Below, one piece after another: positions 1-64,000 of a stretch of DNA of 64,000 nt (position 1 is the first letter of the stretch; each line of letters starts with the position of its first letter). This DNA comes from Chloroflexota bacterium (GTDB taxonomy: Bacteria > Chloroflexota > Anaerolineae > Aggregatilineales > Aggregatilineaceae): NCBI GenBank assembly GCA_012729765.1, contig JAAYCM010000063.1:1-64000 (forward strand). The letters run 5' to 3'. The notes under the pieces were generated by a model that was not told where the DNA came from, did no database searches, and saw nothing but the letters and a program-made list of their open reading frames with translations. The position numbers were made by a program, and so were the translations under genes.

Positions 1-345
1 GTACCGGTCGCAAGTTGGCACGCCACTGGAGCTTATTTCGGGAAGGCTGGACCTGGTATCTCAAGTCCAGCCCTCCTCTCCGAATTTAGTGTCGCCCCCT
101 CAGCTCCGTGAAACGTGGGGGAAGGGGAGAATCGTGGCGTTTTTCAAGCCCTTCCCTCATTTTGGGGGAAGGATTTAGGATGGGGGGGCGCCTCGTTCAG
201 CCAAAGTGTAGAACAGCCTCCATGCTGCTTGCTGGCTGCCTCACCACCCCTGAAACGTTTTCCGTGATGCTTATTCCCAAACTGAGGTTATGCTACACTC
301 TTGAGGAGCGCTTTCGCTCCCTTTTTGTGCCGAGGTGACGTGTCG
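1..345. other. Intergenic stretch upstream of nadE
   Basis: No convincing gene. A short open frame around 108-338 has low-complexity composition and no family resemblance. The stretch holds one copy of the 38-base repeat (150-187). A plausible -10 hexamer TACACT lies at 294-299, about 47 bases before the nadE start, without a clear -35 box. Confidence 0.6.
150..187. repeat. 38-base intergenic repeat, copy 1
   Basis: This stretch is identical over 38 bases to 5341-5378. It contains the inverted motif CCTTCCC / GGGGGAAGG, which can fold as a hairpin with a T-rich loop, followed by GATTTAGGATGGGGGG. Both copies are intergenic. Its origin (small non-autonomous element or REP-like sequence) cannot be decided from two copies. 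Confidence 0.75.
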
Positions 346-1185
346 ATGTCTGCAACCCATATTCTGCCCCGCCTGACGATCAATACCGATCTCGCGCGTA
401 AAATCCTGGTGCTGTTCCTGCGCGACGCCGTGACCAAAGTCGGCTTTCAGCGCGCCGTGCTCGGCCTCAGCGGTGGGATCGATTCGGCGCTGGCCGCCTA
501 TCTGGTGGCTGAGGCGCTCGGCCCGGAGAACGTGCTGGCGATCCGGATGCCCTATAAGACGTCGTCGCCCGACAGCCTGAGCGATGCCCAGGCGGTGATC
601 GATGCGCTCGGTGTGCGCAGCGACACGGTCGAGATCACACCGATGGTCGATCCACTGTTGGAGCGCTTCCCCGATGTAACGAATCTGCGCAAGGGGAACA
701 TTATGGCGCGAATGCGGATGGTGGTGCTCTATGACCAGTCAGCGGCGTTCGACGCGCTGGTGATCGGCACCAGCAACAAGACCGAGACGCTGCTCGGCTA
801 CACCACGATCTACGGCGACAACGCGGCGGCTGTCCAGCCGATCATGGACCTGTATAAAGCGCAGGTGCGCCAGCTTTCGCGCGCGCTGGGGATGCCGCGC
901 CAGTTGATCGACAAGCCGCCCTCAGCCGATCTGTGGGTCGGGCAGACAGACGAAGCCGAGTTGGGCTTTACCTACGATCTGGCCGATCAGATGCTCTATC
1001 TGCTGGTGGACGAGCGGTACACGGTCGATGAAGTGGTCGCCGAGGGCTTCGATCGCGCCCTGGTCGAGCGCGTCTGGCGGCAGGTGCGCGCCAACCACTA
1101 CAAACGCACGATGCCCAATGTCGCCAAGCTGAGCGGGCGCAGCATCGGGCACGATTTCCTCTACCTGCGCGACTGGACGGGTTAG
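346..1185 (+). CDS. nadE: NH3-dependent NAD(+) synthetase
   Basis: The product (279 aa) amidates nicotinic acid adenine dinucleotide to NAD+ with ATP, the last step of NAD biosynthesis, in the cytoplasm. The ATP-pyrophosphatase P-loop SGGIDS is at residues 42-47. The conserved GTSNKTE segment follows in the middle of the protein. There is no N-terminal nitrilase/glutaminase domain, and the length fits the ammonia-dependent class. I chose the ATG at 346 because GAGGTGA sits at 332-338 just upstream; an upstream TTG at 301 would add 15 residues that do not look conserved. A hairpin follows the stop, and the next gene is convergent. Confidence 0.95.
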   Translation: MSATHILPRLTINTDLARKILVLFLRDAVTKVGFQRAVLGLSGGIDSALAAYLVAEALGPENVLAIRMPYKTSSPDSLSDAQAVIDALGVRSDTVEITPMVDPLLERFPDVTNLRKGNIMARMRMVVLYDQSAAFDALVIGTSNKTETLLGYTTIYGDNAAAVQPIMDLYKAQVRQLSRALGMPRQLIDKPPSADLWVGQTDEAELGFTYDLADQMLYLLVDERYTVDEVVAEGFDRALVERVWRQVRANHYKRTMPNVAKLSGRSIGHDFLYLRDWTG

Positions 1186-1229
1186 GCGCGGTTAGCGCCT
1201 GGCAGGTGACTGGATCGCCGCGCATAGGT

Positions 1230-1251
1230 GGGGCATATCGCAATATGCCCC
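1230..1251. terminator. Hairpin between convergent nadE and glycosyltransferase genes
   Basis: GGGGCATAT and ATATGCCCC form a perfect 9-bp stem around a CGCA tetraloop, in the short gap between two convergent genes. There is no strong U-tract on either side, so the terminator role is inferred from position. The flanking GGTGGGGC...GCCCCTAC resembles the GTAGGGGC element near 5431-5490. Confidence 0.55.
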
Positions 1252-2468
1252 TACAACAGGAAGGTGTCTTCCGGCGCCGGGCGCAGACGCGGCTCCTGGC
1301 GCGGGTGCCGCCGCCGCAGCCGGGTTCGCACCGGCTCGACCTGTGCCTGCGCGTGGATTTCGTCCGCGATCTCCCAGACGGCATTGGGCCGCCCCAACGC
1401 GCGCGCCTGTTCTGCCCGCTCCGCCAACCTTGCAGGGCCTTCAGCCAGCCAGCCGCTCAGCGTCCGGGCGACGGCATCCGGGCTGGGGGCGTATACCCCC
1501 GCACCGTGATCGACCACGTAGGAAACATTGCCCTCTTCCTGGCCGGGAACCGCCCCGCTGAGCACGATCGGCAGCCCGGCGATGCACGCCTCGCAAATCG
1601 TCGCGGGTCCGGCTTTCGTTACCAGGATATCGGCGGCGGCCATCAGCTCCGGCATATTGTTCACAAACGGGTAGACCCGCGTCGGCTGGTTCCAGGGCGA
1701 TGTCTCCAGGCGGCGCTGCAAGGTTCGGTTGCGCCCGGCGATGATCGCGAACTGGATGCCGAGCCGCTGTGCATCGATCGCGCGCGCCGTTTCATAAACT
1801 GGCCCCATGCCATCCCCGCCGCCGATCATCAGCACGGCGGGCCGGTGCGGATCCCAGCCCAGGCGGCGGCGCGCTTCGGCCTTCTCGACCAGATTTGCCA
1901 TGAACTGCGGGTGGACCGGCAGCCCGGTGATCCGCATCTGGTCGGGGCGCAGGCCGTAGTACAGGCCGCGCGCATAGGCGGTCTGGGTCGGTACGAGGCA
2001 GCGCTCGACATCCGGCTCGTACCAGAAGGCGTGTGTCGAAACCAGGTCGGTGATCACGGTGACGAACGGCGGGCGGTAAAACTGCGTCTGGTTGAGGGCG
2101 CGCATCACCGGGCGCGAAAACAGCGAGTGGACCGAGACGATCACGTCGCCGGGGTGCTTCTCGACCAGACGGCGCACGCCCTGTTTCCAGAACTGGTGGA
2201 TGAAGGCCATCACCAGTTGGCCCCGGTAGCGCGCGTTGGCAAACTTGAAGCCCATCCCCCAGCTTGTCCCGGCGGCGTTCACCCAGCGCGGGTAGACTTC
2301 TGGCATAAAGGTGAACGGGAAGGGCGTATAACGGCGGTAGACATCGACCAGCTCGAAGAGATACTGGCCGGGATAGCGCAGCTCCAGCGCGGCACGGATT
2401 GCGTCGGCGGCGGCGCGGTGGCCGCCCCCCGTGTCAGACATCAGAAAGACGATACGCTTGCGTTTCAT
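1251..2468 (-). CDS. MGDG-synthase-type glycosyltransferase (GT28 family)
   Basis: This is a membrane-associated glycosyltransferase, probably moving glucose or galactose from a UDP-sugar to diacylglycerol to make membrane glycolipids. The N-terminal MGDG-synthase domain starts with the glycine-rich motif SDTGGGHR near residues 11-18. The C-terminal GT28 part carries the nucleotide-sugar motif TKAGPATICEA and a following SGAVPGQEEGN segment. Length (405 aa) fits the family. The frame opens with GTG-ATG; I take the ATG at 2468, and an AAGGA lies 12 bases upstream. The exact acceptor and sugar cannot be read from sequence; a processive diglycosyl activity is possible. Confidence 0.85.
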   Translation of the reverse strand: MKRKRIVFLMSDTGGGHRAAADAIRAALELRYPGQYLFELVDVYRRYTPFPFTFMPEVYPRWVNAAGTSWGMGFKFANARYRGQLVMAFIHQFWKQGVRRLVEKHPGDVIVSVHSLFSRPVMRALNQTQFYRPPFVTVITDLVSTHAFWYEPDVERCLVPTQTAYARGLYYGLRPDQMRITGLPVHPQFMANLVEKAEARRRLGWDPHRPAVLMIGGGDGMGPVYETARAIDAQRLGIQFAIIAGRNRTLQRRLETSPWNQPTRVYPFVNNMPELMAAADILVTKAGPATICEACIAGLPIVLSGAVPGQEEGNVSYVVDHGAGVYAPSPDAVARTLSGWLAEGPARLAERAEQARALGRPNAVWEIADEIHAQAQVEPVRTRLRRRHPRQEPRLRPAPEDTFLL

Positions 2469-2559
2469 CACGACGAACGTTCCTTCGATCGATCTCCGGC
2501 AGCGCGCGGCTGCCTCGATGGGCTTGTTGTGGTATAGATAGTAAACGAAGTGGGCGGAA

Positions 2560-2763
2560 TCAGCTTTCCGGCTCGTCGGGCGGGGGCAGACGCTTCTTCA
2601 GGCCGCGCTCGAATTTGCGGCGCGGCAGCATCACGCGCCGGTCGCAGCCCAGGCAGCGCAGCCCGATATCTGCCCCAACGCGGTAGACCTGCCAGCGGTC
2701 GCTGCCGCAAGGGTGTGTTTTGCGCATCTGCACGATATCCCCAACCCGGATATCTTCGGGCAT
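2560..2763 (-). CDS. DUF951 family protein
   Basis: A 67-aa cytoplasmic protein that begins [20 protein letters not shown] and contains C-G-S plus CLGCDRRV, the usual cysteine pattern of DUF951 proteins. The VGDIVxMRKxHPCG start is characteristic of this small family, whose role is not established; the cysteines suggest metal or nucleic acid binding. A TATAAT on the minus strand at about 2838-2843 may be its promoter. It stands alone between the glycosyltransferase and the divergent M50 peptidase. Confidence 0.85.
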
Positions 2764-2957
2764 ACCTTGTTTTCCTCAGGGCGATGGCCTGCGACAGTGA
2801 ACAGGCGAGAAAGTGCCTTGTCAGCTTCCGTCGCTTCGATTATAACCCTTCGTGGCGGCTTCTGATGCGCGGCACGGTATAATCAGCTCAACACAGATTC
2901 TAGCCCACCACTCCGGCAGCCAAAGCGCCGCCGAACCTGGAGACAAACGCGAGTATC

Positions 2958-3596
2958 ATGTTCTTTGACCTGACCATTGAAGTGCTGCTGGGCCGTGTGA
3001 TCGGCCTGGTGATCGGTTTTACGCTGCACGAGTGGGCGCATGCCTGGTCGGCCTATCGCCTGGGCGACTATACCGCCTACCACCAGGGCCGGCTGACGCT
3101 CGACCCGCGCGCCCATATCGACCCGATGGGCATCTTCCTGGCGCTGATCGCGGGGTTCGGCTGGGCCAAGCCGGTCCCGGTCAACGCGCGCAACTTTTAT
3201 CCCAACGAGCAGCGCGGGCTGGTGATCGTCGCACTGGCCGGACCGGTCATGAACCTGATCATCGGGATCGCGGCCGGGCTGTTCTTACGCGTGCTGCTCG
3301 CCGCTGATTTCGTGAACGATTTTATGTTCAGTGTGCTGGCGACCATCGTGATCTTCAACCTGGTGCTGTTCCTGTTCAACCTGCTGCCGCTCGCGCCGCT
3401 GGATGGCTACCGGATCGCGGTGGGTGTGCTGCCGTCAGAACAGAGCCAGTCGATGGTCCGCTATGAGCGCGAGACGACGCTGATCCTGATGCTGCTGCTG
3501 ATGCTCGGCCTGATCTCCAACGGGCGGGTCAACCTGCTGTGGACGGTGCTCGGCCCGCCGCTGCGCTTTCTCTACCGGACGATCTTGGGATTCTAG
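2958..3596 (+). CDS. Site-2-protease-like M50 family membrane metallopeptidase
   Basis: An intramembrane zinc peptidase of 212 aa. The zinc-binding HEWAH motif lies in the first membrane segment (about residues 25-29), and the third ligand region NLLPLAPLDGYR is in a later segment, as in the short bacterial M50 family with no PDZ domain. At least four hydrophobic segments are visible. Substrate is unknown; family members cleave membrane-embedded regulators or small peptides. A TATAAT at 2877-2882 is a likely -10 box. The HD-domain gene follows after 5 bases, so the two are probably co-transcribed. Confidence 0.88.
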   Translation: MFFDLTIEVLLGRVIGLVIGFTLHEWAHAWSAYRLGDYTAYHQGRLTLDPRAHIDPMGIFLALIAGFGWAKPVPVNARNFYPNEQRGLVIVALAGPVMNLIIGIAAGLFLRVLLAADFVNDFMFSVLATIVIFNLVLFLFNLLPLAPLDGYRIAVGVLPSEQSQSMVRYERETTLILMLLLMLGLISNGRVNLLWTVLGPPLRFLYRTILGF

Positions 3597-3601
3597 GCAC
3601 T

Positions 3602-4120
3602 ATGAGTGCGGTTTCACGCTTTACCCAAGGCGTGCGGGCGCTGGGGGCCTGGGCGCGACCTGTCGATGATGATCGGGCGCGGGCGCTGCTCAGCCCGGCG
3701 CTGTTTGCTCTCTACCGCCAGATGCGCCGCTCGGAGCGCCAGCACAGCCTGCGCGTGTTGCAAGCACTGTGCGAGGCCGGGCACGACGATCCCGACCTGC
3801 TGGCGGCGGCGCTGCTGCACGATCTCGGCAAAATCCGCACCGCGTTTTACCTGCCGGAGAAAGTGCTGGTCGTGCTGGTGAAGGTTTTCGCTCCGCGCTA
3901 TTACTGGCGCTGGGGCAGCGGATCGGCGCGCGGCTGGCGGCGGCCCTTCGCGGTCAGCGTGCAGCATCCGGCCTGGGGCGCGGATCTCGTGGCCGGGGCG
4001 GGCGGGTCGCCGCGCACGGTCGAGCTGATCCGCCGCCACCAGGACACGCTCGATGGCCCGCCCCAGACCGATCTGGACCGGCTGCTGCTGGCGCTCCAGG
4101 CGGTAGACGACCGCAGCTAA
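3602..4120 (+). CDS. HD-domain protein (putative phosphohydrolase)
   Basis: A 172-aa cytoplasmic protein with the HD superfamily layout: an early histidine (QHSLRVLQAL), a central HDLGKI metal-binding pair, and later HPAWGADL and RRHQD histidines. This matches the short HD proteins annotated as predicted metal-dependent phosphohydrolases, acting on nucleotides or nucleotide second messengers; the actual substrate is not known. I start at the ATG at 3602, directly after the M50 gene; the upstream part of the frame overlaps that gene and looks artificial. Confidence 0.8.
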   Translation: MSAVSRFTQGVRALGAWARPVDDDRARALLSPALFALYRQMRRSERQHSLRVLQALCEAGHDDPDLLAAALLHDLGKIRTAFYLPEKVLVVLVKVFAPRYYWRWGSGSARGWRRPFAVSVQHPAWGADLVAGAGGSPRTVELIRRHQDTLDGPPQTDLDRLLLALQAVDDRS

Positions 4121-4217
4121 CCGCCCGATTCAAACCGCCGCCCGGCTCACCGGGTAGATTCACATAGGATGAACAGCGCGTGCTGCCCCGCAGCCGCTTG
4201 GCGAAGGATATAAACCC

Positions 4218-5249
4218 ATGCATGTCACTGTCGCGATTATCGGGCTGGATCGGTTGGGGACGTCGTTTGGGCTGGCGCTCAAGCGCTACCAGAGCCAGCC
4301 CAAAGCCCAACATAGCTTTACCATCATCGGCAGCGATCCCACAGCCTTTCCGATGAAGACCGCCCAGAAGATGGGCGCGATCGACAACTTCAACCGCGCC
4401 GTGCTCAAAGCGATGGACGGGGCGGACCTGATCATTTTGAATGTGCCTTACGGCAGCCTTGAGGACACCTATGCCGTGATCGGCCCGGAGTTGAAATCGG
4501 GCGCGGTCGTGCTCGATACGTCGCTGCTCAAGCAGCCCGCGATCGATCTGGCGCAGCGCTACTTCCCGGCCCGCGCCGATGGCCAGCCGCTCGCCTACCT
4601 GATCGGCACCACGCCGATCATCAACGTCCAGGCGCTCTACGGCGGCGATCTGTCGGTTGAGGGCGCGCGCGCCGACCTGTTCGACAAGTCCGACGTGCTG
4701 TTGACTCCTGATATGAAAACTCCCAGCGAGGCGATCCAGCTTGCCGAGGACATTGTGCGCCTGATCGGGGGACAGCCGCGCTTCATGGACCCGGCGGAGC
4801 ACGATGGGCTGATCGCCGCGACGGAAGAACTGCCCGCACTGCTCGGCGCGACCCTGTTCTATACCCTGCTGCAATCCGAGGGCTGGCAGGAACTCCGGCG
4901 CATGGTCAACCCGGCGCTGGCGCTGGCAACGCAGAATTTACGCTATCAAATGCCCGACGATCTGCTGCCGCTGCTGGTGCAGAACCGCGAAAACCTGCTG
5001 CGCCACCTGGAAGCGCTGATCGGGGCGCTCGACGGCGTGCGTGATGCGCTGGCCGAAAACGACTCCGACCAGATCGAGGCGTTTCTGGTGCTGGTGCGGC
5101 GCACGTGGGAGCAGTGGGATGTCAAGCGTTTCAGCGGCAAATGGGAAGATTCCGGCCAGCAGCCCGAAGTGCTGCCGGGGCCGTTCGGCTCGGTGAGCGG
5201 CTTCCTCTCGATGCGGCGCAAAAAAGAGGATGAGGACGACGAGGATTAG
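4218..5249 (+). CDS. Prephenate/arogenate dehydrogenase-like protein
   Basis: A 343-aa protein starting with a Rossmann signature (VAIIGLDRLGTSFGLALK), then the DGADLIILNVPYGSLEDTY and VVLDTSLLKQP segments typical of the TyrA/prephenate dehydrogenase NAD(P)-binding domain. The C-terminal half is helical and ends in a strongly acidic tail (KKEDEDDED). In true TyrA a histidine in the substrate domain is needed; EHDGLIAATEELPALL has the corresponding H-D-x-x-I-A pattern. Reaction may be oxidative decarboxylation of prephenate, but the atypical C-terminus and lack of aromatic-pathway neighbours leave this open. An AAGGA precedes the start. Confidence 0.7.
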   Translation: MHVTVAIIGLDRLGTSFGLALKRYQSQPKAQHSFTIIGSDPTAFPMKTAQKMGAIDNFNRAVLKAMDGADLIILNVPYGSLEDTYAVIGPELKSGAVVLDTSLLKQPAIDLAQRYFPARADGQPLAYLIGTTPIINVQALYGGDLSVEGARADLFDKSDVLLTPDMKTPSEAIQLAEDIVRLIGGQPRFMDPAEHDGLIAATEELPALLGATLFYTLLQSEGWQELRRMVNPALALATQNLRYQMPDDLLPLLVQNRENLLRHLEALIGALDGVRDALAENDSDQIEAFLVLVRRTWEQWDVKRFSGKWEDSGQQPEVLPGPFGSVSGFLSMRRKKEDEDDED

Positions 5250-5340
5250 TAGTACAGCCGCACCTGACGTTTTGTTGCCCCCCATCCCCCGGCCCCTTCC
5301 CCCACTGCCGCGCGGAGAGAAGGGGAGCAGAATTTGAAGT

Positions 5341-5378
5341 CCTTCCCTCATTTTGGGGGAAGGATTTAGGATGGGGGG
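5341..5378. repeat. 38-base intergenic repeat, copy 2
   Basis: Identical to 150-187 over 38 bases. The sequence before it also resembles the other copy (GGGGAGAA... then TTGAAGT / TTCAAGC), so the homologous unit is probably longer than the identical core. Confidence 0.75.
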
Positions 5379-5430
5379 CGATCTGCGGCTGTAGTACTAG
5401 GGCGTGTTATGCGTTCTTGATGGAAATTTT

Positions 5431-5489
5431 GTAGGGGCGAGGCAAGCATCGCCCGCCTGAAAACCGGGTAGGGCAAGCCCTACCCCTAC
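5431..5489. repeat. GTAGGGGC hairpin element
   Basis: Nested inverted repeats: GGGCGA (5435-5440) with TCGCCC (5449-5454), then GTAGGG (5468-5473) with CCCTAC (5478-5483), all enclosed by GTAGGGG (5431-5437) and CCCCTAC (5483-5489). It looks like a REP-type palindromic element. A related, shorter palindrome lies at 1230-1251. Confidence 0.5.
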
Positions 5490-5563
5490 CATTCAGGCAA
5501 CGTGCTCACGTCAGGACAGGTGATAACAACGCCAGGAGCGAGTGGCTTAGCCAGGGGAAAAGG

Positions 5564-5659
5564 CGGGAGTGTATGGGAGTCGAACCCACCGCGGCCCGCG
5601 CTGTGCGACCCGCCGCCGATTTTGAAGACCGGGAAGCCCACCGGGACTCAGACACCCCC
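5564..5659 (-). tRNA. selC: tRNA-Sec (anticodon UCA)
   Basis: A 96-nt gene that folds as a bacterial selenocysteine tRNA. The acceptor stem has 8 bp (GGGGGTGT with ACACTCCC, one G-U). The D arm is long (GAGTCC / GGCTTC). The anticodon stem CCGGT / ATCGG closes a CTTCAAA loop, giving anticodon UCA. A long GC-rich variable arm precedes the T arm GTGGG-TTCGACT-CCCAT. The 8+5 bp acceptor/T stack is the family hallmark. The discriminator is G and the 3' CCA is not encoded (CCT follows). It lies 65 bases downstream of selB on the same strand, so selA-selB-selC form one locus. Confidence 0.95.
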
Positions 5660-5724
5660 ATCGCCAACTATATCCCATCCGGTGGGGCGCTGCTAAAAGA
5701 TTCAGTGTGCTGTGTGGCGCACGC

Positions 5725-7599
5725 TTACAGCAGTCGCTCCCACTTGCCCGAACCCAGCACCCGCTCGTCGCCCTTGCGCCGCGTGATGCCGAGCGCGTCC
5801 AGCCGTTCGAGGAAGTCGAGCGCGTAGCGGCGCGTCGTCTGGAAGTGATCGCGCAGCGCCGCGACGGTGAGAGCTTCGCCGCGTTCCAGCGTCGCGCGCG
5901 CATAGTCGATCCACACGCGCAGCACGTCGCGGGTCAGGATCACCTCGTCGCTGATGCGCACCAGGTCGCCGCGCTCGATCAGCCCGGCCAGCAGCGCATC
6001 CCCCACCAGCTCGCGCGCCTGCGACACGGTCGGCGGGGTGTGCGGCGTGCGCTCGAACGCCTGCCACAGCCGGCGCAGCGCGTCTTCCTGGGTGGCGCTG
6101 TAGCGCAGCGAATGTTCCGGCAGGCGCAGCAGGCCGCCGCTCTCGACCGCCAGCGATCCTTCAGCGGCTAGCAGCCCCAACACCACTTCGAAGGTGTCCG
6201 GCTCCAGGCGCAGGCGGCTGCGCAGGGCGTCACGCGGCAGACCGACGCGCAGCGGTTCCGCCGCGTGGAAGTTCGCCAAAATGCGCGCCGCTTTCTGCCG
6301 CAGCCGATCCAGGCTCGCGGCGTGAATCAGCCAGCCATTGCCCGTCGCCAGCAGCGTCCCATCCTGCCGGGCATCGTCCAACCGGGCCGGATCGATCTCC
6401 AGCGTTTCGATGCGGAGCGGGCCGCGCGCCTGGGCCAGATGTTGCAGCGCCAGAGTCAGCGGATCGCCTTCTAGCAGGGCGGCGAAACGTTCCGCGATTT
6501 CGGGGCGGAAGCGCTTCCAACGCCGGCCCGGCGCCGGATCGAGCACGATCCCACCGCCGATTGTTTCGGGCGGCGACGCGCGGCGCAGGATGTAACGGTC
6601 GCTGCTGGCCGCCACGAGCGGCTGCTCCAGCCGGAGCTGAATCCAGCTTTCCTCGCCGGGGAGCACCTGTTCACGATCCAGCACGCGCACGCGCCCCGGC
6701 ACCTCAGCCGCCCCGATGAATACCTTGACCGGGTCATCGTGCGCCAGCGGGAGATGGGCGGCGGGCAGATAGCGCAGCCAGGCATCGATCAGCGTGGTGG
6801 GGTGCCAGGTGTCCGGCAAACCGAGCACGTCCCCGCGCGCCAGATCGCTTTTCTCCACGCCGCGCAGATTGACCGCCACGCGCCGCCCCGGCCCGACCGA
6901 TTCGACGCTTTCCTCGTGCGACTGCAAGCCCCGGATGCGCGCCCGCACCCCGGCGGGCTGGATTTCGACTTCCTGCCCCACCGCCAGCGCGCCATCGAGC
7001 AGCGTGCCGGTCACGACCACGCCGAACCCGCTGATCGTAAAAATGCGATCGATGGGCAGGCGCGGGCGGCCCGTGTCGCGGCGGGGCGGCTGCTGCGCGA
7101 GCATCTCCATGATCGCCTCGCGCAGGTGATCCATCCCTTCGCCGGTGCGCGCCGAAACCGGGATGATCGGCTGGTTTTCCAGCACGGTCCCCTGCACGGC
7201 GTCCAGGATGTCGAGCTGCACCAGTTCCAACCAGGCCGGATCGTCCACCAGGTCGATTTTGGTCAGCGCGATCAGCCCGGTCGGTACGCCGAGCAGATCG
7301 AGAATGGCGAGGTGCTCGCGCGTCTGCGGCATCACGCCCTCGTCGGCGGCGATAACCAGGATCGCGGCGTCGATCCCGCCCACCCCGGCCAGCATATTCT
7401 CGATGAAGTCGCGGTGCCCCGGCACGTCCACGATCCCGACACGCTCGCCGTTGGGCAGGTCCAGCCACGCGAAGCCGAGATCAATCGTCATCTCGCGCTG
7501 CTGCTCTTCGGCCAGCCGGTCGGGATTGATCCCGGTCAGGGCCAGTGTCAGCGTCGATTTGCCATGATCGACATGTCCGGCGGTTCCGATTACGTGCAT
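5725..7599 (-). CDS. selB: Selenocysteine-specific translation elongation factor SelB
   Basis: SelB brings Sec-tRNA(Sec) to ribosomes at UGA codons marked by a SECIS hairpin. This 624-aa protein starts with the G1 motif GHVDHGKS (residues 8-15), then DVPGH (G3) and TKID (G4), two EF-Tu-like beta-barrel domains, and a C-terminal part made of winged-helix repeats; the end (TTRRYALDFLERLDALGITRRKGDERVL) is the typical last winged helix that contacts SECIS RNA. Length fits the family. The gene lies 3 bases after selA and just before the tRNA-Sec gene. Confidence 0.97.
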   Translation of the reverse strand: MHVIGTAGHVDHGKSTLTLALTGINPDRLAEEQQREMTIDLGFAWLDLPNGERVGIVDVPGHRDFIENMLAGVGGIDAAILVIAADEGVMPQTREHLAILDLLGVPTGLIALTKIDLVDDPAWLELVQLDILDAVQGTVLENQPIIPVSARTGEGMDHLREAIMEMLAQQPPRRDTGRPRLPIDRIFTISGFGVVVTGTLLDGALAVGQEVEIQPAGVRARIRGLQSHEESVESVGPGRRVAVNLRGVEKSDLARGDVLGLPDTWHPTTLIDAWLRYLPAAHLPLAHDDPVKVFIGAAEVPGRVRVLDREQVLPGEESWIQLRLEQPLVAASSDRYILRRASPPETIGGGIVLDPAPGRRWKRFRPEIAERFAALLEGDPLTLALQHLAQARGPLRIETLEIDPARLDDARQDGTLLATGNGWLIHAASLDRLRQKAARILANFHAAEPLRVGLPRDALRSRLRLEPDTFEVVLGLLAAEGSLAVESGGLLRLPEHSLRYSATQEDALRRLWQAFERTPHTPPTVSQARELVGDALLAGLIERGDLVRISDEVILTRDVLRVWIDYARATLERGEALTVAALRDHFQTTRRYALDFLERLDALGITRRKGDERVLGSGKWERLL

Positions 7600-7602
7600 G
7601 GT

Positions 7603-8937
7603 CTACAACTCTTTCAGGGCGGCCAGCAGCATCTCGTCCTGGCCGGGGAGCACGGTACGCGGGTCGAGCAGCAGGCGGTCGTGCGCCACGCGTGCGATGA
7701 TCGGCGGATCGTATTGGCGCAGCCGGGCTGCTGCCGCGTTGGGCTGATCGACGTGGAGGGCGAGCGCCCAGGTGGGCAGCGTCTCGCCCGGCAGGCTGCC
7801 GCCGCCGATGGTGGATTCGGACGCGACGACCTCGCCGCCAACGGCCTGTGCCCAGGCTTCGGCGCGGGCGCGAATCGCGTCTGGCGGGGTGCTGATCATG
7901 CGCCACACCGGCACTTTATCCAGCGCCTCGCCCCGGCGGTAATGGTCGAGTGTGGCGCTCAGCGCGGCGAAGGTCAGCTTGTCGGCGCGGATAGCGCGCG
8001 CCAGCGGGTGACGTTTCAGCCGCTCGACCAGGTCGGCCCGCCCGACGATGATCCCCGCCTGCGGCCCGCCGAGCAGCTTGTCACCGCTGAACAGCACGAG
8101 ATCGGCCCCCGCGCTGAGGCTTTCCTGTACGGTTGGCTCGCTCGCCAGCCCGAACGCCGCCGTATCGATCAGCGCGCCGCTGCCGATGTCGTCCAGTACG
8201 ATCAGATCGCGGGCGTGCGCCAGCGCGGCCAGATCGGCCAGCGGGGCCGCTTCGGTGAAGCCGACGATCCTGAAGTTCGAAGCGTGGGCGCGCACGATCA
8301 CGGCGGTCTGCTCGGTGATGGCGGCGGCGTAGTCGCTGAGGCGGGTGCGGTTGGTCGTCCCGACCTCGACCATGTGCGCGCCGCTTTGGGCCATCACATC
8401 CGGGATGCGGAACGCGCCGCCGATCTCGATCAGTTGGCCCCGGCTGATGATCGCCGCGCGGCCCTGCGCCAGCGCGGTCAGGGCCAGCAGCACCGCCGCC
8501 GCGTTGTTATTGACGACCAGCGCCGCCTCGGCCCCTGTGACCTCGGCCAGGATGCGCGCGCAGTGCTCGTCACGGTAGCCGCGTGTGCCCGGCTCCAGAT
8601 CGTATTCGAGCGTGCTGTAGCCGCCGCCGACCGCCTGGATCGCCGCCAGTGCCTCGTTGGAGAGTGGCGCGCGGCCCAGGTTGGTATGGATGATCACGCC
8701 GGTCGCGTTGATCACCGGGCGCAGCGTGGGCCGGGAGTCGGCGGCCAGCAGGTGCGCGGTCTGGGCGATCAGCGCGGCCTCAGCCGGGACCGGATCGCCG
8801 TGTAGCGCCGCCTGGCGCGCCCCGTCCACCACCTGGCGCAGCGCGCGCACGGTTCGTTCATGCCCATACTGCGCCACCAGTGGATCGCAGGCGCGCAGCA
8901 GTGTATCAATAGCGGGAAGGTTTCGCAGGGATGTCAT
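7603..8937 (-). CDS. selA: L-seryl-tRNA(Sec) selenium transferase
   Basis: A PLP enzyme (444 aa) that converts Ser-tRNA(Sec) to Sec-tRNA(Sec) using selenophosphate. The N-terminal helical domain is followed by VINATGVIIHTNLGRAPL (from about residue 75), the conserved SelA segment, and the PLP lysine K287 in FSGDKLLGGPQAG. Length matches bacterial SelA. A perfect TATAAT lies 6 bases before the ATG, so the transcript may be leaderless; read-through from the NrfD gene 101 bases upstream is also possible. The selenophosphate synthetase gene selD is not in this window. Confidence 0.97.
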   Translation of the reverse strand: MTSLRNLPAIDTLLRACDPLVAQYGHERTVRALRQVVDGARQAALHGDPVPAEAALIAQTAHLLAADSRPTLRPVINATGVIIHTNLGRAPLSNEALAAIQAVGGGYSTLEYDLEPGTRGYRDEHCARILAEVTGAEAALVVNNNAAAVLLALTALAQGRAAIISRGQLIEIGGAFRIPDVMAQSGAHMVEVGTTNRTRLSDYAAAITEQTAVIVRAHASNFRIVGFTEAAPLADLAALAHARDLIVLDDIGSGALIDTAAFGLASEPTVQESLSAGADLVLFSGDKLLGGPQAGIIVGRADLVERLKRHPLARAIRADKLTFAALSATLDHYRRGEALDKVPVWRMISTPPDAIRARAEAWAQAVGGEVVASESTIGGGSLPGETLPTWALALHVDQPNAAAARLRQYDPPIIARVAHDRLLLDPRTVLPGQDEMLLAALKEL

Positions 8938-8943
8938 GCGCTG

Positions 8944-8949
8944 ATTATA
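8944..8949 (-). promoter_or_regulatory. -10 box of selA, leaderless type
   Basis: TATAAT on the minus strand ends six bases before the selA ATG, which would place transcription start at or next to the start codon. No ribosome binding site fits between them. A -35 match is poor (CTGTCA with a 16-base spacer). Confidence 0.6.
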
Positions 8950-8974
8950 ACACGGCGGGCAGGGCTGACAGGGT

Positions 8975-9005
8975 GAGGGGCGATCGTGCCTGTGGATCGC
9001 CCCTC
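8975..9005 (-). terminator. Strong hairpin between the NrfD gene and selA
   Basis: GAGGGGCGATC and GATCGCCCCTC form a perfect 11-bp stem around a 9-base loop. No U-run follows on the minus strand, so it may be an incomplete terminator or a processing/stability hairpin that lowers selA-selB expression relative to the upstream respiratory genes. Confidence 0.5.
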
Positions 9006-9038
9006 GTGAGCATGGGCCGGCGTTTTCCCCTAACCGGC

Positions 9039-10271
9039 CTAGTGATGGGCATCATCTTTCGGGAACAGCGGCAGATAGCGCAGCCCCAGGGTGAGCATCA
9101 GCAGCGCGTAGCCCAGCACGCCGAGCGCAACGCCCCATTCGGGCGCGGTCGGCGTGTACTTCTGCACCGCGAACAACTCGGCGGCTCCCGGCGACCAGTC
9201 CATCGGCACCACCAGCCCGGAGAGCGTCACGTTCCAGCGGTTGACGATGATCCCTGCCATCGCCAGCAGCGCCGCGAGTACCAGCCAGATATCCTGGCGG
9301 CGCAGGCGCGGCGTGAGCAGGATAATCGCCGGGACGAGCGCACCCAGGATGATCTCGATCCACCAGAAGGTGACACCATAGGGTGTTGTGCTTTCGAGCA
9401 GGGTGCTGTCGTTGGCGCGGGCGGGCAGGTGGCTGTAGTAGCTCGTCGCCAGGAAATCCCACAGCTTGAGATAGAGATAGGCGAGCATCATCAGGCCGGC
9501 GAACGCCGCCAGCAGATTGCGCAGCCGGGTGTTGATCTGCCGCTCGCGCACGAGGTTTTCATAGAACACCGTCAGGCCGAGTGTCACGGTGGCCCCCGCC
9601 GCGACCGCCGAGAGGATGAACAGCACCGGCAGCGACGGCTTGAACCACAGCGGGCGCGCTACCAGCACGCCGTAGGTCGCGCCCAGCGAGGATTGGTGCA
9701 GCAGCGACAGCCCCAGCCCGACGACCGACACGACCGGCGTGAAGCGGTGCAGGAAGTGCGCCAGCTTCGGCCCACGTGGGAAGCGCTGCACGACGATCCG
9801 GCTTTCGAGCACCGCCGGGGCCAGCTCGAAGACCAGCACCATCGAGTAGAACACGACGCACATCGTGATTTCCCACAGCACCGAGTGGACATTCCAGAAG
9901 ACCATCGGGTGCCAGAAGCGGTCCGGGCGCCCGATGTCCATCACCAGCGCCAGCATGGCCGAAGTATAGCCGACGAAGCCGACAAATACGGCGATGCGCG
10001 CGATGGGCGCGAACGACTTCACGCGGAAGATGTAGACGATGGTCGAGAGCGAGAACGCCCCCGCGCCGAGTGCGATCGCGGACAGATCGACCGTGATCCA
10101 CAGGCCCCAGGGCACCGTGTTCGACAGGTTGGTCACGTCCAGCCCGACCCACAAGACCCGCGCCGCCGATATCAGCCCGACGACCAGCAGACTAAGCAGG
10201 AAGATGATCCAGGCGCTAAAGATGGGTGCGGTCTGAGCCTGCCGCCGCAGCGTGCCAATCATCGTGGTCAT
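9039..10271 (-). CDS. NrfD/PsrC-type quinone-interacting membrane subunit
   Basis: A polytopic membrane protein of 410 aa with about nine or ten hydrophobic segments, matching the NrfD/PsrC family that exchanges electrons between the quinone pool and a partner ferredoxin-like subunit. Recognisable regions include VPWGLWITVDLSAIALGAGAF near the N-terminus and SLLHQSSLGATYG in the middle, as in polysulfide reductase/DmsC-like and Hmc-type complexes. Its ATG overlaps the TGA of the iron-sulfur gene by 4 bases, so the two are translationally coupled. No molybdopterin subunit is nearby, which separates it from ordinary Psr/Phs operons. Confidence 0.88.
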   Translation of the reverse strand: MTTMIGTLRRQAQTAPIFSAWIIFLLSLLVVGLISAARVLWVGLDVTNLSNTVPWGLWITVDLSAIALGAGAFSLSTIVYIFRVKSFAPIARIAVFVGFVGYTSAMLALVMDIGRPDRFWHPMVFWNVHSVLWEITMCVVFYSMVLVFELAPAVLESRIVVQRFPRGPKLAHFLHRFTPVVSVVGLGLSLLHQSSLGATYGVLVARPLWFKPSLPVLFILSAVAAGATVTLGLTVFYENLVRERQINTRLRNLLAAFAGLMMLAYLYLKLWDFLATSYYSHLPARANDSTLLESTTPYGVTFWWIEIILGALVPAIILLTPRLRRQDIWLVLAALLAMAGIIVNRWNVTLSGLVVPMDWSPGAAELFAVQKYTPTAPEWGVALGVLGYALLMLTLGLRYLPLFPKDDAHH

Positions 10272-11098
10272 AGCGCCATCCCCTCAGGCGGAACATAGTA
10301 GACGTTTGGCTCGGTGCCCAGGTCTTCGCGCAGGCGGAAGGTCGGCAGCGATTTGATCGCCTGTGACACCGGGCTTGCCGGATCGTTCAGATCGCCGAAG
10401 ATGCGCGCCTGCACCGGGCAGATATTGACGCAGGCCGGGGTCGCGGGCCGGTCCACACCGGGAACAAGACCCTGCGCCAGCCCGCGATCGATGCGGTGGA
10501 TGCAGAAGGTGCACTTCTCGGCCACGCCGCGCGGGCGACGCTCGACCTCGGCATTGCCCCATTCAGGCTGGTAGCCGCTCGCGCCCTCGCGCGCCTTCCA
10601 ATTGAAGCTGCGCGCGTCGTAGGGGCAGGCGACCTGGCAGTAGCGGCAGCCGATGCACAGGTCGTAGTCCATGATGATCAGCCCGTCGTCGCGGCGGTAG
10701 GTCGCCTGGGCCGGGCAGACCGAGACGCACGGCGCGTCGTTGCAGTGCAGGCAGGGGCGCGTCATATGGAACGGCTCGCCGGTCTGGGTGACTTCGGGCA
10801 GATAGACGTTCCAGCGCATATCGTCCGGCACGTCGTTGACTGCCTGGCAGGCATAGACGCAGTACTGGCAGCCGATGCACGTGCGCAGGTCGATCAGCAT
10901 CCCCCAGCGGTGCCGGGCGTCGCCGCTCTGCGCGGCGGCCTCGCGCGCGACTTCGGGCAGCTCCAGCTTCAGCTCGCGGGCGATCAGCTCTTGCAGCGGC
11001 TCGATCTCGCTCAGGGCCAGCGCGACGGCCAGGCTGCCCCCGGCGGCGGTTACAACCGTGATGAACTCACGGCGGGTCAGGAATCGTTCCTCAGCCAT
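10268..11098 (-). CDS. Four-cluster 4Fe-4S ferredoxin-type electron-transfer subunit
   Basis: A 276-aa subunit of the DmsB/PsrB/HybA class. Four cysteine groups for [4Fe-4S] clusters are visible: CIGCQYCVYAC, CLHCNDAPCVSVCP, CIGCRYCQVACP and CTFC...CVNICP. The N-terminus (FLTRREFITVVTAAGGSLAVALA) looks like a Tat signal with a single arginine pair (RR) and a hydrophobic stretch, so the protein probably acts outside the cytoplasmic membrane. I start at the ATG at 11098, 8 bases after the octaheme cytochrome. It should relay electrons between the NrfD subunit and the cytochrome. Confidence 0.9.
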   Translation of the reverse strand: MAEERFLTRREFITVVTAAGGSLAVALALSEIEPLQELIARELKLELPEVAREAAAQSGDARHRWGMLIDLRTCIGCQYCVYACQAVNDVPDDMRWNVYLPEVTQTGEPFHMTRPCLHCNDAPCVSVCPAQATYRRDDGLIIMDYDLCIGCRYCQVACPYDARSFNWKAREGASGYQPEWGNAEVERRPRGVAEKCTFCIHRIDRGLAQGLVPGVDRPATPACVNICPVQARIFGDLNDPASPVSQAIKSLPTFRLREDLGTEPNVYYVPPEGMAL

Positions 11099-11105
11099 GA
11101 CGCCT

Positions 11106-12131
11106 CTACTCGGTTTTCTCGTGGATCGTGCCGGTTGTGCTGCGGCGGAAACGCGCCACGCCAAAGACCACCACGCCGCCGATCACCACACCGACGATCA
11201 ACCCCTGCACCAGTCGCAGCGCGGAGTTATTCGCGCCCTGGGCCTTAACCGTATCGACTTCGCCTTGCAGCTCTTCGATGCGCACGCGTGCTTCGAGCAG
11301 CGGCTGCGTGTTGGATGACAGGTTCATCGCCGCCAGCGCCTCGTCGCGCTCTTCCAACACGGTCGTTTCGGTCAGCTCTTCGTGGCAGGCGACACACGAC
11401 TGGGTCTCGACCTTGCCGGTGTGCCCGGTCGGAAAGAGATCGCCGCTGACGAAATGGGCCTGCAAATCTTCGGCCTTGCCCTCGAACCAGTGACAGTCCA
11501 CGCAGTTCTCGTCGGGGTGGACCATATGCGTGTAATCGTCGCGCGGCTCTTCGTTGTGGCAGTTCAGGCACAATTCGTTGGCGGTGCCAAAGCGCAGCGT
11601 CTGTGGGTGGGGCTGGTGGCAGGTCGTGCAGGCAAGCTGCTGCTCGCCGTGCAGGCTGTGCTGCCATTCGTTGTAGGTCGTGGTATGGCAGCCGGCACAG
11701 ACTTCGACGCCGGGGTCAACCTTGACGGCTTCCGGGGGGTGGCTTGATAGTGTCTGCCCATGACACGCTTCGCAGGTTACGCCCTCGTGCGCATATTCGC
11801 CGGTGTTGGCGACAAAGCCGGTCGTATGGCAGGCGAGACACCTGGTCTGGCTGCCCTGCGCCTGCCAGGCTTCCTGAAAGATCGGATCGCTGTAGGCCTT
11901 GGCGTGTATCCCTTCCTGCCATGCGCTGACCACGTCCAGATGGCACTCGGCGCAGCCCTGGCTGGAGAAAACCGGCGTGCTGGTTGGCCCGGCTGTCCCC
12001 TCTGGATCGGGCGTCGCCGTCGGGCCGCTCTGAGCCGGTCCACCTGCTTCGGCCAGCAGCGCGCCGGTGACTCCACAGCAAATGATGATCAGGACGTACA
12101 AAAGGTAACGCGATATGGAAGAGTAGGACAT
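11106..12131 (-). CDS. Octaheme membrane-anchored cytochrome c
   Basis: A 341-aa exported cytochrome with eight CXXCH heme sites in order: CAECH, CLACH, CEACH, CAGCH, CTTCH, CLNCH, CVDCH and CVACH. An N-terminal hydrophobic signal/anchor is followed by a Thr/Pro-rich linker; after the heme domain comes a short coiled-coil-like segment (LLEARVRIEELQGEVDTVKAQ region) and a C-terminal membrane helix with a basic end. The start is two bases after the LysR stop codon, with AAGGA upstream, so the regulator and cytochrome are co-transcribed. It probably connects the NrfD/ferredoxin module to extracytoplasmic partners; its reaction partner is not known. Confidence 0.9.
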   Translation of the reverse strand: MSYSSISRYLLYVLIIICCGVTGALLAEAGGPAQSGPTATPDPEGTAGPTSTPVFSSQGCAECHLDVVSAWQEGIHAKAYSDPIFQEAWQAQGSQTRCLACHTTGFVANTGEYAHEGVTCEACHGQTLSSHPPEAVKVDPGVEVCAGCHTTTYNEWQHSLHGEQQLACTTCHQPHPQTLRFGTANELCLNCHNEEPRDDYTHMVHPDENCVDCHWFEGKAEDLQAHFVSGDLFPTGHTGKVETQSCVACHEELTETTVLEERDEALAAMNLSSNTQPLLEARVRIEELQGEVDTVKAQGANNSALRLVQGLIVGVVIGGVVVFGVARFRRSTTGTIHEKTE

Positions 12132-12133
12132 AC

Positions 12134-13063
12134 CTAAGATTCCTTGTTAAAAACAGGCCGCAAGTCCCGGTTTTCGGGCGCAAAGGTAAAGTCCCAGAAG
12201 CAGGTCTGGGTTTCGGTGGCATGGAACTCGGTATGGCGTGCCATGTAGAGCTTCTGGATCAAATGCAGGCCCTCGACCGGCACTTCAATCAGCTTGCCCT
12301 GCTGTAAACCCCATTCCGCCGCAAGCTGCGACACGAAGGCCGGGCCAATGCCTTCGATCACCGCCTGGACGATCGATTCGGTGTTGCACAGCACAACCTG
12401 GACTTGCAGCATCTCGACGCTCATATCGTGGGCCGCCAGCTCGCGGTTGAGCGTGATAACCGTGCCGGAGCGGGCTTCGCGCAAGATGATCGGGCACTCC
12501 AGCAGCATTTCGAGCGAAATGTGATCGCGGCTGGCCCAGGGATGATCGGGCGGGGCAACCAGGATGATCAGGTCGTCGGCGAAGTGACGGTACTCGATCC
12601 CGCTGCGCGGCACGCGCAGGCTGCTCACCGCCAGATCGACCTCGCCGTTGGTCAGCTGATCGAGCGCCATCTCGCGCGGGCCGACGTGGCACAGCGTGCG
12701 CACTTCCGGATACTGCTGCAAGAAACGCGCCATGATCCGGGGCAGGATGTATTTGCCCGACGCCGTGCTGCACCCCAGCGTGACGGAGCCGGTCAGGCTG
12801 CCCTGCCGCGCCGCAACAAACTGCTCGGCCTGCTGCGCTTCTTTCAGCAGGTTGCGCACCACTGGCACAAACGCCTCGCCCATCTCGTTGAGCTTGATAT
12901 TCCGCCCGATCCGGTCGAACAGGCGCGTGTCGAGGTGCTGCTCCAGCGCCTGGATATGCGCGCTGACCGCCGGCTGCGAGATCTGAAGCCGGCGGCCTGC
13001 TTCGGAGAAATTCTCCGTTTCGGCTGCCACAAGAAATACCTGCAATTCATGCAGATCGAGCAT
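12134..13063 (-). CDS. LysR-family transcriptional regulator
   Basis: A 309-aa DNA-binding regulator with an N-terminal winged HTH (LHELQVFLVAAETENFSEA then ISQPAVSAHIQALE) and a C-terminal periplasmic-binding-fold sensor domain (from VTLGCSTASGKYILPRIM). The pattern is closest to CbbR/CysB-like LysR proteins. I start at the ATG at 13063; an in-frame ATG at 13138 would add 25 residues lacking similarity. It heads the minus-strand operon (octaheme cytochrome, FeS, NrfD, then selAB) and is divergent from the 11-heme cytochrome/rhodanese operon, so it probably controls both from the shared intergenic region. Confidence 0.92.
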   Translation of the reverse strand: MLDLHELQVFLVAAETENFSEAGRRLQISQPAVSAHIQALEQHLDTRLFDRIGRNIKLNEMGEAFVPVVRNLLKEAQQAEQFVAARQGSLTGSVTLGCSTASGKYILPRIMARFLQQYPEVRTLCHVGPREMALDQLTNGEVDLAVSSLRVPRSGIEYRHFADDLIILVAPPDHPWASRDHISLEMLLECPIILREARSGTVITLNRELAAHDMSVEMLQVQVVLCNTESIVQAVIEGIGPAFVSQLAAEWGLQQGKLIEVPVEGLHLIQKLYMARHTEFHATETQTCFWDFTFAPENRDLRPVFNKES

Positions 13064-13221
13064 CGCTGTGCGCTTTCTCACCTGGCACGGAATTGACGCG
13101 CTCGGCGGCGATATGAAAGATTGCGTCTCCTTGTTCATATCAGATTTCGCGCACCAGGGAAACAGCCAAACGTCATAAGAAAACCGGATAGATGTTAGTA
13201 CCTTCTATCACAATCTTCGAT

Positions 13222-13227
13222 TACACT
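13222..13227 (+). promoter_or_regulatory. Possible -10 box of the 11-heme cytochrome operon
   Basis: TACACT lies 43 bases before the ATG at 13271, in the AT-richer divergent intergenic region shared with the LysR gene. The -35 region is weak, as would suit activator-dependent transcription; no single LysR box could be picked with confidence. Confidence 0.35.
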
Positions 13228-13270
13228 GTTGCGTAGTGGAACTTCTCACCGCTCAACACGCGGAGATTTC

Positions 13271-15004
13271 ATGCTGACACAAAGAATGAAGTTTTGGCCG
13301 ATCCTGCTCTTAGGGAGTCTGTTTTTGCTCACCGGCGTGCTGACCGGCTGCGCGCCCGACACCTCGGCTCCCGAACTCCAGCCCCGGCAGACCGAAGTCG
13401 CGCTGGCCAGCGATCCGGTCGAGGACGGCGGCGCGGACGCGCTGGTGTCTGACGACGCGGGGGCGCTGGCGGCTGATATCCCGCCCTTCGTAGACTTCGC
13501 CTGCCTGGAATGCCATACCGATCAGGCGCGGCTGCTGGAGCTGGCCGTCGAAGAGGAGGAAACCGAGAGCCTGTCCGAAGGTCCTGGCTGAGGTGGCTCT
13601 GTGCCTCCGGTGGAGGCCTGGGAGAAAGTCTGGATCGACCCGGAAGGGTATCCTGCTGACATTCACGCGTTCATCAACTGCACGGCCTGTCATGGCGGCG
13701 ACCCGGTGGATGATATGGAAGCGGCGCATACCGATTTGATCGCCGATCCGTCGTCCAGCCCGGAGAGCGGCTGCGCGACCTGCCATCCCAACGTCGTGCC
13801 GCATGCCGTGAGCAGCCTGCATAATACGCTGGCCGGTTATGACACGGTCCTCTATGATCGCAGCGCGCCCGAACACTACGAGACGCTGGAAGAGATGCAG
13901 GTTTATCACTGCAACGATTGTCACGCCTCGTGCGGTGACTGCCATATCAGCCAGCCGGGATCGGTGGGCGGCGGCCTGCTCGACGGCCATATGTTTGTGC
14001 CGCAGCCGCCCATGAGCCGCACCTGCACGGGCTGTCACGGCAGCCGCGTGAAGAACGAATACTACGGGCTGAATGAAGGCATCCCCGGCGACGTGCACCT
14101 GCGCGAGGCGCGCCTAGCCTGCACCGACTGTCATACCTCGGTTGAGATGCACGGTGAGGGCGCGTTTAGCGAGGTGGCACACCGCTACGAAGGCCCCAAC
14201 GAGCCGAGTTGCATCGGGTGTCACGAAGATCAGGTCGGCGTTGGATCGGGTATTCCGGAGCATGAGATTCACGGCACGGAGATTCTCTCGTGCCAGGTGT
14301 GCCACAGCACCAGCTATACCAACTGCACCAACTGCCATGTCGAGCGCACGGAAGACGATGTGCCCTTCTACTCGATTGAGGAACACTCGATCGGCTTCTA
14401 CCTGGGCAAGAATACTCTCCGCAGCGCCGAGCGTCCCTACCGTTACGTCCCGGTGCGGCATGTCCCGATTGATCCGGACTCGTTCAGCTTCTACGGCGAG
14501 GACCTGCTGCCCAACTTCCTCAACCGGCCCACCTGGACCTATGCCACGCCGCATAACATCCAGCGCAACACGCCGCAGACCGAAAGCTGCACGGCCTGTC
14601 ACGACAACGACGCGGTTTTCCTGACGCCGGATAAGGTCGAGGAATTCGAGCGCGGCGGGGCCAACCTGGATGTGATCGTGGACGGCGCGCCGCCGTTCCC
14701 CGAAGGCTACGAGTCCTATCTTGAAGACGACGCGGCGGGCACCGAAGCGGAAACGCCGGCGGAGTCTGGCGGCGGGACGGGTACGGGTGGTGACGACGAC
14801 TTCTGGGGCAGTGACAGCGCACCTGCCGAGTCCGAGGATGCAGGCAGTGACGATGACTTCTGGGGCAGTGATAGCGCCCCTGCCGGGACCGATGATGCGG
14901 GCGGAAGTGATGATGACTTCTGGGGCAGCGACAGCGCCCCTGCTGAGACTGACGACGCAGGCGGCAGCGACGAGGATTTCTGGGGCAGCGACGGTCTGTC
15001 GTAG
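13271..15004 (+). CDS. 11-heme lipoprotein cytochrome c with predicted selenocysteine (TGA at 13589-13591)
   Basis: Read through one in-frame TGA, this is a 577-aa exported protein. It starts at an ATG preceded by GGAGA, has a lipoprotein signal with lipobox LTGC, then one heme site (CLECH, C78). The TGA is codon 107 in the context EGPG-U-GGSVPP. Ten more CXXCH sites follow: CTACH, CATCH, CNDCH, CGDCH, CTGCH, CTDCH, CIGCH, CQVCH, CTNCH and CTACH. The C-terminus has four acidic DFWGSD repeats. The part after TGA has no signal peptide, though its hemes must be attached outside the cytoplasm; this argues for read-through. A SECIS-like hairpin follows the TGA, and selA, selB and selC lie 4-8 kb away. 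Alternatives: reinitiation at GTG 13601, or a nonsense mutation. Confidence 0.82.
13603..13617 (+). promoter_or_regulatory. Predicted bacterial SECIS hairpin
   Basis: GCCTCC and GGAGGC form a perfect 6-bp stem closed by the loop GGT (13609-13611). The loop begins 17 bases after the TGA, close to the 18 bases between the UGA and the GGU loop in the E. coli fdhF SECIS. A GG or GU in the apical loop is the known SelB contact. An outer CTC/GAG pairing across an internal loop could extend the stem. It is inside the coding sequence, as bacterial SECIS elements are. Confidence 0.65.
14792..14997 (+). repeat. Four tandem DFWGSD-coding repeats
   Basis: Four units coding for D-D/E-D-FWGSD plus an Ala/Glu/Pro-rich spacer. 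The TTC of the Phe codon falls at 14801, 14858, 14918 and 14978, giving periods of 57, 60 and 60 bases. They form the acidic C-terminal tail of the 11-heme cytochrome. Confidence 0.85.
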
Positions 15005-15124
15005 TTCCCACACCCATAACGCGTGTTTCGTAGAGGCGCACAGGCACGCACCTCTGCTAGACCAGATAAGTTTAGAAACCTGAAAGTATCGTTGGACAAA
15101 ATTTCATCGTGGAGGATGAAACCC

Positions 15125-16795
15125 ATGCGGAAGCACCTTTATCTGTTGCTTGTCCTGGCCCTGGCTCTACCGCTCGCGCTACCGTTCGCGCCGGCGCTGG
15201 CCCAGGAAGGCTCCTCGGCGGTTCAGACCCGTCTCGAAGAATACAATGCCAATCTGCCCGCTGGCTATGGCAATATCAGCCCGGTTGATCTCTCGGTCGA
15301 GCTGATCGACAACCCCGATCTGACCATCGTGGACGTGCGCCAACCCGACGAGTATGAAGGCGGCCACATTCCCGGCGCGATCAATATCCCGCTGCGTGAG
15401 CTGGCTCAGAGCCTGGACCTGCTGCCCGATCTGGACGCCCCGATTGTCGTGGTGTGCGGCTCGGCTTTTCGCTCGCCGATTGGCATGACCTCGCTGCAAA
15501 TTTTGGGCTACACCAATGTCCGCAATATGAGCGGCGGCATGAAGGGCTGGGAAGCGGAAGAACTGTCCCTGAGCACCGATCCGGTCGAAGTCGAAGCGGG
15601 TACCGCGCCGGAATTCGATCCTGAGGTGTTCGCGGCGGTTGACGCGGCGCTGGTCAACATCCCTGAGGGCTGGGGCGCGGTCAAGGCCGAAGACCTCAAT
15701 GTTCAGTTGATCGAGACACCCCCGGCGATGCTGGTGGACGTTCGCTCGGCTGAAGAGTGGGCCAAGGGCTACATCCCCGGCGCGGTGCACATGCCGATTA
15801 CCGAGTTGATGAGCCACATCGCGGAGTTGCCGCAGGACAAGGCCGCCGATATCGTGATCTACTGCGCGGTTGGGCACCGGGGCAACATGGCCGCGACGAT
15901 GCTGCGCGTCCTGGGCTACACCAACATCCGCAACCTGTCGGGCGGTATCGGCGCGTGGACGACCGCCGGTTATGCGCTGGAAGGCGCTGCCCCGGTTGAA
16001 GAAGCCGCCGCCGAAGAGCTTGATCTGGCTGCCGTCTTCACCGACTACATCGCGGGCCTGCCCAACAGCTTCAACGCGATGCGCCCGAACGATCTCGCCG
16101 CCGAGCTGGTCGAGAATCCGGAACTGCTGCTGGTCGATGTCCGCACCACCGACGAATTTGTCGAGGGACACATCGAAGGCGCGCTCAATATCCCGATCAC
16201 CGAACTGACCGATCATCTCGATATGCTGCCCGACCTTGAGCAGAACATGGTGATCTACTGCGGCAGCGGTCATCGTTCGGCGATCGCGATGACGCTGTTC
16301 AACGTGCTCGGCTACACCAACGCGCGCAACATGCTTGGCGGTGTCGGCGCGTGGAAGGCGGCGGAACTGCCGCTGGTTACCGAAGAAGCCGCGTTTGAAG
16401 CCGGCACGGCTCCCGCGATCGACCCGGCGCTGCTGGCGGCGGTCGATGCCTACGTGAAAGCGATCCCGGCGGGCTACTACGCCACCAGCGCCGATAATCT
16501 CAACGTGGCGCTCGTCGAAAATCCGCCCATCCTGATCGATGTCCGCACGCCGAGCGAGGTAGAGCAGGGCATCATCGAGGGCGCGACCGTGATCGAGCTG
16601 CGCAATTTCATGGGCAGCATGGATCAGTGGCCTGAGGATAAGGCCGCCCCGATCGTGCTCTACTGCGGCAGCGATCACCGCGCTGTGATTGCGATGGTTG
16701 CGATGCAGATGCTCGGCTACGAAAACGTTACGACGCTGGGCGGTGGCCTGCAGGTCTGGCTGGCGAAGGAATATCCGGTCGTCCCGGCCCAGTAA
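15125..16795 (+). CDS. Secreted four-domain rhodanese (sulfurtransferase)
   Basis: A 556-aa exported protein with a classical signal peptide ending near APALAQ and four tandem rhodanese domains of about 135 residues each. All four keep the active-site cysteine: C111 (CGSAFRS), C247 (CAVGHRG), C379 (CGSGHRS) and C514 (CGSDHRA). Each domain also has the DVR and GHIPGAINIP-like motifs. Rhodaneses carry sulfane sulfur as a persulfide. The start at 15125 has GGAGG nine bases upstream. It is 120 bases after the 11-heme cytochrome with no terminator between them, so the two are probably one operon and this protein may deliver or receive sulfur for the cytochrome system. Confidence 0.93.
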   Translation: MRKHLYLLLVLALALPLALPFAPALAQEGSSAVQTRLEEYNANLPAGYGNISPVDLSVELIDNPDLTIVDVRQPDEYEGGHIPGAINIPLRELAQSLDLLPDLDAPIVVVCGSAFRSPIGMTSLQILGYTNVRNMSGGMKGWEAEELSLSTDPVEVEAGTAPEFDPEVFAAVDAALVNIPEGWGAVKAEDLNVQLIETPPAMLVDVRSAEEWAKGYIPGAVHMPITELMSHIAELPQDKAADIVIYCAVGHRGNMAATMLRVLGYTNIRNLSGGIGAWTTAGYALEGAAPVEEAAAEELDLAAVFTDYIAGLPNSFNAMRPNDLAAELVENPELLLVDVRTTDEFVEGHIEGALNIPITELTDHLDMLPDLEQNMVIYCGSGHRSAIAMTLFNVLGYTNARNMLGGVGAWKAAELPLVTEEAAFEAGTAPAIDPALLAAVDAYVKAIPAGYYATSADNLNVALVENPPILIDVRTPSEVEQGIIEGATVIELRNFMGSMDQWPEDKAAPIVLYCGSDHRAVIAMVAMQMLGYENVTTLGGGLQVWLAKEYPVVPAQ

Positions 16796-16845
16796 ACTTC
16801 CTAAGTTTGTCCTTCACATAAGGTCCGATTGTTTGTGACCTCTCG

Positions 16846-16877
16846 CCCCCGGCGCGCCCGTGCCGGGGGTTTGTTTT
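16846..16877 (+). terminator. Rho-independent terminator of the cytochrome-rhodanese operon
   Basis: CCCCCGGC and GCCGGGGG form an 8-bp stem with an 8-base loop, followed by TTTGTTTT. It lies 50 bases after the rhodanese stop codon. Confidence 0.88.
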
Positions 16878-16927
16878 CCTACTATAATCTGTGTCGTGTG
16901 CCGCCTTAAATCCCCAGGAGTAACCGC

Positions 16928-17701
16928 ATGGCGCTGATTGTCTCGTATCCCACCCCGGCTGGCCCTCGCTATGGCTTGGTGATTGAGGGCGTGATCCACG
17001 AGTGGCAGGCGTCCCTGTTCGATGATGACACCTTCACGCCGGGACGCCCGCTGATGCCGGTGGAGAACACTCAATTGAATCCGCCCGTCCAGCCAGGCAA
17101 GATCGTATGTATCGGGCGCAACTATGCTGCCCATGCCGCCGAGCAGAACGCCGCTGTGCCCGACGAGCCGATGCTGTTTCTCAAGCCGCCCAGCGCGCTG
17201 ATCGGTTCCGGCGCGACAATCGAGATTCCGGCGGGTATCGGGCGCGTGGATCACGAGTCCGAGCTGGCGGTGATCATCGGGCGGCGGGCGCGGCGGGTGA
17301 GCCGTGACGCGGCGCTCGACTATGTGCTGGGCTATACCTGCGCCAACGATGTCAGCGCGCGCGCATATCAGAAAAAGGACGGGCAGTGGGGTCGCGCCAA
17401 AGGCTTCGATACCTTCTGCCCGCTCGGCCCCTGGATCAACACCGATCTCGACCCGGCAGATGTGGCCGTGCGCTGCCGCGTGAACGGCGAACTGCGCCAG
17501 GATGGCCGCACGGCGCAGCTTGTGTTCGACGTGCCGGCGCTGATCGAGTTCATCAGCGGCGTGATGACACTCTTGCCCGGCGACCTGATCCTGACCGGCA
17601 CGCCGTCCGGGATCAGCGAGCTGCACGATGGCGACGTGGTGCAGGTGGAAGTCGAGGGGATCGGCGTGCTCGAAAACCCGGTGCGCGTGCTCCAGCCCTG
17701 A
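16928..17701 (+). CDS. Fumarylacetoacetate hydrolase (FAH) family protein
   Basis: A 257-aa cytoplasmic enzyme of the FAH/2-hydroxyhepta-2,4-diene-1,7-dioate isomerase family. Conserved parts are KIVCIGRNYAAHAAE, PMLFLKPPSALIG, the metal-binding HESELAVIIG acids, and YTCANDVSAR, followed by KGFDTFCPLGPW and LTGTPSGI. The family cleaves or decarboxylates beta-diketo acids with Mg2+; oxaloacetate decarboxylase or acylpyruvase activity is common in such stand-alone members. AGGAG precedes the start, and TATAAT at 16884-16889 is a probable -10 box just after the preceding terminator. It is apparently monocistronic. Confidence 0.88.
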   Translation: MALIVSYPTPAGPRYGLVIEGVIHEWQASLFDDDTFTPGRPLMPVENTQLNPPVQPGKIVCIGRNYAAHAAEQNAAVPDEPMLFLKPPSALIGSGATIEIPAGIGRVDHESELAVIIGRRARRVSRDAALDYVLGYTCANDVSARAYQKKDGQWGRAKGFDTFCPLGPWINTDLDPADVAVRCRVNGELRQDGRTAQLVFDVPALIEFISGVMTLLPGDLILTGTPSGISELHDGDVVQVEVEGIGVLENPVRVLQP

Positions 17702-18150
17702 GCGGGCACAGCACCCATACCGGCATACGCGTTTTCCGCGCCTGAACCGGGCAAAATCTGAATTAAGACGATTACAACGCCCAATCCTCAATCTGACGGA
17801 TCTCATTCACCAGATTCTATTGGTTGGGGACATGTTCAACCGGGCTAGCTTCAGCTCGTCTGCACGATACTTGCGGGGCTTACACCCACATTTCTCAGCT
17901 TATCGGAGCCAATCGGAACAACCCCAGAGTCCCTTCGTAGTAAGCTCTTGAGTTCGTAGCGGTCCACTGGACATTTAAGACTCCGCGTGCTTTGATGGGA
18001 TCATAAGGCCGTTTCCTGCACTGGGTGGCCGGTTCGCTTTCTTCCTCTCTCCTCCCTCGCCCCACCCAGATCCTACCCGGCTCGCTTCCCCACTAGTCTT
18101 GCGCCCCCATGAATTTGGAATGTGACCCTGTTATGAGAGAGGAGCAAAAG
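17702..18150. other. Gene-free, lower-GC stretch
   Basis: No coding frame is supported. Base composition is visibly more AT-rich than the neighbours, and oligonucleotide use changes at about 17750. This may be a remnant of decayed or acquired DNA; no inverted repeats or transposase fragments were recognised. Confidence 0.5.
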
Positions 18151-18588
18151 ATGTTGCACCGAATGCGCTCATTGCTGGTTGCTACTATCATGGGAGTGAT
18201 CATCGGGATACTCCTGTCTGGTTTCCTGCCGTCCTTAGAGACAACCGCGGCCCACCCCTCTTCCCAGGAACCCGGATATATACATGCGCTGTATCTGGGA
18301 GGCACGACCGGTGACAACGGGCGTGCTGAGGTTCCCCATAACTTGAGAACGACCGGCTCTTGTTCTGGGAGATATGCCATAGTCGGGATGACCGCCGCAA
18401 TACAATATACTAACGAAGCATGGTATGTCGCCACGATGCAGACTCCGGTCAGCGACCCTAATTTTCGTGCGTTTTATGCCTGGGGTGATACGCATGTGTT
18501 TGCTCAGATATCCGGAGGAGAAAATGCATCGGAGTGGGCAAATCGCCCCGTAAGATTTGTGGTCTTCTACGTTGATGCTATCTGCTGA
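18151..18588 (+). CDS. Orphan small secreted protein
   Basis: A 145-aa protein that I do not recognise. It starts with a signal or anchor (MLHRMRSLLVATIMGVIIG) and continues as a compact, probably beta-rich domain with two cysteines, one in the TGSCSGRYAIVG segment and one at the very end (YVDAIC). GGAG six bases before the ATG at 18151 supports this start; an in-frame ATG at 18133 is possible. Codon use is less GC-biased than in neighbouring genes and the gene follows an atypical non-coding stretch, which suggests recent transfer. A bidirectional terminator separates it from the convergent sugar dehydrogenase. Confidence 0.6.
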   Translation: MLHRMRSLLVATIMGVIIGILLSGFLPSLETTAAHPSSQEPGYIHALYLGGTTGDNGRAEVPHNLRTTGSCSGRYAIVGMTAAIQYTNEAWYVATMQTPVSDPNFRAFYAWGDTHVFAQISGGENASEWANRPVRFVVFYVDAIC

Positions 18589-18698
18589 TCCGCATTTCTG
18601 ATTGCCTGACCCACTTTCGCCTGCATTCCACGTCATCGAACAGCACAGGCGGAGTAACGGTCATTTTCGCTCAGCCAGGTGCGGGATTGGAGTGAAAA

Positions 18699-18726
18699 AC
18701 GCCCCGGCATCAGGTTGCCGGGGCGT
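18699..18726. terminator. Bidirectional terminator
   Basis: ACGCCCCGGCA and TGCCGGGGCGT form a perfect 11-bp stem with a 6-base loop. A-run on the left (GAAAAAC) and T-run on the right make it functional in both directions between convergent genes. Confidence 0.88.
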
Positions 18727-18755
18727 TTCGCATAGCCACGATTCAACCCAAACGG

Positions 18756-19952
18756 TTATTGTGGGGGGCTAAAACGCAGGATCGACCCGGCGTAGTCCAC
18801 CAGGTACAGCTCTCCGGCCTCGTCCTCACCGAACGAGCTGATCTGCCGCCCGGATTCGAGCGAAACCTGGGCCTGCCAGTTGCCGCCCTCGTCCTGGCTC
18901 GCTGTCCAGATCGTGCCCGTGCACCAGTCGCCATAGAGATACTGGCCTTGCAGGTCGGCAAGTTCCGTGCCCCGGTAGACATAGCCGCCCGTCACCGAGC
19001 AGGCCCCGGTGCTGTGATCGTATTCCACCACCGGCATCACGACATCCGACGCCGGGGGATTGCCGGAGTAGGCGTGCGTGCCTTCGTAAGCATTCCAGCC
19101 GTAATTCAGCCCGCCGGGGCTGTCTGCCGGTTCGAAGTTGATCTCTTCCCAGTTACCCTGGCCCACATCGGCATGATACAGATCGCCGGTTTCGCAGTCG
19201 AAGCTGAAGCGCCAGACGTTGCGCAGCCCCCAGGCCCAGATCTCGGCCAGGCCGGCGTCGCTGTTCGCGAACGGGTTGTCCTCAGGAATGCCGTAGCCTT
19301 CCTCGACATCGACATCCAGGCGCAGCAGCGTGCCCAGCAGCGTCTGCGGGTTCTGGCCGTTGTTCAGCGGATCGCCCGCCGAGCCGCCATCGCCCAGCGA
19401 GACATACAGGTAGCCATCCGGCCCAAATGCCATGTGGCCGCCGTTGTGATTGGCGTAGGGTTGCTGGACGAAAAGCAGTTGGGTGGCGCTGCGCGAGTCG
19501 GCCCGGTTGGGATCGTCCTCGGCGACCGTGTAGCGTGCCACAACCGAATGTCCGTTGCGGTCGGTGTAGTTGATGAAGAAGATGCCGTTCTCAGCATAGT
19601 TGGGATGGAACGCCAGCCCCAACAGGCCGCGCTCGGTGTAGTTGGTGCTCAGCGCTTCCTGGCTGATCGCTTCCGAGACGTTCAGGAACGGGTTTTCGAC
19701 TTTGGCCCCGTTTTCGAGCACCCAGATTTTCCCGCCCTGCTCCACGACGAACAGCCGCCCGGAGCCGTCTCCGGCGTGGGTGACATACAGGGGCCGGTGG
19801 AACCCGCTGGCGACCTCGACCAGCTCGTAAGGCGCGGACTGCTGCGCGGCGGCAGTGGGGAGTTGATTGGGGCTGAACCGGGTAGAGCTGACTATGACCG
19901 CTACGACCAGGATCGGGACGAGCAATACAGCGAGCAGTGTGGATCGTTTCAT
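18756..19952 (-). CDS. PQQ-dependent soluble aldose sugar dehydrogenase family protein
   Basis: A 398-aa secreted six-bladed beta-propeller of the GSDH (soluble glucose/sorbosone dehydrogenase) family, which oxidises sugars using PQQ. Signal peptide is at residues 1-25 or so. Family motifs: RPLYVTHAGDGSGRLFVVEQGG, ERGLLGLAFHPNY, the HNGGHMAFGPDGYLYVSLGDGG catalytic/PQQ region, and WAWGLRNVWRFSFD. The H in NHNGGHM is the expected catalytic base. Whether PQQ is made by this organism cannot be told here. The gene is monocistronic, flanked by a terminator on its 3' side. Confidence 0.88.
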   Translation of the reverse strand: MKRSTLLAVLLVPILVVAVIVSSTRFSPNQLPTAAAQQSAPYELVEVASGFHRPLYVTHAGDGSGRLFVVEQGGKIWVLENGAKVENPFLNVSEAISQEALSTNYTERGLLGLAFHPNYAENGIFFINYTDRNGHSVVARYTVAEDDPNRADSRSATQLLFVQQPYANHNGGHMAFGPDGYLYVSLGDGGSAGDPLNNGQNPQTLLGTLLRLDVDVEEGYGIPEDNPFANSDAGLAEIWAWGLRNVWRFSFDCETGDLYHADVGQGNWEEINFEPADSPGGLNYGWNAYEGTHAYSGNPPASDVVMPVVEYDHSTGACSVTGGYVYRGTELADLQGQYLYGDWCTGTIWTASQDEGGNWQAQVSLESGRQISSFGEDEAGELYLVDYAGSILRFSPPQ

Positions 19953-20059
19953 TTCTCACCCTTCTCAAACAACCAGCTCATTGTGATGAAACGATCTTAG
20001 TGGCGGGCGCTTGAAAGTGACAACTGGCCGCTCCCGACGGTAACACGCTCGAACGCGAA

Positions 20060-20102
20060 GAGGGCAAGGGTGCGACCGCTGGGATCGCGCTCCCCTGCCC
20101 TC
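20060..20102 (-). terminator. Long hairpin downstream of the DUF192 gene
   Basis: GAGGGCAAGGG and CCCCTGCCCTC pair with one mismatch and an internal GCGA/TCGC stem. It lies 30 bases after the DUF192 stop codon. There is no U-tract, so the terminator call is positional. Confidence 0.5.
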
Positions 20103-20132
20103 TGAAGTCTCGCTCTGGTGCCGCGTGTGGGA

Positions 20133-20513
20133 TCAGGCCCGCGCCTGCTCGTCAAATGTCAGCCGGTCCCCGATCTGCACGCGATCCAGCAGGCCGGGCC
20201 GCGCCTCGATCAGGTAGCGGGCGGGGTGCGCCGGAGCATAGAACGGTCGCCAGGCTTTCGCCAGCTTCGCATCGACGACGCGGCCTTCGTCGTCCAGCCA
20301 CACCGCCGCAATGTGGAAGAACACGAACAGCATGTGGATCGTCGCCTCGCTGACGTTCGTCCGCCGGAAAACGAACAGCAGTCCCTCGTCATCCGGCAGG
20401 CTGCGTCGCAGCATCAGCCCGCGAAAGTGACACCAGAAACTCTGGCACCACCGCACCCGCGCCAGCACGACTTCGCCGCTCTCCGCCTGCCGGATCACGC
20501 GCCAATCGCTCAT
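20133..20513 (-). CDS. DUF192 family protein
   Basis: A 126-aa protein with the DUF192 pattern: a start of domain with RGLMLRRSLPDDEGLLFVF, then the TIHMLFVFFHIAAVWLDDEGRVVD core and a C-terminal ARYLIEARPGLLDR. Most family members have a signal peptide; this one has none, so it may be cytoplasmic. Function is unknown. Its ATG overlaps the stop of the upstream LysM gene by four bases, which indicates translational coupling to a cell-surface protein. Confidence 0.85.
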   Translation of the reverse strand: MSDWRVIRQAESGEVVLARVRWCQSFWCHFRGLMLRRSLPDDEGLLFVFRRTNVSEATIHMLFVFFHIAAVWLDDEGRVVDAKLAKAWRPFYAPAHPARYLIEARPGLLDRVQIGDRLTFDEQARA

Positions 20514-21970
20514 TTCGGGATAACCAGCACCTGGCCCACAAAGATCAGGTTCGGGTTAAAGATGCCGTTGGCCCGCGCCAGCGCCTCAAGCGTGACGTTG
20601 TAGCGCAGGCTGATGCGGAACAGGTTCTCGCCCGGCTGCACGACGTGGCGCAGCGGCTGCTGTGCCGGCGGATAGGGCGCGGCGGTCGGCGGGATCGGCG
20701 CGGCAGTTGGCGGGATCGGCTGCTGGACAGCGCCGGTTACGACGAGCACCTGTCCCGGAAAGATCAGGTGCGGATTCACGATGTTGCTCAGGCGGGCCAG
20801 CGTCTCAATAGTGGTGTTGAAGCGCGCCGCGATGCCCCACAGCGTATCGCCCCGCACGACGGTATACGTGCCGGTGCCGGGCTGCGGCTGCGGGATTGCG
20901 GTCGGCCCCCCGGCGAAAGTCGGGACCGGCGTGAAGGTCGCGGGGCGGTTCTGGCTGCCGCGCACCGGGATCAACAGCGTTTGCCCGACATAGATCAGCC
21001 CGGCGTTGCTCAGCCCGTTGACGCGCGCGATCGCATCGACCGTGCTGTTATAGCGCTGCGCCAGCCCGATCACCGTATCGCCGCGCTGGACGACATAGGT
21101 GATCGTCGTGTCGAAGTCGCCCGGCAAAACGGGCGTTGCGGTGGCCGGGGGCCGCTGTGTTGGGACCGGAGCCGGAGTGGTCGGAAAGGCCGAAGTAGGC
21201 GGTGGTACTGAGGTTGGGAAGGGCGTGACGGTCCCTTCCTGAGTCGGGACATCGAAATCGGGCGTGGGCGACGGACCGGGCAGGGTCGCTGTCGGCCCGG
21301 CCTGGCCCTGTGGCGCTAAGACTGCGTCGTCCACGTAAATATTGGTGCTGCCCACAAAGCCCTGGGGCGCGCTGCGGATAAAGACGGTGACAGCGGTGCT
21401 GCGCGAGGTGGCCGAAACCGACAACTGGCGATACTGATCGTAGAACTCCTGATCGCTCGACCAGACGATATTCGGACTGGTGCCATCGGTGCCGCCGTTT
21501 GGATCGATCCCCACGCGCACCCGGACATCGTTCGGGTTTTCGCTGACGTTCGGATCGGCGAAGTTGGCCGACGACCAGATGTATACATAGACGCTGAACT
21601 GCAGGGGCGTATTGGGCGACACCGGCACGCGCTGGTAGAGGCCGCCGGTATGCGTGGCGAAGAAGGTATTATATTCCTGTGCGGCGCTGCCCGACCGCAC
21701 GCGATTAGCGGGCGCGGCGCGATATTCGGGCCGGGCATTGATCGCAGTCGAGCTGCCGGGCGGCAGACTCCAGGGCTGCCAGCTATTCGCCACACGCAGC
21801 GTCGGGTCGCCGTTCAGTGTCACATAAGGCTCTTCAAAACCGGGATTTTGCAGCAGGTTCGCGCCCTGATAGGCGGCGGCGGGCGTGGGAGTCAGAAGTT
21901 CGAGTCCTGCTGTGGCAAGCAGCAGGGCGCAGAGGAGAGCGCGCAGCATCACAAATCGCCATGGTCGCAT
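20510..21970 (-). CDS. Secreted three-LysM protein with N-terminal carbohydrate-binding-like domain
   Basis: A 486-aa exported protein. After the signal peptide (cut near TPAAA) comes a roughly 180-residue beta-rich region (NLLQNPGFEEP... SWQPWSLPPG) like those of CBM-type jelly rolls, then a Pro/Thr-rich linker and three LysM domains beginning YVVQRGDTVIGLAQRY, YTVVRGDTLWGIAARF and HVVQPGENLFRISLRY, each ending in a GQxLxI-type strand. LysM binds peptidoglycan or related glycans, so the protein probably sits at the cell surface. No catalytic domain is visible. It is coupled to the DUF192 gene downstream. Confidence 0.88.
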   Translation of the reverse strand: MRPWRFVMLRALLCALLLATAGLELLTPTPAAAYQGANLLQNPGFEEPYVTLNGDPTLRVANSWQPWSLPPGSSTAINARPEYRAAPANRVRSGSAAQEYNTFFATHTGGLYQRVPVSPNTPLQFSVYVYIWSSANFADPNVSENPNDVRVRVGIDPNGGTDGTSPNIVWSSDQEFYDQYRQLSVSATSRSTAVTVFIRSAPQGFVGSTNIYVDDAVLAPQGQAGPTATLPGPSPTPDFDVPTQEGTVTPFPTSVPPPTSAFPTTPAPVPTQRPPATATPVLPGDFDTTITYVVQRGDTVIGLAQRYNSTVDAIARVNGLSNAGLIYVGQTLLIPVRGSQNRPATFTPVPTFAGGPTAIPQPQPGTGTYTVVRGDTLWGIAARFNTTIETLARLSNIVNPHLIFPGQVLVVTGAVQQPIPPTAAPIPPTAAPYPPAQQPLRHVVQPGENLFRISLRYNVTLEALARANGIFNPNLIFVGQVLVIPK

Positions 21971-22119
21971 AAAGCCCCCTTCACGAAGATGCGTAGGTGG
22001 TTGTGCTCAAATATCCCTAGTGTAGCATCATGTTTCGCTGTAGGCGACTAAGCGAGCCGCGCGCCGGCAAACGGCGCGATCACACAGCGAGGCCGCCAGG
22101 GTGGACGCTCCCTACACGA

Positions 22120-22149
22120 CAAGCGGGGGCGCTGTGGCCCCCCTGCTTG
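22120..22149. terminator. Hairpin downstream of response-regulator gene
   Basis: CAAGC-G-GGGG pairs with CCCC-T-GCTTG (one G-U) around a GC-rich loop. It lies 38 bases after the response regulator stop. No U-run follows, so the role is uncertain. Confidence 0.4.
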
Positions 22150-22186
22150 CAGTCGCTCTACGGTTGGTGGAACAAAGCCGGTCGGG

Positions 22187-22597
22187 CTAAGCTTCGCGCG
22201 CTTCGATCCCTGCTTCTTGCAGCACGCGCACCACGCTCGACAGCAGCTCCGACGGACCGAACGGCTTGGTGATGTAATCGTTCACCTTGGCGATATGCAG
22301 CCCCAGCACTTTATCGATGCTCTGGGCTTTGGCCGTTACGATAATCACCGGGATATCCTTCATCCGCTCGTCGGCTTTCATATGCTGGTAGACTTCCCAC
22401 CCGTCCATGTCCGGCATCATCAAGTCGAGCAGAACCAGATCAGGCTGCACCTGTTCGATGATTTCCAGCCCCTCATGCCCGCCCATCGCACCAATCACAT
22501 CGTAACCCCGGCGCATCAGGATCAGCTTCACGAGGTCGATCATCTCCGGTTCGTCTTCGATACACACCACTCGAATGGCATGTCCTTGATCTGCCAT
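22187..22597 (-). CDS. Single-domain response regulator
   Basis: A 136-aa stand-alone REC domain. The acidic pocket (IEDEP), the phospho-acceptor Asp in DLVLLDLMMPDMDGWEVY, and the switch T and K (VTAK, TKPF) are all present. There is no output domain, so it probably works by protein-protein contact, as CheY-like or relay regulators do. GGAGGCAC sits right before the ATG. No kinase gene is adjacent; the closest histidine kinases in this window are near 32.3 and 46 kb. Confidence 0.92.
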   Translation of the reverse strand: MADQGHAIRVVCIEDEPEMIDLVKLILMRRGYDVIGAMGGHEGLEIIEQVQPDLVLLDLMMPDMDGWEVYQHMKADERMKDIPVIIVTAKAQSIDKVLGLHIAKVNDYITKPFGPSELLSSVVRVLQEAGIEAREA

Positions 22598-22938
22598 TGT
22601 GCCTCCAGGGGTCGGCTGTGTTTGCAGCTTTGAAAACTATTTGCCCGTCTGTTATAAGCAAGTATGCATTTTACGCGGTCGTGAAACGGCTGACTTATTA
22701 TGAGTAGTCTACCACAGTTCCAGAGTCCGTGTCTATGTTCGCGCGCGGCGCCCAACTGGCCCACCACAGCCGCTTCTTCGCTTGACTCAGCCGGCGCCGC
22801 CGAAATTTCAGGCATTTTTCATACAGATTCAGGTTTGCAGCCTCACCGCACCTTCTGAAATTGTCGCATGGTGAGCCAGTCGGCTATAATGAGGGTCGTC
22901 AATGGCACATATCTCTATTGAAACGAGGCACGTATCCT
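22598..22938. other. Divergent promoter region
   Basis: No gene is supported. It separates the minus-strand response regulator from the plus-strand gene at 22939. TATAAT at 22883-22888 is a likely -10 box for the plus-strand gene. Confidence 0.5.
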
Positions 22939-23619
22939 ATGGTAAACCCGTCCGACACCCCGGCGCCCGATCCAGGCCATCCCCAGGACAGCGCGCGGGA
23001 AGGGCAGGAATTTATCGCGCAAGTGCACCAGAAAATGAGTCGTCTGGTCCAGGAATTTGCCAGCGGCGCGATCAACCGCACCCAGTTCCACCGGCTCTAC
23101 GATCGCTACCAGCGCCAGATCATGACGGTGGCGCAGCTCATCGCGGAATCGGACCCCAGCATGTGGCGTGACGCGGTGATGGAGTCGGAAGATACGCTGC
23201 ATCTCAAGAAGCGCCTGACGGCCAAAGCGGTCGGCATGAGCGTCTACGACAACCGCAGCGGTATGCCGATCGAGACACTGGGCGAGTTTGCCGTCGAGGC
23301 CGATCTGATCGTGCCGATGCTCAGCAGCTACCGCTCGGCGGCGGCTGAGATCTTCCGCGCCGGGATGCGCAATACCGAGATGGAAAACGGCCAGTGGTTG
23401 TGCTTTGTGCCCGGCAAGCACACGACGCTGATCGCCCTGTTCTCGCTGGAGCCATCCGATAACCAGCTTGCCACCATCGAGCGGATGCATCAGGACTTCG
23501 AAGAGGCCAATCGCGCCGCGCTCGCAGCCGAGCACATCGACCCGGACCGGCTGGCTTACCCCTTCTATGCGTTTGTCCAGCACCGCGCGCACCCCGACAA
23601 AGGGGTGGGCGAGAAATAA
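22939..23619 (+). CDS. Uncharacterised protein, possible Roadblock/LC7-like fold
   Basis: A 226-aa soluble protein that I do not recognise securely. The first 90 residues are predicted helical and rich in Gln/Arg (FIAQVHQKMSRLVQEFASG). The rest alternates strands and helices: GMSVYDNRSGMPIETLGEF, then EMENGQWLCFVPGKHTTLIALFSLEP and a helix FEEANRAALAAE. This 'expose pattern' resembles Roadblock/LC7 domains, which act as regulators of small GTPases, but the match is only by eye. No signal peptide. I start at the ATG at 22939, after GAGG at 22925. Confidence 0.7.
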   Translation: MVNPSDTPAPDPGHPQDSAREGQEFIAQVHQKMSRLVQEFASGAINRTQFHRLYDRYQRQIMTVAQLIAESDPSMWRDAVMESEDTLHLKKRLTAKAVGMSVYDNRSGMPIETLGEFAVEADLIVPMLSSYRSAAAEIFRAGMRNTEMENGQWLCFVPGKHTTLIALFSLEPSDNQLATIERMHQDFEEANRAALAAEHIDPDRLAYPFYAFVQHRAHPDKGVGEK

Positions 23620-23631
23620 CGGCGCGCCGGT

Positions 23632-24480
23632 TCAGGGCAGATCGGCGGGGCGAGGTTGTAGGGCGGCCCAACTATCGAGGGCGGTCACGCAGTTGGGGTG
23701 ATGCTCCGCGAAGATCAGCCAGGCCGGATTCATGAACATGGTCGCCAGCCAGCGATCACGCGTCTCCCACCGGGTAAAATCGGCATTCCAGAAGCGGCCC
23801 GGCGGCCCATAGCGCACTTCGACATGCACGTGAACATTCTCCGAATAGCCGGTGCTGCCCGCCACACCGATCAGATCGTCCGGCGTGATGTAATCGCCCA
23901 GGCTGACGAAATCGCGGTTGAGGTGGGCATACATCACGTAGATTGAGACATCAGTGTTATAGGGTGTCTCTACGATGACCAGCGTCCCAAAGCCAAAATT
24001 ATGCTCCGGCCTGCGCACCGGTACCCGCCCCTGCGCGTCTCCATCCACAAAGCACCGCCAGCACGACGAGCGCGCCGTCACGAACCCCGGCCCGATCGGG
24101 TGCACCCACAGCGTATTCCCGCGCAGATAGTCCTCAGGATAGGTGTAGTCGATGCCGAAATGTGGCTCCGGGCGGGTCGGGTCCAGGAATTCCTGCGCCA
24201 CAAGATAGCGATCCAGCGGGCGGCGCGAGAATCCGGCCAGGGGATCGGCTGGATCGGTGCTGAGGATGGGGTGTCCGAGCGCGGGGTTGGGCAGGCCGGT
24301 ATACCCTTTCAACGGCGGGGGCGTCGGCGTGGGGACGGTTGGATCGTAGGGGTCGGGCAGCGGGTCGGCCAGGGGGGGCGAGAGCCGGTGCAGGAACAAT
24401 GATCCGGCGCTGACCGGCTGTGCCCAGATCAGCAGTCCCCCCAGAGTCAGGATGATAATTTCCACGAGTGCGCGTCTCAT
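23632..24480 (-). CDS. Secreted M23-family metallopeptidase
   Basis: A 282-aa exported peptidase. After a signal peptide (cut near VSAG) and a Pro-rich segment (TVPTPTPPP) comes a LytM/M23 domain. Zinc ligands are visible in PHFGIDY (His and Asp) and in the end motif HVHVEVR, with the helper motif YAHLNR between. M23 enzymes cleave glycine-containing or stem-peptide bonds in peptidoglycan; several are instead scaffold proteins, but the intact ligands here suggest activity. It is convergent with the preceding gene, with a 12-base gap. Confidence 0.87.
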   Translation of the reverse strand: MRRALVEIIILTLGGLLIWAQPVSAGSLFLHRLSPPLADPLPDPYDPTVPTPTPPPLKGYTGLPNPALGHPILSTDPADPLAGFSRRPLDRYLVAQEFLDPTRPEPHFGIDYTYPEDYLRGNTLWVHPIGPGFVTARSSCWRCFVDGDAQGRVPVRRPEHNFGFGTLVIVETPYNTDVSIYVMYAHLNRDFVSLGDYITPDDLIGVAGSTGYSENVHVHVEVRYGPPGRFWNADFTRWETRDRWLATMFMNPAWLIFAEHHPNCVTALDSWAALQPRPADLP

Positions 24481-24738
24481 TCGTGGCCGCCTTGTAGTGG
24501 CTAGCGGGTGGTGAAAACCACCCCAACTATAAAGAATTTATAAAAAGCGCTGCCGGTACGTGCCCGGTCACGGTCTGGTCACGCTGCACGGTCTATAGTA
24601 GGGGCAGATCAAGCACGCGCCATTTCTCAGCATGCAGCCCCTCGGGGCACGGCAGTCAGATGCAGATGGCTGTCGCAAATTGCGAATCTACTATAAGATA
24701 AAAGATGGCGTCCGTCCATATGCTCAAGGAGGAAAGTA

Positions 24739-25038
24739 ATGTCCCGCGAAGCTCTGACCACGATTGTCAGCCGTGCCCTGAGCGATCAGGAATACCGCTC
24801 ACTGCTGCTGTCTGACCCGGATGCCGCCCTGGAAGGCTACGAGCTGTCTGAGAGCGAAGAGAAGATGCTCCGCAACCTGAAAGCTGACGCCTTCGACGAG
24901 ATGACGATGGACCTCGAAGCGCGCCAGTCCAAGAGCGGTTTCCTGGGCAGCCTCTCGCTGATGGGTGGCAAGGACACGGTCGATATGGACTCGGTCCTCA
25001 ACCTGATGATGAACAAGTACGGGCCGAGCGGCAGCTAA
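24739..25038 (+). CDS. NHLP-clan (Os1348/Franean1_4349-like) small protein, RiPP-precursor-like
   Basis: A 99-aa protein whose first 45 residues (SREALTTIVSRALSDQEYRS, then a LLLSDPDAALEGYELS-type segment) match the nitrile-hydratase-leader-like clan of RiPP precursor peptides, including the typical LLxDPxAALxGYxLSxxE pattern. The remainder (GFLGSLSLMGGKDTVDMDSV and a short tail) would be core or accessory sequence; it has no cysteine and few Ser/Thr, which is unusual for a modified core. No RiPP maturase lies within the window's neighbourhood. A very strong AAGGAGG and a downstream terminator suggest high expression. It may be a stand-alone relative with another role. Confidence 0.75.
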   Translation: MSREALTTIVSRALSDQEYRSLLLSDPDAALEGYELSESEEKMLRNLKADAFDEMTMDLEARQSKSGFLGSLSLMGGKDTVDMDSVLNLMMNKYGPSGS

Positions 25039-25071
25039 CCGCCGCGTGCCCGCCTTGCAGAATGATACGAG

Positions 25072-25106
25072 CGGGGCCTGACTCCTCACCCAGGAGCCAG
25101 GCCCCG
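25072..25106 (+). terminator. Strong terminator after the RiPP-like gene
   Basis: CGGGGCCTG pairs with CAGGCCCCG, and CTCCT with AGGAG inside, with one A/C mismatch between the two helices; TTTCGATTTT follows. It also lies just 3' of the convergent LysM lipoprotein gene. Confidence 0.85.
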
Positions 25107-25134
25107 TTTCGATTTTCGTGGGGTGCCGCCGCGC

Positions 25135-26037
25135 TTACTGCGCCGGCGGGATGATCAATTCCTGCCCGACCGTGATATACACCACGTTCCCCTGCACGAT
25201 CAGGTTATTCGCGGCGACAATGGCATCAACCGAGACGTTGTACTGGCGCGCAATCGAGAACACCGTCTCATTGGCCTGGACAACGTGCGTCGTGCCGGTG
25301 GCGGGGACCGGGGGCTGCGTGGGTGCAATAATCTCACCCGGTGTGGCAGGCGTGCCGGCGGGTATGCCTTCCGGCGTCGGACTGGGGGCCTGGCCTTCGG
25401 GCACACAGCCCGGCAGTTGCAGCTCCCAGCCGATTTGCAGCGTCGTGTTGGAATTGCCGCCCAGCAGCGACGGATTCGCGGCGACGAGATCGGCCAGCAG
25501 CACATTGTTGCTCTGCGCGATCGAGTAGAGCGTATCGCCCGAATTCACCACGTACACACACTCGTCAGGCTCTTCGATCAGCATCCCGGTTGGCGTCGGC
25601 AGGAGCGCCGGATCGCGGGTGGGCGCCGGCGTCGGCGAGGGCTGGATATCGCTCATACCGGGAGTCGCCAGCCCGGTATCGGCGGCTTCGCTCTCCGGCG
25701 TAAATGTCGCGGCCAGAAAGCCCGGCAGGCCCGTCCCGGTGACGGCTTCATCCCCGGCGGCCTCGTCCGTGATCGCCGCCATCGGGCTGACCTCGACCTC
25801 TTCCGGGGCAGAGGTGGGCGCAGTGGTGCGCGTCGCGGCGGGCGAGGCCGTCACGCGCGTGGGCAGAATATCGGCGGTCGCCGTTGGGGTCGCCGTGACA
25901 ATATCGCTCAGCTCGGCCCGGTTAGAGGTCGGCAGCACGTTCTCGCCCGCGTTCTTATAGCAGGCGGACGTTACCAGCGCCACCAGGAGCAGGATCAGCG
26001 CCAGCGCCAGCCGGGCAGACAAACGGTCTTTCAGCAT
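25135..26037 (-). CDS. LysM-domain lipoprotein
   Basis: A 300-aa lipoprotein: signal peptide with lipobox VTSAC, then a long Thr/Ala/Pro-rich, low-complexity linker of about 130 residues, and two LysM domains (YVVNSGDTLYSIAQSNNV and HVVQANETVFSIARQYNV), separated by another Pro-rich linker. The second ends in GQELIIPPAQ at the C-terminus. It is likely exposed on the cell surface and binds glycan chains. It is divergent from ricT and stands alone. GGAGATAAC precedes the ATG. Confidence 0.87.
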   Translation of the reverse strand: MLKDRLSARLALALILLLVALVTSACYKNAGENVLPTSNRAELSDIVTATPTATADILPTRVTASPAATRTTAPTSAPEEVEVSPMAAITDEAAGDEAVTGTGLPGFLAATFTPESEAADTGLATPGMSDIQPSPTPAPTRDPALLPTPTGMLIEEPDECVYVVNSGDTLYSIAQSNNVLLADLVAANPSLLGGNSNTTLQIGWELQLPGCVPEGQAPSPTPEGIPAGTPATPGEIIAPTQPPVPATGTTHVVQANETVFSIARQYNVSVDAIVAANNLIVQGNVVYITVGQELIIPPAQ

Positions 26038-26373
26038 GATGTTATCTCCTTAGCCCTGCCAGGGAGAAACCGGGTTTCACGGTACTATCCCTATCCGGCA
26101 CCAGCATACACCGAACGGCGGGTTTGTACAACGCGCCGCTGCCACACACCCCCACAGGCCGGATTGGACGCTGCGCCCTTCGACTGCTACAATACCGGCC
26201 TGGAATACTGATTCTGGCACGCCCGATCTGGCGGCCAGATCATTCCATTATATCCAGGGACCGTGTGGCAGGCTTCTACACCTCGCCCCGCCTGGTGCCG
26301 GGAACGACCACAGCATGGGCCGTTTCCCTATCGACCGAAAATCCAAGAGAATGTCTCTTGAAAAGGCTGTTGC
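26038..26373. other. Divergent intergenic region
   Basis: No gene is supported. It must hold the promoters of the LysM lipoprotein (minus) and of the ricT-led run (plus). TACAAT at about 26189 is a possible plus-strand -10 box. Confidence 0.45.
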
Positions 26374-27480
26374 ATGGCGACCTACAACAACGAACGGACG
26401 ATCCAACCAGCAGAAAAATCCCCCTCGATTATCGCCGGTGTACGCTTCTCAGAGATCGGCAAGGCCTATCATTTTGACGCCAGCCACCTGCCGGGCCTGG
26501 TGGTCGGGGATTACGTGATCGTGGAGACGACGCGTGGGCGGCAGATGGGCCAGGTGATGGTGCTGCTCTCACCGGAAGATGCCGAAGGCAAGCGGGACTA
26601 CAAGCCGATCCTGCGCCGCTCGACTCCGACCGATATGATGAACCGGCGGCTGTGGACCGCGCGCGAGGTCGAGGCGCTGATCAACTGCCGCGAAAAGGCC
26701 AGCGAGATCGGGGGCTTCGAGGGGGCCAAGTTCGTTGCGGCCCAGTACAATTTCGAAGGCACGCTGCTGGCCTTCCTCTTCAGCGCCGAGGAAAAGCTCA
26801 GCACGGCCCGGCTGCGCAGTGTGCTTCAGCGCGGCTTCAAAGCCAAAGTCGAGCTGCGCCAGATCGGCCCGCGCGATGTCGCCAAGCTGATGGGCGGCAT
26901 GGGCGCGTGCGGCATCCCGCGCTGCTGCAGCACCTTCCTGACCGACTTCAGCCCGATCTCGATCAAGATGGCGAAGGCACAGGGCATCTCGCTCAACCCG
27001 TCGGAGATCACCGGCATGTGCGGGCGGCTGCGCTGCTGCCTGATCTACGAATATGAGCAGTATGTCGAGGCACGCAAGCAGCTTCCCAAGCGCAACAAGC
27101 GCGTCGGGACGCCGCACGGCGAAGGCCGCGTGATCGACGTTCATCCCCTGCAAGACGCCGTGACCGTGATGGTCGAGGATACGCGCCATCTTGTCACGCG
27201 CGAAGAGCTGATCCCGATGGAAGAGTATGAGGCGCTGAAAGCCAAAGCGGAAGCCGGCTGCTCGAAGCATGGCGACGGCCCGTGCGAATGCGGCGCGCGC
27301 CAGGGATCAGACGCGGCAGAAAGCAGCGCCGCAGTCGAGGCCGACGACCAGACGCCGTCCGAACCAGAGCGCAACCGCACCCGCGATCCGGAGCACGACA
27401 GCTATGGGGAACAGCGGTCGGCACGGGGGCGCTCGCGCCGGCATCGCGGACGTGGTAAGAATCGCAGCAAGAAGGAATAA
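26374..27480 (+). CDS. ricT: PSP1-domain protein RicT
   Basis: A 368-aa cytoplasmic protein whose core (residues about 20-270) is the PSP1/RicT domain: GVRFSEIGKAYHFDA, VGDYVIVETTRGRQMGQV, and two cysteine groups GACGIPRCCSTF and MCGRLRCCLIYE. In Bacillus, RicT with RicA and RicF forms an iron-sulfur complex needed for RNase Y-dependent mRNA maturation. The C-terminal 100 residues are a charged extension, ending in an Arg/Lys-rich tail (RGRSRRHRGRGKNRSKKE) that could bind RNA; this tail is longer than in Bacillus RicT. It is first in a seven-gene co-directional run. Confidence 0.9.
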   Translation: MATYNNERTIQPAEKSPSIIAGVRFSEIGKAYHFDASHLPGLVVGDYVIVETTRGRQMGQVMVLLSPEDAEGKRDYKPILRRSTPTDMMNRRLWTAREVEALINCREKASEIGGFEGAKFVAAQYNFEGTLLAFLFSAEEKLSTARLRSVLQRGFKAKVELRQIGPRDVAKLMGGMGACGIPRCCSTFLTDFSPISIKMAKAQGISLNPSEITGMCGRLRCCLIYEYEQYVEARKQLPKRNKRVGTPHGEGRVIDVHPLQDAVTVMVEDTRHLVTREELIPMEEYEALKAKAEAGCSKHGDGPCECGARQGSDAAESSAAVEADDQTPSEPERNRTRDPEHDSYGEQRSARGRSRRHRGRGKNRSKKE

Positions 27481-27489
27481 GCGGAGACA

Positions 27490-28212
27490 ATGAGCGACAG
27501 GCCAGAAGAAGCGGCGGTCGAGCGGGTGATGGGCATCTTTGCCCACCCCGACGATCCGGAATTTTTCAGCGGTGGGACGTTCGCCAAGTGGGCCGCCGAG
27601 GGCAAAACGGTCACCTTTGTGCTGGCGACCAGCGGCGACAAGGGGTCGGGCGTGCTTGAGATGCAGTCCGACCGCCTGGTCGAGATTCGCGAGGCGGAAG
27701 AGCGCGCGGCAGCGGCCCGGCTGGGCGTGCACGAGGTCGTGTTCCTGCGTTATCCCGATGGCGAGCTTCAGCCCTCGCTCGACCTGCGCCGCCAGCTCAC
27801 GCGCCTGATCCGCATCAAGCAGCCTGATATCGTCGTCACCAATGATCCGACCGCGTGGTGGTATGGCTCGAACTACATCAACCATCCCGATCACCGCGCG
27901 ATCGGTGAGGCGGCGCTGGCGGCGATCTTTCCGTCGGCGCGCGATCACCTGACCTTCCCGGAGCTGTACTTCGAAGAGCATCTCGCCCCGCACAAGGTTC
28001 GCTACGTCTATGTGTGCGGGACGCACGAGCCAAACCTCAAGGTCGATGTGACCGACTATCTGGAGACGAAGATCGCTGCGCTGTACGAGCATCGCAGCCA
28101 GATCGCGGATATGGAAGAGATGGCGCGCCGCCAGCGCGAGAACGTCGATCCGCAGTTTATGGGGAATGGGCGGCGCTATACCGAGGCGTTTCGCTTCTTT
28201 CAGCTTAGTTAA
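27490..28212 (+). CDS. PIG-L/LmbE family deacetylase
   Basis: A 240-aa zinc-dependent N-deacetylase. The zinc motif AHPDD is near residue 18, and the HPDHRAIGEAAL histidine motif is in the middle. The family includes BshB and MshB, which deacetylate GlcNAc conjugates for bacillithiol/mycothiol, and mycothiol-S-conjugate amidase. With no thiol-biosynthesis partner here, the substrate is unknown. GGAG precedes the ATG, nine bases after ricT; probably the same operon. Confidence 0.87.
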   Translation: MSDRPEEAAVERVMGIFAHPDDPEFFSGGTFAKWAAEGKTVTFVLATSGDKGSGVLEMQSDRLVEIREAEERAAAARLGVHEVVFLRYPDGELQPSLDLRRQLTRLIRIKQPDIVVTNDPTAWWYGSNYINHPDHRAIGEAALAAIFPSARDHLTFPELYFEEHLAPHKVRYVYVCGTHEPNLKVDVTDYLETKIAALYEHRSQIADMEEMARRQRENVDPQFMGNGRRYTEAFRFFQLS

Positions 28213-28262
28213 GCGGACCGCCTGCCGGACGGCGGCCTGCATAGAGTGGGGAGCAGCAGCAG

Positions 28263-29450
28263 GTGATCGACTGGAAGCCTGAGATCAGGGCGCGCCAGGC
28301 CGCGTGGATTGCGCGCCGGAGAGACTTACACCAACACCCGGAGCTGGCCTTTCAAGAGGTGCGCACGGCGGGCATCGTCGCGGCGCGGCTGGCCGATCTG
28401 GGCTTCGAAGTCCAGACCGGGGTCGGGCGGACGGGCGTGATCGGCATCCTGGAAGGTGCGAGCGAGGGGCCAACTGTCATGGTGCGGGCCGATATGGACG
28501 CGCTGCCGATCCAGGAAGAAAACGCGGTGGACTACGCCTCGCAGACGCCGGGCGTGATGCACGCCTGCGGCCACGACGCGCACACCGCGATCGCGCTGGG
28601 AGTGGCGGAGCTACTCAGCGAGCGGCGCGACCAGATCGCGGGCCGGGTCAAGTTCGTGTTCCAGCCCGCCGAAGAGATCGGGCAGGGGGCCGCCGCTATG
28701 ATCGCGGATGGCGCGCTGCGCGATCCCGCGCCGGATGTGGCGCTGGGCCTGCATACCTGGAACGAATCGCCGGTGGGCCGCATCGCGCTGGTGGACGGCC
28801 CGATGATGGCCGGGGCCAACGACTTCACGATCACGGTGCACGGCAGGGGCGGGCACGGCGCGGTCCCCCACGAGGCCCAGGACCCGATCCTGGCCGCCAG
28901 CCAGATCGTCAACCTGCTGCAATCGATCGTCAGCCGCAACATTACCCCGGTCGAGGGCGGCGTGGTGAGCGTGACGTATTTTCACGCCGGAGACTCGTTC
29001 AACGTCATCCCGTCAGCGGCAGTGCTGCGCGGCACGATTCGCGCTTTCCGGCCCGAACTGCGCGATCTGATCGAGGCGCGGATGCGGGCGATTGCGACGA
29101 GCACCGCCGAGGCGCTCGGCTGCCGGGCCGAGGTCCAGCTGGCGCACCTGACCCTGCCCGTGATCAACGACGCGGATGTCAACGCCCGGCTGCGGCCCGC
29201 CTTCGCGCAGGCGCGGCCCGACCTCACGCTGGTGAGCAATTATCAGGCGATGATGGCCGAGGATATGTCCTATTTCCTGGATCAGGTTCCGGGGACCTTC
29301 TTCTTTGTCGGGTCGTCCAACCCGGCGCGCGGGCTGGACTTCCCACACCATCACCCGCGCTTCGATATCGACGATGAAGCAGTCGTGCCGCTGGCGGTCG
29401 AGCTGATGGCCTCGGCGGTGGCGGCCTACGTGCTTCCAGACGGGGAGTAA
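28263..29450 (+). CDS. M20-family amidohydrolase (hippurate/N-acyl amino acid hydrolase type)
   Basis: A 395-aa di-metal peptidase of subfamily M20D. Metal-site motifs: RADMDALPIQEEN, MHACGHDAHTAIALG, FQPAEEIGQGAAAMI and a late H in FPHHHPRF. The dimerisation (lid) domain is GRGGHGAVPHEAQDPI. Such enzymes cleave N-acyl amino acids, for example hippurate or IAA conjugates. Start is GTG at 28263, preceded by GGGAGCAG. It is followed after 13 bases by the S51-like gene. Confidence 0.9.
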   Translation: MIDWKPEIRARQAAWIARRRDLHQHPELAFQEVRTAGIVAARLADLGFEVQTGVGRTGVIGILEGASEGPTVMVRADMDALPIQEENAVDYASQTPGVMHACGHDAHTAIALGVAELLSERRDQIAGRVKFVFQPAEEIGQGAAAMIADGALRDPAPDVALGLHTWNESPVGRIALVDGPMMAGANDFTITVHGRGGHGAVPHEAQDPILAASQIVNLLQSIVSRNITPVEGGVVSVTYFHAGDSFNVIPSAAVLRGTIRAFRPELRDLIEARMRAIATSTAEALGCRAEVQLAHLTLPVINDADVNARLRPAFAQARPDLTLVSNYQAMMAEDMSYFLDQVPGTFFFVGSSNPARGLDFPHHHPRFDIDDEAVVPLAVELMASAVAAYVLPDGE

Positions 29451-29463
29451 GGGGGATAACCGC

Positions 29464-30141
29464 GTGCCGCAGGTCAATATTTTTCAGTGGCATACGGGCC
29501 GGGGCTGGCTGGTCCTGTCGGGCGGCGGACCCTGGGATTCTGAGGACGTGGTGACGATTGAAGCGCATGTGCTCGGCCATACCCTCTCGCAGGGGCCGCT
29601 GGTCTATATCTGGGCGGCAGGCGACATCGAAATCGCCGACCGCCACATGGACTCGCTGCGCGATCTCGGTGCGCGCACGGGCTATCTGCTCGATCTCCTG
29701 ACCGAAGAGGAAGACGCGCTCTTCGAGCAGATCGGCGAGGCGGGCGTGCTGGTTTTGGGCGATGGCCCCCAGCCGGACGTGCTGCGCGACGCGCTGCCCG
29801 GCGTGGCGCTGCGCGGCATGGAAGCCGCTTTCGACCGGGGCGCGACGGTCTACGCCGTTGGGCGCAGCGCCGCGATCTTTGGCGCGCACGCGTTCCAGAG
29901 TGATCATGCCCTGCCGGGCCTGGACTGGCTGCACGACGCGATCGTGGTGCCCGGCTACACGCCCGATCAGGCCGATCAGTTACGCGCGCAGGTCTGGGAG
30001 CATTCGGCCAGTTATGGCCTGGGGCTGGCTCAGGGCGCGGCTATCGCGCTGGGCGGCAGCGGCCAGGTCGAGGTGTGGGGTAACGCGCAGATTACCGTAT
30101 CGCTCGGACCGCGTCACGTGCCGGGCGAATCAGGAGGATAG
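29464..30141 (+). CDS. S51/cyanophycinase-like protein
   Basis: A 225-aa protein with a class I amidotransferase-like fold similar to peptidase family S51. The N-terminus GWLVLSGGG is the expected first strand and glycine turn; GVLVLGDGPQPDVLRDAL is the helix region; the nucleophile elbow seems to be in YAVGRSAAIFG, where the usual GTSAGA becomes GRSAAI, so the serine is kept. The C-terminal YGLGLAQGAAIALGGSGQVEV-type strand pair fits dipeptidase E/cyanophycinase. Substrate unknown. Start GTG at 29464 after AAGGGGGA; purA follows after five bases. Confidence 0.75.
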   Translation: MPQVNIFQWHTGRGWLVLSGGGPWDSEDVVTIEAHVLGHTLSQGPLVYIWAAGDIEIADRHMDSLRDLGARTGYLLDLLTEEEDALFEQIGEAGVLVLGDGPQPDVLRDALPGVALRGMEAAFDRGATVYAVGRSAAIFGAHAFQSDHALPGLDWLHDAIVVPGYTPDQADQLRAQVWEHSASYGLGLAQGAAIALGGSGQVEVWGNAQITVSLGPRHVPGESGG

Positions 30142-30146
30142 GATCG

Positions 30147-31424
30147 ATGCCAGCGACGATATTGATCGGCGCGCAGTGGGGTGATGAAGGCAAGGGCCGG
30201 ATTGCTGACTGGCTGGCCCGCGACTGCGACGCGATGGCGCGCTATGCCGGGGGCGATAACGCGGGGCACACCGTCCAGATCGGCGCGCAGAAATTCCAGC
30301 TCCATCTCGTGCCGTCCGGCGTGGTGCACCCCGGCGTGACCTGCATCCTGGGCAGCGGCATGGTCATCAACCCGATCCGGCTGGTGCGCGAGCTGGATAT
30401 GCTGGCGGCGGCGGGCGTGGACATCTCACCAGAGCGAATTCACCTCAGCACGCGGGCGCACGTCATCACCCCGGCCCACCTGGAGCTGGATGGCGCAGAA
30501 GAAAGCGCGCGCAAGGGCCAGGCGATCGGCACCACCCGGCGCGGCATCGGCCCGGCCTACCGCGATAAGGCCGCCCGCACCGGCCTGCTGACCGGCGAAA
30601 TGGCCGATCCAGATCGCTTCAGCACGCGCGTGCAGGCGCACATCCAGCGCGCGAACCCGCTCCTGAGCGATTATTACGGCCAGGAGCCGATCACCACCGC
30701 CGATCTCGCGCTGGAATATGGTGAGGCGGCGCAGCGGCTCGCGCCCTACCTGGCCGACATTGTTACGTGCGTCCACGACGTGCTGGAGCGCGGCGAACGG
30801 CTGCTGTGTGAAGGTGCACAGGGCACACTGCTCGACCTTGATCACGGCCATTATCCCTACGTGACCAGTTCCTCGGCCACCGCCGGCGGCGCGCTGACCG
30901 GGCTGGGCTTCGGCCCGCGCCATGTCGATCGGGTCGTCGGTGTGGCGAAAGCTTACTGCACCCGCGTCGGCAGCGGCCCCTTCCCAACCGAGCAGGATAA
31001 CGAGATCGGCCTGCGGCTGCGCGAAGTGGGCGGCGAATATGGCACGACGACCGGGCGCCCGCGCCGCTGCGGCTGGCTGGATGGCGTCGCGCTGCGCTAT
31101 GCCGTGCGCGTCAACGGCCTGACCGAGCTGATTATCACCAAGCTGGACGTGCTCAGCGGCTTCGACGTGCTGCACCTCGCCACCGCCTACGATCTGGACG
31201 GCGAGCGCGTCGCGCAGATGCCGGTCAGCACGGCACAGATCGAGCGGGCCGTTCCAGTGTATGAGACGCTGCCCGGCTGGCAAACCGATATTTCGGACGT
31301 GCGCCGGTTGGAAGACCTGCCGGAGCCGGCGCGCCACTATATCGCGCGGATCGAGGCGCTGGCGGGCGTGCCGGTTCGACTGATCAGCGTTGGGCCAGAG
31401 CGCGAACAAGCGGTGGTGTGCTGA
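30147..31424 (+). CDS. purA: Adenylosuccinate synthetase
   Basis: Catalyses IMP + aspartate + GTP to adenylosuccinate, the first step of AMP synthesis from IMP. The 425-aa protein has the full pattern: IGAQWGDEGKGRIAD with the catalytic Asp, GGDNAGHTV with the catalytic His, GTTRRGIGPAYRDKAAR, EGAQGTLLDLDHGHYPYVTSS and the C-terminal RPRRCGWLD. An AGGAGG precedes the start. It lies in a co-directional run with unrelated genes. Confidence 0.97.
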   Translation: MPATILIGAQWGDEGKGRIADWLARDCDAMARYAGGDNAGHTVQIGAQKFQLHLVPSGVVHPGVTCILGSGMVINPIRLVRELDMLAAAGVDISPERIHLSTRAHVITPAHLELDGAEESARKGQAIGTTRRGIGPAYRDKAARTGLLTGEMADPDRFSTRVQAHIQRANPLLSDYYGQEPITTADLALEYGEAAQRLAPYLADIVTCVHDVLERGERLLCEGAQGTLLDLDHGHYPYVTSSSATAGGALTGLGFGPRHVDRVVGVAKAYCTRVGSGPFPTEQDNEIGLRLREVGGEYGTTTGRPRRCGWLDGVALRYAVRVNGLTELIITKLDVLSGFDVLHLATAYDLDGERVAQMPVSTAQIERAVPVYETLPGWQTDISDVRRLEDLPEPARHYIARIEALAGVPVRLISVGPEREQAVVC

Positions 31425-31436
31425 GGAGTACGACCG

Positions 31437-32339
31437 ATGCCGGATCAAACCGACGACCGGGTCTTTCGCTGGGAGCGACCAGCGCCGGTCGGCGAGCCGC
31501 CAAGACGCGTGGTATCACTGGTACCCAGCCTGACCGAATCGCTGTTCGATCTCGACCTGGGCGACCGCCTGATAGCCATTACGTCTTATTGCGTTCGACC
31601 GGCCGATAGGGTACAGTTATTACCTAAGGTGGGCGGGACCAAGAATCCAGACATTGAGTTAATTATCAGGCTCAAGCCGGATCTGGTCCTGTTGAACGAT
31701 GAGGAAAATCGCCGGGAAGATGCTGCGGCGCTCCAGTCGGCTGGCATCCCGATCTGGGTTACCGGACCGCGTACTGTCCATGATGCGATCAATGTGCTGT
31801 GGAACATCATGGACATTTTTGATCACCCGGTCATGGTGCCGCGTGTGCACGAGATCGAGCGCGCCTGCGATTACACGCTGGGTGCGTCGCTGGCAGATGA
31901 GCCGGTCCGCGTTTTTGCACCTATCTGGCGCGATCCCTGGATGACTTTCAATGCAGATACCTACGCGCATGATGTGCTGCGCGTGTGCGGCGGCGCAAAT
32001 GTCTTCGCTGAGCGGGAGCGGCAGTTTCCGCTGGCCGCCGATCTGGGGCAGGCCGAAGCGCTGCCGCCCGACGATCCGCGCGTGGCCGGGCATGATCGGC
32101 GCTATCCCCGGATCACGCTGGACGAGGTGATCGCGGCCCGGCCCGAAGTCGTGCTGCTGCCCGACGAACCGTATGCGTTTGCCGGGGACGATGTGCAGCT
32201 TTTCCGGGAGATGGATATTCCGGCGGCCCACGACGAGCGCATTTATCTGATCGATGGTAGTTTATTGACATGGCACGGCACGCGCCTGGCCTATGCGCTG
32301 CGCGACCTGCCCGGTTTGTTGGCGAGAGAGAGCAGTTAG
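31437..32339 (+). CDS. Helical-backbone metal receptor family protein (BtuF-like) without signal peptide
   Basis: A 300-aa protein resembling vitamin B12/iron-siderophore periplasmic binding proteins: RVVSLVPSLTESLFDLDLGDRLIAITSYC and PDIELIIRLKPDLVLLNDE are the typical first-lobe signatures, and DEVIAARPEVVLLPDEPY the second-lobe one. Unlike transporter receptors it lacks a signal peptide or lipobox, and no permease or ATPase gene is adjacent, so it may act in the cytoplasm as a sensor or carrier. AGGAG precedes the ATG. The kinase gene follows directly and may share its signal. Confidence 0.82.
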   Translation: MPDQTDDRVFRWERPAPVGEPPRRVVSLVPSLTESLFDLDLGDRLIAITSYCVRPADRVQLLPKVGGTKNPDIELIIRLKPDLVLLNDEENRREDAAALQSAGIPIWVTGPRTVHDAINVLWNIMDIFDHPVMVPRVHEIERACDYTLGASLADEPVRVFAPIWRDPWMTFNADTYAHDVLRVCGGANVFAERERQFPLAADLGQAEALPPDDPRVAGHDRRYPRITLDEVIAARPEVVLLPDEPYAFAGDDVQLFREMDIPAAHDERIYLIDGSLLTWHGTRLAYALRDLPGLLARESS

Positions 32340-32342
32340 TTG

Positions 32343-33359
32343 ATGATGACACAGGCCGGCGTACACCAAGTATTGGAAGTCCTGATCCAGGCCCTGTCGG
32401 ATGTCGTGGTTGGGTATGACCTGGAACGGGGAATCGTGAACCTGTTCAATCCGGCGGCGGAAGCAGTGTTTGGGCTGCCCGCGCAGGATGTGCTCGGACG
32501 ATCTCTGGACGCCTATCCCGCGCTGGAGCCGCTGGCCGAAGTGTTCGCGGCGGCAGGGCCGGACTTCGAGTCGGGGCTGGCGCTGCCCGGCGGAGGACAT
32601 TACCGGGTGCGGCTGGTGCATCTGCCCGGCGCGTGCTGCGCCGCCGTCCTAAGCCCACTCGATGTTATGCGCCAGCACACAAGCGATCTGGCGGGGCTGC
32701 TGCGCGAAGGCGTCCACGCTCTGAAGACGCCGCTCTCGTCGGCCAAGAGCTTTATCGAGCTGGCCGAAGAAGTGGGCGATCTGAACGAAAAGCAGGTGTT
32801 GTACCTGGAGCGCGCCCAGCTCAGCCTCGAAAGCCTGCTCGACCGCGTGCATGAGCTGCTGGAAATCGTCTGGCTGGAGTCGAATGACAACATGGCGCGC
32901 CAGCCGACCGATCTCAATGAGCTGGCGCTGCGGGCGGTCGCGCAGTTCGAGAGCTTTGCCCAGCGCCACGCCGTCGCGGTAGAACTCGACCTGTGCCCCG
33001 GTGGGTGCCGGGTCGAAGGCGACGAGCGGCGGCTGGAGGGCGCGATCAGCAACCTCGTCAGCAACGCGATCAAATATTCCCCACAGGGTGGGCCGGTGCA
33101 TGTCGTCGTGGAGTGCGAGAACGGGCGCGGCATCGTGCGCGTGCACGATCAGGGCCTCGGCATTTCACCGGAGCACATGCCGTATGTGTTCGACCGCTTC
33201 TACCGGGTGAGCGCCCCAGAAACCCGGCGGATCGAAGGCAGCGGTTTGGGCCTGGCGATCGTCAAGTCGGTAGTTGATAAGCACCGGGGCGAAATTATCC
33301 TCGAAAGCAGGCCGGGTGAGGGCAGCGTGTTTGGGTTCTCGCTGCCGCTGTCCGGCTAA
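32343..33359 (+). CDS. PAS-domain sensor histidine kinase
   Basis: A 338-aa soluble kinase. An N-terminal PAS-like domain (ALSDVVVGYDLERGIVNLFN, then AAEAVFGLPAQDVLGRSL) is followed by a HisKA dimerisation helix with GVHALKTPLSSAKSFIELAE, where the phospho-acceptor His is kept, and a HATPase domain with N-box (ISNLVSNAIKYSPQ), G1 (VHDQGLGISPE) and G2 (SGLGLAIVKSVV) boxes. No membrane segments are seen, so it senses cytoplasmic signals. Its frame follows the BtuF-like gene directly. Its stop overlaps the convergent lipid kinase stop by four bases. Confidence 0.9.
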   Translation: MMTQAGVHQVLEVLIQALSDVVVGYDLERGIVNLFNPAAEAVFGLPAQDVLGRSLDAYPALEPLAEVFAAAGPDFESGLALPGGGHYRVRLVHLPGACCAAVLSPLDVMRQHTSDLAGLLREGVHALKTPLSSAKSFIELAEEVGDLNEKQVLYLERAQLSLESLLDRVHELLEIVWLESNDNMARQPTDLNELALRAVAQFESFAQRHAVAVELDLCPGGCRVEGDERRLEGAISNLVSNAIKYSPQGGPVHVVVECENGRGIVRVHDQGLGISPEHMPYVFDRFYRVSAPETRRIEGSGLGLAIVKSVVDKHRGEIILESRPGEGSVFGFSLPLSG

Positions 33360-34360
33360 TCTTCGTCCGAGTTCTCCGCCGCGTGATCCTGCAGGAACCA
33401 TTCAAAGTGCAGGGGCAGCCGCCGCCGCTGGCGTGACACAACAATCGGCAGCACGCGCGGCATCAGGTCGGCCACGATCGGCGTCGTGCCGAGCGGGTCG
33501 CCGTCGATCTGGGTCGGCTGCGGCGTCTTCGAGTCGATCACGATCCGTTTACGCGCCGAAAAGTAGATGATCGACTCCGGCGGGAAGCCGCTGCCGGCGA
33601 CCAGGTTGGTGACGCTGTTGAGCACCCGGCCCGGATTCAACGGGCGCAGCACCCCGGCATAGAGCATCCCGTCATCCGGCTGGATCGCCTCGTTGATCAC
33701 CGACATGCCGTTGATCCAGGTCAGCGCGCCGGTGGCGGTGATGAACGCCATGATCCCCTCGACATGGATCGGGGGCTGGCCGTCGAGCGAGATCAGGTAT
33801 TCGACCGGGCGGGTCTGGCGCAGCGAGCGCAGGCCCGAAAGCCCATAGGCCAGCAGACCGAGCCGATCCTTGTCGGCGCGCGTGACGTTGAAGGCGACTT
33901 CGGCCTCGAAGCCGGTCGAGACGCGCAGCACCGAGCAGCGGTCGTCCACCCGCGCCAGATCGATGTGGCGCAGGGCACCGGGGCCGAGCGCCAGCCGGAC
34001 GGCCTGATCGAGCCGGTGGGGGATGCCCAGGAAGCCGGAAACCACGTTGCCGGTCCCGACCGGAATCCACGCGAACGGCAGCATCTCTTTGCCCAGCGCC
34101 CGCTGCGCGCCGGAAACGCCTTCCATCAAGGTGCCGTCACCGCCCCCAACCAGAATCCGGTCGGCCCCATTCGCCACGCCCTCACGAATGGCGGCGGCGA
34201 AGTCGAAATCGGGCGTGGTGACATAGAGCGAAATGCGCGGCGATCTGATCTCGCGCAGCCGCTCGATCACAAGCTGCCCCTTCTTGGAGCCGGACGCGGG
34301 ATTGACAATGGCCACGACGTGCCGGGGCGCGTCGACCGGGATCAAGTCTGTGTCTGTCAT
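33356..34360 (-). CDS. Diacylglycerol-kinase family lipid kinase
   Basis: A 334-aa DAGK-catalytic-domain protein (DgkB/YegS-like) that phosphorylates a lipid, probably diacylglycerol. Motifs: IVNPASGSKKG near residue 17, the nucleotide-binding VGGGDGTLMEGVSG, and the IPVGTGNVVSGFLGIP stretch; the C-terminal beta-sandwich follows and holds the IDGDPLGTTPI-like end motif. It is convergent with the histidine kinase gene and may use the diacylglycerol also used by the glycosyltransferase near 2 kb. No operon partner. Confidence 0.9.
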   Translation of the reverse strand: MTDTDLIPVDAPRHVVAIVNPASGSKKGQLVIERLREIRSPRISLYVTTPDFDFAAAIREGVANGADRILVGGGDGTLMEGVSGAQRALGKEMLPFAWIPVGTGNVVSGFLGIPHRLDQAVRLALGPGALRHIDLARVDDRCSVLRVSTGFEAEVAFNVTRADKDRLGLLAYGLSGLRSLRQTRPVEYLISLDGQPPIHVEGIMAFITATGALTWINGMSVINEAIQPDDGMLYAGVLRPLNPGRVLNSVTNLVAGSGFPPESIIYFSARKRIVIDSKTPQPTQIDGDPLGTTPIVADLMPRVLPIVVSRQRRRLPLHFEWFLQDHAAENSDED

Positions 34361-34452
34361 ACCGGAATCTCTTTACCAACACAAGGCCGGGCCGCGTGGC
34401 CCGCATCGACCGATCGCGGGGGTGGCGCTGGCCCTACGCCCTATTATACCGG

Positions 34453-35076
34453 CTAGATAGTAATTTGTGGCGGCAGAGGTGACGGTGTCAGCATCGGAGT
34501 GGGCGTCGGCGTGACTTCGGGATCGGGCGTCTCGGTGGGCGTGACCGGCACCGTTGGCAGCGGCGTATCGCTCGGCACAGGGCTGACGGTCGGCAGAGGG
34601 GTGAAGGTGAGCGACGGGGTAGGCGTCGGGTTGACGGCTTCGAGCACGCTCTCGTGCATATAGACGATGTCGCGGAACGCGCCGCCCGGATTCAGCTCGA
34701 CCACGTACCATTCCGGGTTTTCGGTGGCGCGCGCATAGACACACACCGGGTCACCATAGACCATCGAGTCGAGGCGGGGGCAGTCGTCGTTGTTCTGGCT
34801 GGGGCAGGCGCGATAGACCGCCCGCTCGACCCGCACCTGAAAATCGAGGCAGGGCGGCAGCGGCGTGAAACTGGCGGGCATAAAGACGGTCGGGCGCTGT
34901 GGGGCTGCCGCCGCCGTCGAGGTGGTCACGGCCTGGCGTGTGGCGGGGGCCATGATATCGCCCTGGTCTTCCAGAAAGCCGAGGAACCCGGTCCAGATGT
35001 AGTAGCCGCCGAAGACGAAGAGCGCCCCAACGAGGACGATCAGCAGCGGGGAAGGTCCCGAACGATGGTACGACAT
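34453..35076 (-). CDS. Membrane-anchored SH3-like protein with Thr/Pro-rich tail
   Basis: A 207-aa protein with an N-terminal membrane segment (SPLLIVLVGALFVFGGYYIWTG), a short extracytoplasmic domain with four cysteines (LPPCLDFQV, YRACPSQNNDDCPRLD, PVCVYA) that could be an SH3b-like fold, and a tail of Thr/Pro repeats (PTPTPSLTFTPLPTVSP). The cysteine spacing suggests two disulfides. Function unknown; such Thr/Pro tails are common in this genome's surface proteins, as in the LysM proteins near 20 and 25 kb. Confidence 0.72.
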   Translation of the reverse strand: MSYHRSGPSPLLIVLVGALFVFGGYYIWTGFLGFLEDQGDIMAPATRQAVTTSTAAAAPQRPTVFMPASFTPLPPCLDFQVRVERAVYRACPSQNNDDCPRLDSMVYGDPVCVYARATENPEWYVVELNPGGAFRDIVYMHESVLEAVNPTPTPSLTFTPLPTVSPVPSDTPLPTVPVTPTETPDPEVTPTPTPMLTPSPLPPQITI

Positions 35077-35276
35077 CTGCCGCTTCTACCTAAACATCTC
35101 TACCGCCCCAGGCATCATCCGGGCGGTTTCCGGCGCGTCTGCCAGCCCCCTGATCTGTGTCGCGCTCCATGCGACCCGCACGTGTGCTCCGGGCCGGGCA
35201 TAACGTCTATGCCTTGCCCTGAGCCGCTCCGTCAGTGGCATGTAGTGTAACGCAGGATACGGCCTGTTCCCACATT

Positions 35277-35795
35277 TTAGCGCGAGCTGTTATCATCCTC
35301 GCCCAGATCGGCCAGGATTTGCGCCGCGACATCCGGCGCAACGTAGCGCTCCAACACGTCGCGCAGCCGCCGCGCACGCCATTCCTGCGCCTGGTGAAGC
35401 TGGCTGATGCGCAGCAGCGAGCGTACGCGCGCCAGCAGGATCAGCGGGTTATACGGCTTGCTGAGGAAGTCGTCAGCGCCGGAGTCGAGCGCCTGCTGCC
35501 GCTCGTCGTCGGCTTCCAGCGCTGAGATCACCAGCACCGGGGTGAAGCATGTTGCCTCAGACGCCTTGAGTTGGCGGCAGACCTCGTGCCCGTCGATACC
35601 GGGCAGACGCAGGTCGAGCAGCACCAAATCGGGCGGCTGGGCGCGGGCAAGTAGTAGGGCCTGTTCGCCGTTTTCGGCGCTGCGCGTGCTAAAGCCCGCC
35701 ATTTTCAGATACGCTTCCAGCAGTTCGCGGTTCATCCAGTCGTCGTCCACGATCAGGATATCGGCGCCAGGCTGGTTGGGATTGGCTTCAGACAT
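35277..35795 (-). CDS. Response regulator with short C-terminal extension
   Basis: A 172-aa REC-domain protein. Acidic pair in LIVDDDWMNRELL, phospho-Asp in PDLVLLDLRLPGIDG, and the K of SKPYNP are present. After the REC domain about 50 residues remain (EWRARRLRDVLERYVAPDVA), a helical segment like the linkers that precede guanylate/adenylate cyclase domains, but no cyclase domain follows. It may be a truncated output or a docking helix. The gene is 30 bases upstream of nothing in its own strand direction except a 200-base gap; the deoxynucleoside kinase gene precedes it. Confidence 0.88.
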   Translation of the reverse strand: MSEANPNQPGADILIVDDDWMNRELLEAYLKMAGFSTRSAENGEQALLLARAQPPDLVLLDLRLPGIDGHEVCRQLKASEATCFTPVLVISALEADDERQQALDSGADDFLSKPYNPLILLARVRSLLRISQLHQAQEWRARRLRDVLERYVAPDVAAQILADLGEDDNSSR

Positions 35796-35825
35796 CAGAT
35801 TTTGGACCCTTCATGACGCCGCCGC

Positions 35826-36437
35826 TCAGGGCGTGGGAATTACCTGCTCAAGCTGCTGCCGGACCTCATCGGCGCTCCAGACCTGGGTGCCGTCCAGCAC
35901 GATGACCGGGGCTTCGGCGGCCTCGGAGAGCAGCCACTCGTCGTGCCGGTCCTCAAGCTGCTGGAGATAGGCGAGCGTGATGCCTTTCTCTTCGGCCCGC
36001 CCGCGCACCTGCAAGCGCCGGAAACACTCCTCAGCGGGCGTGCGCAAGTAGAGGATCGCGTCCGGTGTGGGGGCCATCTCCGCCAGCCGCTCCCAGAAGT
36101 GCAGATAGAGCGCCCACTCGGTAGCGTCCATCAGGCCCACCTGGTGCAGATTTTTGGCGAAGACGTGGCGATCACAGTAGACCGAGCGCTCGAAGATCAT
36201 GCCCTCGTGCGCCGGGAGATTCTCCAGGGCTTGCGAGCGTGTCAGAAACGCGCAGATCTGAAGGGTAAAGGCCCAGCGCGGCGTATCGGCATAGAAGCGT
36301 TCTAACAGGTTAGCGGCAAAGCCGCTCTGCCAGCGCTCGACCGGCTCCGGCACAAACAAGAACTGACCGCTGGCGGCCAGCCGTTGTCCGAAGGTGGTCT
36401 TGCCCGCTGCGATGTTGCCTTCGAGGAGAACGAGCAT
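35826..36437 (-). CDS. Deoxynucleoside kinase family protein
   Basis: A 203-aa P-loop kinase that should phosphorylate deoxyribonucleosides in salvage. The P-loop is EGNIAAGKTTF at the N-terminus, the catalytic base/sugar-binding region PEPVERW follows, the FERSVYCDRHVFAKN segment has the ERS motif, and the lid region has RLQVRGRAEEKGI. I start at the ATG at 36437 with GAGGTG just upstream; the upstream frame extension lacks similarity. It probably forms a small unit with the response regulator gene 30 bases downstream. Confidence 0.88.
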   Translation of the reverse strand: MLVLLEGNIAAGKTTFGQRLAASGQFLFVPEPVERWQSGFAANLLERFYADTPRWAFTLQICAFLTRSQALENLPAHEGMIFERSVYCDRHVFAKNLHQVGLMDATEWALYLHFWERLAEMAPTPDAILYLRTPAEECFRRLQVRGRAEEKGITLAYLQQLEDRHDEWLLSEAAEAPVIVLDGTQVWSADEVRQQLEQVIPTP

Positions 36438-36587
36438 AGCGCACCTCACAAATGGGAATGAATCACCGGCAAGATGCCGCGCGTCCTGCCGGTGATATAG
36501 ACCTGGCAGCCGTTCGCGGTGGGAGTACACCGCCGAAATCGGTCCAGGCTGCGGGCGTAACAACAGGGCGAGGCCGAACGCACCTGG

Positions 36588-37355
36588 CTAGCCTTCGCCG
36601 CCGGCTTCCTCGGTGCCTTCCGTCTCCTGGATGGCGCCCCGGCCACCCCGGCGGATCGCCATCTTGACCTCGCCAATGGCGCGTGTAACCTCAATGTCGC
36701 GCGGGCACGCGCTGGTGCAGTTGAAGATCGTGCGGCAGCGCCACACGCCGTCCGGCTCGCGCATAATCTTCAGGCGCTCGTCGGCGGCTTGATCCCGATC
36801 GTCGAAGATGAAGCGGTGCGCCTGGACAATCGCTGCCGGGCCGACATACTTGCCATCGGCCCAAAAGCTGGGGCAGCTGGTGGTGCAGCAGGCGCACAGG
36901 ATGCACTTGGTCGTATCGTCGAAGCGGGCACGCGCCGCCGCACTTTGCAGCCGCTCGCGGCCATCCGCCGGCACCGGATCATTGTTGACGAAATAGGGCA
37001 TCACCGAGCGGTAGTGCTCGAAGAACGGCTCCATATCCACGATCAAATCTTTGAGCACCTGCAGGCCCAGCATCGGCTCGACCTGGATTTTGACGTGATC
37101 GCCTTCGCCGAGCGCGTTGACCAGCACCTTGCACGCCAGTCGGTTGACCCCGTTGATGCGCATCCCGTCCGAGCCGCAGACGCCGTGCGCGCACGAGCGG
37201 CGGAACGAGAGGGTACCGTCCTGCTCCCACTTGACGCGGTGCAGCAGCTCCAGCACGCGGTCATTGGGTTCGACGTTATCGAGTGTGTACTCGCCCCAAT
37301 AGGGCTTCTTATCCTTTTCCGGGTTAAAGCGCCGGATGCGCATCGTTACCTGCAT
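36588..37355 (-). CDS. sdhB: Succinate dehydrogenase iron-sulfur subunit
   Basis: A 255-aa subunit carrying the three Fe-S clusters of complex II. The plant-type ferredoxin part has RSCAHGVCGSDGMRINGVNR ending in a further cysteine; then CILCACCTTSCP and CRTIFNCTSACPRDI for the [4Fe-4S] and [3Fe-4S] clusters. Note that one first-cluster position reads S-C-A-H-G-V-C-G, the usual layout. A 25-residue Gly/Glu-rich tail follows. It is last in sdhCD-sdhA-sdhB; the gap to sdhA is 29 bases. Confidence 0.95.
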   Translation of the reverse strand: MQVTMRIRRFNPEKDKKPYWGEYTLDNVEPNDRVLELLHRVKWEQDGTLSFRRSCAHGVCGSDGMRINGVNRLACKVLVNALGEGDHVKIQVEPMLGLQVLKDLIVDMEPFFEHYRSVMPYFVNNDPVPADGRERLQSAAARARFDDTTKCILCACCTTSCPSFWADGKYVGPAAIVQAHRFIFDDRDQAADERLKIMREPDGVWRCRTIFNCTSACPRDIEVTRAIGEVKMAIRRGGRGAIQETEGTEEAGGEG

Positions 37356-37384
37356 AATGGTTGCCTCTTCTCTTCCCGCGCTGC

Positions 37385-39184
37385 CTAATAAACACGTTCC
37401 TTCGGCTTAAATCGCTCGTCTTTGGCGGCCAGCGACAGGTCCACTGGCTTGTCATGGTTCAGCTCAACGCCGCCATCGGCAGTCCGGTAGGCCAGTGTAT
37501 GGACCATCCACTGCTCGTCATCGCGCTTGGGGAAGTCCTCGCGCGAGTGCGCACCCCGGCTCTCTTCGCGGGCCAGCGCACTGGCAGTCGTCACCTGGGC
37601 GATGTCGAGCAGGCAGCCCAGCTCCCAGGCTTCGAGCAGATCGCTGTTGAAACGCTGGCCGTGATCGTCGATCACCAGGTTGTTCCGGTACTCGTCCTGC
37701 AAGCGCTGGATCGTGTTGACCGCTTCCTGCATCCCTTCCGCCGTGCGGAAGACGCTCACCTGCTGCATCATGACTTTCTGCATCTCGGCGCGCAGCTCGT
37801 AGGGTTTGCGCGTGCCGCTGGCATGGCGGATGCGCTCCAGCTCGGCCTCGATCTCGCCCGCCGGATTGGACGGCAGCGGGGTGAAATCGGTCCCCTGGCA
37901 GTACTGCGCCATATGCTTGCCAGAGCGCAGCCCGAACACGATCAGGTCGGTCAGGCTGTTGGTGCCCAGGCGGTTGGCCCCGTGCACGCTCACGCAGGCG
38001 CATTCCCCGGCGGCGTAGAGGCCCGGCAGCGGCGTGCGCTGCGCGTCGATCACCGCCCGCCCATCGAGATCGGTCGGGATGCCGCCCATGCCATAATGTG
38101 CGGTCGGCTGGATCGGCATCGGCTCCTTGACTGGATCGACGCCCAGGTAGGTGCGGCAGAAGTCCAGAATATCGGGCAGTTTGGACTCAATATACTCGCC
38201 GGTGATGCGGCGGCTCTCGCCCGCCTCGGCCAGGTAGCGGTTGACCGTTTCGGGCGTCACGTCGAGATGCACGTAGTTCTGGCCCTTGATCCCACGCCCC
38301 GCGCGCAGCTCCAGGAAGATTGCACGCGAGACGACATCCCGGCTGGCGAGGTCTTTGATGCTGGGCGCGTAATGCTCCATGAAGCGCTCGCCCCGGTCAT
38401 TCAGCAGCACGCCGCCCTCGCCACGCACGCCTTCGGTGATCAGAATGCCCATCTTGTAGATGCCGGTGGGGTGGAACTGGAAGAATTCCATGTCCTGCAT
38501 TGGCACGCCGCGCCGGTAAGTGATGACGTTGCCGTCGCCGGTCAGGGTGTGGGCGTTGCTGGTTACTTCCCACACCCGGCCCCAGCCGCCGGTCGCAAAC
38601 AGCACGGCTTTGCTGTGGAAAACGTGCAGCTCGCCGCTGTCAATATTGACCGCCACCACGCCCACCACCGCGTCGCCGTTGCGGATCAGATCAACCACGT
38701 GATACTCGTCAAAGAAAGTGACATTATTTTTGATGCACTGCTGGTAGAGTGTTTGCAGAATCATATGACCGGTGCGGTCGGCAGAATGGCAGGCCCGGCG
38801 CACCGGCTTCCCGCCAAAGTTGCTGGTGTGCCCGCCAAAACGCCGCTGCGAGATGCGGCCTTCGGGTGTGCGGTCGAAGGGCAGCCCCAGGTGCTCCAGC
38901 TCGATCACGGCTTCGATGGCACCCTCGGCCAGCACCAGCGCCGCGTCCTGGTCGGTCAGATAGTCCCCGCCCTTAACCGTGTCGAAGGCGTGCCATTCGG
39001 GGCGATCTTCTTCGAGATTGCCCAGCGCCGCGCCGATGCCCCCCTGGGCCGTTCCGGTGTGCGAGCGAGTTGGGTAGAGCTTGCTGATGACGGCGGTCCT
39101 GGCCCCACGCGAGGCGTAGAGCGCGGCCATCAGGCCGGCACCGCCCCCGCCAACGATCAATGCTTCATACTGGTGTGTTTGCAT
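37385..39184 (-). CDS. sdhA: Succinate dehydrogenase flavoprotein subunit
   Basis: The FAD subunit (599 aa) that oxidises succinate to fumarate on the cytoplasmic side. FAD-binding VGGGGAGLMAALYAS is at the N-terminus; the covalent-FAD histidine lies in TRSHTGTAQGGIGAALGN; the active-site region contains GGHTSNFGGKPVRRACHSAD and HPTGIYKMGILITEGVRGEG. I start at the ATG at 39184, with GAGGAAAACC in front; a TTG four codons upstream is less likely. It follows the fused membrane anchor gene by 36 bases. Confidence 0.96.
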   Translation of the reverse strand: MQTHQYEALIVGGGGAGLMAALYASRGARTAVISKLYPTRSHTGTAQGGIGAALGNLEEDRPEWHAFDTVKGGDYLTDQDAALVLAEGAIEAVIELEHLGLPFDRTPEGRISQRRFGGHTSNFGGKPVRRACHSADRTGHMILQTLYQQCIKNNVTFFDEYHVVDLIRNGDAVVGVVAVNIDSGELHVFHSKAVLFATGGWGRVWEVTSNAHTLTGDGNVITYRRGVPMQDMEFFQFHPTGIYKMGILITEGVRGEGGVLLNDRGERFMEHYAPSIKDLASRDVVSRAIFLELRAGRGIKGQNYVHLDVTPETVNRYLAEAGESRRITGEYIESKLPDILDFCRTYLGVDPVKEPMPIQPTAHYGMGGIPTDLDGRAVIDAQRTPLPGLYAAGECACVSVHGANRLGTNSLTDLIVFGLRSGKHMAQYCQGTDFTPLPSNPAGEIEAELERIRHASGTRKPYELRAEMQKVMMQQVSVFRTAEGMQEAVNTIQRLQDEYRNNLVIDDHGQRFNSDLLEAWELGCLLDIAQVTTASALAREESRGAHSREDFPKRDDEQWMVHTLAYRTADGGVELNHDKPVDLSLAAKDERFKPKERVY

Positions 39185-39220
39185 GGTTTTCCTCAAAACA
39201 ATTGTGCGCTGCCAACCCGG

Positions 39221-40207
39221 TCAGTGTGCGGTCATTTCCTGAGCGATCTCATAGGCGGTTTCATCCACGCCGGCCAGCAGGGCGGCAATGCCCAGCGCGC
39301 ACAGCGCCACCGTCCCGAAAACGATCGCCCAGTTGAGCGCACGGTTGACGACGGGGCGATGGAAATAATCGTTGACGACGTAGCGCAGACCGTTGAAGCC
39401 GTGCACCGTCGCCAGGATGAGCAGAAACGCATCGTACACGCGCCAGATCGCGACGCCGATCAGCAGTTGATCCCAACGCGCGCCCACAAACTCGGCCGCT
39501 TCGCCGCTGACATTCACGGCGCTGGTCCCGACGATTTGCAGCCCGCCGCCGGTGATGTCGAACACGCCCTGGATGACGTGAATCATCGCCAGGTGCCCGA
39601 AGACCAGCGGCAGGATCAGCACGCCTGACAGCCGCGTGAATGACCACATCATGCCCTCGGCGCGCCCCGGCAGGACGAACCGCGACCGGCTGCGCGTGAT
39701 CAGGCCGTAGAGCGCCGAGAGGACCAGCGCGGCGGCGATGATCACCACGAAGCCCAGTGCGAACTCGGCCTGCACGTCGATAATCTGCTGCAGCCCGGCA
39801 ACCTCATCGGCCTCGTTGTAGAATTCGAGCGCGTGGTTCGCCATGAAGATAAAGGTGGGAATCAGGGTAACAATCGAGGCCGCCCAGACAATTGTCGCTG
39901 CCCGGCGCTGATACTTCCACCAGGCGGGCTTGTAGTCCAGCAGAAAGACGCGCAGCCCGTTATAAGCGTGGTAGATCACGCCGGCGACCAGGAAAAACTC
40001 TCCGATGGTGTACAGCGGGCTTTGATAAATGGCGATCGCTTCTTCGTACAGCTCAGGATAGAACGCAGCCCACGAGGTGTCGATGATGTGCAGGCCCAGG
40101 AACAAGAGCGTTGCCAGACCTGAAATGCGGTGGAACATCCAGCTCCACTGACCGATTTTGCCGCGATAACGCAACGTCTCGGTTACAGTTGTGACCAAAG
40201 TCGCCAT
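39221..40207 (-). CDS. Fused SdhC-SdhD membrane anchor of succinate dehydrogenase
   Basis: A 328-aa membrane protein that looks like two anchor subunits joined. The first half contains MFHRISGLATLLFLGLH (H26, H40) and YHAYNGLRVFLLDYK (H80); the second half repeats the pattern with SFTRLSGVLILPLVFGHLAMIH (H205, H210) and VHGFNGLRYVVNDYF (H269). The histidines are expected heme b ligands; two hemes are possible. Six or more membrane segments are present, joined by a segment near residues 165-185. It is the first gene of the sdh operon with GGGAGG before its ATG. Usually these are two separate genes. Confidence 0.9.
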   Translation of the reverse strand: MATLVTTVTETLRYRGKIGQWSWMFHRISGLATLLFLGLHIIDTSWAAFYPELYEEAIAIYQSPLYTIGEFFLVAGVIYHAYNGLRVFLLDYKPAWWKYQRRAATIVWAASIVTLIPTFIFMANHALEFYNEADEVAGLQQIIDVQAEFALGFVVIIAAALVLSALYGLITRSRSRFVLPGRAEGMMWSFTRLSGVLILPLVFGHLAMIHVIQGVFDITGGGLQIVGTSAVNVSGEAAEFVGARWDQLLIGVAIWRVYDAFLLILATVHGFNGLRYVVNDYFHRPVVNRALNWAIVFGTVALCALGIAALLAGVDETAYEIAQEMTAH

Positions 40208-40608
40208 AATGGCTCTGCCTCCCTTGAGAAGCCAAAGACTATTAAGCCGGGCCAGTAGTTAGTAAAATACTGTACCACAATATTGAGAATAATACCCTCG
40301 ATCCACTGCGACTAGCCAATTCGATCTGGGGGCTGCTGCGCCGCAAGATGATGTGTTGTGATTTTGGACGAGTCCGCCCTGAAAACGCACATTGTTTGTG
40401 ACCAAAATAACGGTGATGCTATACTTTACAACGATAGAAAAGCTATGCGCGAACCAGTCCAGGCCCGCTCTCACGCCCCCTCGATCGTCCCGCCCTCGGC
40501 TGCCGGGCTGCGGCGGCATAGCAGACTCTAGCGCTGTCACACACCAGGCTGGAGCACAGATGTATGGTCCCTCGCCACTTATCGATTGTTTGAGGAGCAG
40601 AATCACAC
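40208..40608. other. Divergent promoter region of sdh operon and gltA
   Basis: No gene. It is more AT-rich than the genes and holds the promoters for both TCA-cycle transcription units, so they may be co-regulated. The identified plus-strand promoter is listed separately. Confidence 0.6.
40396..40425 (+). promoter_or_regulatory. Sigma-70-type promoter of gltA
   Basis: TTGTGA (40396-40401), an 18-base spacer and TATACT (40420-40425). The start codon is 184 bases downstream, leaving a long 5' leader without recognised structure. Confidence 0.55.
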
Positions 40609-41754
40609 ATGGTACCAGAAGAGCAGAAGAAGGGCCTGGAAGGGGTTGTCATCGCCGATACCCGGCTGAGCAAGGTTATGGGCGACATCGGCAAGCTCAT
40701 TTACTGTGGCTATGACATTAACGATCTGGCCGAGCACGCCACCTTCGAAGAAGTCGTGTTTTTATTGTGGAACACCCGTCTCCCCAACCGGGCTGAGCTT
40801 GATCAGTTTAAGGCTGAGCTGGCGGCCAATATGGCGCTGCCCCCCTCACTCCTGGAAACTATGAAGCGCTTCCCCAAAGACGCGCACCCAATGGGTGTGC
40901 TGCGCTCGGCTGTGTCGGTGCTGGGTCTGCACGATCCCGCCGCCGAAGACAGCAGCCCCGCAGCCAACGTGCGCAAGGCGATGCTGCTGACCGCCAAGAT
41001 ACCTACCATCATCGCCGCCTGGGCGCGCATTCGTGATGGGCAGGAGCCGGTTGAGCCGCGCCGCGAGTTGGGACTGGCGGCCAATTTCCTGTATATGCTC
41101 AAGGGCACCGAGCCGGACTCTGTCGAGGTGGACGCGATCAACGTGTATCTGGTGCTGCTGGCCGATCACGGCATGAACGCCAGCACCTTTACCTCGCGCG
41201 TCGTGACCAGCACCGACGCCGACATGTACAGCGCCATCACCGCCGCGATCGGCTCGCTCAAGGGGCCGAAGCATGGCGGCGCGAACGAGGCCGCGATGGT
41301 CATGTTCAACGAGGTGAGCCAGGCCTCCAGCGTCGAGCAGTGGTTCGAACAGGAAGTTAAGGGCAAGGGCCGGCGCATCATGGGCATCGGCCACCGTGTC
41401 TACAAAGCGCCCGATCCGCGCGCGGGTATTCTGAAGGCGCACGCCATGGCGCTGTGCGAGCGCAGCCAGAACTGCGGCCTGATCGACGTGGCGCGCCAGT
41501 TGGAAGACCTCGCGCGGGCCGACTCGTATTTCATCGAGCGCAAGCTCTTCCCCAACGTGGACTACTACAGCGCGATCGTGCTGGATGCGGTTGGTATCTC
41601 GACCGATATGATGACGCCGCTGTTCGCCATGTCTCGGATTGCCGGCTGGTCCGCCCACATTATCGAGCAATGGGCCGACAACCGCCTGATCCGTCCGCGC
41701 GGGAACTACATCGGCGACACCGATCGCCGGTATGTGCCGCTGAGCGAGCGCTAG
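40609..41754 (+). CDS. gltA: Citrate synthase
   Basis: A 381-aa type II-like short citrate synthase condensing oxaloacetate and acetyl-CoA. The catalytic His in LLADHGMNASTF, the substrate-binding His in IMGIGHRVYKAPDPRA, and the catalytic Asp in the NVDYYSAIVLDAVGI region are present. Related 2-methylcitrate synthases are hard to tell apart by sequence. It is divergent from the sdh operon and ends in a clear terminator. Confidence 0.94.
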   Translation: MVPEEQKKGLEGVVIADTRLSKVMGDIGKLIYCGYDINDLAEHATFEEVVFLLWNTRLPNRAELDQFKAELAANMALPPSLLETMKRFPKDAHPMGVLRSAVSVLGLHDPAAEDSSPAANVRKAMLLTAKIPTIIAAWARIRDGQEPVEPRRELGLAANFLYMLKGTEPDSVEVDAINVYLVLLADHGMNASTFTSRVVTSTDADMYSAITAAIGSLKGPKHGGANEAAMVMFNEVSQASSVEQWFEQEVKGKGRRIMGIGHRVYKAPDPRAGILKAHAMALCERSQNCGLIDVARQLEDLARADSYFIERKLFPNVDYYSAIVLDAVGISTDMMTPLFAMSRIAGWSAHIIEQWADNRLIRPRGNYIGDTDRRYVPLSER

Positions 41755-41787
41755 CGCCTGCCGGCGCGGTGGGATCGATCATTGCGC

Positions 41788-41817
41788 AGCCAGGGAACGC
41801 CCTGGCTGTTTTATTTT
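41788..41817 (+). terminator. Rho-independent terminator of gltA
   Basis: AGCCAGGG and CCCTGGCT form a perfect 8-bp stem with an AACG loop, followed by GTTTTATTTT. Confidence 0.92.
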
Positions 41818-41903
41818 GCGGGGCGGCTTTGTTAGGATCACAGTAAACAACTCAGCGCCGTGCTGCGCGGCTCGCAGCTTGATCAGGATGCTCTGTTTTC
41901 GCT

Positions 41904-42698
41904 ATGACTGATCGCTTGCTTTCACTTACCGAAGCTGTCACGCTCGTTCAGCCGGGGCACACACTCGGCCTGGGCGGGAATATGCTCTACCGCCGCCCGG
42001 TTGCGTTTGTCTACGAGCTGCTGCGCCAGCCCGATCCGCCCCGCGACCTGACGCTGCTGTGTTTCACCGCCGGTTATGAATCCGATCTGCTGGTGGGCGC
42101 GGGCCTGGTCCGCCAGACGCGAACCTGCTACTTTGGGCTTGAGGCGTTCGGCTTCGCGCCGATGTTTACCCAGGCCGCTAACCAGGGGCAGGTGCAGGTG
42201 CTCGAAGAGACGGAAGCCAGCCTCGCCTATGGGATCCGCGCCCGGCTGGCCGGGGTGGGCTTCATGCCTTCGACGGCGTGGATCGGCACCGATCTGCTCG
42301 CGCTGCGCCCCGATGTCAAGACTGTGATCGATCCCTACACCGGCCAGGAGCTTGTCGCGTTCCCGGCGATTCACTGCGATGTGGCGGTCGTGCATGCGCT
42401 GGTCGCCGATCGCGCGGGGAATGCGCGGCTCAACCGCAACCTGGGCATCGATCCGGAGCTGGCCACGATTGCTTCGCAGGTGGTTGTCACCGCCGAGACG
42501 GTGGTCGATAAGCTGAGTGAGGATGTCGATCTGCCGGGCGTGATGGTGTCGGCGGTCGTGCATGCGCCGCGTGGGGCCTGGCCGACCTCGTGCTACCCGC
42601 ATTATTCGCTCGATGGCAGCGAGCTGCTGCGCTATATCGAGGTGTGCGATAACGGCCAGTTTGATGACTATCTGCGCGCTTATACTGGGGGTCGCTGA
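41904..42698 (+). CDS. CoA-transferase subunit A (glutaconate CoA-transferase-like)
   Basis: A 264-aa subunit of a class I CoA-transferase. It begins LLSLTEAVTLVQPGHTLGLGGNMLYRRP, with the GxGG oxyanion-hole region, and contains the domain-typical TRTCYFGLEAFGFAPMFTQA and DVAVVHALVADRAGNARLN. The partner subunit B is found at 44997, separated by a protease and a metallopeptidase. Substrate cannot be assigned; glutaconate, 3-oxoacid or aromatic 3-oxoadipate transferases are possible. No Shine-Dalgarno is obvious. Confidence 0.8.
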   Translation: MTDRLLSLTEAVTLVQPGHTLGLGGNMLYRRPVAFVYELLRQPDPPRDLTLLCFTAGYESDLLVGAGLVRQTRTCYFGLEAFGFAPMFTQAANQGQVQVLEETEASLAYGIRARLAGVGFMPSTAWIGTDLLALRPDVKTVIDPYTGQELVAFPAIHCDVAVVHALVADRAGNARLNRNLGIDPELATIASQVVVTAETVVDKLSEDVDLPGVMVSAVVHAPRGAWPTSCYPHYSLDGSELLRYIEVCDNGQFDDYLRAYTGGR

Positions 42699-42802
42699 TC
42701 CGGCATGTAGCGGGCTGCGAAAGTCTCATGTACCGCTCATGACGCCGGCGAGTTTCAGGCGTATAATCTTGCAACGAGAATTTGTTTTAACGGAGCACTA
42801 TC

Positions 42803-44101
42803 ATGAGTCGTGAGCGTTTCTATCGGAAGGTTATGACGGCGAGCGCCACTATTTTGTTTGGGCTGACCGTCTTCATGCTGGGCTATCTGTGGGGCACGTA
42901 TGCCCCCGATGGTCTGGCTCAGGCGCAGAGTTCGCAGCCAGCGCAGACCGAAGAGCTGTTTAAGCCATTTTGGGAAACCTGGACGCTGCTGCACGAAAAT
43001 TATGTCGAGCCGCTGGACGATACCGAGCTGATGGAAGGCGCGCTCACCGGCATGATGGAAGCGGTGGGCGATCCGCACACCGATTATATGAACCCCGACA
43101 CGTTTGCCCATGTCAACGCGGCCATGAACGGCGCGTATGAAGGCATCGGCGCGACGGTCCGCCAGGACGAAGCCACCGGTGGCCTGGAACTGGTGTCGAT
43201 TATGGATGACTCGCCCGCCGAAGAGGCCGGGCTGCTGCCGGGCGACGTGATTGTCGAGGTCGAGGGCGAGGACGTTACCGGCCTGACGCAGAACGAGATC
43301 ATCGCTCAGGTGCGCGGCCCCGCAGGCTCGACGGTGAACCTGGGGATTCAGCGCGCGGACGTTGACAGGATTTTGCAGTTCGAAGTCGAGCGGCGGCGCA
43401 TCAGCGTGCCCAGCGTGACCTATGAGCTGCTGGACGACGGCGAGATCGGCTATATCCGCCTGAGCCAGTTCGAGTTTGGCACTGCCGACGCCCTGCGCGA
43501 CGCGCTCACCGCCCTGGATGCCAACAATCTGAAGGGCCTGATCCTGGATGTGCGCGGCGATCCCGGCGGCTATCTGACGACCGCGATCGAAGTCGCCAGT
43601 GCCTTTGTCGAAGACGGAACCGTCGTGATCGAGAAGGGACCGCAGCGCGACTATACCTATCAGGCGTTGGGCAACCCGATCGCCCCGGATGTGCCGCTGG
43701 TGGTGCTGGTGGACGCCGGCAGCGCCAGTGCATCCGAACTGATCTCCGGGGCGCTGCAAGACCTGGGCCGCGCTACCATCGTGGGTATGCCGACTTTTGG
43801 CAAAGGCTCGGTGCAGACCTGGCACACGCTCTCCAACGGCGGCGGGATTCGCATCACGATTTCGCGCTGGTACACGCCCGAAGGCCGCTCGGTGAGCGAA
43901 GTCGGGATCGAGCCGGACATCCTGATCCCCTTCAATGTCAACGCGCTCAGCGGTCAGGATACCCAGCTTCAGGCCGCGATCCAGCTTCTCAACGGCGTCG
44001 AGGTGCGCTCGGCTGAGATCGATCTGCCCGAAGCGGATGAAGCCCGGACGGTTGAGGCCGAGCAGACACCGGAAGCCGAGCCGGAATTCGAAGCACCGTA
44101 A
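42803..44101 (+). CDS. C-terminal processing peptidase (S41 family, PDZ)
   Basis: A 432-aa membrane-anchored serine protease of the CtpA type. After a signal anchor (ILFGLTVFMLGYLWGTYA) come an N-terminal helical part, a PDZ domain (EGIGATVRQDEATGGLELVSI and DGSPAEEAGL-like PGDVIVEV), and the S41 core with catalytic Ser in VDAGSASASELISGAL and Lys in PTFGKGSVQTWH. The C-terminal tail is acidic. TATAAT lies upstream near 42763. Targets are unknown; Ctp proteins process envelope proteins. Confidence 0.93.
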   Translation: MSRERFYRKVMTASATILFGLTVFMLGYLWGTYAPDGLAQAQSSQPAQTEELFKPFWETWTLLHENYVEPLDDTELMEGALTGMMEAVGDPHTDYMNPDTFAHVNAAMNGAYEGIGATVRQDEATGGLELVSIMDDSPAEEAGLLPGDVIVEVEGEDVTGLTQNEIIAQVRGPAGSTVNLGIQRADVDRILQFEVERRRISVPSVTYELLDDGEIGYIRLSQFEFGTADALRDALTALDANNLKGLILDVRGDPGGYLTTAIEVASAFVEDGTVVIEKGPQRDYTYQALGNPIAPDVPLVVLVDAGSASASELISGALQDLGRATIVGMPTFGKGSVQTWHTLSNGGGIRITISRWYTPEGRSVSEVGIEPDILIPFNVNALSGQDTQLQAAIQLLNGVEVRSAEIDLPEADEARTVEAEQTPEAEPEFEAP

Positions 44102-44268
44102 GGCGGTTCTATCGCTTTTCTGAGCTTTGTCTGATGGCTTTCTTACTGCCGCGTGGCATATATTATACAGGGATACCTCTATCAACCAGCAGTGGCAGGC
44201 CCGGCTTCCCGGTCGGACCTGCCGACTCAGACAAACGGGACAGACCCGACTAGTCACAGGAGAGACGC

Positions 44269-44967
44269 ATGTTTTTCTGGGACCCGACCTACATCCTGTT
44301 GGTGATGCTGCCAACACTGGTCATCACCGGCCTGGCCCAGGCCTGGGTGCGCAACGCGTATAACAAATGGGGCAATATCGCCAATGGCAGCCGCATCAAC
44401 GGCCAGCAGACGGCGCAAATTCTGATGCGCAGTGGGGCGATCCAGCCGGTCGGGCTGGAAGTGACACGCGGCCAGCTTACCGATCATTACGATCCGACCA
44501 GCGGCATTGTGCGGCTGTCGCAGGGTGTGGCCTTGCAGCCGTCCGTCGCGGCGATGGCTGTCACCGCGCACGAGTTGGGACACGTGCAGCAGCATCAGCA
44601 GAACAGCCCGCTGATCGGGCTGCGCCAAATGCTGATCCCCAGCGCGCGCTTCGGCCCCTCGATCGGCATCATGCTGATCTTGGCGGGCCTGTTCCTGAAC
44701 GCGACCGGCCTGGCGACGATCGGTCTGATCCTGTTCGCCGGGGCGACGGTGTTCACCCTCGTCACGCTGCCGGTCGAGCTGGACGCCAGCCGCCGGGCGA
44801 TGAAGCTGCTTGAGGGCGCGGGGCTGCTCACCACCGAAGAGGATCGGGATGGCGCGAACGCCGTGCTGCGGGCGGCGGCCTTTACCTATGTTGCCGCGGT
44901 TGCCAGCTCGCTGCTGACGCTGCTCTACTACGCGATGCTGGTCTTTGGCGGCAGCCGCCGCGACTAG
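44269..44967 (+). CDS. YugP-family zinc metallopeptidase (membrane)
   Basis: A 232-aa integral membrane neutral zinc metallopeptidase. The zinc motif AVTAHELGHVQQHQ is near residue 102, preceded by LSQGVALQPSVAAMA. An N-terminal membrane segment (YILLVMLPTLVITGLAQAW) and three later hydrophobic stretches surround it. The family is widespread and uncharacterised. CAGGAGAG precedes the ATG. The CoA-transferase B gene starts 29 bases downstream, so it may be part of the same transcription unit. Confidence 0.9.
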   Translation: MFFWDPTYILLVMLPTLVITGLAQAWVRNAYNKWGNIANGSRINGQQTAQILMRSGAIQPVGLEVTRGQLTDHYDPTSGIVRLSQGVALQPSVAAMAVTAHELGHVQQHQQNSPLIGLRQMLIPSARFGPSIGIMLILAGLFLNATGLATIGLILFAGATVFTLVTLPVELDASRRAMKLLEGAGLLTTEEDRDGANAVLRAAAFTYVAAVASSLLTLLYYAMLVFGGSRRD

Positions 44968-44996
44968 CCGCCCACCCAACGGAGACTCACTCTGCC

Positions 44997-45848
44997 GTGA
45001 CACATGCAGGCTCGCAGCCAGCCGACGATTACACGATTGATGAACTGATGGCCGTCTGCATCGCGCGGCAGGTGCAGGACGGCGAAATTCTGGCGCATGG
45101 GATGGCGACTCCGCTCGTGGCGGCGGGATATATCCTCGCCCAGCGGACCCACGCGTCGCACGCTTATTTTGCCTCGGCCATCGGGCAGGGCGTGGTCCGC
45201 GACTGGGCGCCGCTCAGCATCACGCGCGCTGAGACATTGTGGCTGGGCAAAGCGCTGACGCATGTCAGCTTCGTTGTGATTGCCGCGGACCTGCTGCGTG
45301 CGTTTGCTCCGAAGGAATTCTTCCGCCCGGCCCAGATCGACTCGTCCGGCAACTTCAATAACGTCGCCATCGGCAGCAGCTACGAGCGCCCACGCCTGCG
45401 CCTGCCCGGTGTGGCGGGCATCCCCGATGTCTCGGTGCACTCCAGCCAGATGTATCTCTATGTGCCGCGCCACTCACGCGCCGTGTTCGTGCCGCGTGTA
45501 GACTGGATCACCGGCCTGGGCCACCATCCCGACCGGCAGGAAGGCAGCGGCCCGCGCTATCTGGTCAGCGATCTGGGCCAGTTCGACTGGTACGATGGGC
45601 GGATGCGGCTGATCACGGTCCATCGCGGGGTGTCGATCCAGCGCATCATGGCCAAGACCGGCTTCGATCTCGCCGTGGCTGCTCACGTGCAGGAGACGCC
45701 CGCGCCCACCCGCGAGCAGATCCGGCTGCTGCGCGAGGAGATCGATCCGCTGGGTGTGCGCCGCCTGGAGACGCTGGCCGGCGCCGCCCGCCGCGATCTG
45801 ATGCGCGCGATCCTGGAGCAGGAAGCGGCCCTCGACACGCGCGACTGA
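44997..45848 (+). CDS. CoA-transferase subunit B (glutaconate CoA-transferase-like)
   Basis: A 283-aa protein with the second-subunit pattern of class I CoA-transferases (LAHGMATPLVAAGYILAQRTHA and AQIDSSGNFNNVAIGSSYERPRLRLPG). The usual subunit-B catalytic glutamate motif is not clearly seen: the region reads YFASAIGQGV, so the active site may rely on another residue. A GTG at 44997 with GGAG 12 bases upstream is taken as start. It pairs in function with the gene at 41904, two genes upstream. Confidence 0.78.
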   Translation: MTHAGSQPADDYTIDELMAVCIARQVQDGEILAHGMATPLVAAGYILAQRTHASHAYFASAIGQGVVRDWAPLSITRAETLWLGKALTHVSFVVIAADLLRAFAPKEFFRPAQIDSSGNFNNVAIGSSYERPRLRLPGVAGIPDVSVHSSQMYLYVPRHSRAVFVPRVDWITGLGHHPDRQEGSGPRYLVSDLGQFDWYDGRMRLITVHRGVSIQRIMAKTGFDLAVAAHVQETPAPTREQIRLLREEIDPLGVRRLETLAGAARRDLMRAILEQEAALDTRD

Positions 45849-45859
45849 GGCGGGGCGCG

Positions 45860-47068
45860 TCAGGCTTCGGGTGTCCCAACCGGCAGCAGCACCTTGAACG
45901 CGCTGCCCGGCAGCGTTTCTTCGTCGTGGCCCTTGCTCTCGACCCACACCAGGCCGCCGTGCGCCTCGATAATCCCCTTGACCAGCGCCAGCCCCAGGCC
46001 CGGCCCGCCGCCCTTGAAAGACGTTTTGCCGGACGAATGCAGCGCGACCGTGCCGATCTGGTAGAACTTCTCGAAGATCACCTGCTGGTATTCGGGGTCG
46101 ATACCGATGCCGGTGTCCTCGATCACGATCGCTACCGCCGGTCCCATCGCCTCAACGTCCGTCAGCCAATAGCTGATCGTGATCGCGCCGCCGTCGGGTG
46201 TGTACTTGATCGCGTTGATCACAAGCTGGTAGAACGCTTTGCGCAGCAGAACCGGGTCGCCGGCGATATAGGGGACCTCGCCCAACTGCCTGATCTCCAG
46301 CGTCAGGCGGCGCTGGCCCAGCACGCCGGCAAAGTTGCTTTGCAGCTCGGAGAAAAGCATCGGGAGGGGGACCGGCACAAACGATACCTGGAGCGTGTCG
46401 GTATCCAGCTTGGAGATGTCCAGCATCCCATCCACGACCTCGTGCAGGCGCGCGCTGCCCCGCAGAATCCCCTCGATCAGTTCGGCCAGCTCCGGATCGG
46501 CGCGCACCGCCGGATGCTTGCCCAGCACGTCGGTGTAGCCCTGCACCACGGTGAGCGGCGTGCGCAGTTCGTGGGCCGCGATCTCGATAAAGTCGAGCTT
46601 GGCCTGGTCGAGCTTCGTCAGCGTCAGGTAGGCGGCGCGCAGATCGTCGAGCGCGGTCTGGTCGTTAGAGCGCAGCCGGTCGAACGTGGTGCGGACCATG
46701 CGCCATGCCAGACTGGGGCTAGAGGCCAGAAGCTGCTCGAAGACCTTGCGGTCGAAGGCCAGCACGGTCGTATCGCGCGTGGTGCGCACATTGGCCGAGC
46801 GCGGCTCGTCCTGGATCAGCGCCATCTCCCCGAAGAAATCGCCGGGGCCGCTGGTGCGCAGGATGCGTTCGTCGCTGCCGTCGAAGTGCTTGGAGATCGC
46901 AACCTCGCCGGAGACGATCAGGTAGAAGACGTCCTCAAAGGCCCCTTCTTTACAGATCAGCTCGGCGGGGGGATAGTCCTGCACCTGGACCAGGCGCGCC
47001 ATCTCGTGCAGCACGCGTGGCTGCACATCGGGGAAGGCTTCGCTCAAAACTGCCAACACGTCAACCAT
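45860..47068 (-). CDS. Cyclic-nucleotide-binding-domain histidine kinase
   Basis: A 402-aa soluble sensor kinase with an N-terminal cNMP-binding (Crp/EAL-like sensor) domain at about residues 10-130 (DYPPAELICKEGAFEDVFYLIVSGEV... GDFFGEMALIQDEPRSANV), then a HisKA helix with FIEIAAHELRTPLTVVQGYTDVL and a HATPase domain with a NAIKYTPDGG N-box and PGLGLALVKGIIEAHGG G2 box. In cNMP sensors the RSA motif (RSAN here) contacts the phosphate. A direct cyclic nucleotide input is plausible but not shown. GGAG precedes the ATG. Confidence 0.92.
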   Translation of the reverse strand: MVDVLAVLSEAFPDVQPRVLHEMARLVQVQDYPPAELICKEGAFEDVFYLIVSGEVAISKHFDGSDERILRTSGPGDFFGEMALIQDEPRSANVRTTRDTTVLAFDRKVFEQLLASSPSLAWRMVRTTFDRLRSNDQTALDDLRAAYLTLTKLDQAKLDFIEIAAHELRTPLTVVQGYTDVLGKHPAVRADPELAELIEGILRGSARLHEVVDGMLDISKLDTDTLQVSFVPVPLPMLFSELQSNFAGVLGQRRLTLEIRQLGEVPYIAGDPVLLRKAFYQLVINAIKYTPDGGAITISYWLTDVEAMGPAVAIVIEDTGIGIDPEYQQVIFEKFYQIGTVALHSSGKTSFKGGGPGLGLALVKGIIEAHGGLVWVESKGHDEETLPGSAFKVLLPVGTPEA

Positions 47069-47128
47069 ATGTCTCCGATCCTTTCAGGCGCGCCGGGTGG
47101 GGCCAGCTTGAGTATACGATAGCGGCAA

Positions 47129-47160
47129 ACGGGCGGAGCCAAGTGTTCGGCCCCACCCGT
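47129..47160 (-). terminator. Possible terminator downstream of transketolase
   Basis: ACGGG-GG-GCC pairs with GGC-CC-CCCGT with two internal mismatches, followed on the minus strand by only three T residues. Position between tkt and the kinase gene supports a weak or partial terminator. Confidence 0.4.
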
Positions 47161-47186
47161 GATGGTGGCAATGATGTCGCCCAGCG

Positions 47187-49184
47187 CTAGGCGCGGGTGA
47201 GCAGCCCTTGCGCCAGCTCCGCGATATACTGCGGAGTCAGCTTGAGCTGTTGGTAAATCTCCTTGTACGGGGCCGACGCGCCGAAGCGGTTGATCCCAAC
47301 GATGTTCTCGGTCGAGCCAACCCACTTCTGCCAGCCGGTGGTGATGCCCGCCTCGACCGCGATGCGCGGCACGCCGGGCGGCAGCACGCTGTTGCGGTAG
47401 TCTTCGGGCTGAATCTCGAAGCGCTCCCAGCTTGGCATACTCACGACGCGCGCCCGCACGCCCTGCCCGGTCAACAGCTTTTGCGCGTCGAGGGCCAGAT
47501 GCACCTCGGACCCGGTCGCGATCAGCACGATCTCCGGCTGGCCGCCGTCGGCTTCCGCCAGCACATACGCGCCATGCTCGACGCCTTCCAGGATGCCCGC
47601 CGGATCGAGCACGGGCACATTCTGGCGGGTCAGCAGCAGGACCGTTGCGCGGTCGCGATTCTGCATCGCGCAGCGCCACGCGGCGGCGGTTTCGTTGGCG
47701 TCCGCCGGGCGATAGACTTCCAGGTGCGGGATCAGGCGCAGCGACATGATCTGCTCGATTGGCTGGTGGGTCGGGCCATCTTCGCCCAGGCCGATGCTGT
47801 CGTGCGAGAAGATGAAGATCGTCGGGAACTCGCTGATCGCCGCCAGCCGGATCGAGGGGCGCATATAGTCGGAAAAAACCAGGAAGGTGCCGGTGTAGGG
47901 GATCAGCCCGCCGTGCACTGCCATCCCGTTCGCGATTCCGCCCATGCCGTGCTCGCGCACGCCGAAGTGCAGATTGCGCCCGCTGCGCTCGTCGGCCTGG
48001 AACGACGGATAATCCTTCTGGTAGGTCTTGGTCGAGGGGTCGAGGTCCGCCGAGCCACCCACGAATCCGGGGAAGTGCCGCGCGATGGCGTTGATCACCT
48101 TGCTCGACGCGTTGCGCGTGGCGATGGGCTTGTCGCCCGGCTCGAAGATCGGCAGGTCGGCTTCCCAGCCATCCGGCAGCTCGTCGGACATCATCTGCTG
48201 CCACTGCTGGCCCAGCGCCGGATTGCGGGCGGCCCACTGCGTCCAGTTTTCCTGCCAGCCCTGCTGCCACGCCGCGCCGCGCTCGACTGCCTGCCGGAAG
48301 AAGGCCAGCACGTCGTCGGGCACGTAGAAGGTTGGCTCCAGCGGCCAGCCGAGCGCCTCTTTGGTGCGCTGGACTTCGTCCGCGCCCAGCGGTGAACCGT
48401 GTACCTCGGAGGTCCCGGCCTTGTTCGGGCTGCCATAGCCGATCGTGGTCGTGACGACGATCAGCGAGGGGCGGTCGGTTACGGCCTGCGCGGCGCGGAT
48501 CGCCTGCTCGATCGCGTCCAGATCGTTGCCATCCTCGACGCGCAGCACGTGCCAGCCATACGCCTCGAAGCGCATCCCGACATCCTCGGTAAACGCCAGG
48601 CTGGTGCTGCCCTCAATCGAAATGTGGTTGTTGTCGTAGAGATAGATCAGCTTGCCAAGCTTGAGATGCCCGGCCAGCGAGGCGGCCTCGTGGGTGATGC
48701 CTTCCATCAGATCGCCGTCGCTGACGATGGCATAGGTGTAATGATCGACAATCGGCTGCTCGCCGGTGTTGAACATCGCGCCGAGATACTGCTCGGCGAT
48801 CCCCATGCCGACGCCGTTGGTAAAGCCCTGGCCGAGCGGGCCGGTGGTCGTCTCGACGCCCGGCGTCAGGCCATATTCCGGGTGGCCGGGGGTGATACTG
48901 TCCCACTGCCGGAACAACTGAAGCTGCTCCATCGGCACGTCATAGCCGGTCAGGTAGAGCAGGGCATAGAGCAGCATCGAGCCGTGTCCCGCCGAGAGGA
49001 TGAAGCGGTCGCGGTCGGCCCACTTGGGATCACGCGGGTTGTGCTTGAGGAAGCGCGTCCACAGCACATACGCCATCGGCGCTGCGCCCATCGGCAGGCC
49101 GGGATGACCGGAATTCGCCTTCTGGACGGCATCGACCGCCAGAAAACGGATGGTATTGATGCATTTTTGGTCAAAGTCAGACAT
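47187..49184 (-). CDS. tkt: Transketolase
   Basis: A 665-aa thiamine diphosphate enzyme of the pentose phosphate pathway. The N-terminal domain has [18 protein letters not shown] and the ThDP motif GDGDLMEG-type [15 protein letters not shown]; the middle (pyrimidine) domain has [18 protein letters not shown], and the C-terminal domain the [13 protein letters not shown] region. GGAAGGA precedes the ATG. Length and motif order are those of a full-size bacterial enzyme. Confidence 0.96.
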
Positions 49185-49383
49185 AGAGCATCCTTCCGCA
49201 AGTGAATGAAACCGGCGCGGGTTTGCGCCAGATAGCGCGCCAGAGTTGGGTCTGGGTTAGAGTATAATCTACCGTCGGGAAGCCGCAACAGCACGAGAAA
49301 TACGCGCAATTCGCGCATTTGTGCTAATCTAGGGCCGAGAAGCTATCCCGGTTGGCAGCAGGCAGTGTAACAGGTTTGCGAGC

Positions 49384-50052
49384 ATGAGCGATAACTTTGA
49401 CGAACAGTTCGACGCCTACGACGATCTCGATGATGATCTCGACGATCTGGATGACGAGGTCGAGGCCTATTGTATGACGTGCAAGGAAAAAACGCCGATG
49501 GACGATCCTGAGGCGATCTGGACAAGGCGCGGCACACCCGGCACGCGCGGTGTGTGCTCGATCTGCGGTACGACGGTCTTTCGCATGGGCAAAACCGCGG
49601 CCCACGCCAGCCTCAAGCGCCCGGAGCCGGTGCAGGTGGCCGATGCGCCGCGCAGCCGGGGCGGGCGGCGTGTCGTCTCCGCCGTCACCTATATCAATTA
49701 TAGCGTGCCGGACGCCGAGTTTGCGGCGATTCTGGCCGAGGACCTGAACCGGATTGGCATCCAGACCTGGGTGCCCGACGAGAATGTCGATCAGGTCCAG
49801 TGGGCGACTGGCGTACACCCGGCGCTGGCCGAGTGTAAGCAAATGATCGTGATCCTGACGCCGCTGGCGGCCAAGGCTACCGCCGTGAGCGAAGCCTGGC
49901 AGTTCTTCGTGCGCAACCGTAAGCCGGTTTTCATCGTCCAGCTTGCCCCGACGGAGATGCCGCCCGAGCTGCGCACCAAACCGCGCTTCGACTTTTCGGG
50001 CGACGACTACAAGCAGACCTTCCGGCAGCTTGTCCAGGCGCTCGCGGATTAA
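49384..50052 (+). CDS. Zinc-ribbon plus TIR-domain protein
   Basis: A 222-aa soluble protein with three parts. Residues 1-28 are a strongly acidic Asp-rich segment. Residues 30-61 are a zinc-ribbon-like (DUF5679-type) domain with two CxxC pairs (C30-C33, C58-C61). Residues about 98-210 form a TIR domain (VTYINYSVPDAEFAAILAED, then TPLAAKATAVSEAWQFFV); E170 in VSEAW is the candidate catalytic glutamate of NADase TIRs. Bacterial TIR proteins can degrade NAD+ or act in signalling. No defence-gene partner (Thoeris, CBASS, prokaryotic Argonaute) is adjacent, so the role is open. Start at 49384 has no strong ribosome binding site. Confidence 0.82.
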   Translation: MSDNFDEQFDAYDDLDDDLDDLDDEVEAYCMTCKEKTPMDDPEAIWTRRGTPGTRGVCSICGTTVFRMGKTAAHASLKRPEPVQVADAPRSRGGRRVVSAVTYINYSVPDAEFAAILAEDLNRIGIQTWVPDENVDQVQWATGVHPALAECKQMIVILTPLAAKATAVSEAWQFFVRNRKPVFIVQLAPTEMPPELRTKPRFDFSGDDYKQTFRQLVQALAD

Positions 50053-50081
50053 CCGCCGGGCCTTTTGTGGTGGCATGGAAA

Positions 50082-50111
50082 CGGTGCGCCTGAGCTAACT
50101 CAAGCGCACCG
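50082..50111. terminator. Bidirectional hairpin terminator
   Basis: CGGTGCGC-C-TGAG pairs with CTCA-A-GCGCACCG (12 base pairs with one mismatch), with a CTAA loop, between the convergent TIR-protein and lipoprotein genes. No long U-run is present. Confidence 0.6.
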
Positions 50112-50148
50112 CTGTGATTCTAGCGCGCAACGCTGCCCGTTCGCCGGA

Positions 50149-50658
50149 TCAATCGCCCAGGCGCTCGAAGGCGTTACGGGCGATGCTCAGCAGCTCGGCG
50201 AAGGCCTCTTCACTCACCGGGTCTTCACCCTCAGCCGCCAGCGCGTCCACCTCGACCACGAATTTCCCTTCCTGGATCACCGCCAGGCGCGCGGTTTCGG
50301 TCTGCGCGACCTGCGCCGTTGGCTGCCCGGCGCGGTCGGCCTCAAGCGTGAGTCCGCTCAGGCGCAGCAGCCGCTCGCGGTCCACCATCGCGACCTCGGC
50401 GGCGTCCTCGCTGGGATAGACCTCGACCACGATATAGGCCAGCGCGTCGTCCGGCCCTTCATATTGCAGGATCACGTGGCCCATGCTGGTAATCGTGCTG
50501 GACAGCAGCTCGGTCGTCGCGCCATCGTCCAGCTCCCACTCGCCGATCTCGTCGGGCAGATAGCGCACAAAATCGCTCGCCTCTTCCCTGGGGCTGGGTC
50601 CACACGCCGCCAGCCCCAACAGCACTCCCACCAGCAGCAGCACGCTTAGTCGTTTCAC
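50149..50658 (-). CDS. Small lipoprotein of unknown function
   Basis: A 169-aa protein with a lipoprotein signal (MKRLSVLLLVGVLLGLAAC) and a mature domain of mixed strands and helices (EIGEWELDDGATTELLSSTI... LAVIQEGKFVVEVDALAAEG). Start codon is GTG. It precedes the liv genes on the same strand by 30 bases, but resemblance to a transport protein is not seen. Function unknown. Confidence 0.65.
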   Translation of the reverse strand: MKRLSVLLLVGVLLGLAACGPSPREEASDFVRYLPDEIGEWELDDGATTELLSSTITSMGHVILQYEGPDDALAYIVVEVYPSEDAAEVAMVDRERLLRLSGLTLEADRAGQPTAQVAQTETARLAVIQEGKFVVEVDALAAEGEDPVSEEAFAELLSIARNAFERLGD

Positions 50659-50687
50659 CGCGATCTCACTCCCCCTCGTGCAGCGCG

Positions 50688-51401
50688 CTAGTGTTCGCCC
50701 AGATAGGCGGCGCGCACCATTTCATTTTGCCGCAGCGCGGCGGCGGTATCGGAGAGAATAATCCGCCCGGTCTGGAGCACATAGCCCCGGTGGGCGACGG
50801 CCAGCGCCATCAGCGCGTTCTGCTCGACCAGCAGGATCGTCGTCTCGTGCTGGTTGAGATATTCGATCACGCGGAAGATGTCGCGCACCAGCAGCGGGGC
50901 CAGCCCCATCGATGGCTCGTCCAGCAGCAGCACGCGCGGGCGGGCCATCAGCGCGCGCCCGATGGCGAGCATCTGCTGTTCACCCCCGGAAAGCGTGCCC
51001 CCTAACTGATTCTGCCGCTCCTTGAGGCGCGGGAAGGTGTGGAACACGAATTCCAGATCGCCGGCGATCTCGTGCGCGTCGCGCCGGGAGTACGCGCCCA
51101 TGTCCAGGTTTTCCATCACGGTCAGGCGTTGGAAAATCTTGCGGCCTTCGGGCGCCTGGACGATCCCGCGCTCCACGATCAGATGCGGCTTGAGATAGGT
51201 GATATCCTCGTCGCCCAGGATTACGCGCCCCTCGGCGCTGGGCACGATGCCGGAGATCGTGTTGAGCGTGGATGTTTTGCCCGCGCCGTTGCCGCCGATC
51301 AGCGTGACAATCTCGCCTTGCTCGACGGTGAGCGAGATACCCTTAAGCGCGTGAATCTTGCCGTAATAAGTATGCAGGTTTTCGACTTCAAGAAGTGCCA
51401 T
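50688..51401 (-). CDS. livF: Branched-chain amino acid ABC transporter ATP-binding protein LivF
   Basis: A 237-aa ATPase of the HAAT (Liv) family. Walker A GGNGAGKTSTLN, signature LSGGEQQMLAIGRAL and Walker B RVLLLDEPSMGLAP are intact; the C-terminal YLG ending matches LivF. It powers uptake with LivG on the inner face of LivH/LivM. The five genes livJ-H-M-G-F run on the minus strand. Confidence 0.94.
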   Translation of the reverse strand: MALLEVENLHTYYGKIHALKGISLTVEQGEIVTLIGGNGAGKTSTLNTISGIVPSAEGRVILGDEDITYLKPHLIVERGIVQAPEGRKIFQRLTVMENLDMGAYSRRDAHEIAGDLEFVFHTFPRLKERQNQLGGTLSGGEQQMLAIGRALMARPRVLLLDEPSMGLAPLLVRDIFRVIEYLNQHETTILLVEQNALMALAVAHRGYVLQTGRIILSDTAAALRQNEMVRAAYLGEH

Positions 51402-51427
51402 GCTTGCCTCGTCTCCGGGATGCGCGG

Positions 51428-52246
51428 CTAATCGTCCAGAAAACCTGAAACCGCTTCGTCTGCCGGAGCGCCCAGGTAAGCTTCGATCACCAGCGGGTCC
51501 TGCTGAACCTGTTCGGGCGTGCCTTCCGAAATCTTGCGCCCATAGTCCAGCACCGTCACCTGATCGGAGATGCTCATTACCAGGTGCATATCGTGCTCGA
51601 TCAGCAGGATCGTCAGGTCGCGCTCGTCGCGCAGCCGCCGGATGAAATGCATCGTCGTCTCGGTTTCCTGCGGGTTCATCCCGGCGGTCGGCTCGTCCAG
51701 CAGCAGCAGGGTGGGATCGCTCGCCAGGGCGCGCGCGATCTCCAGGCGGCGCTGGCTGCCGTAGGGCAGGTTGGTCGCCAGGTAGTCGCCCACCTCGGCC
51801 AGCTCGACAAACTCCAGCAGCTCATACGCTTTGGCGAGGGCGAGGTCCTCTTCGTGCGCGTTGTGCGGCAGGCGCAAGAGCGCCCCGACCGGCGTGCTGG
51901 ACAGGTTGGCATGGATGCCGACCAGTACGTTTTCGAGCACGGTCATCCCCGCGAACAGGTGAATGTTCTGGAAGGTGCGCGCAATCCCCCGCCCGGTGAT
52001 CTGATCGGGACGCAAGCCCTGAATGGGATGCCCCAGGAACCTGATCTCGCCTTCTTCCGGCGCGTAGAAGCCGCTGATGCAGTTAAAGAATGTCGTTTTA
52101 CCAGCGCCGTTTGGGCCGATCACACTCGCGATCTGGCACGGCATGATCGCCAGGTCCAGATCGCCGACCGCAATCAGCCCGCCGAAGCGTTTGGTGACGC
52201 TCGTCGCCTGGAGAATGGGCTGGCTGTTTTGCGCTCCGTCACTCAT
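51428..52246 (-). CDS. livG: Branched-chain amino acid ABC transporter ATP-binding protein LivG
   Basis: A 272-aa ATPase, partner of LivF. Walker A is IGPNGAGKTTFFN; the LivG-typical insert GIARTFQNIHLFAGMTVLENV follows; the signature is PYGSQRRLEIARAL (the LSGGQ-equivalent reads LPYGSQ), and Walker B TLLLLDEPTAGMNPQE. Its ATG overlaps the livM stop by four bases. Confidence 0.94.
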   Translation of the reverse strand: MSDGAQNSQPILQATSVTKRFGGLIAVGDLDLAIMPCQIASVIGPNGAGKTTFFNCISGFYAPEEGEIRFLGHPIQGLRPDQITGRGIARTFQNIHLFAGMTVLENVLVGIHANLSSTPVGALLRLPHNAHEEDLALAKAYELLEFVELAEVGDYLATNLPYGSQRRLEIARALASDPTLLLLDEPTAGMNPQETETTMHFIRRLRDERDLTILLIEHDMHLVMSISDQVTVLDYGRKISEGTPEQVQQDPLVIEAYLGAPADEAVSGFLDD

Positions 52247-54600
52247 AGTTGGCCTTCTTTCTTGCGGTATAACAATCCGGCGGCGCGTTCTTGCAGCTCA
52301 GCAGTGGGGGCGGGCAGCAGGCCCCTGGGCCGCAGGATCACCATCGCCACCAGCAGCGCGCCAAAGACCAGGATACGGTAGGTGGACAGCTCGCGCAGCA
52401 CTTCCGGGATGCCGATCAGGACCACCGCGCCCATGATCACGCCGGGGATGCTGCCCATCCCGCCGATGATCACCAGGCTGAGCACCTCAATCGAGACGTT
52501 CAGATTGAAGTCGCCGGGGAAGATATTGCGCTGGCGGGCGGCAAAGATCACGCCGCCGATCCCGGCAAAAGCCGCGCCGATTGCGAAGGCCATGAGCTTC
52601 GACTGCACCAGGTTGATGCCCATCGACTGCGCGATGCTTTCGTCGCTCTTCATCGCGCTCCACGCCCGCCCCGTGCGCGACTGGTTGAGCCGGATCGAGA
52701 AGAAGGCGACCAGCCCCGCGCCGAGGAACACGAGGTAGACGATTGAGAGATAAGTCACCGTGCCGGACGCGCCATCGGGCAGCGGGCGCGGAATCTGGAG
52801 CACGCCCTGTGGGCCGCCGGTGAAGTCGCGCAGATTGTTGAACAGCAGCCGGATGATCTCACCGAAGCCGAGTGTCACGATAGCGAGATAGTCGCCGCGC
52901 AGCCGCAGCACCGGGATACCGAGCATGATCCCGGCGATGCCGGACGTGATCACGCCGACGACCAGACCGATCAGAAACGGTGAGACGCCGCTAAACACCC
53001 TGTCATAGACGCCGCTGCTGTCCAGGATGAACGCTGCGATCAGGCTTGTGCCGACCGCGATCACGATCAGCAGCAGGCTGATGCTCTTGCTGGGGCGGAC
53101 GGCGCGCGTGCCCAAGATACGGCGGCCATTTGCGGTCGCCTGCGCCTGCTGCGCGTGAATAGTCTCGCGGCGTCGCCACAGATAGATTCCGATGGCAGCG
53201 ACCGCGCTCGCAATGATCGCCGCTGTGACCATCCAGGCCGCCAGCGTCAGCACCATCTCGGTATTGCCGTCGAACTTCAGCCCGGCGGGCTGGTTGTTGG
53301 CATCCATCACCGTCTGGCGTGACGACAGGAAGGCGTAGGTGTAGGACCCAAGCGCGAAGAACGCCACATAGCCCAGGTCGAGTAGGCCGGCGTAGCCAAC
53401 CACGATATTCAGCCCCAGGCCGAGCAGAATATTGATCCCGACCAGCGTCAGCACATCGTTTTGATACTGGTCCAGGTAGAGCGGCATGAGCAGCATCACG
53501 CCCAGCGATACCGTGCCCGCCAACTGGGACTCAAAACGGCTGGGATCGCGCAGCGCCCGGATATTCTGCAAAACCATCACAGCGGCGATGGCGAGCACAA
53601 GGATAATGCTTAGGGTCTGGCTGCCGCCCGGCTCACTGGGTGGGGCGACGAAGTACGTGTTGTTGCCCACGATGCGCCAGATGGCAAGCCCCGCCAGCAG
53701 GATGACCAGCCCGACGACCACGGCGAGCCGGGTTGAATAGCCCAGGTCCCTGGTGGTCTTCTGGGCCGCGCGGATCGAAACCAGCGCGAACAGGATGATC
53801 ATGAAGGACAGCAGGAGTTGGACCTGCTGCGCGCCGGAGCCCAGGTTGATCAACGCCCCGCCCCCGGCATGACCTTTGGTTAGCCACAGAAAGGCGAAGG
53901 CGATCAGCGGCAGTAGCAGTACCAGCCAGTGCGCGATCGGGTTACCGGCCACATACGCGCTCGTTCGCACACGATAGCGGCTGGTGTCCACCCGGACCGC
54001 CGCCCAGACCACCGCCGCGCTGAGCAGCCCGCTCAGCATCAGCAGCAGCATGAAGCCGTGCACGCCGCCGAGTCCCAGTTTGAGATCAATCCACGATTGG
54101 CCGGTCAGCCCGAAGCGCAGATGGATCGCCGTGTCGCGGTCGAAGGACAGCCGCAGCGGATTGGTGCGCAGCGGCTCGCCGGCTTCATATTCCCCCGTCA
54201 GCGGGTCGATATCCGGGTTGGGGTGCAGCTCTTCTTCCGGCACGCCAGAGAGGACTTCCATCGTCTCGGTCGTGATCGCGTTGAAGTACTGCTTGACGTC
54301 GATGCCTTTGGCCTGCCAGCGGTTGACCAGCGCCAGCAGCAGGAAGATCATCACTGTCGCCACCGCACCCATCGCCACCGCATTGAGCATCACATGGCCC
54401 AGCGAGCGCTCGCGCAACCGCCGCGCCAGCCGGATGCCGAAGATCATCATGACCAGCAGGAACAGGAAGATCGCCAGGTTGCGCAGTTGGGTAGATATTC
54501 CGATCAGGATCAGGAACAGGTTGACGACTCCGGCTACAAATCCGGCGTTCAGACCCTCGCGGATGGAGCTTACAAAGCGTTGTAGTTTTGCGTACAGCAT
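52243..54600 (-). CDS. livM: Branched-chain amino acid permease LivM with large N-terminal extension
   Basis: A 785-aa membrane protein, more than twice the usual length (about 300-420 aa). The LivM core starts near residue 370-400 (NDVLTLVGINILLGLGLNIVVGYAGLLDLG) and has the coupling motif VTLGFGEIIRLLFNNLRDFTGG. The preceding 360 residues carry about six further hydrophobic segments plus an extracytoplasmic loop with a DIDPLTGEYEAGEP stretch. This extension has no known role in LivM proteins. It lies between livH (two-base gap) and livG (overlap). Confidence 0.92.
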   Translation of the reverse strand: MLYAKLQRFVSSIREGLNAGFVAGVVNLFLILIGISTQLRNLAIFLFLLVMMIFGIRLARRLRERSLGHVMLNAVAMGAVATVMIFLLLALVNRWQAKGIDVKQYFNAITTETMEVLSGVPEEELHPNPDIDPLTGEYEAGEPLRTNPLRLSFDRDTAIHLRFGLTGQSWIDLKLGLGGVHGFMLLLMLSGLLSAAVVWAAVRVDTSRYRVRTSAYVAGNPIAHWLVLLLPLIAFAFLWLTKGHAGGGALINLGSGAQQVQLLLSFMIILFALVSIRAAQKTTRDLGYSTRLAVVVGLVILLAGLAIWRIVGNNTYFVAPPSEPGGSQTLSIILVLAIAAVMVLQNIRALRDPSRFESQLAGTVSLGVMLLMPLYLDQYQNDVLTLVGINILLGLGLNIVVGYAGLLDLGYVAFFALGSYTYAFLSSRQTVMDANNQPAGLKFDGNTEMVLTLAAWMVTAAIIASAVAAIGIYLWRRRETIHAQQAQATANGRRILGTRAVRPSKSISLLLIVIAVGTSLIAAFILDSSGVYDRVFSGVSPFLIGLVVGVITSGIAGIMLGIPVLRLRGDYLAIVTLGFGEIIRLLFNNLRDFTGGPQGVLQIPRPLPDGASGTVTYLSIVYLVFLGAGLVAFFSIRLNQSRTGRAWSAMKSDESIAQSMGINLVQSKLMAFAIGAAFAGIGGVIFAARQRNIFPGDFNLNVSIEVLSLVIIGGMGSIPGVIMGAVVLIGIPEVLRELSTYRILVFGALLVAMVILRPRGLLPAPTAELQERAAGLLYRKKEGQL

Positions 54601-54602
54601 GG

Positions 54603-56147
54603 CTAGACCTTCTTTTCCGAAAGCACTTCGCCGAAGATGCCTGTCGGGCGGAAGATCAGGACCAGTACCAACAGCCCGAACGCGATCACGTCTTTGTATT
54701 CGGTGGGGATGCCGAGTGCAATCGGCCCCAGCGCCTCGACCAGCCCCAGGAAGAAGCCGCCGAACATGGCACCGGGGATATTGCCGATGCCGCCCAGCAC
54801 CGCCGCCGTGAAGGCTTTGAGTCCGGGGATAAAGCCGCTGCGCCAGTTGAACGACAGGTTATGAAAGCCCATCATCACGCCCGCCGCCCCGGCCAGCACC
54901 GCCCCGATCGCAAAGGTGAACACGATCACCTGGTCGATGTCCACACCCATCAGCGCGGCGGTGTCCTTGTCCTCAGCCACCGAGCGCATGGCGCGCCCCA
55001 TCTTCGAGCGCTGCACGAACAGGTAGAGCAGCACCATCAGCACAATTGAGAACAGCACGATGATGATCCCGGTACGCGTGATCGGGATCACGCCCAGGTC
55101 GCCCAGCCGGAGCGGGATCGTGCCGTCGATCAGGCGCGGGCGGGTGTAGAAGCGCTGCTGCGGGCCGAGAATGTTGAGCATGGCCTGCTGCAAGAAGAAC
55201 GACGCCCCGATCGCGCTGATCAGCGGGGTGAGGCGCGGCGCCCGGCGCAGCGGGCGATAGGCCACGCGCTCCAGACCAATTGCGACCAGCATCGAGGTGA
55301 GCATCCCGGAGAAGACCACGAATAACAGCGCCACGACCGTGATCAGCACGATGTAGATATGCGGCGCAAAACCGCCGAGCGCCTGGAGCACGGCGTAGCC
55401 GATCAGCGCGCCGAGGATGAACCGGGCAGGCAGACTGAACAGCGTCAGAATCCAGGTCGTACTCGTGCCGGTCTCCGCGCTCCGGCGCTTGCCCAGCCGG
55501 GTTGCCAGCCCTTCGAGCGGCAGGAAGGTGATGCCCACGATCAGCGGCATGAGAAAGCCCGTGATGCTGGCGGCCCCATCCTCAAACGTTCCGCTCCCCA
55601 GGCTCGTGATATAAGTCAGCGCAAACCAGCCGCCGGCGGTGCCCAGCACCAGGACCTCGCCATGCGCGAAGTTGATCATAAACAGGATGCCGTAGACGAG
55701 CGTGTAGCCCAGCGCGACCAGCGCGTAGACGCCGCCCAGCACCAGTCCATTGGTGAGCTGCAAACCCCACACGGCAATTGGAACCTGCTCGGCCTCGACA
55801 ACGGTCGCGACACGGCTTGCCACCAGCAGGAAGAAGACGACACCGGCATAGTTGATGATGATGCGCGTGGAGGAAACATTCTCTTCGCGCCGCATCCGCC
55901 CGGCCAGCACGGCCAGCAGGGCGATCAGCCCCAGGCCGGTGTAGACCAGCAGGACGTTGGCGAGCAGCGTCTCGACGTTGGCCAGGTTAGGATCGGGCGG
56001 CGTGCCGAGTACGCCTGATGTACGAGCAATCACCCACAAAATGCGCGCGCTGGCGAGAAGCGCACCGAGTGTAAAGTAGTTTCCGCTGAGCGCCTCGTAA
56101 TCAAGGTCCAGGTGTTCCAAGCGGCGGGTACGGGTAACTTCCGCCAT
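54603..56147 (-). CDS. livH: Branched-chain amino acid permease LivH with N-terminal extension
   Basis: A 514-aa permease; typical LivH has about 290-330 aa. The first 125 residues add extra hydrophobic segments (FTLGALLASARILWVIAR, ANVLLVYTGLGLIALLAVLA). The core begins LQLTNGLVLGGVYALVALGYTLVYG and contains INFAHGEVLVLG and SMVRSVAEDKDTAALMGVDI-like coupling-helix sequence. An insert of about 100 residues (FLPLEGLATRLGKRRSAETG) lies in the middle. AGGAGG... ATG: GGAGGAAAG precedes the start. Confidence 0.92.
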   Translation of the reverse strand: MAEVTRTRRLEHLDLDYEALSGNYFTLGALLASARILWVIARTSGVLGTPPDPNLANVETLLANVLLVYTGLGLIALLAVLAGRMRREENVSSTRIIINYAGVVFFLLVASRVATVVEAEQVPIAVWGLQLTNGLVLGGVYALVALGYTLVYGILFMINFAHGEVLVLGTAGGWFALTYITSLGSGTFEDGAASITGFLMPLIVGITFLPLEGLATRLGKRRSAETGTSTTWILTLFSLPARFILGALIGYAVLQALGGFAPHIYIVLITVVALLFVVFSGMLTSMLVAIGLERVAYRPLRRAPRLTPLISAIGASFFLQQAMLNILGPQQRFYTRPRLIDGTIPLRLGDLGVIPITRTGIIIVLFSIVLMVLLYLFVQRSKMGRAMRSVAEDKDTAALMGVDIDQVIVFTFAIGAVLAGAAGVMMGFHNLSFNWRSGFIPGLKAFTAAVLGGIGNIPGAMFGGFFLGLVEALGPIALGIPTEYKDVIAFGLLVLVLIFRPTGIFGEVLSEKKV

Positions 56148-56347
56148 ATGTTCTTTCCTCCGTCAACGCGCGTTCTGGCACAACGTTTCGACCAGCAGCG
56201 TGGGGCTAGAGTATCACATTTCCCGTCGTATAGATACACAACCGGCCCGCCAACGATGCTTTGACGGGCACAGTTTAAGTGCAGGCGGGAATTGTACCAA
56301 CCTCAATTTCACTTTCCAACTCAAAGCCTGTCAAAATTTAACAAATA

Positions 56348-56367
56348 GGGAAGGCCGGAGCCTTCCC
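56348..56367 (-). terminator. Hairpin between livJ and livH, probable attenuator
   Basis: GGGAAGGC and GCCTTCCC form a perfect 8-bp stem around a 4-base loop, followed on the minus strand by TATTTGTTAAATTTTG. Placed after livJ and before livH, it would allow more binding protein than permease to be made, a common arrangement in such operons. Confidence 0.65.
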
Positions 56368-56392
56368 TTTTAAGCTTCAAGCTGTTGCCAGG

Positions 56393-57628
56393 CTACTCGG
56401 CCTCTTCGTCTTCAGCCGGGACCAGCCCTTCGGGCACTTCGACCTCAACCCACTCGCCGTCTTCGACGACATTGATCGCGATCGAGCCAGCGCCGCAGTC
56501 GCCCTTCTCATCGCAGGTCAGGACACCGGTCAGGCCGTCGTAGTCTGCGGTGTTCCGCAGCGCCTCAACCAGCGCCTCGCGGTTGATGACCAGATTGCCC
56601 GCGTCATCGACCTCAGCCACAGAATCGATCGCGTTGAAGATCATCATGGTCGAGTCGTAGGCGTGATAGTGGAACGGGCCAAGATCAGCCGGGGCGACAT
56701 CGAACATAGCTTCATAGGTCTCGTCGAAGTTCGCCAGACGTTCCGGATCGCCCGCCGGTGTTTCTGCAAAGCTCGCATAGGCACCCTCGCCCGCCTCGCC
56801 TGCGCCTTCCAGGAAGGCTTCGCCGTAGACGCCGTCGTCGCTGAAGAAGATCACGTCACCCAGGCCCACATCTCCCATCTGGGGCACGAGCAGCACAGCC
56901 TGCTGAACGTAGCCGCCAAAGAAGATTGCTTCGGGAGTTTGGGCGACCAGGCCGGTCAGCACCGAACGGAAGTCCTGATCATCGACGCTGATGCCCTCGA
57001 AGGCCACCACTTCGCCGCCCAGTTCGGTGAAGGTATCGCGCACGACTTCCGCCAGGCCGAGGCCATAGGTGTCATTGTCGTGCAGTACGGCGATGCTGCG
57101 GACTCCCAGCACTTCGTACATATAGTAGGCATCGACCACGCCCTGGATGTCGTCGCGGAACGCCACGCGATTCATGACGCTCAGGCCGCGCTCGGTCACG
57201 CCCGCTGCCGTCGCGCTGGGCGACATCATCGGGATACGCGCTTCTTCGTACACATCCGAGGCCGCTACCGTCGCGCCGGAGCAGATATGGCCGACCACCG
57301 CGACGATGTCCAGGTTCGAGACAACGCGGTTGGCGACGGTGGTCGCTTCATCGCCGGAGCAGCGGTCGTCTTCAACGGTCAGCTCGACCGGGAAGCCCTG
57401 AATGCCGCCCGCATCGTTGATTTCCGCCTGAGCGACCTGAGCGGCCTGCGCGATGTCGAGGCCAAACTCAGCGATCGGGCCGGTCAGGTCGGTGACGACG
57501 GCAATCTGGATGCTGCCGCCCGCCGGAACGACGACCTGGGTTGCGTCGCTCTGCGCGCTGACCGTGCCAACCGCCAGCGCGAGCAGGGCGATCAGCAGAA
57601 CAAAATGGAACAGCCGGGTATTGCGCAT
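56393..57628 (-). CDS. livJ: Branched-chain amino acid (HAAT) substrate-binding protein
   Basis: A 411-aa exported binding protein of the Leu/Ile/Val type (periplasmic-binding type 1 fold). A signal peptide is cut near VSAQ, and the mature part opens IQIAVVTDLTGPIAEFGLDIAQAAQ, with VAVVGHICSGATVAASDVYEEA and YPMYEVLGVRSIAVLHDNDTYGLGLAE-type segments. There is no lipobox cysteine. Ligand could be amino acids, urea or other amides. GGAG precedes the ATG, and it is the first gene of the liv set. Confidence 0.94.
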   Translation of the reverse strand: MRNTRLFHFVLLIALLALAVGTVSAQSDATQVVVPAGGSIQIAVVTDLTGPIAEFGLDIAQAAQVAQAEINDAGGIQGFPVELTVEDDRCSGDEATTVANRVVSNLDIVAVVGHICSGATVAASDVYEEARIPMMSPSATAAGVTERGLSVMNRVAFRDDIQGVVDAYYMYEVLGVRSIAVLHDNDTYGLGLAEVVRDTFTELGGEVVAFEGISVDDQDFRSVLTGLVAQTPEAIFFGGYVQQAVLLVPQMGDVGLGDVIFFSDDGVYGEAFLEGAGEAGEGAYASFAETPAGDPERLANFDETYEAMFDVAPADLGPFHYHAYDSTMMIFNAIDSVAEVDDAGNLVINREALVEALRNTADYDGLTGVLTCDEKGDCGAGSIAINVVEDGEWVEVEVPEGLVPAEDEEAE

Positions 57629-58045
57629 GGTGTTTCGCTCCTCGTCCTAAACAAACTCTGCCAAATCGTGCTAGATCCTTGTCGGGTGCGCGGGCAGCGG
57701 CCCGGCCCAGACAACATGCTGGCGTGCTTGGGGAGTGCTATCGACAGCAATCGAATCAGTCCACCTCCTTCACGTGGCGAGTTCACCGTCTGTGCGCCGG
57801 TGCGTTAACGCTACTATTTGCGTCTCTATGCAGCCGGAGTGTTACTCAGTAATCAGCATCGTAGCTGAATCATAGCGACCTTGTCAAACAGATCGCCATA
57901 CAGAGCCACAGCCTGTAATTATCTGGGCTAGCATAATGATGAACGCGCTATGAGGGCGGATTATACGCGATGTAAGGCGGCCCCCCTTTGTCTAAAACGT
58001 ACAAATTGTGAGCATGTATCGGGATCGAGCGCGCAGACGGCGCGG
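57629..58045. other. Intergenic region upstream of livJ
   Basis: No gene is supported. It is relatively AT-rich from 57830 to 57960 and must contain the livJ promoter. I could not choose one convincing promoter or operator. Confidence 0.5.
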
Positions 58046-59086
58046 TTAATACTCCCGCCGCACCAGAAAGGCGGCATACTGCCGGATCAGCTCTTGATCG
58101 GCGCCGGTCCAGCCCAGCCGCTCCAACGCGCCGTCGTAGTAGCTGCGCGCGATCTGATCGGTCAGGGCCGGTGCGCCGGTCCGCTCCAGAATATCCATTA
58201 CAGTCGCAATATCGGCATCCGAGAGCGACTCCTGGCGGTAGATGGCTTGCAGGCTGGCGCGGTCGGCAGGGACGGCGCGCTCGAAGGCGGCCAGCACCGG
58301 GTACGACTTTTTCTTCTCGCGGATGTCGCTCGTGGTCGATTTACCCGTCTGTGCCTTGTCGCCCCAGATGCCCAGATAATCGTCACGTACCTGGAACGCG
58401 ATCCCCAGGCGGCGGCCAAAATCGGTGTAAGCCGCGATCAATGCTTCGTCGTCGGTGCTCAGCAGCGCGCCGATGCCCGCCGCGCACTCGATCAGCGCGC
58501 CGGTCTTGTTGGCGATCATGGTGATGTAGTCGTCGGTCGAGACGGTGTCGCGCGTTTCGAAGTCCATGTCGAGAATCTGCCCCTCGGCGGTTTGCAGACA
58601 GGCGCGCGCTAGCCACTCCACCACACGCACCGTTTTTGCGGGGGGCGTCCCGATCCGGTGCAGGCGCGTGCTGGCCAGAAACGAGAGTGCATAGAGGCCG
58701 TCCCCGGCGTTGATCGCCTGGTAGGGACCCCAGCGCGTCCAGACGGCGGGACGGTGGCGGCGCTCCGGCGATTCGTCCATCACGTCGTCGTGGATCAGCG
58801 TGAAGTTGTGGACGAATTCCAGCGCCACACCCGCCGGCAGCACGTGACGGTAGTCGCCGCGCACGGCCTGAGCAACGAGCGCCATCAGCAGCGGGCGGAT
58901 CTTCTTGCCGGTCACTTTACGAAAGCGCGCGCTGTCTTCCGGTGGGATATCCCACCCGAACTGGTAGTCGATCACCTGCCACAGAATCGGCGCGATCTCA
59001 GACTGCTCCTGCCGGGCGGCGCGCATCTCCGCCTCGATCTCGCGCAAGAACGGGGTAAAAGTTTGCTCATACACTGCGCTTGCCAT
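58046..59086 (-). CDS. Polyprenyl diphosphate synthase family protein
   Basis: A 346-aa isoprenyl diphosphate synthase that condenses isopentenyl diphosphate with allylic diphosphates. The first Asp-rich motif is IHDDVMDESPERRHRP, and the second is FQVRDDYLGIWGD. The residue pattern before the first motif (FVHNFTLI) suggests a geranyl/geranylgeranyl or farnesyl product; chain length cannot be fixed here. I start at the ATG at 59086, with AGGAG five bases before it. It probably feeds quinone or carotenoid synthesis and shares a short operon with the phosphodiesterase upstream. Confidence 0.92.
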   Translation of the reverse strand: MASAVYEQTFTPFLREIEAEMRAARQEQSEIAPILWQVIDYQFGWDIPPEDSARFRKVTGKKIRPLLMALVAQAVRGDYRHVLPAGVALEFVHNFTLIHDDVMDESPERRHRPAVWTRWGPYQAINAGDGLYALSFLASTRLHRIGTPPAKTVRVVEWLARACLQTAEGQILDMDFETRDTVSTDDYITMIANKTGALIECAAGIGALLSTDDEALIAAYTDFGRRLGIAFQVRDDYLGIWGDKAQTGKSTTSDIREKKKSYPVLAAFERAVPADRASLQAIYRQESLSDADIATVMDILERTGAPALTDQIARSYYDGALERLGWTGADQELIRQYAAFLVRREY

Positions 59087-59121
59087 AGCTGCTCCTTTTG
59101 CCGGCGGCTGCGGGGCGGCGC

Positions 59122-59859
59122 TCAGCCTTTGCCGAGGGCGCGGCCCGTGATGGTGGTATCGTTCGACATGATCGCGTCGCACTTCAGGCGACGGTAGAGG
59201 CTCAAACGCGGCTCCGGGCGCACATCCAGCGGGCATACGACTTTTCCCTGGCGGTGCGCGCGCCAGACATCCAGCGGGTTGAGGACCATCAGCGGCCAGA
59301 GCGGTCCCAATAATTCTGCCGGCGGCGTCGGGAACGGATTGCGCAGGGTGATCAAGCCCGCCGGGATGCCGGGCGCGATCTGCTGCACGGCCTGCAGGCG
59401 CACCAGGTTAAAGGACAGGACGAGCGCGCGCTCGCGGATTCCGCCTGCCGCCAGCTCGTCTACAAGCTGCTGGCACACGCGCGGCTCCAGGAAACGGTCC
59501 GTTTTCAGTTCGACGGCCAGGGCCGCGCCGGGCGGCAGCACCTCGATCGCTTCGGCCAGGGTGGGGACGCGCTCGCGCTCGAAACCGGGGCGGCCATAGG
59601 CGGCGCTCAGACGCCTGATCTGGTCGAGCGTCAGATCGGCCACCGCACCGCTGCCGTCCGTAGTGCGATCGACGGTGGCGTCGTGGATGCACACCAGCGC
59701 GCCATCGGCGGTCAGATGCAGGTCGGTTTCGAGAATATCGGCCCCATCGTCGAACGCCTGCCGGAATGCCGCCAGGGTGTTCTCCGGGCAGCGCGCCGAA
59801 TTGCCACGATGGGCCATCAGATAGGGTTTAATTTTGCCCGGCAGGTGTAAAAGTTTCAT
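59122..59859 (-). CDS. Glycerophosphodiester phosphodiesterase
   Basis: A 245-aa enzyme hydrolysing glycerophosphodiesters to glycerol-3-phosphate and an alcohol. Catalytic motifs: AHRGNSARCPENTLAAF, then the metal-binding ETDLHLTADGALVCIHDATVDRTT with its HD pair. No signal peptide, so a cytosolic UgpQ-like role is likely. I chose the ATG at 59859; a 16-residue longer start at 59907 has no better ribosome site. The gene ends 36 bases before the polyprenyl synthase gene. Confidence 0.9.
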   Translation of the reverse strand: MKLLHLPGKIKPYLMAHRGNSARCPENTLAAFRQAFDDGADILETDLHLTADGALVCIHDATVDRTTDGSGAVADLTLDQIRRLSAAYGRPGFERERVPTLAEAIEVLPPGAALAVELKTDRFLEPRVCQQLVDELAAGGIRERALVLSFNLVRLQAVQQIAPGIPAGLITLRNPFPTPPAELLGPLWPLMVLNPLDVWRAHRQGKVVCPLDVRPEPRLSLYRRLKCDAIMSNDTTITGRALGKG

Positions 59860-60006
59860 CTTAAACAAATCTGGTTTAGCGCTTCGGCGGGCGGCTTGTC
59901 CGCTCATTCTATGCGGTTTTGCGCAAACTGCCTATCTGTCGTGCTGGGGGCGGATCGCGCCGCAGCCAGCCAGCGGCAGCCGTCGCGCGCACCGGCAGAC
60001 CTACGC

Positions 60007-60035
60007 TTGACCCACCCCAGCCCATGCGCTATACT
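60007..60035 (+). promoter_or_regulatory. Promoter of rpmH operon
   Basis: TTGACC (60007-60012), a 17-base spacer and TATACT (60030-60035), close to the sigma-70 consensus. It lies 87 bases before the rpmH ATG. Confidence 0.75.
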
Positions 60036-60121
60036 TGCGCTCCGTTATCTCGCTTGTTTCAAAGCGCCTGTAACAGCCGAAACCGCGCCCCTGCGCGCGT
60101 TTTTTGAAAGAGGAATCTGGA

Positions 60122-60301
60122 ATGCCGAAGCGTACTTATCAACCCAAGAAGCGCCGTCGTGTTCGCGTGCACGGTTTTCGCCAGCGGATGCGCACCCGTG
60201 ATGGGCGGAAAGTCCTCAAGAACCGTCGTGCGCGGGGCCGTACCCTGCTCGCGCCCAAGATGAACAACCACATCAAAAAGGTCAACTGGAACAGCGACTA
60301 A
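60122..60301 (+). CDS. rpmH: 50S ribosomal protein L34
   Basis: A 59-aa basic protein, [20 protein letters not shown] then [19 protein letters not shown], the invariant L34 sequence type. It has about 14 more C-terminal residues ([13 protein letters not shown] region) than most L34 proteins. GAAAGAGGA precedes the ATG at 60122. It begins the conserved rpmH-rnpA-yidD-yidC-jag cluster; dnaA is not adjacent. Confidence 0.96.
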
Positions 60302-60325
60302 GTCCGGGCAGCCGGTCAGCGCGCC

Positions 60326-60685
60326 ATGCAACGGGATCTGCGGCTCAAGCGCCAGGAAGATTTCGCACGTTTGCGGCAGTCTGGGCGCGCGTGGCGCCAT
60401 CCTTTTTTCGTCCTCAGTGTAGCCCCCAACCGCCTTACGCACAATCGCTATGGGTTTGTGACCAGTAAGCGGTTGGGAAAAGCTGTGGTGCGCAGCCGGG
60501 TTCGACGCCTGCTGCGCGAGGCCGTACGCCACGCCCACCCGTTCATCACGCCCGGCCACGATCTGGCTTTTATCGCGCGCGCACCCATTGTCGGGCAGCC
60601 CTATCAGGCTGTCGAGCAGGCGGTCCAGTCTGGCCTGCAGCAGGCCGGGCTGTGGAGTCCGCCGCCAGAGGAGCAGTCACAGTGA
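60326..60685 (+). CDS. rnpA: Ribonuclease P protein component
   Basis: A 119-aa basic protein that binds RNase P RNA to trim tRNA 5' ends. It starts [20 protein letters not shown] and contains the signature [20 protein letters not shown] followed by RRLLREAVR. It lies 24 bases after rpmH, and its TGA stop overlaps the GTG start of yidD. Confidence 0.95.
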
Positions 60686-60891
60686 AATACCTCGGTCTGG
60701 CCCTGATCCGTCTCTACCAGCGCACCTTCTCCCGGATGCTGCCCCCTAGCTGTCGCTACGAACCGAGCTGCTCACATTATACGTATCATGCAGTAGAGAA
60801 ATATGGCCTGCTCAAAGGGAGCTGGATGGGGCTAAAGCGCATCGCGCGCTGCCACCCGCTCAGTCCGGGCGGCTATGACCCGGTCCCTTGA
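60682..60891 (+). CDS. yidD: Membrane protein insertion efficiency factor YidD
   Basis: A 69-aa protein with the YidD signature [20 protein letters not shown], then [11 protein letters not shown] and [21 protein letters not shown] place the start at GTG 60682, where GTGA overlaps the rnpA stop. It assists YidC-dependent membrane insertion. Confidence 0.92.
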
Positions 60892-60923
60892 AGCCCTAGC
60901 AGAGGACACAGACGAACTTGAAG

Positions 60924-62108
60924 ATGCTGCACATGTTCCGAGGCCCCCGCATCACGATCGGGGTTTTGCTGCTGCTGGCAGTGGTGCTCACCGCCTGTGG
61001 TGGTCCGTCGAGCGCAAGCTGGTCTGGTCTGGCATCCGACGACGCCAACCTGATCTACGTCGCACATGGCGATCGCGTGGTCGCCGTCAACCCGCTCAGC
61101 GGCGCGACCCGTTGGGAGTATCCCAACGAGGACGATCGCGACGCCCAGTTTTATGCGGTGCCGCTGGTGGCGGACGGCACGCTCTTTATCGGCGACTATA
61201 AAGGCCGGATGCACGCCGTGAACGCCGAAACCGGCGCGCCGCAGTGGCTGTATGAGCCGGAGAAGGACACGCTGATCGGCCCAATCTCGCTGACCTCGGA
61301 CGACCGGGTGATCAGCGGAGCCGCCGTGTCGGATGACAAGGTGTTCTTCGGGCTGGGCAGCCGCAACGTGGTCGCCGTCTCGCGCGAATCCGCCGCGGAA
61401 ATCTGGACATTTGAAACCGAGCATGGCGTCTGGGCGCAGCCGCTCTACGTGCCCGCCGATCAGGCCATCGACCAGCAGGCCACGCTCTACATCGTCTCGC
61501 TCGATCACCGCCTGTACGCAATCGATCCCGAAAGCGGCGATCAGTTGTGGCGGATGAATCTGGGCGGCGCCGCGCCGGGCGCGCCGGTGTATGACCAGGA
61601 GCGCGGTCGGCTGTACATCGGAACCTTCGTATCCGAGATGCTGGCGATCGACCTGGCCCAGCGTCAGATCGTCGATCGCTATGCCACCGAGAACTGGGTG
61701 TGGGGCAGCCCCGTGCTGGAAAACGTTGACGACGGCGATGATATGTTATACTTTGGGGACCTGGAAGGCTATCTCTATGCCCTGCGCCTGACTGATAACG
61801 GGTTCGAGTCGGAGTGGAAACAGGCCGTCGCCAATGACGCGATCCGCGCCACCCCACTGCTGACGAATGGCCTGGTAATCGTCGGCTCGAAGGATCATCA
61901 CGTGTACGCCGTCTCGAAAGAGAGCGGCGCGACTGAATGGGAGCAGCAAACCGAGGGGGAAGTTCTGACCGAACTCGTATTCGTGCCGCGTGAAGAAGAT
62001 GACGATGAAGCATCCGGTCTGGCGGTGGTTGGCACCAGCGAGGGTGACGAACGGGTTATCGCTCTCAATGTCGAATCAGGGGACGTCAGTTGGCGCTACT
62101 CCGACTAA
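60924..62108 (+). CDS. PQQ-like beta-propeller lipoprotein (BamB-like)
   Basis: A 394-aa lipoprotein with signal and lipobox VLTACG and a propeller of PQQ-like repeats (LIYVAHGDRVVAVNPLSGAT, LFIGDYKGRMHAVNAETGAP, LYIVSLDHRLYAIDPESGDQ, LYIGTFVSEMLAIDLAQRQI). In proteobacteria BamB assembles outer-membrane proteins; here no other Bam gene is seen, so only the fold is asserted. ATG at 60924 is favoured; a TTG two codons earlier is possible. It interrupts the usual yidD-yidC order. Confidence 0.85.
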   Translation: MLHMFRGPRITIGVLLLLAVVLTACGGPSSASWSGLASDDANLIYVAHGDRVVAVNPLSGATRWEYPNEDDRDAQFYAVPLVADGTLFIGDYKGRMHAVNAETGAPQWLYEPEKDTLIGPISLTSDDRVISGAAVSDDKVFFGLGSRNVVAVSRESAAEIWTFETEHGVWAQPLYVPADQAIDQQATLYIVSLDHRLYAIDPESGDQLWRMNLGGAAPGAPVYDQERGRLYIGTFVSEMLAIDLAQRQIVDRYATENWVWGSPVLENVDDGDDMLYFGDLEGYLYALRLTDNGFESEWKQAVANDAIRATPLLTNGLVIVGSKDHHVYAVSKESGATEWEQQTEGEVLTELVFVPREEDDDEASGLAVVGTSEGDERVIALNVESGDVSWRYSD

Positions 62109-62157
62109 CACTGATGCGCGTCAATCGCAGAATGAGTCATAACAGAGGCTTCGTCGC

Positions 62158-63075
62158 ATGCTAGATATCATCGTCAATCCCTTCATCACGGTCCTGCTGT
62201 TCCTGTATGATATGTTGGGCGGCAATGTCGTGCTGGCGATTGTCGTTTTTACGGTCCTGGTACGCCTCGCCACCTATCCGCTGACGCTCAAGCAGCAGCG
62301 CTCAACCAAGGCGATGCAGGCTCTTCAGCCAGAGCTGAAGAAGATTCAGGAAAAGTATAAGAACGACCGCGAAAAGGCTGCGCAAGCCCAGTGGGAGCTG
62401 TACCGCCAGTATGGCTTCAACCCGATGGCCTCGTGCCTGCCGCTGCTGGTCCAACTGCCGATCATGATCGGCCTCTACCGCGCGATCGTGGCGACGCTGG
62501 CCGCGACGCCGCTGGAGCTGCTGGACCTCTCGCAGCGGTTGTGGGTGTCGGACCTGTCGAACCTGGTGCCGCTGGAAAATCAGTTCCTGTGGCTCAACCT
62601 GGCGGTGCCCGACCCGCTCTATGTGCTGCCGATCCTGGTCGTGATCACAACCTGGCTCCAGCAGAAGCTGATCATGCCGCCTGCGCCCAAATCCAGCGGC
62701 GGAGATAAGGCCGCCGACCAGACCGCAGCCATCACGCGCCAGATGACGACCATCATGCCGCTGATGTTCGGCGTGTTTGCCATATCGTTCGCGTCCGGCC
62801 TGTCGATCTACTTCATCGCCTCGAACCTGATCGGCATCGTGCAGTATGGCCTGACGGGGCGGATCGACTTCCGCCGGCTGCTGGGCCGCGAGCCTGAGGA
62901 TGCGCCTGAAACGATGGTGGTGGCCGGCAAGGCCAAGCATTCCCAGGTGATCGAAGAAACGGCTGCCCTGGAAAAGCCCAAGCGCACGACCGAGCCGACG
63001 TTGAAGCCCAAGCGCTCAGGGATCAGTGACACCCGCGCACAGCGCACCAAGGCGAAAAGCAAGGCCAAAGGATAA
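62158..63075 (+). CDS. yidC: Membrane protein insertase YidC/Oxa1
   Basis: A 305-aa insertase of the short (Gram-positive-like) type with five membrane segments and no large periplasmic domain. Motifs: VRLATYPLTLKQQRSTKAMQ, with the conserved Arg in the membrane groove, then SCLPLLVQLPIMIGLYRAI, and GVFAISFASGLSIYFIASN. The C-terminal tail is strongly basic (RAQRTKAKSKAKG), as in forms that bind ribosomes directly. No lipobox is seen. Confidence 0.95.
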   Translation: MLDIIVNPFITVLLFLYDMLGGNVVLAIVVFTVLVRLATYPLTLKQQRSTKAMQALQPELKKIQEKYKNDREKAAQAQWELYRQYGFNPMASCLPLLVQLPIMIGLYRAIVATLAATPLELLDLSQRLWVSDLSNLVPLENQFLWLNLAVPDPLYVLPILVVITTWLQQKLIMPPAPKSSGGDKAADQTAAITRQMTTIMPLMFGVFAISFASGLSIYFIASNLIGIVQYGLTGRIDFRRLLGREPEDAPETMVVAGKAKHSQVIEETAALEKPKRTTEPTLKPKRSGISDTRAQRTKAKSKAKG

Positions 63076-63108
63076 TCCGTTCCCTGACATCCTGTAGAGG
63101 AAGTTATT

Positions 63109-63900
63109 ATGAGCGAAACGCGGTCTGTCGAAACCACTGCTTCTGATATCGAGGCAGCGATTGAGCTGGGGCTGGAAAAGCTCGGCGTCTCGCGTGAGAG
63201 CGTGATCGTCGAGATTCTGGAAGAGCCGACGCGCGGCCTGCTCGGCCTCGGCGCGCGGCAGGCGCGGATCCGGCTCACGACGGCGGCCCCCCCTCGTCCC
63301 GTCCCGCCCATCATCCAGGCGGCTGCGATAACAGAGCCGGTCGAAGCAGACGACTTTGAGGAAGAAGCTGAGGACGAGGAAGCACCGGCCTCTGAGGTGG
63401 TAATGCCCACACCCGCCAGCGAAGACGAGCTGGATGATGATGCCCAGGTGGGGGTGGCGACGCTGCAAGAACTGCTTGCGAAGATGCACATCGACGCCCG
63501 CGTCGTGGTTTATCGCTCAACCGCCGAGGACAACGAAGAGGTTCCCTGGGTGCTGCAAATCCAGGGGCGCGACCTGGGGGTTCTGATTGGCCGCCGGGGC
63601 GAGACGCTGGCCGCGCTGCAATACATCACGCGCCTGATCGCCAGCCGCGACTTGCAGCGCCGCGCGAATATCGTGCTGGATGTCGAGGGCTATAAGACGC
63701 GCCGCGAGCAGATGCTCCAACGCCTGGCGCACCGGATGGCCGATCAGGCGGTGCAGTTGGGCCGTACCGTGACGCTGGAGCCGATGCCGCCGTACGAGCG
63801 GCGTATCGTGCATCTGACCCTGCGCGATCATCCCAACGTCACAACGCAGAGCGTGGGCGAGGGCGAACACCGCAAGGTCACGATTGTGCCTCGCCGCTAA
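63109..63900 (+). CDS. jag: RNA-binding protein KhpB/Jag
   Basis: A 263-aa protein with an N-terminal Jag_N domain (AIELGLEKLGVSRESVIVEILEEPTRGLLGLGARQARI), an acidic linker, a KH domain (LGVLIGRRGETLAALQYIT) and a C-terminal R3H domain (YERRIVHLTLRDHPNVTTQS). In Gram-positives it partners KhpA to bind mRNAs. It follows yidC by 33 bases. Confidence 0.94.
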   Translation: MSETRSVETTASDIEAAIELGLEKLGVSRESVIVEILEEPTRGLLGLGARQARIRLTTAAPPRPVPPIIQAAAITEPVEADDFEEEAEDEEAPASEVVMPTPASEDELDDDAQVGVATLQELLAKMHIDARVVVYRSTAEDNEEVPWVLQIQGRDLGVLIGRRGETLAALQYITRLIASRDLQRRANIVLDVEGYKTRREQMLQRLAHRMADQAVQLGRTVTLEPMPPYERRIVHLTLRDHPNVTTQSVGEGEHRKVTIVPRR

Positions 63901-63926
63901 TGGCGCTGTTTCCTGTTGAGTGCAAG

Positions 63927-63955
63927 ATGCCGCGACACCTTAATAGTCGCGGCAT
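63927..63955 (+). terminator. Rho-independent terminator after jag
   Basis: ATGCCGCGAC and GTCGCGGCAT form a perfect 10-bp stem around a 9-base loop, followed by TTTTCG. Confidence 0.88.
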
Positions 63956-63988
63956 TTTCGTATCGGGCGCTATCTTTGGTTGTCTGCG

Positions 63989-64000
63989 ATGACTGATATT
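63989..64000 (+). CDS. Probable start of mnmE (truncated by window)
   Basis: Only ATG-ACT-GAT-ATT (MTDI) is visible. In many genomes the gene after jag is mnmE, whose product often begins MTDT, so this is a positional guess. Confidence 0.3.

Follow-up and report, generated by a model that had tools for sequence, protein, structure and literature searches.

A predicted selenocysteine-containing 11-heme cytochrome family of Chloroflexota, encoded across an in-frame TGA and associated with rhodaneses

ExtKL of Geobacter, a 5-heme protein that was followed with an antibody, has been proposed to be a multiheme cytochrome containing selenocysteine (Sec) (PMC5877670, in the accessible part of its text). 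Two cytochrome selenoproteins, ExtKL (NF040886) and an octaheme form (TIGR04315), appear in the accessible part of a 2026 review whose table covers 119 selenoprotein families and subfamilies (PMC13188914). The original prediction for the locus described here had assumed that no Sec-containing multiheme cytochrome was known, and this assumption is overturned by these two precedents. The 11-heme family reported below was not found in the table of the same review (section 7, parts 1 and 2 of 3; PMC13188914), and a literature search over the titles and abstract starts of open-licence PMC papers returned no description of it. Among sulfur carriers, binding of sulfur by the glycine-flanked cysteine of SoxY (GGCGG) is established (PMC6067878, accessible part).

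The window, a 64,000-nucleotide stretch of a contig from a Chloroflexota bacterium, contains on its forward strand a single reading frame of 577 codons (13271-15001), which is closed by a TAG (15002-15004) and whose sole internal stop is a TGA at 13589-13591. This matches exactly the earlier observation of two open stretches in one frame split only by that codon. When the gene (13271..15004, +) is read through, the TGA corresponds to residue 107 of a 577-residue product, in the context GPG-U-GGS. As had also been predicted, a lipoprotein-type signal and one CXXCH motif precede the TGA and ten CXXCH motifs follow it, making 11 in the joined product; the signal (LLTGVLTGC, with the lipobox LTGC; 13271..13354, +) was judged by eye. 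The joined protein has Pfam matches to Cytochrome_C7 and class III cytochromes, and exceeds the cut-off of no NCBIfam model. Its C-terminal tail is repetitive, acidic and of low complexity (14790..14992, +), with a 60-bp tandem repeat coding for DDDFWGSDSAPAE; the C ends of several close homologs are FWG-containing acidic tails of variable length. The cytochrome gene was detected once when the genome to which the window belongs was searched. On sequence evidence, we conclude that the product of this gene is almost certainly a single exported 11-heme cytochrome and that its UGA 13589 would be decoded as Sec by SelB, tRNA-Sec and a downstream hairpin.

A structural model of the full-length protein built from 23 sequences was poor (pLDDT 55.9). 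A second model, based on 88 of the 89 distinct homologs and a trimmed core of 409 residues (13469-14695), had a pLDDT of 94.1 and a pTM of 0.90. The Sec region in this model has a pLDDT of about 86-87, and therefore no disordered Sec arm is seen. In a Foldseek comparison of the second model with the PDB, all 106 matches up to E 10 were worse than E 0.001, and the best match of a sequence profile was 28pb (E 1e-6).

A contig scan revealed 11 matches, including ten close relatives, all ten of which have TGA at the same codon; one of these, L006, additionally has a frameshift at some distance ahead of the TGA. The eleventh match (L012) is a distant cytochrome. Family matches were found in 13 of 400 Chloroflexota genomes searched, and the phylum to which L012 belongs (titled Acidobacteria) yielded one in 149 genomes. 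Among 396 genomes of the window's class, 76 contained a family match at E 1e-40. For codon analysis, we used a set of 90 homologs, the window included, defined as profile matches above 200 bits on fetched loci that cover the Sec column; the partial matches L111 and L112 stop short of this column and lie outside the set. TGA occupies the column in 83 of the 90 sequences (82 of 89 without L035, which probably repeats L003), and the protein is conserved in frame on both sides of it. Since the same column carries TGA in so many members, most of them from other assemblies, a sequencing error or a chance TGA was ruled out.

The remaining seven codons comprise one TGT, encoding Cys in L065 (motif GGGCGA), which is the sole Cys ortholog found, and six others: TGG in L077, TTG in L066, CAC in L067, TTT in the second copy of L068, and GTG in L109 and L110. 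These six are members with Sec replaced or lost. Both genus-mates of L077 (L069 and L072) carry TGA, and the genome of L068 (G781) has one TGA copy and one non-TGA copy. The search for homologs with Cys or Sec at position 107, by which the original prediction was to be checked, thus gave one Cys ortholog besides the TGA members. Against the prediction would have spoken a codon that proved to be TGC or TGG; the column is TGA in the majority of the family, but TGG, one of these two codons, does occur in one homolog. A distant homolog with 13 CXXCH motifs from another Chloroflexota genome (L025) apparently has the whole Sec loop absent, as judged by eye, which suggests either its loss there or an origin of the loop as a discrete insertion. 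Two other cytochrome ORFs, L070:836-2758 and L068:5772-8216, contain 16 and 21 CXXCH motifs, respectively, and are apparently fusions of the Sec-cytochrome family with a further multiheme cytochrome.

Directly downstream of the TGA, a SECIS-like hairpin is predicted at 13602..13618 (+), with the stem GCCTCC/GGAGGC (13603-13608 with 13612-13617) and the loop GGT; in the window the outermost pair (13602/13618) is T-C and unpaired. Across the family the hairpin starts 11-12 nt after the TGA and has a GNU loop. In 82 sequences, 94.3% of the cells are paired compared to 85.3% in shuffles, and 33 cells show double changes against 7.1 expected; neither value was reached by any of 500 shuffles, and the pairing is destroyed when the partner strand is slid. 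Two of the five covariation measures were unexceptional on these sequences: pairs changed on both sides (3 versus 2.1, reached by 113 of 500 shuffles) and further pair types (6 versus 4.4, reached by 42 of 500). The pair 42-56 is GC in 55 sequences, GU in 16, CG in 7 and AU in 2, and the pair 43-55 is CG in 60 and GC in 21. On a protein tree built without the hairpin columns, these two pairs underwent at least 10 and at least 5 state changes, respectively. RNAalifold recovered five of the six stem pairs from 23 sequences, and the window hairpin folded as a single sequence was unexceptional (z -0.72).

The hairpin also leaves a trace in codon usage. At the protein level the region reads as VPPLEAW alternating with VAPLEPW, and its synonymous codons are frozen: CCT (59 of 60) and CCG (77 of 77) for the two Pro codons, compared to 9% and 46% elsewhere in the same genes, TTG for Leu (67 of 70 versus 15%) and GAG for Glu (79 of 81 versus 45%). 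Codon bias extends to positions +1, +3, +4 and +9, and codons +11 to +15 are nearer to background. A hairpin of this kind is absent from the Cys ortholog, the stem of the TTG (Leu) member is mismatched, and the TGG member has kept the hairpin.

As the original prediction had noted, genes for Sec incorporation lie close to the cytochrome gene, all on the reverse strand: tRNA-Sec with a TCA anticodon (5562..5659; ARAGORN, and Rfam RF01852 at 65.4 bits with a gathering threshold of 47), selB (5725..7599; TIGR00475, 354.2 bits versus a cut-off of 242.25) and selA (7603..8937; TIGR00474, 558.3 bits versus 267.9). Parts of this set also adjoin the cytochrome gene in L002, L005 and L006. The selD gene of the window's own genome is itself Sec-coded, with an in-frame TGA at 1531 of L113 in a UASK site (AAGUASK), and is a second selenoprotein gene in this genome. 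A tRNA-Sec scoring at least 58 bits was present in five of six Chloroflexota MAGs tested; the sixth (L005) gave 49.4 bits (gathering 47), which is near further hits in other genomes. Matches to selB at E 1e-60 were found in eight of nine genomes tested, the only exception being that of the TTG member L066, whose assembly is 91% complete, and all 12 TGA-bearing genomes from the 400-genome search had a selB match of E 3.3e-89 or better. However, because selB exceeds its cut-off in 307 of the 400 Chloroflexota genomes, its co-occurrence says little and was dropped as evidence for Sec.

Bacterial selenoproteins are recognized by a conserved in-frame UGA within a continuing frame together with Cys homologs, by a stem-loop directly 3' of the UGA, and by SelA, SelB, tRNA-Sec and SelD in the genome. 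The family has the conserved UGA and one Cys homolog, the stem-loop is evident from covariation and frozen codons rather than from the single-sequence fold, and the genome contains the four components. The central claim of the original prediction, a Sec codon in an exported 11-heme cytochrome, is thus supported by the conserved TGA, the hairpin and the Sec machinery.

Downstream of the cytochrome gene, the window encodes a protein with four rhodanese domains (15125..16795, +; PF00581, four stretches) and a signal-like N end, the start codon and signal being assigned by eye. Of the 90 homologs, 74 have a rhodanese: in L023 and L064 it is fused upstream in the same frame, and in 72 more it is encoded on the same strand no farther than 4.5 kb away; the assignment was confirmed with Pfam for L064, L065 and L092. 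By residue, 74 of 84 Sec/Cys members have the rhodanese compared to none of the six others (W/L/H/F/V; Fisher 1.3e-5). Ten of the 16 homologs without it are cut by contig ends, and in the 78 rows left in the tree-based comparison the numbers are 72 of 73 versus none of five, one of these five (L067) having only 1.35 kb to the contig end. Corrected for the tree, the association comprises four independent pairs and is not significant (p = 0.125).

On the other side, reverse-strand genes encode a multiheme cytochrome that has hydrophobic segments at both termini (11106..12131; eight CXXCH by eye), a 4Fe-4S subunit with an uncertain start codon (10268..11164; best match DsrO, 206.2 bits with a cut-off of 200) and an NrfD/QrcD-like membrane subunit (9039..10271; PF03916, with QrcD at 293.8 bits below its cut-off of 570). 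The window, L068 and L070 have both NrfD and 4Fe-4S subunits next to the cytochrome gene, and L064 has a 4Fe-4S subunit there. In L092, their place is taken by a multiheme cytochrome and a b561-type cytochrome b. A divergent LysR regulator (12134..13138, -) matches best the selenium metabolism-associated LysR model NF040786 (213.4 bits, below the cut-off of 250), and LysR homologs occur in nine of the 24 loci compared, many of which are short.

From this arrangement, we tentatively propose a mechanism, plausible on sequence grounds, in which the Sec selenol would handle sulfane sulfur borne by the rhodanese and would be wired through the hemes to or from quinone. The predicted Sec lies between hemes 1 and 2 in the glycine-rich loop GxGU[GA]G, where its selenol could react with sulfane sulfur that the partner rhodanese carries on its cysteines (thiosulfate, polysulfide or persulfide, possibly selenium). 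The resulting Se-S intermediate would be reduced or oxidised through the heme chain, and the further multiheme cytochromes and the 4Fe-4S/NrfD (or cytochrome b561-type) subunits would carry electrons between these hemes and the quinone pool, so that the proposal allows either direction of electron flow. Taken as a whole, Sec decoding combined with this sulfane-sulfur chemistry of rhodanese and hemes is probably the best explanation of the locus. It is possible, if more speculative, that the family represents a new class of respiratory oxidoreductase acting on sulfane sulfur (or selenium), in which an exported multiheme wire would carry a Sec glycine loop loaded by a dedicated polyrhodanese and be linked to quinone through NrfC/NrfD or cytochrome b, widespread in one Chloroflexota class and hidden as two ORFs.

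Selenium has to be considered as a rival substrate because ExtKL, with its proposed Sec, shares a cluster with the rhodanese ExtH and is a candidate for selenite reduction (PMC5877670, accessible part). By analogy, the same Sec cytochrome could be an Ext-like detoxifying or respiratory reductase of selenite or tellurite, with the rhodanese carrying selenium, and both the resemblance of the neighbouring LysR to a selenium-associated model and weak matches to ExtM/N/O (34-36 bits) point in this direction. We nevertheless regard this substrate as unlikely, because the protein has no match to the ExtKL model NF040886, and the LysR and Ext matches are all under their cut-offs.

Catalytic hemes with unusual ligands exist, and the placement of Sec between two heme motifs would also fit a role in ligating a catalytic heme or metal, or as a redox buffer, the rhodanese then being a mere neighbour in a general sulfur-related regulon. 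Against this stand ten invariant His residues outside the CXXCH motifs (23-sequence alignment), which are enough for bis-His ligation of most hemes, as well as the fusion of the rhodanese in two members and its absence from all six W/L/H/F/V members, and such a role appears rather improbable.

If the TGA were a real stop, an N-terminal fragment and a second protein re-initiated at GTG 13601 would be produced. A GAGGTG-like ribosome site is visible by eye ahead of this GTG in the window, and codon 4 after the TGA is start-like in 64 of 82 homologs, but 18 have no start codon at this position and three have none within ten codons. A hydrophobic export segment precedes the TGA in 77 of 82 homologs (lipobox-like in 50 of 82); of the five exceptions, L006 is frameshifted, and L023, L071, L085 and L094 start at or near a contig end. 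In contrast, none of the 82 has an export signal in the first 110 residues after the TGA. Heme is attached outside the cytoplasm, hence the full-length product is required, and the ten hemes of a re-initiated protein would be unattachable. The distribution of export signals bears out the argument made originally that only a read-through product makes sense, and it answers the proviso that homologs might be two proteins, each with its own signal. Given these signals, the missing start codons and the covariation of the hairpin, re-initiation was rejected as highly improbable. Decoding of the UGA as Trp or some other common amino acid, through suppression or a code change, is compatible with L077, which has TGG and keeps the hairpin, but was likewise rejected and has very little chance of being correct, since TGA ends three of the 14 window genes checked and is an ordinary stop here, the genome contains the Sec machinery and a Sec-coded selD, the ortholog L065 has Cys instead of Trp, and TTG sits in the member (L066) whose genome gave no selB match.

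The family adds a candidate to the selenoprotein families of the 2026 review table, in the parts covered here (PMC13188914), and it is common, as seen from the 76 genomes with a match among the 396 searched in the window's class. Gene callers that treat UGA as a stop split the gene, and therefore an 11-heme protein may be overlooked or annotated as a pseudogene. Because Sec, heme wires and a rhodanese are combined in one system, and in two loci the rhodanese is fused in one frame, the family offers a direct test of Sec in extracytoplasmic sulfur or selenium respiration.

With regard to known systems, membership in the ExtKL family was the main suspicion after the literature search and was ruled out by profile scores and by comparison with NF040886-type loci. 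At a model cut-off of 250 bits, the window protein showed no match to NF040886 up to E 10 and its own genome none at E 0.001, and none of the 23 aligned members matched this model at E 0.01. The NF040886-type TGA loci L029-L032 and L034 score 150.9-207.6 bits, all below the cut-off, and contain five CXXCH motifs with Sec in GHR[ILF]PD[TG]UPW after the hemes. L033 is a homolog of this type without TGA, and a YeeE-like membrane protein is encoded upstream in L032 (by eye). The two systems share a multiheme cytochrome with one Sec, clustered with a rhodanese and further multiheme cytochromes. However, the ExtKL type, as seen in the five NF040886-type loci, has five hemes followed by the Sec motif, whereas the window protein has 11 hemes and its predicted Sec is placed between hemes 1 and 2, in GxGU[GA]G.

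The TIGR04315 octaheme cytochrome, which belongs to the tetrathionate reductase family, is similar in that its listed form is a Sec multiheme cytochrome with a possible sulfur substrate, but the window protein has no match to it up to E 10, below its curated cut-off, and two of the 23 members match only weakly (best E 3.2e-5). ExtN (NF040967) and ExtM (NF040943) match weakly after the Sec, with 34.4 and 35.7 bits versus cut-offs of 200 and 800; the ExtN match starts at residue 130, past the Sec loop, and Sec is mentioned for neither protein in the accessible part of PMC5877670. The 4Fe-4S and NrfD subunits adjoining multiheme cytochromes resemble the NrfC-NrfD quinone modules of Qrc, Psr, Hmc and Dsr, but QrcD, HmcC and DsrP remain under their cut-offs, DsrO is just over it, and no molybdoenzyme was present among the cluster genes scanned. 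The likeness to SoxY is an analogy only, in that a glycine-flanked chalcogenol is proposed as a sulfur carrier; the SoxY motif is C-terminal and contains Cys, whereas that of the window protein is internal (residue 107 of 577), contains the predicted Sec and is not a C-terminal GGCGG. Thus, although Sec multiheme cytochromes have precedents, the predicted 11-heme proteins, absent from the sources examined, are on comparative evidence a real and conserved selenoprotein family with a new Sec site.
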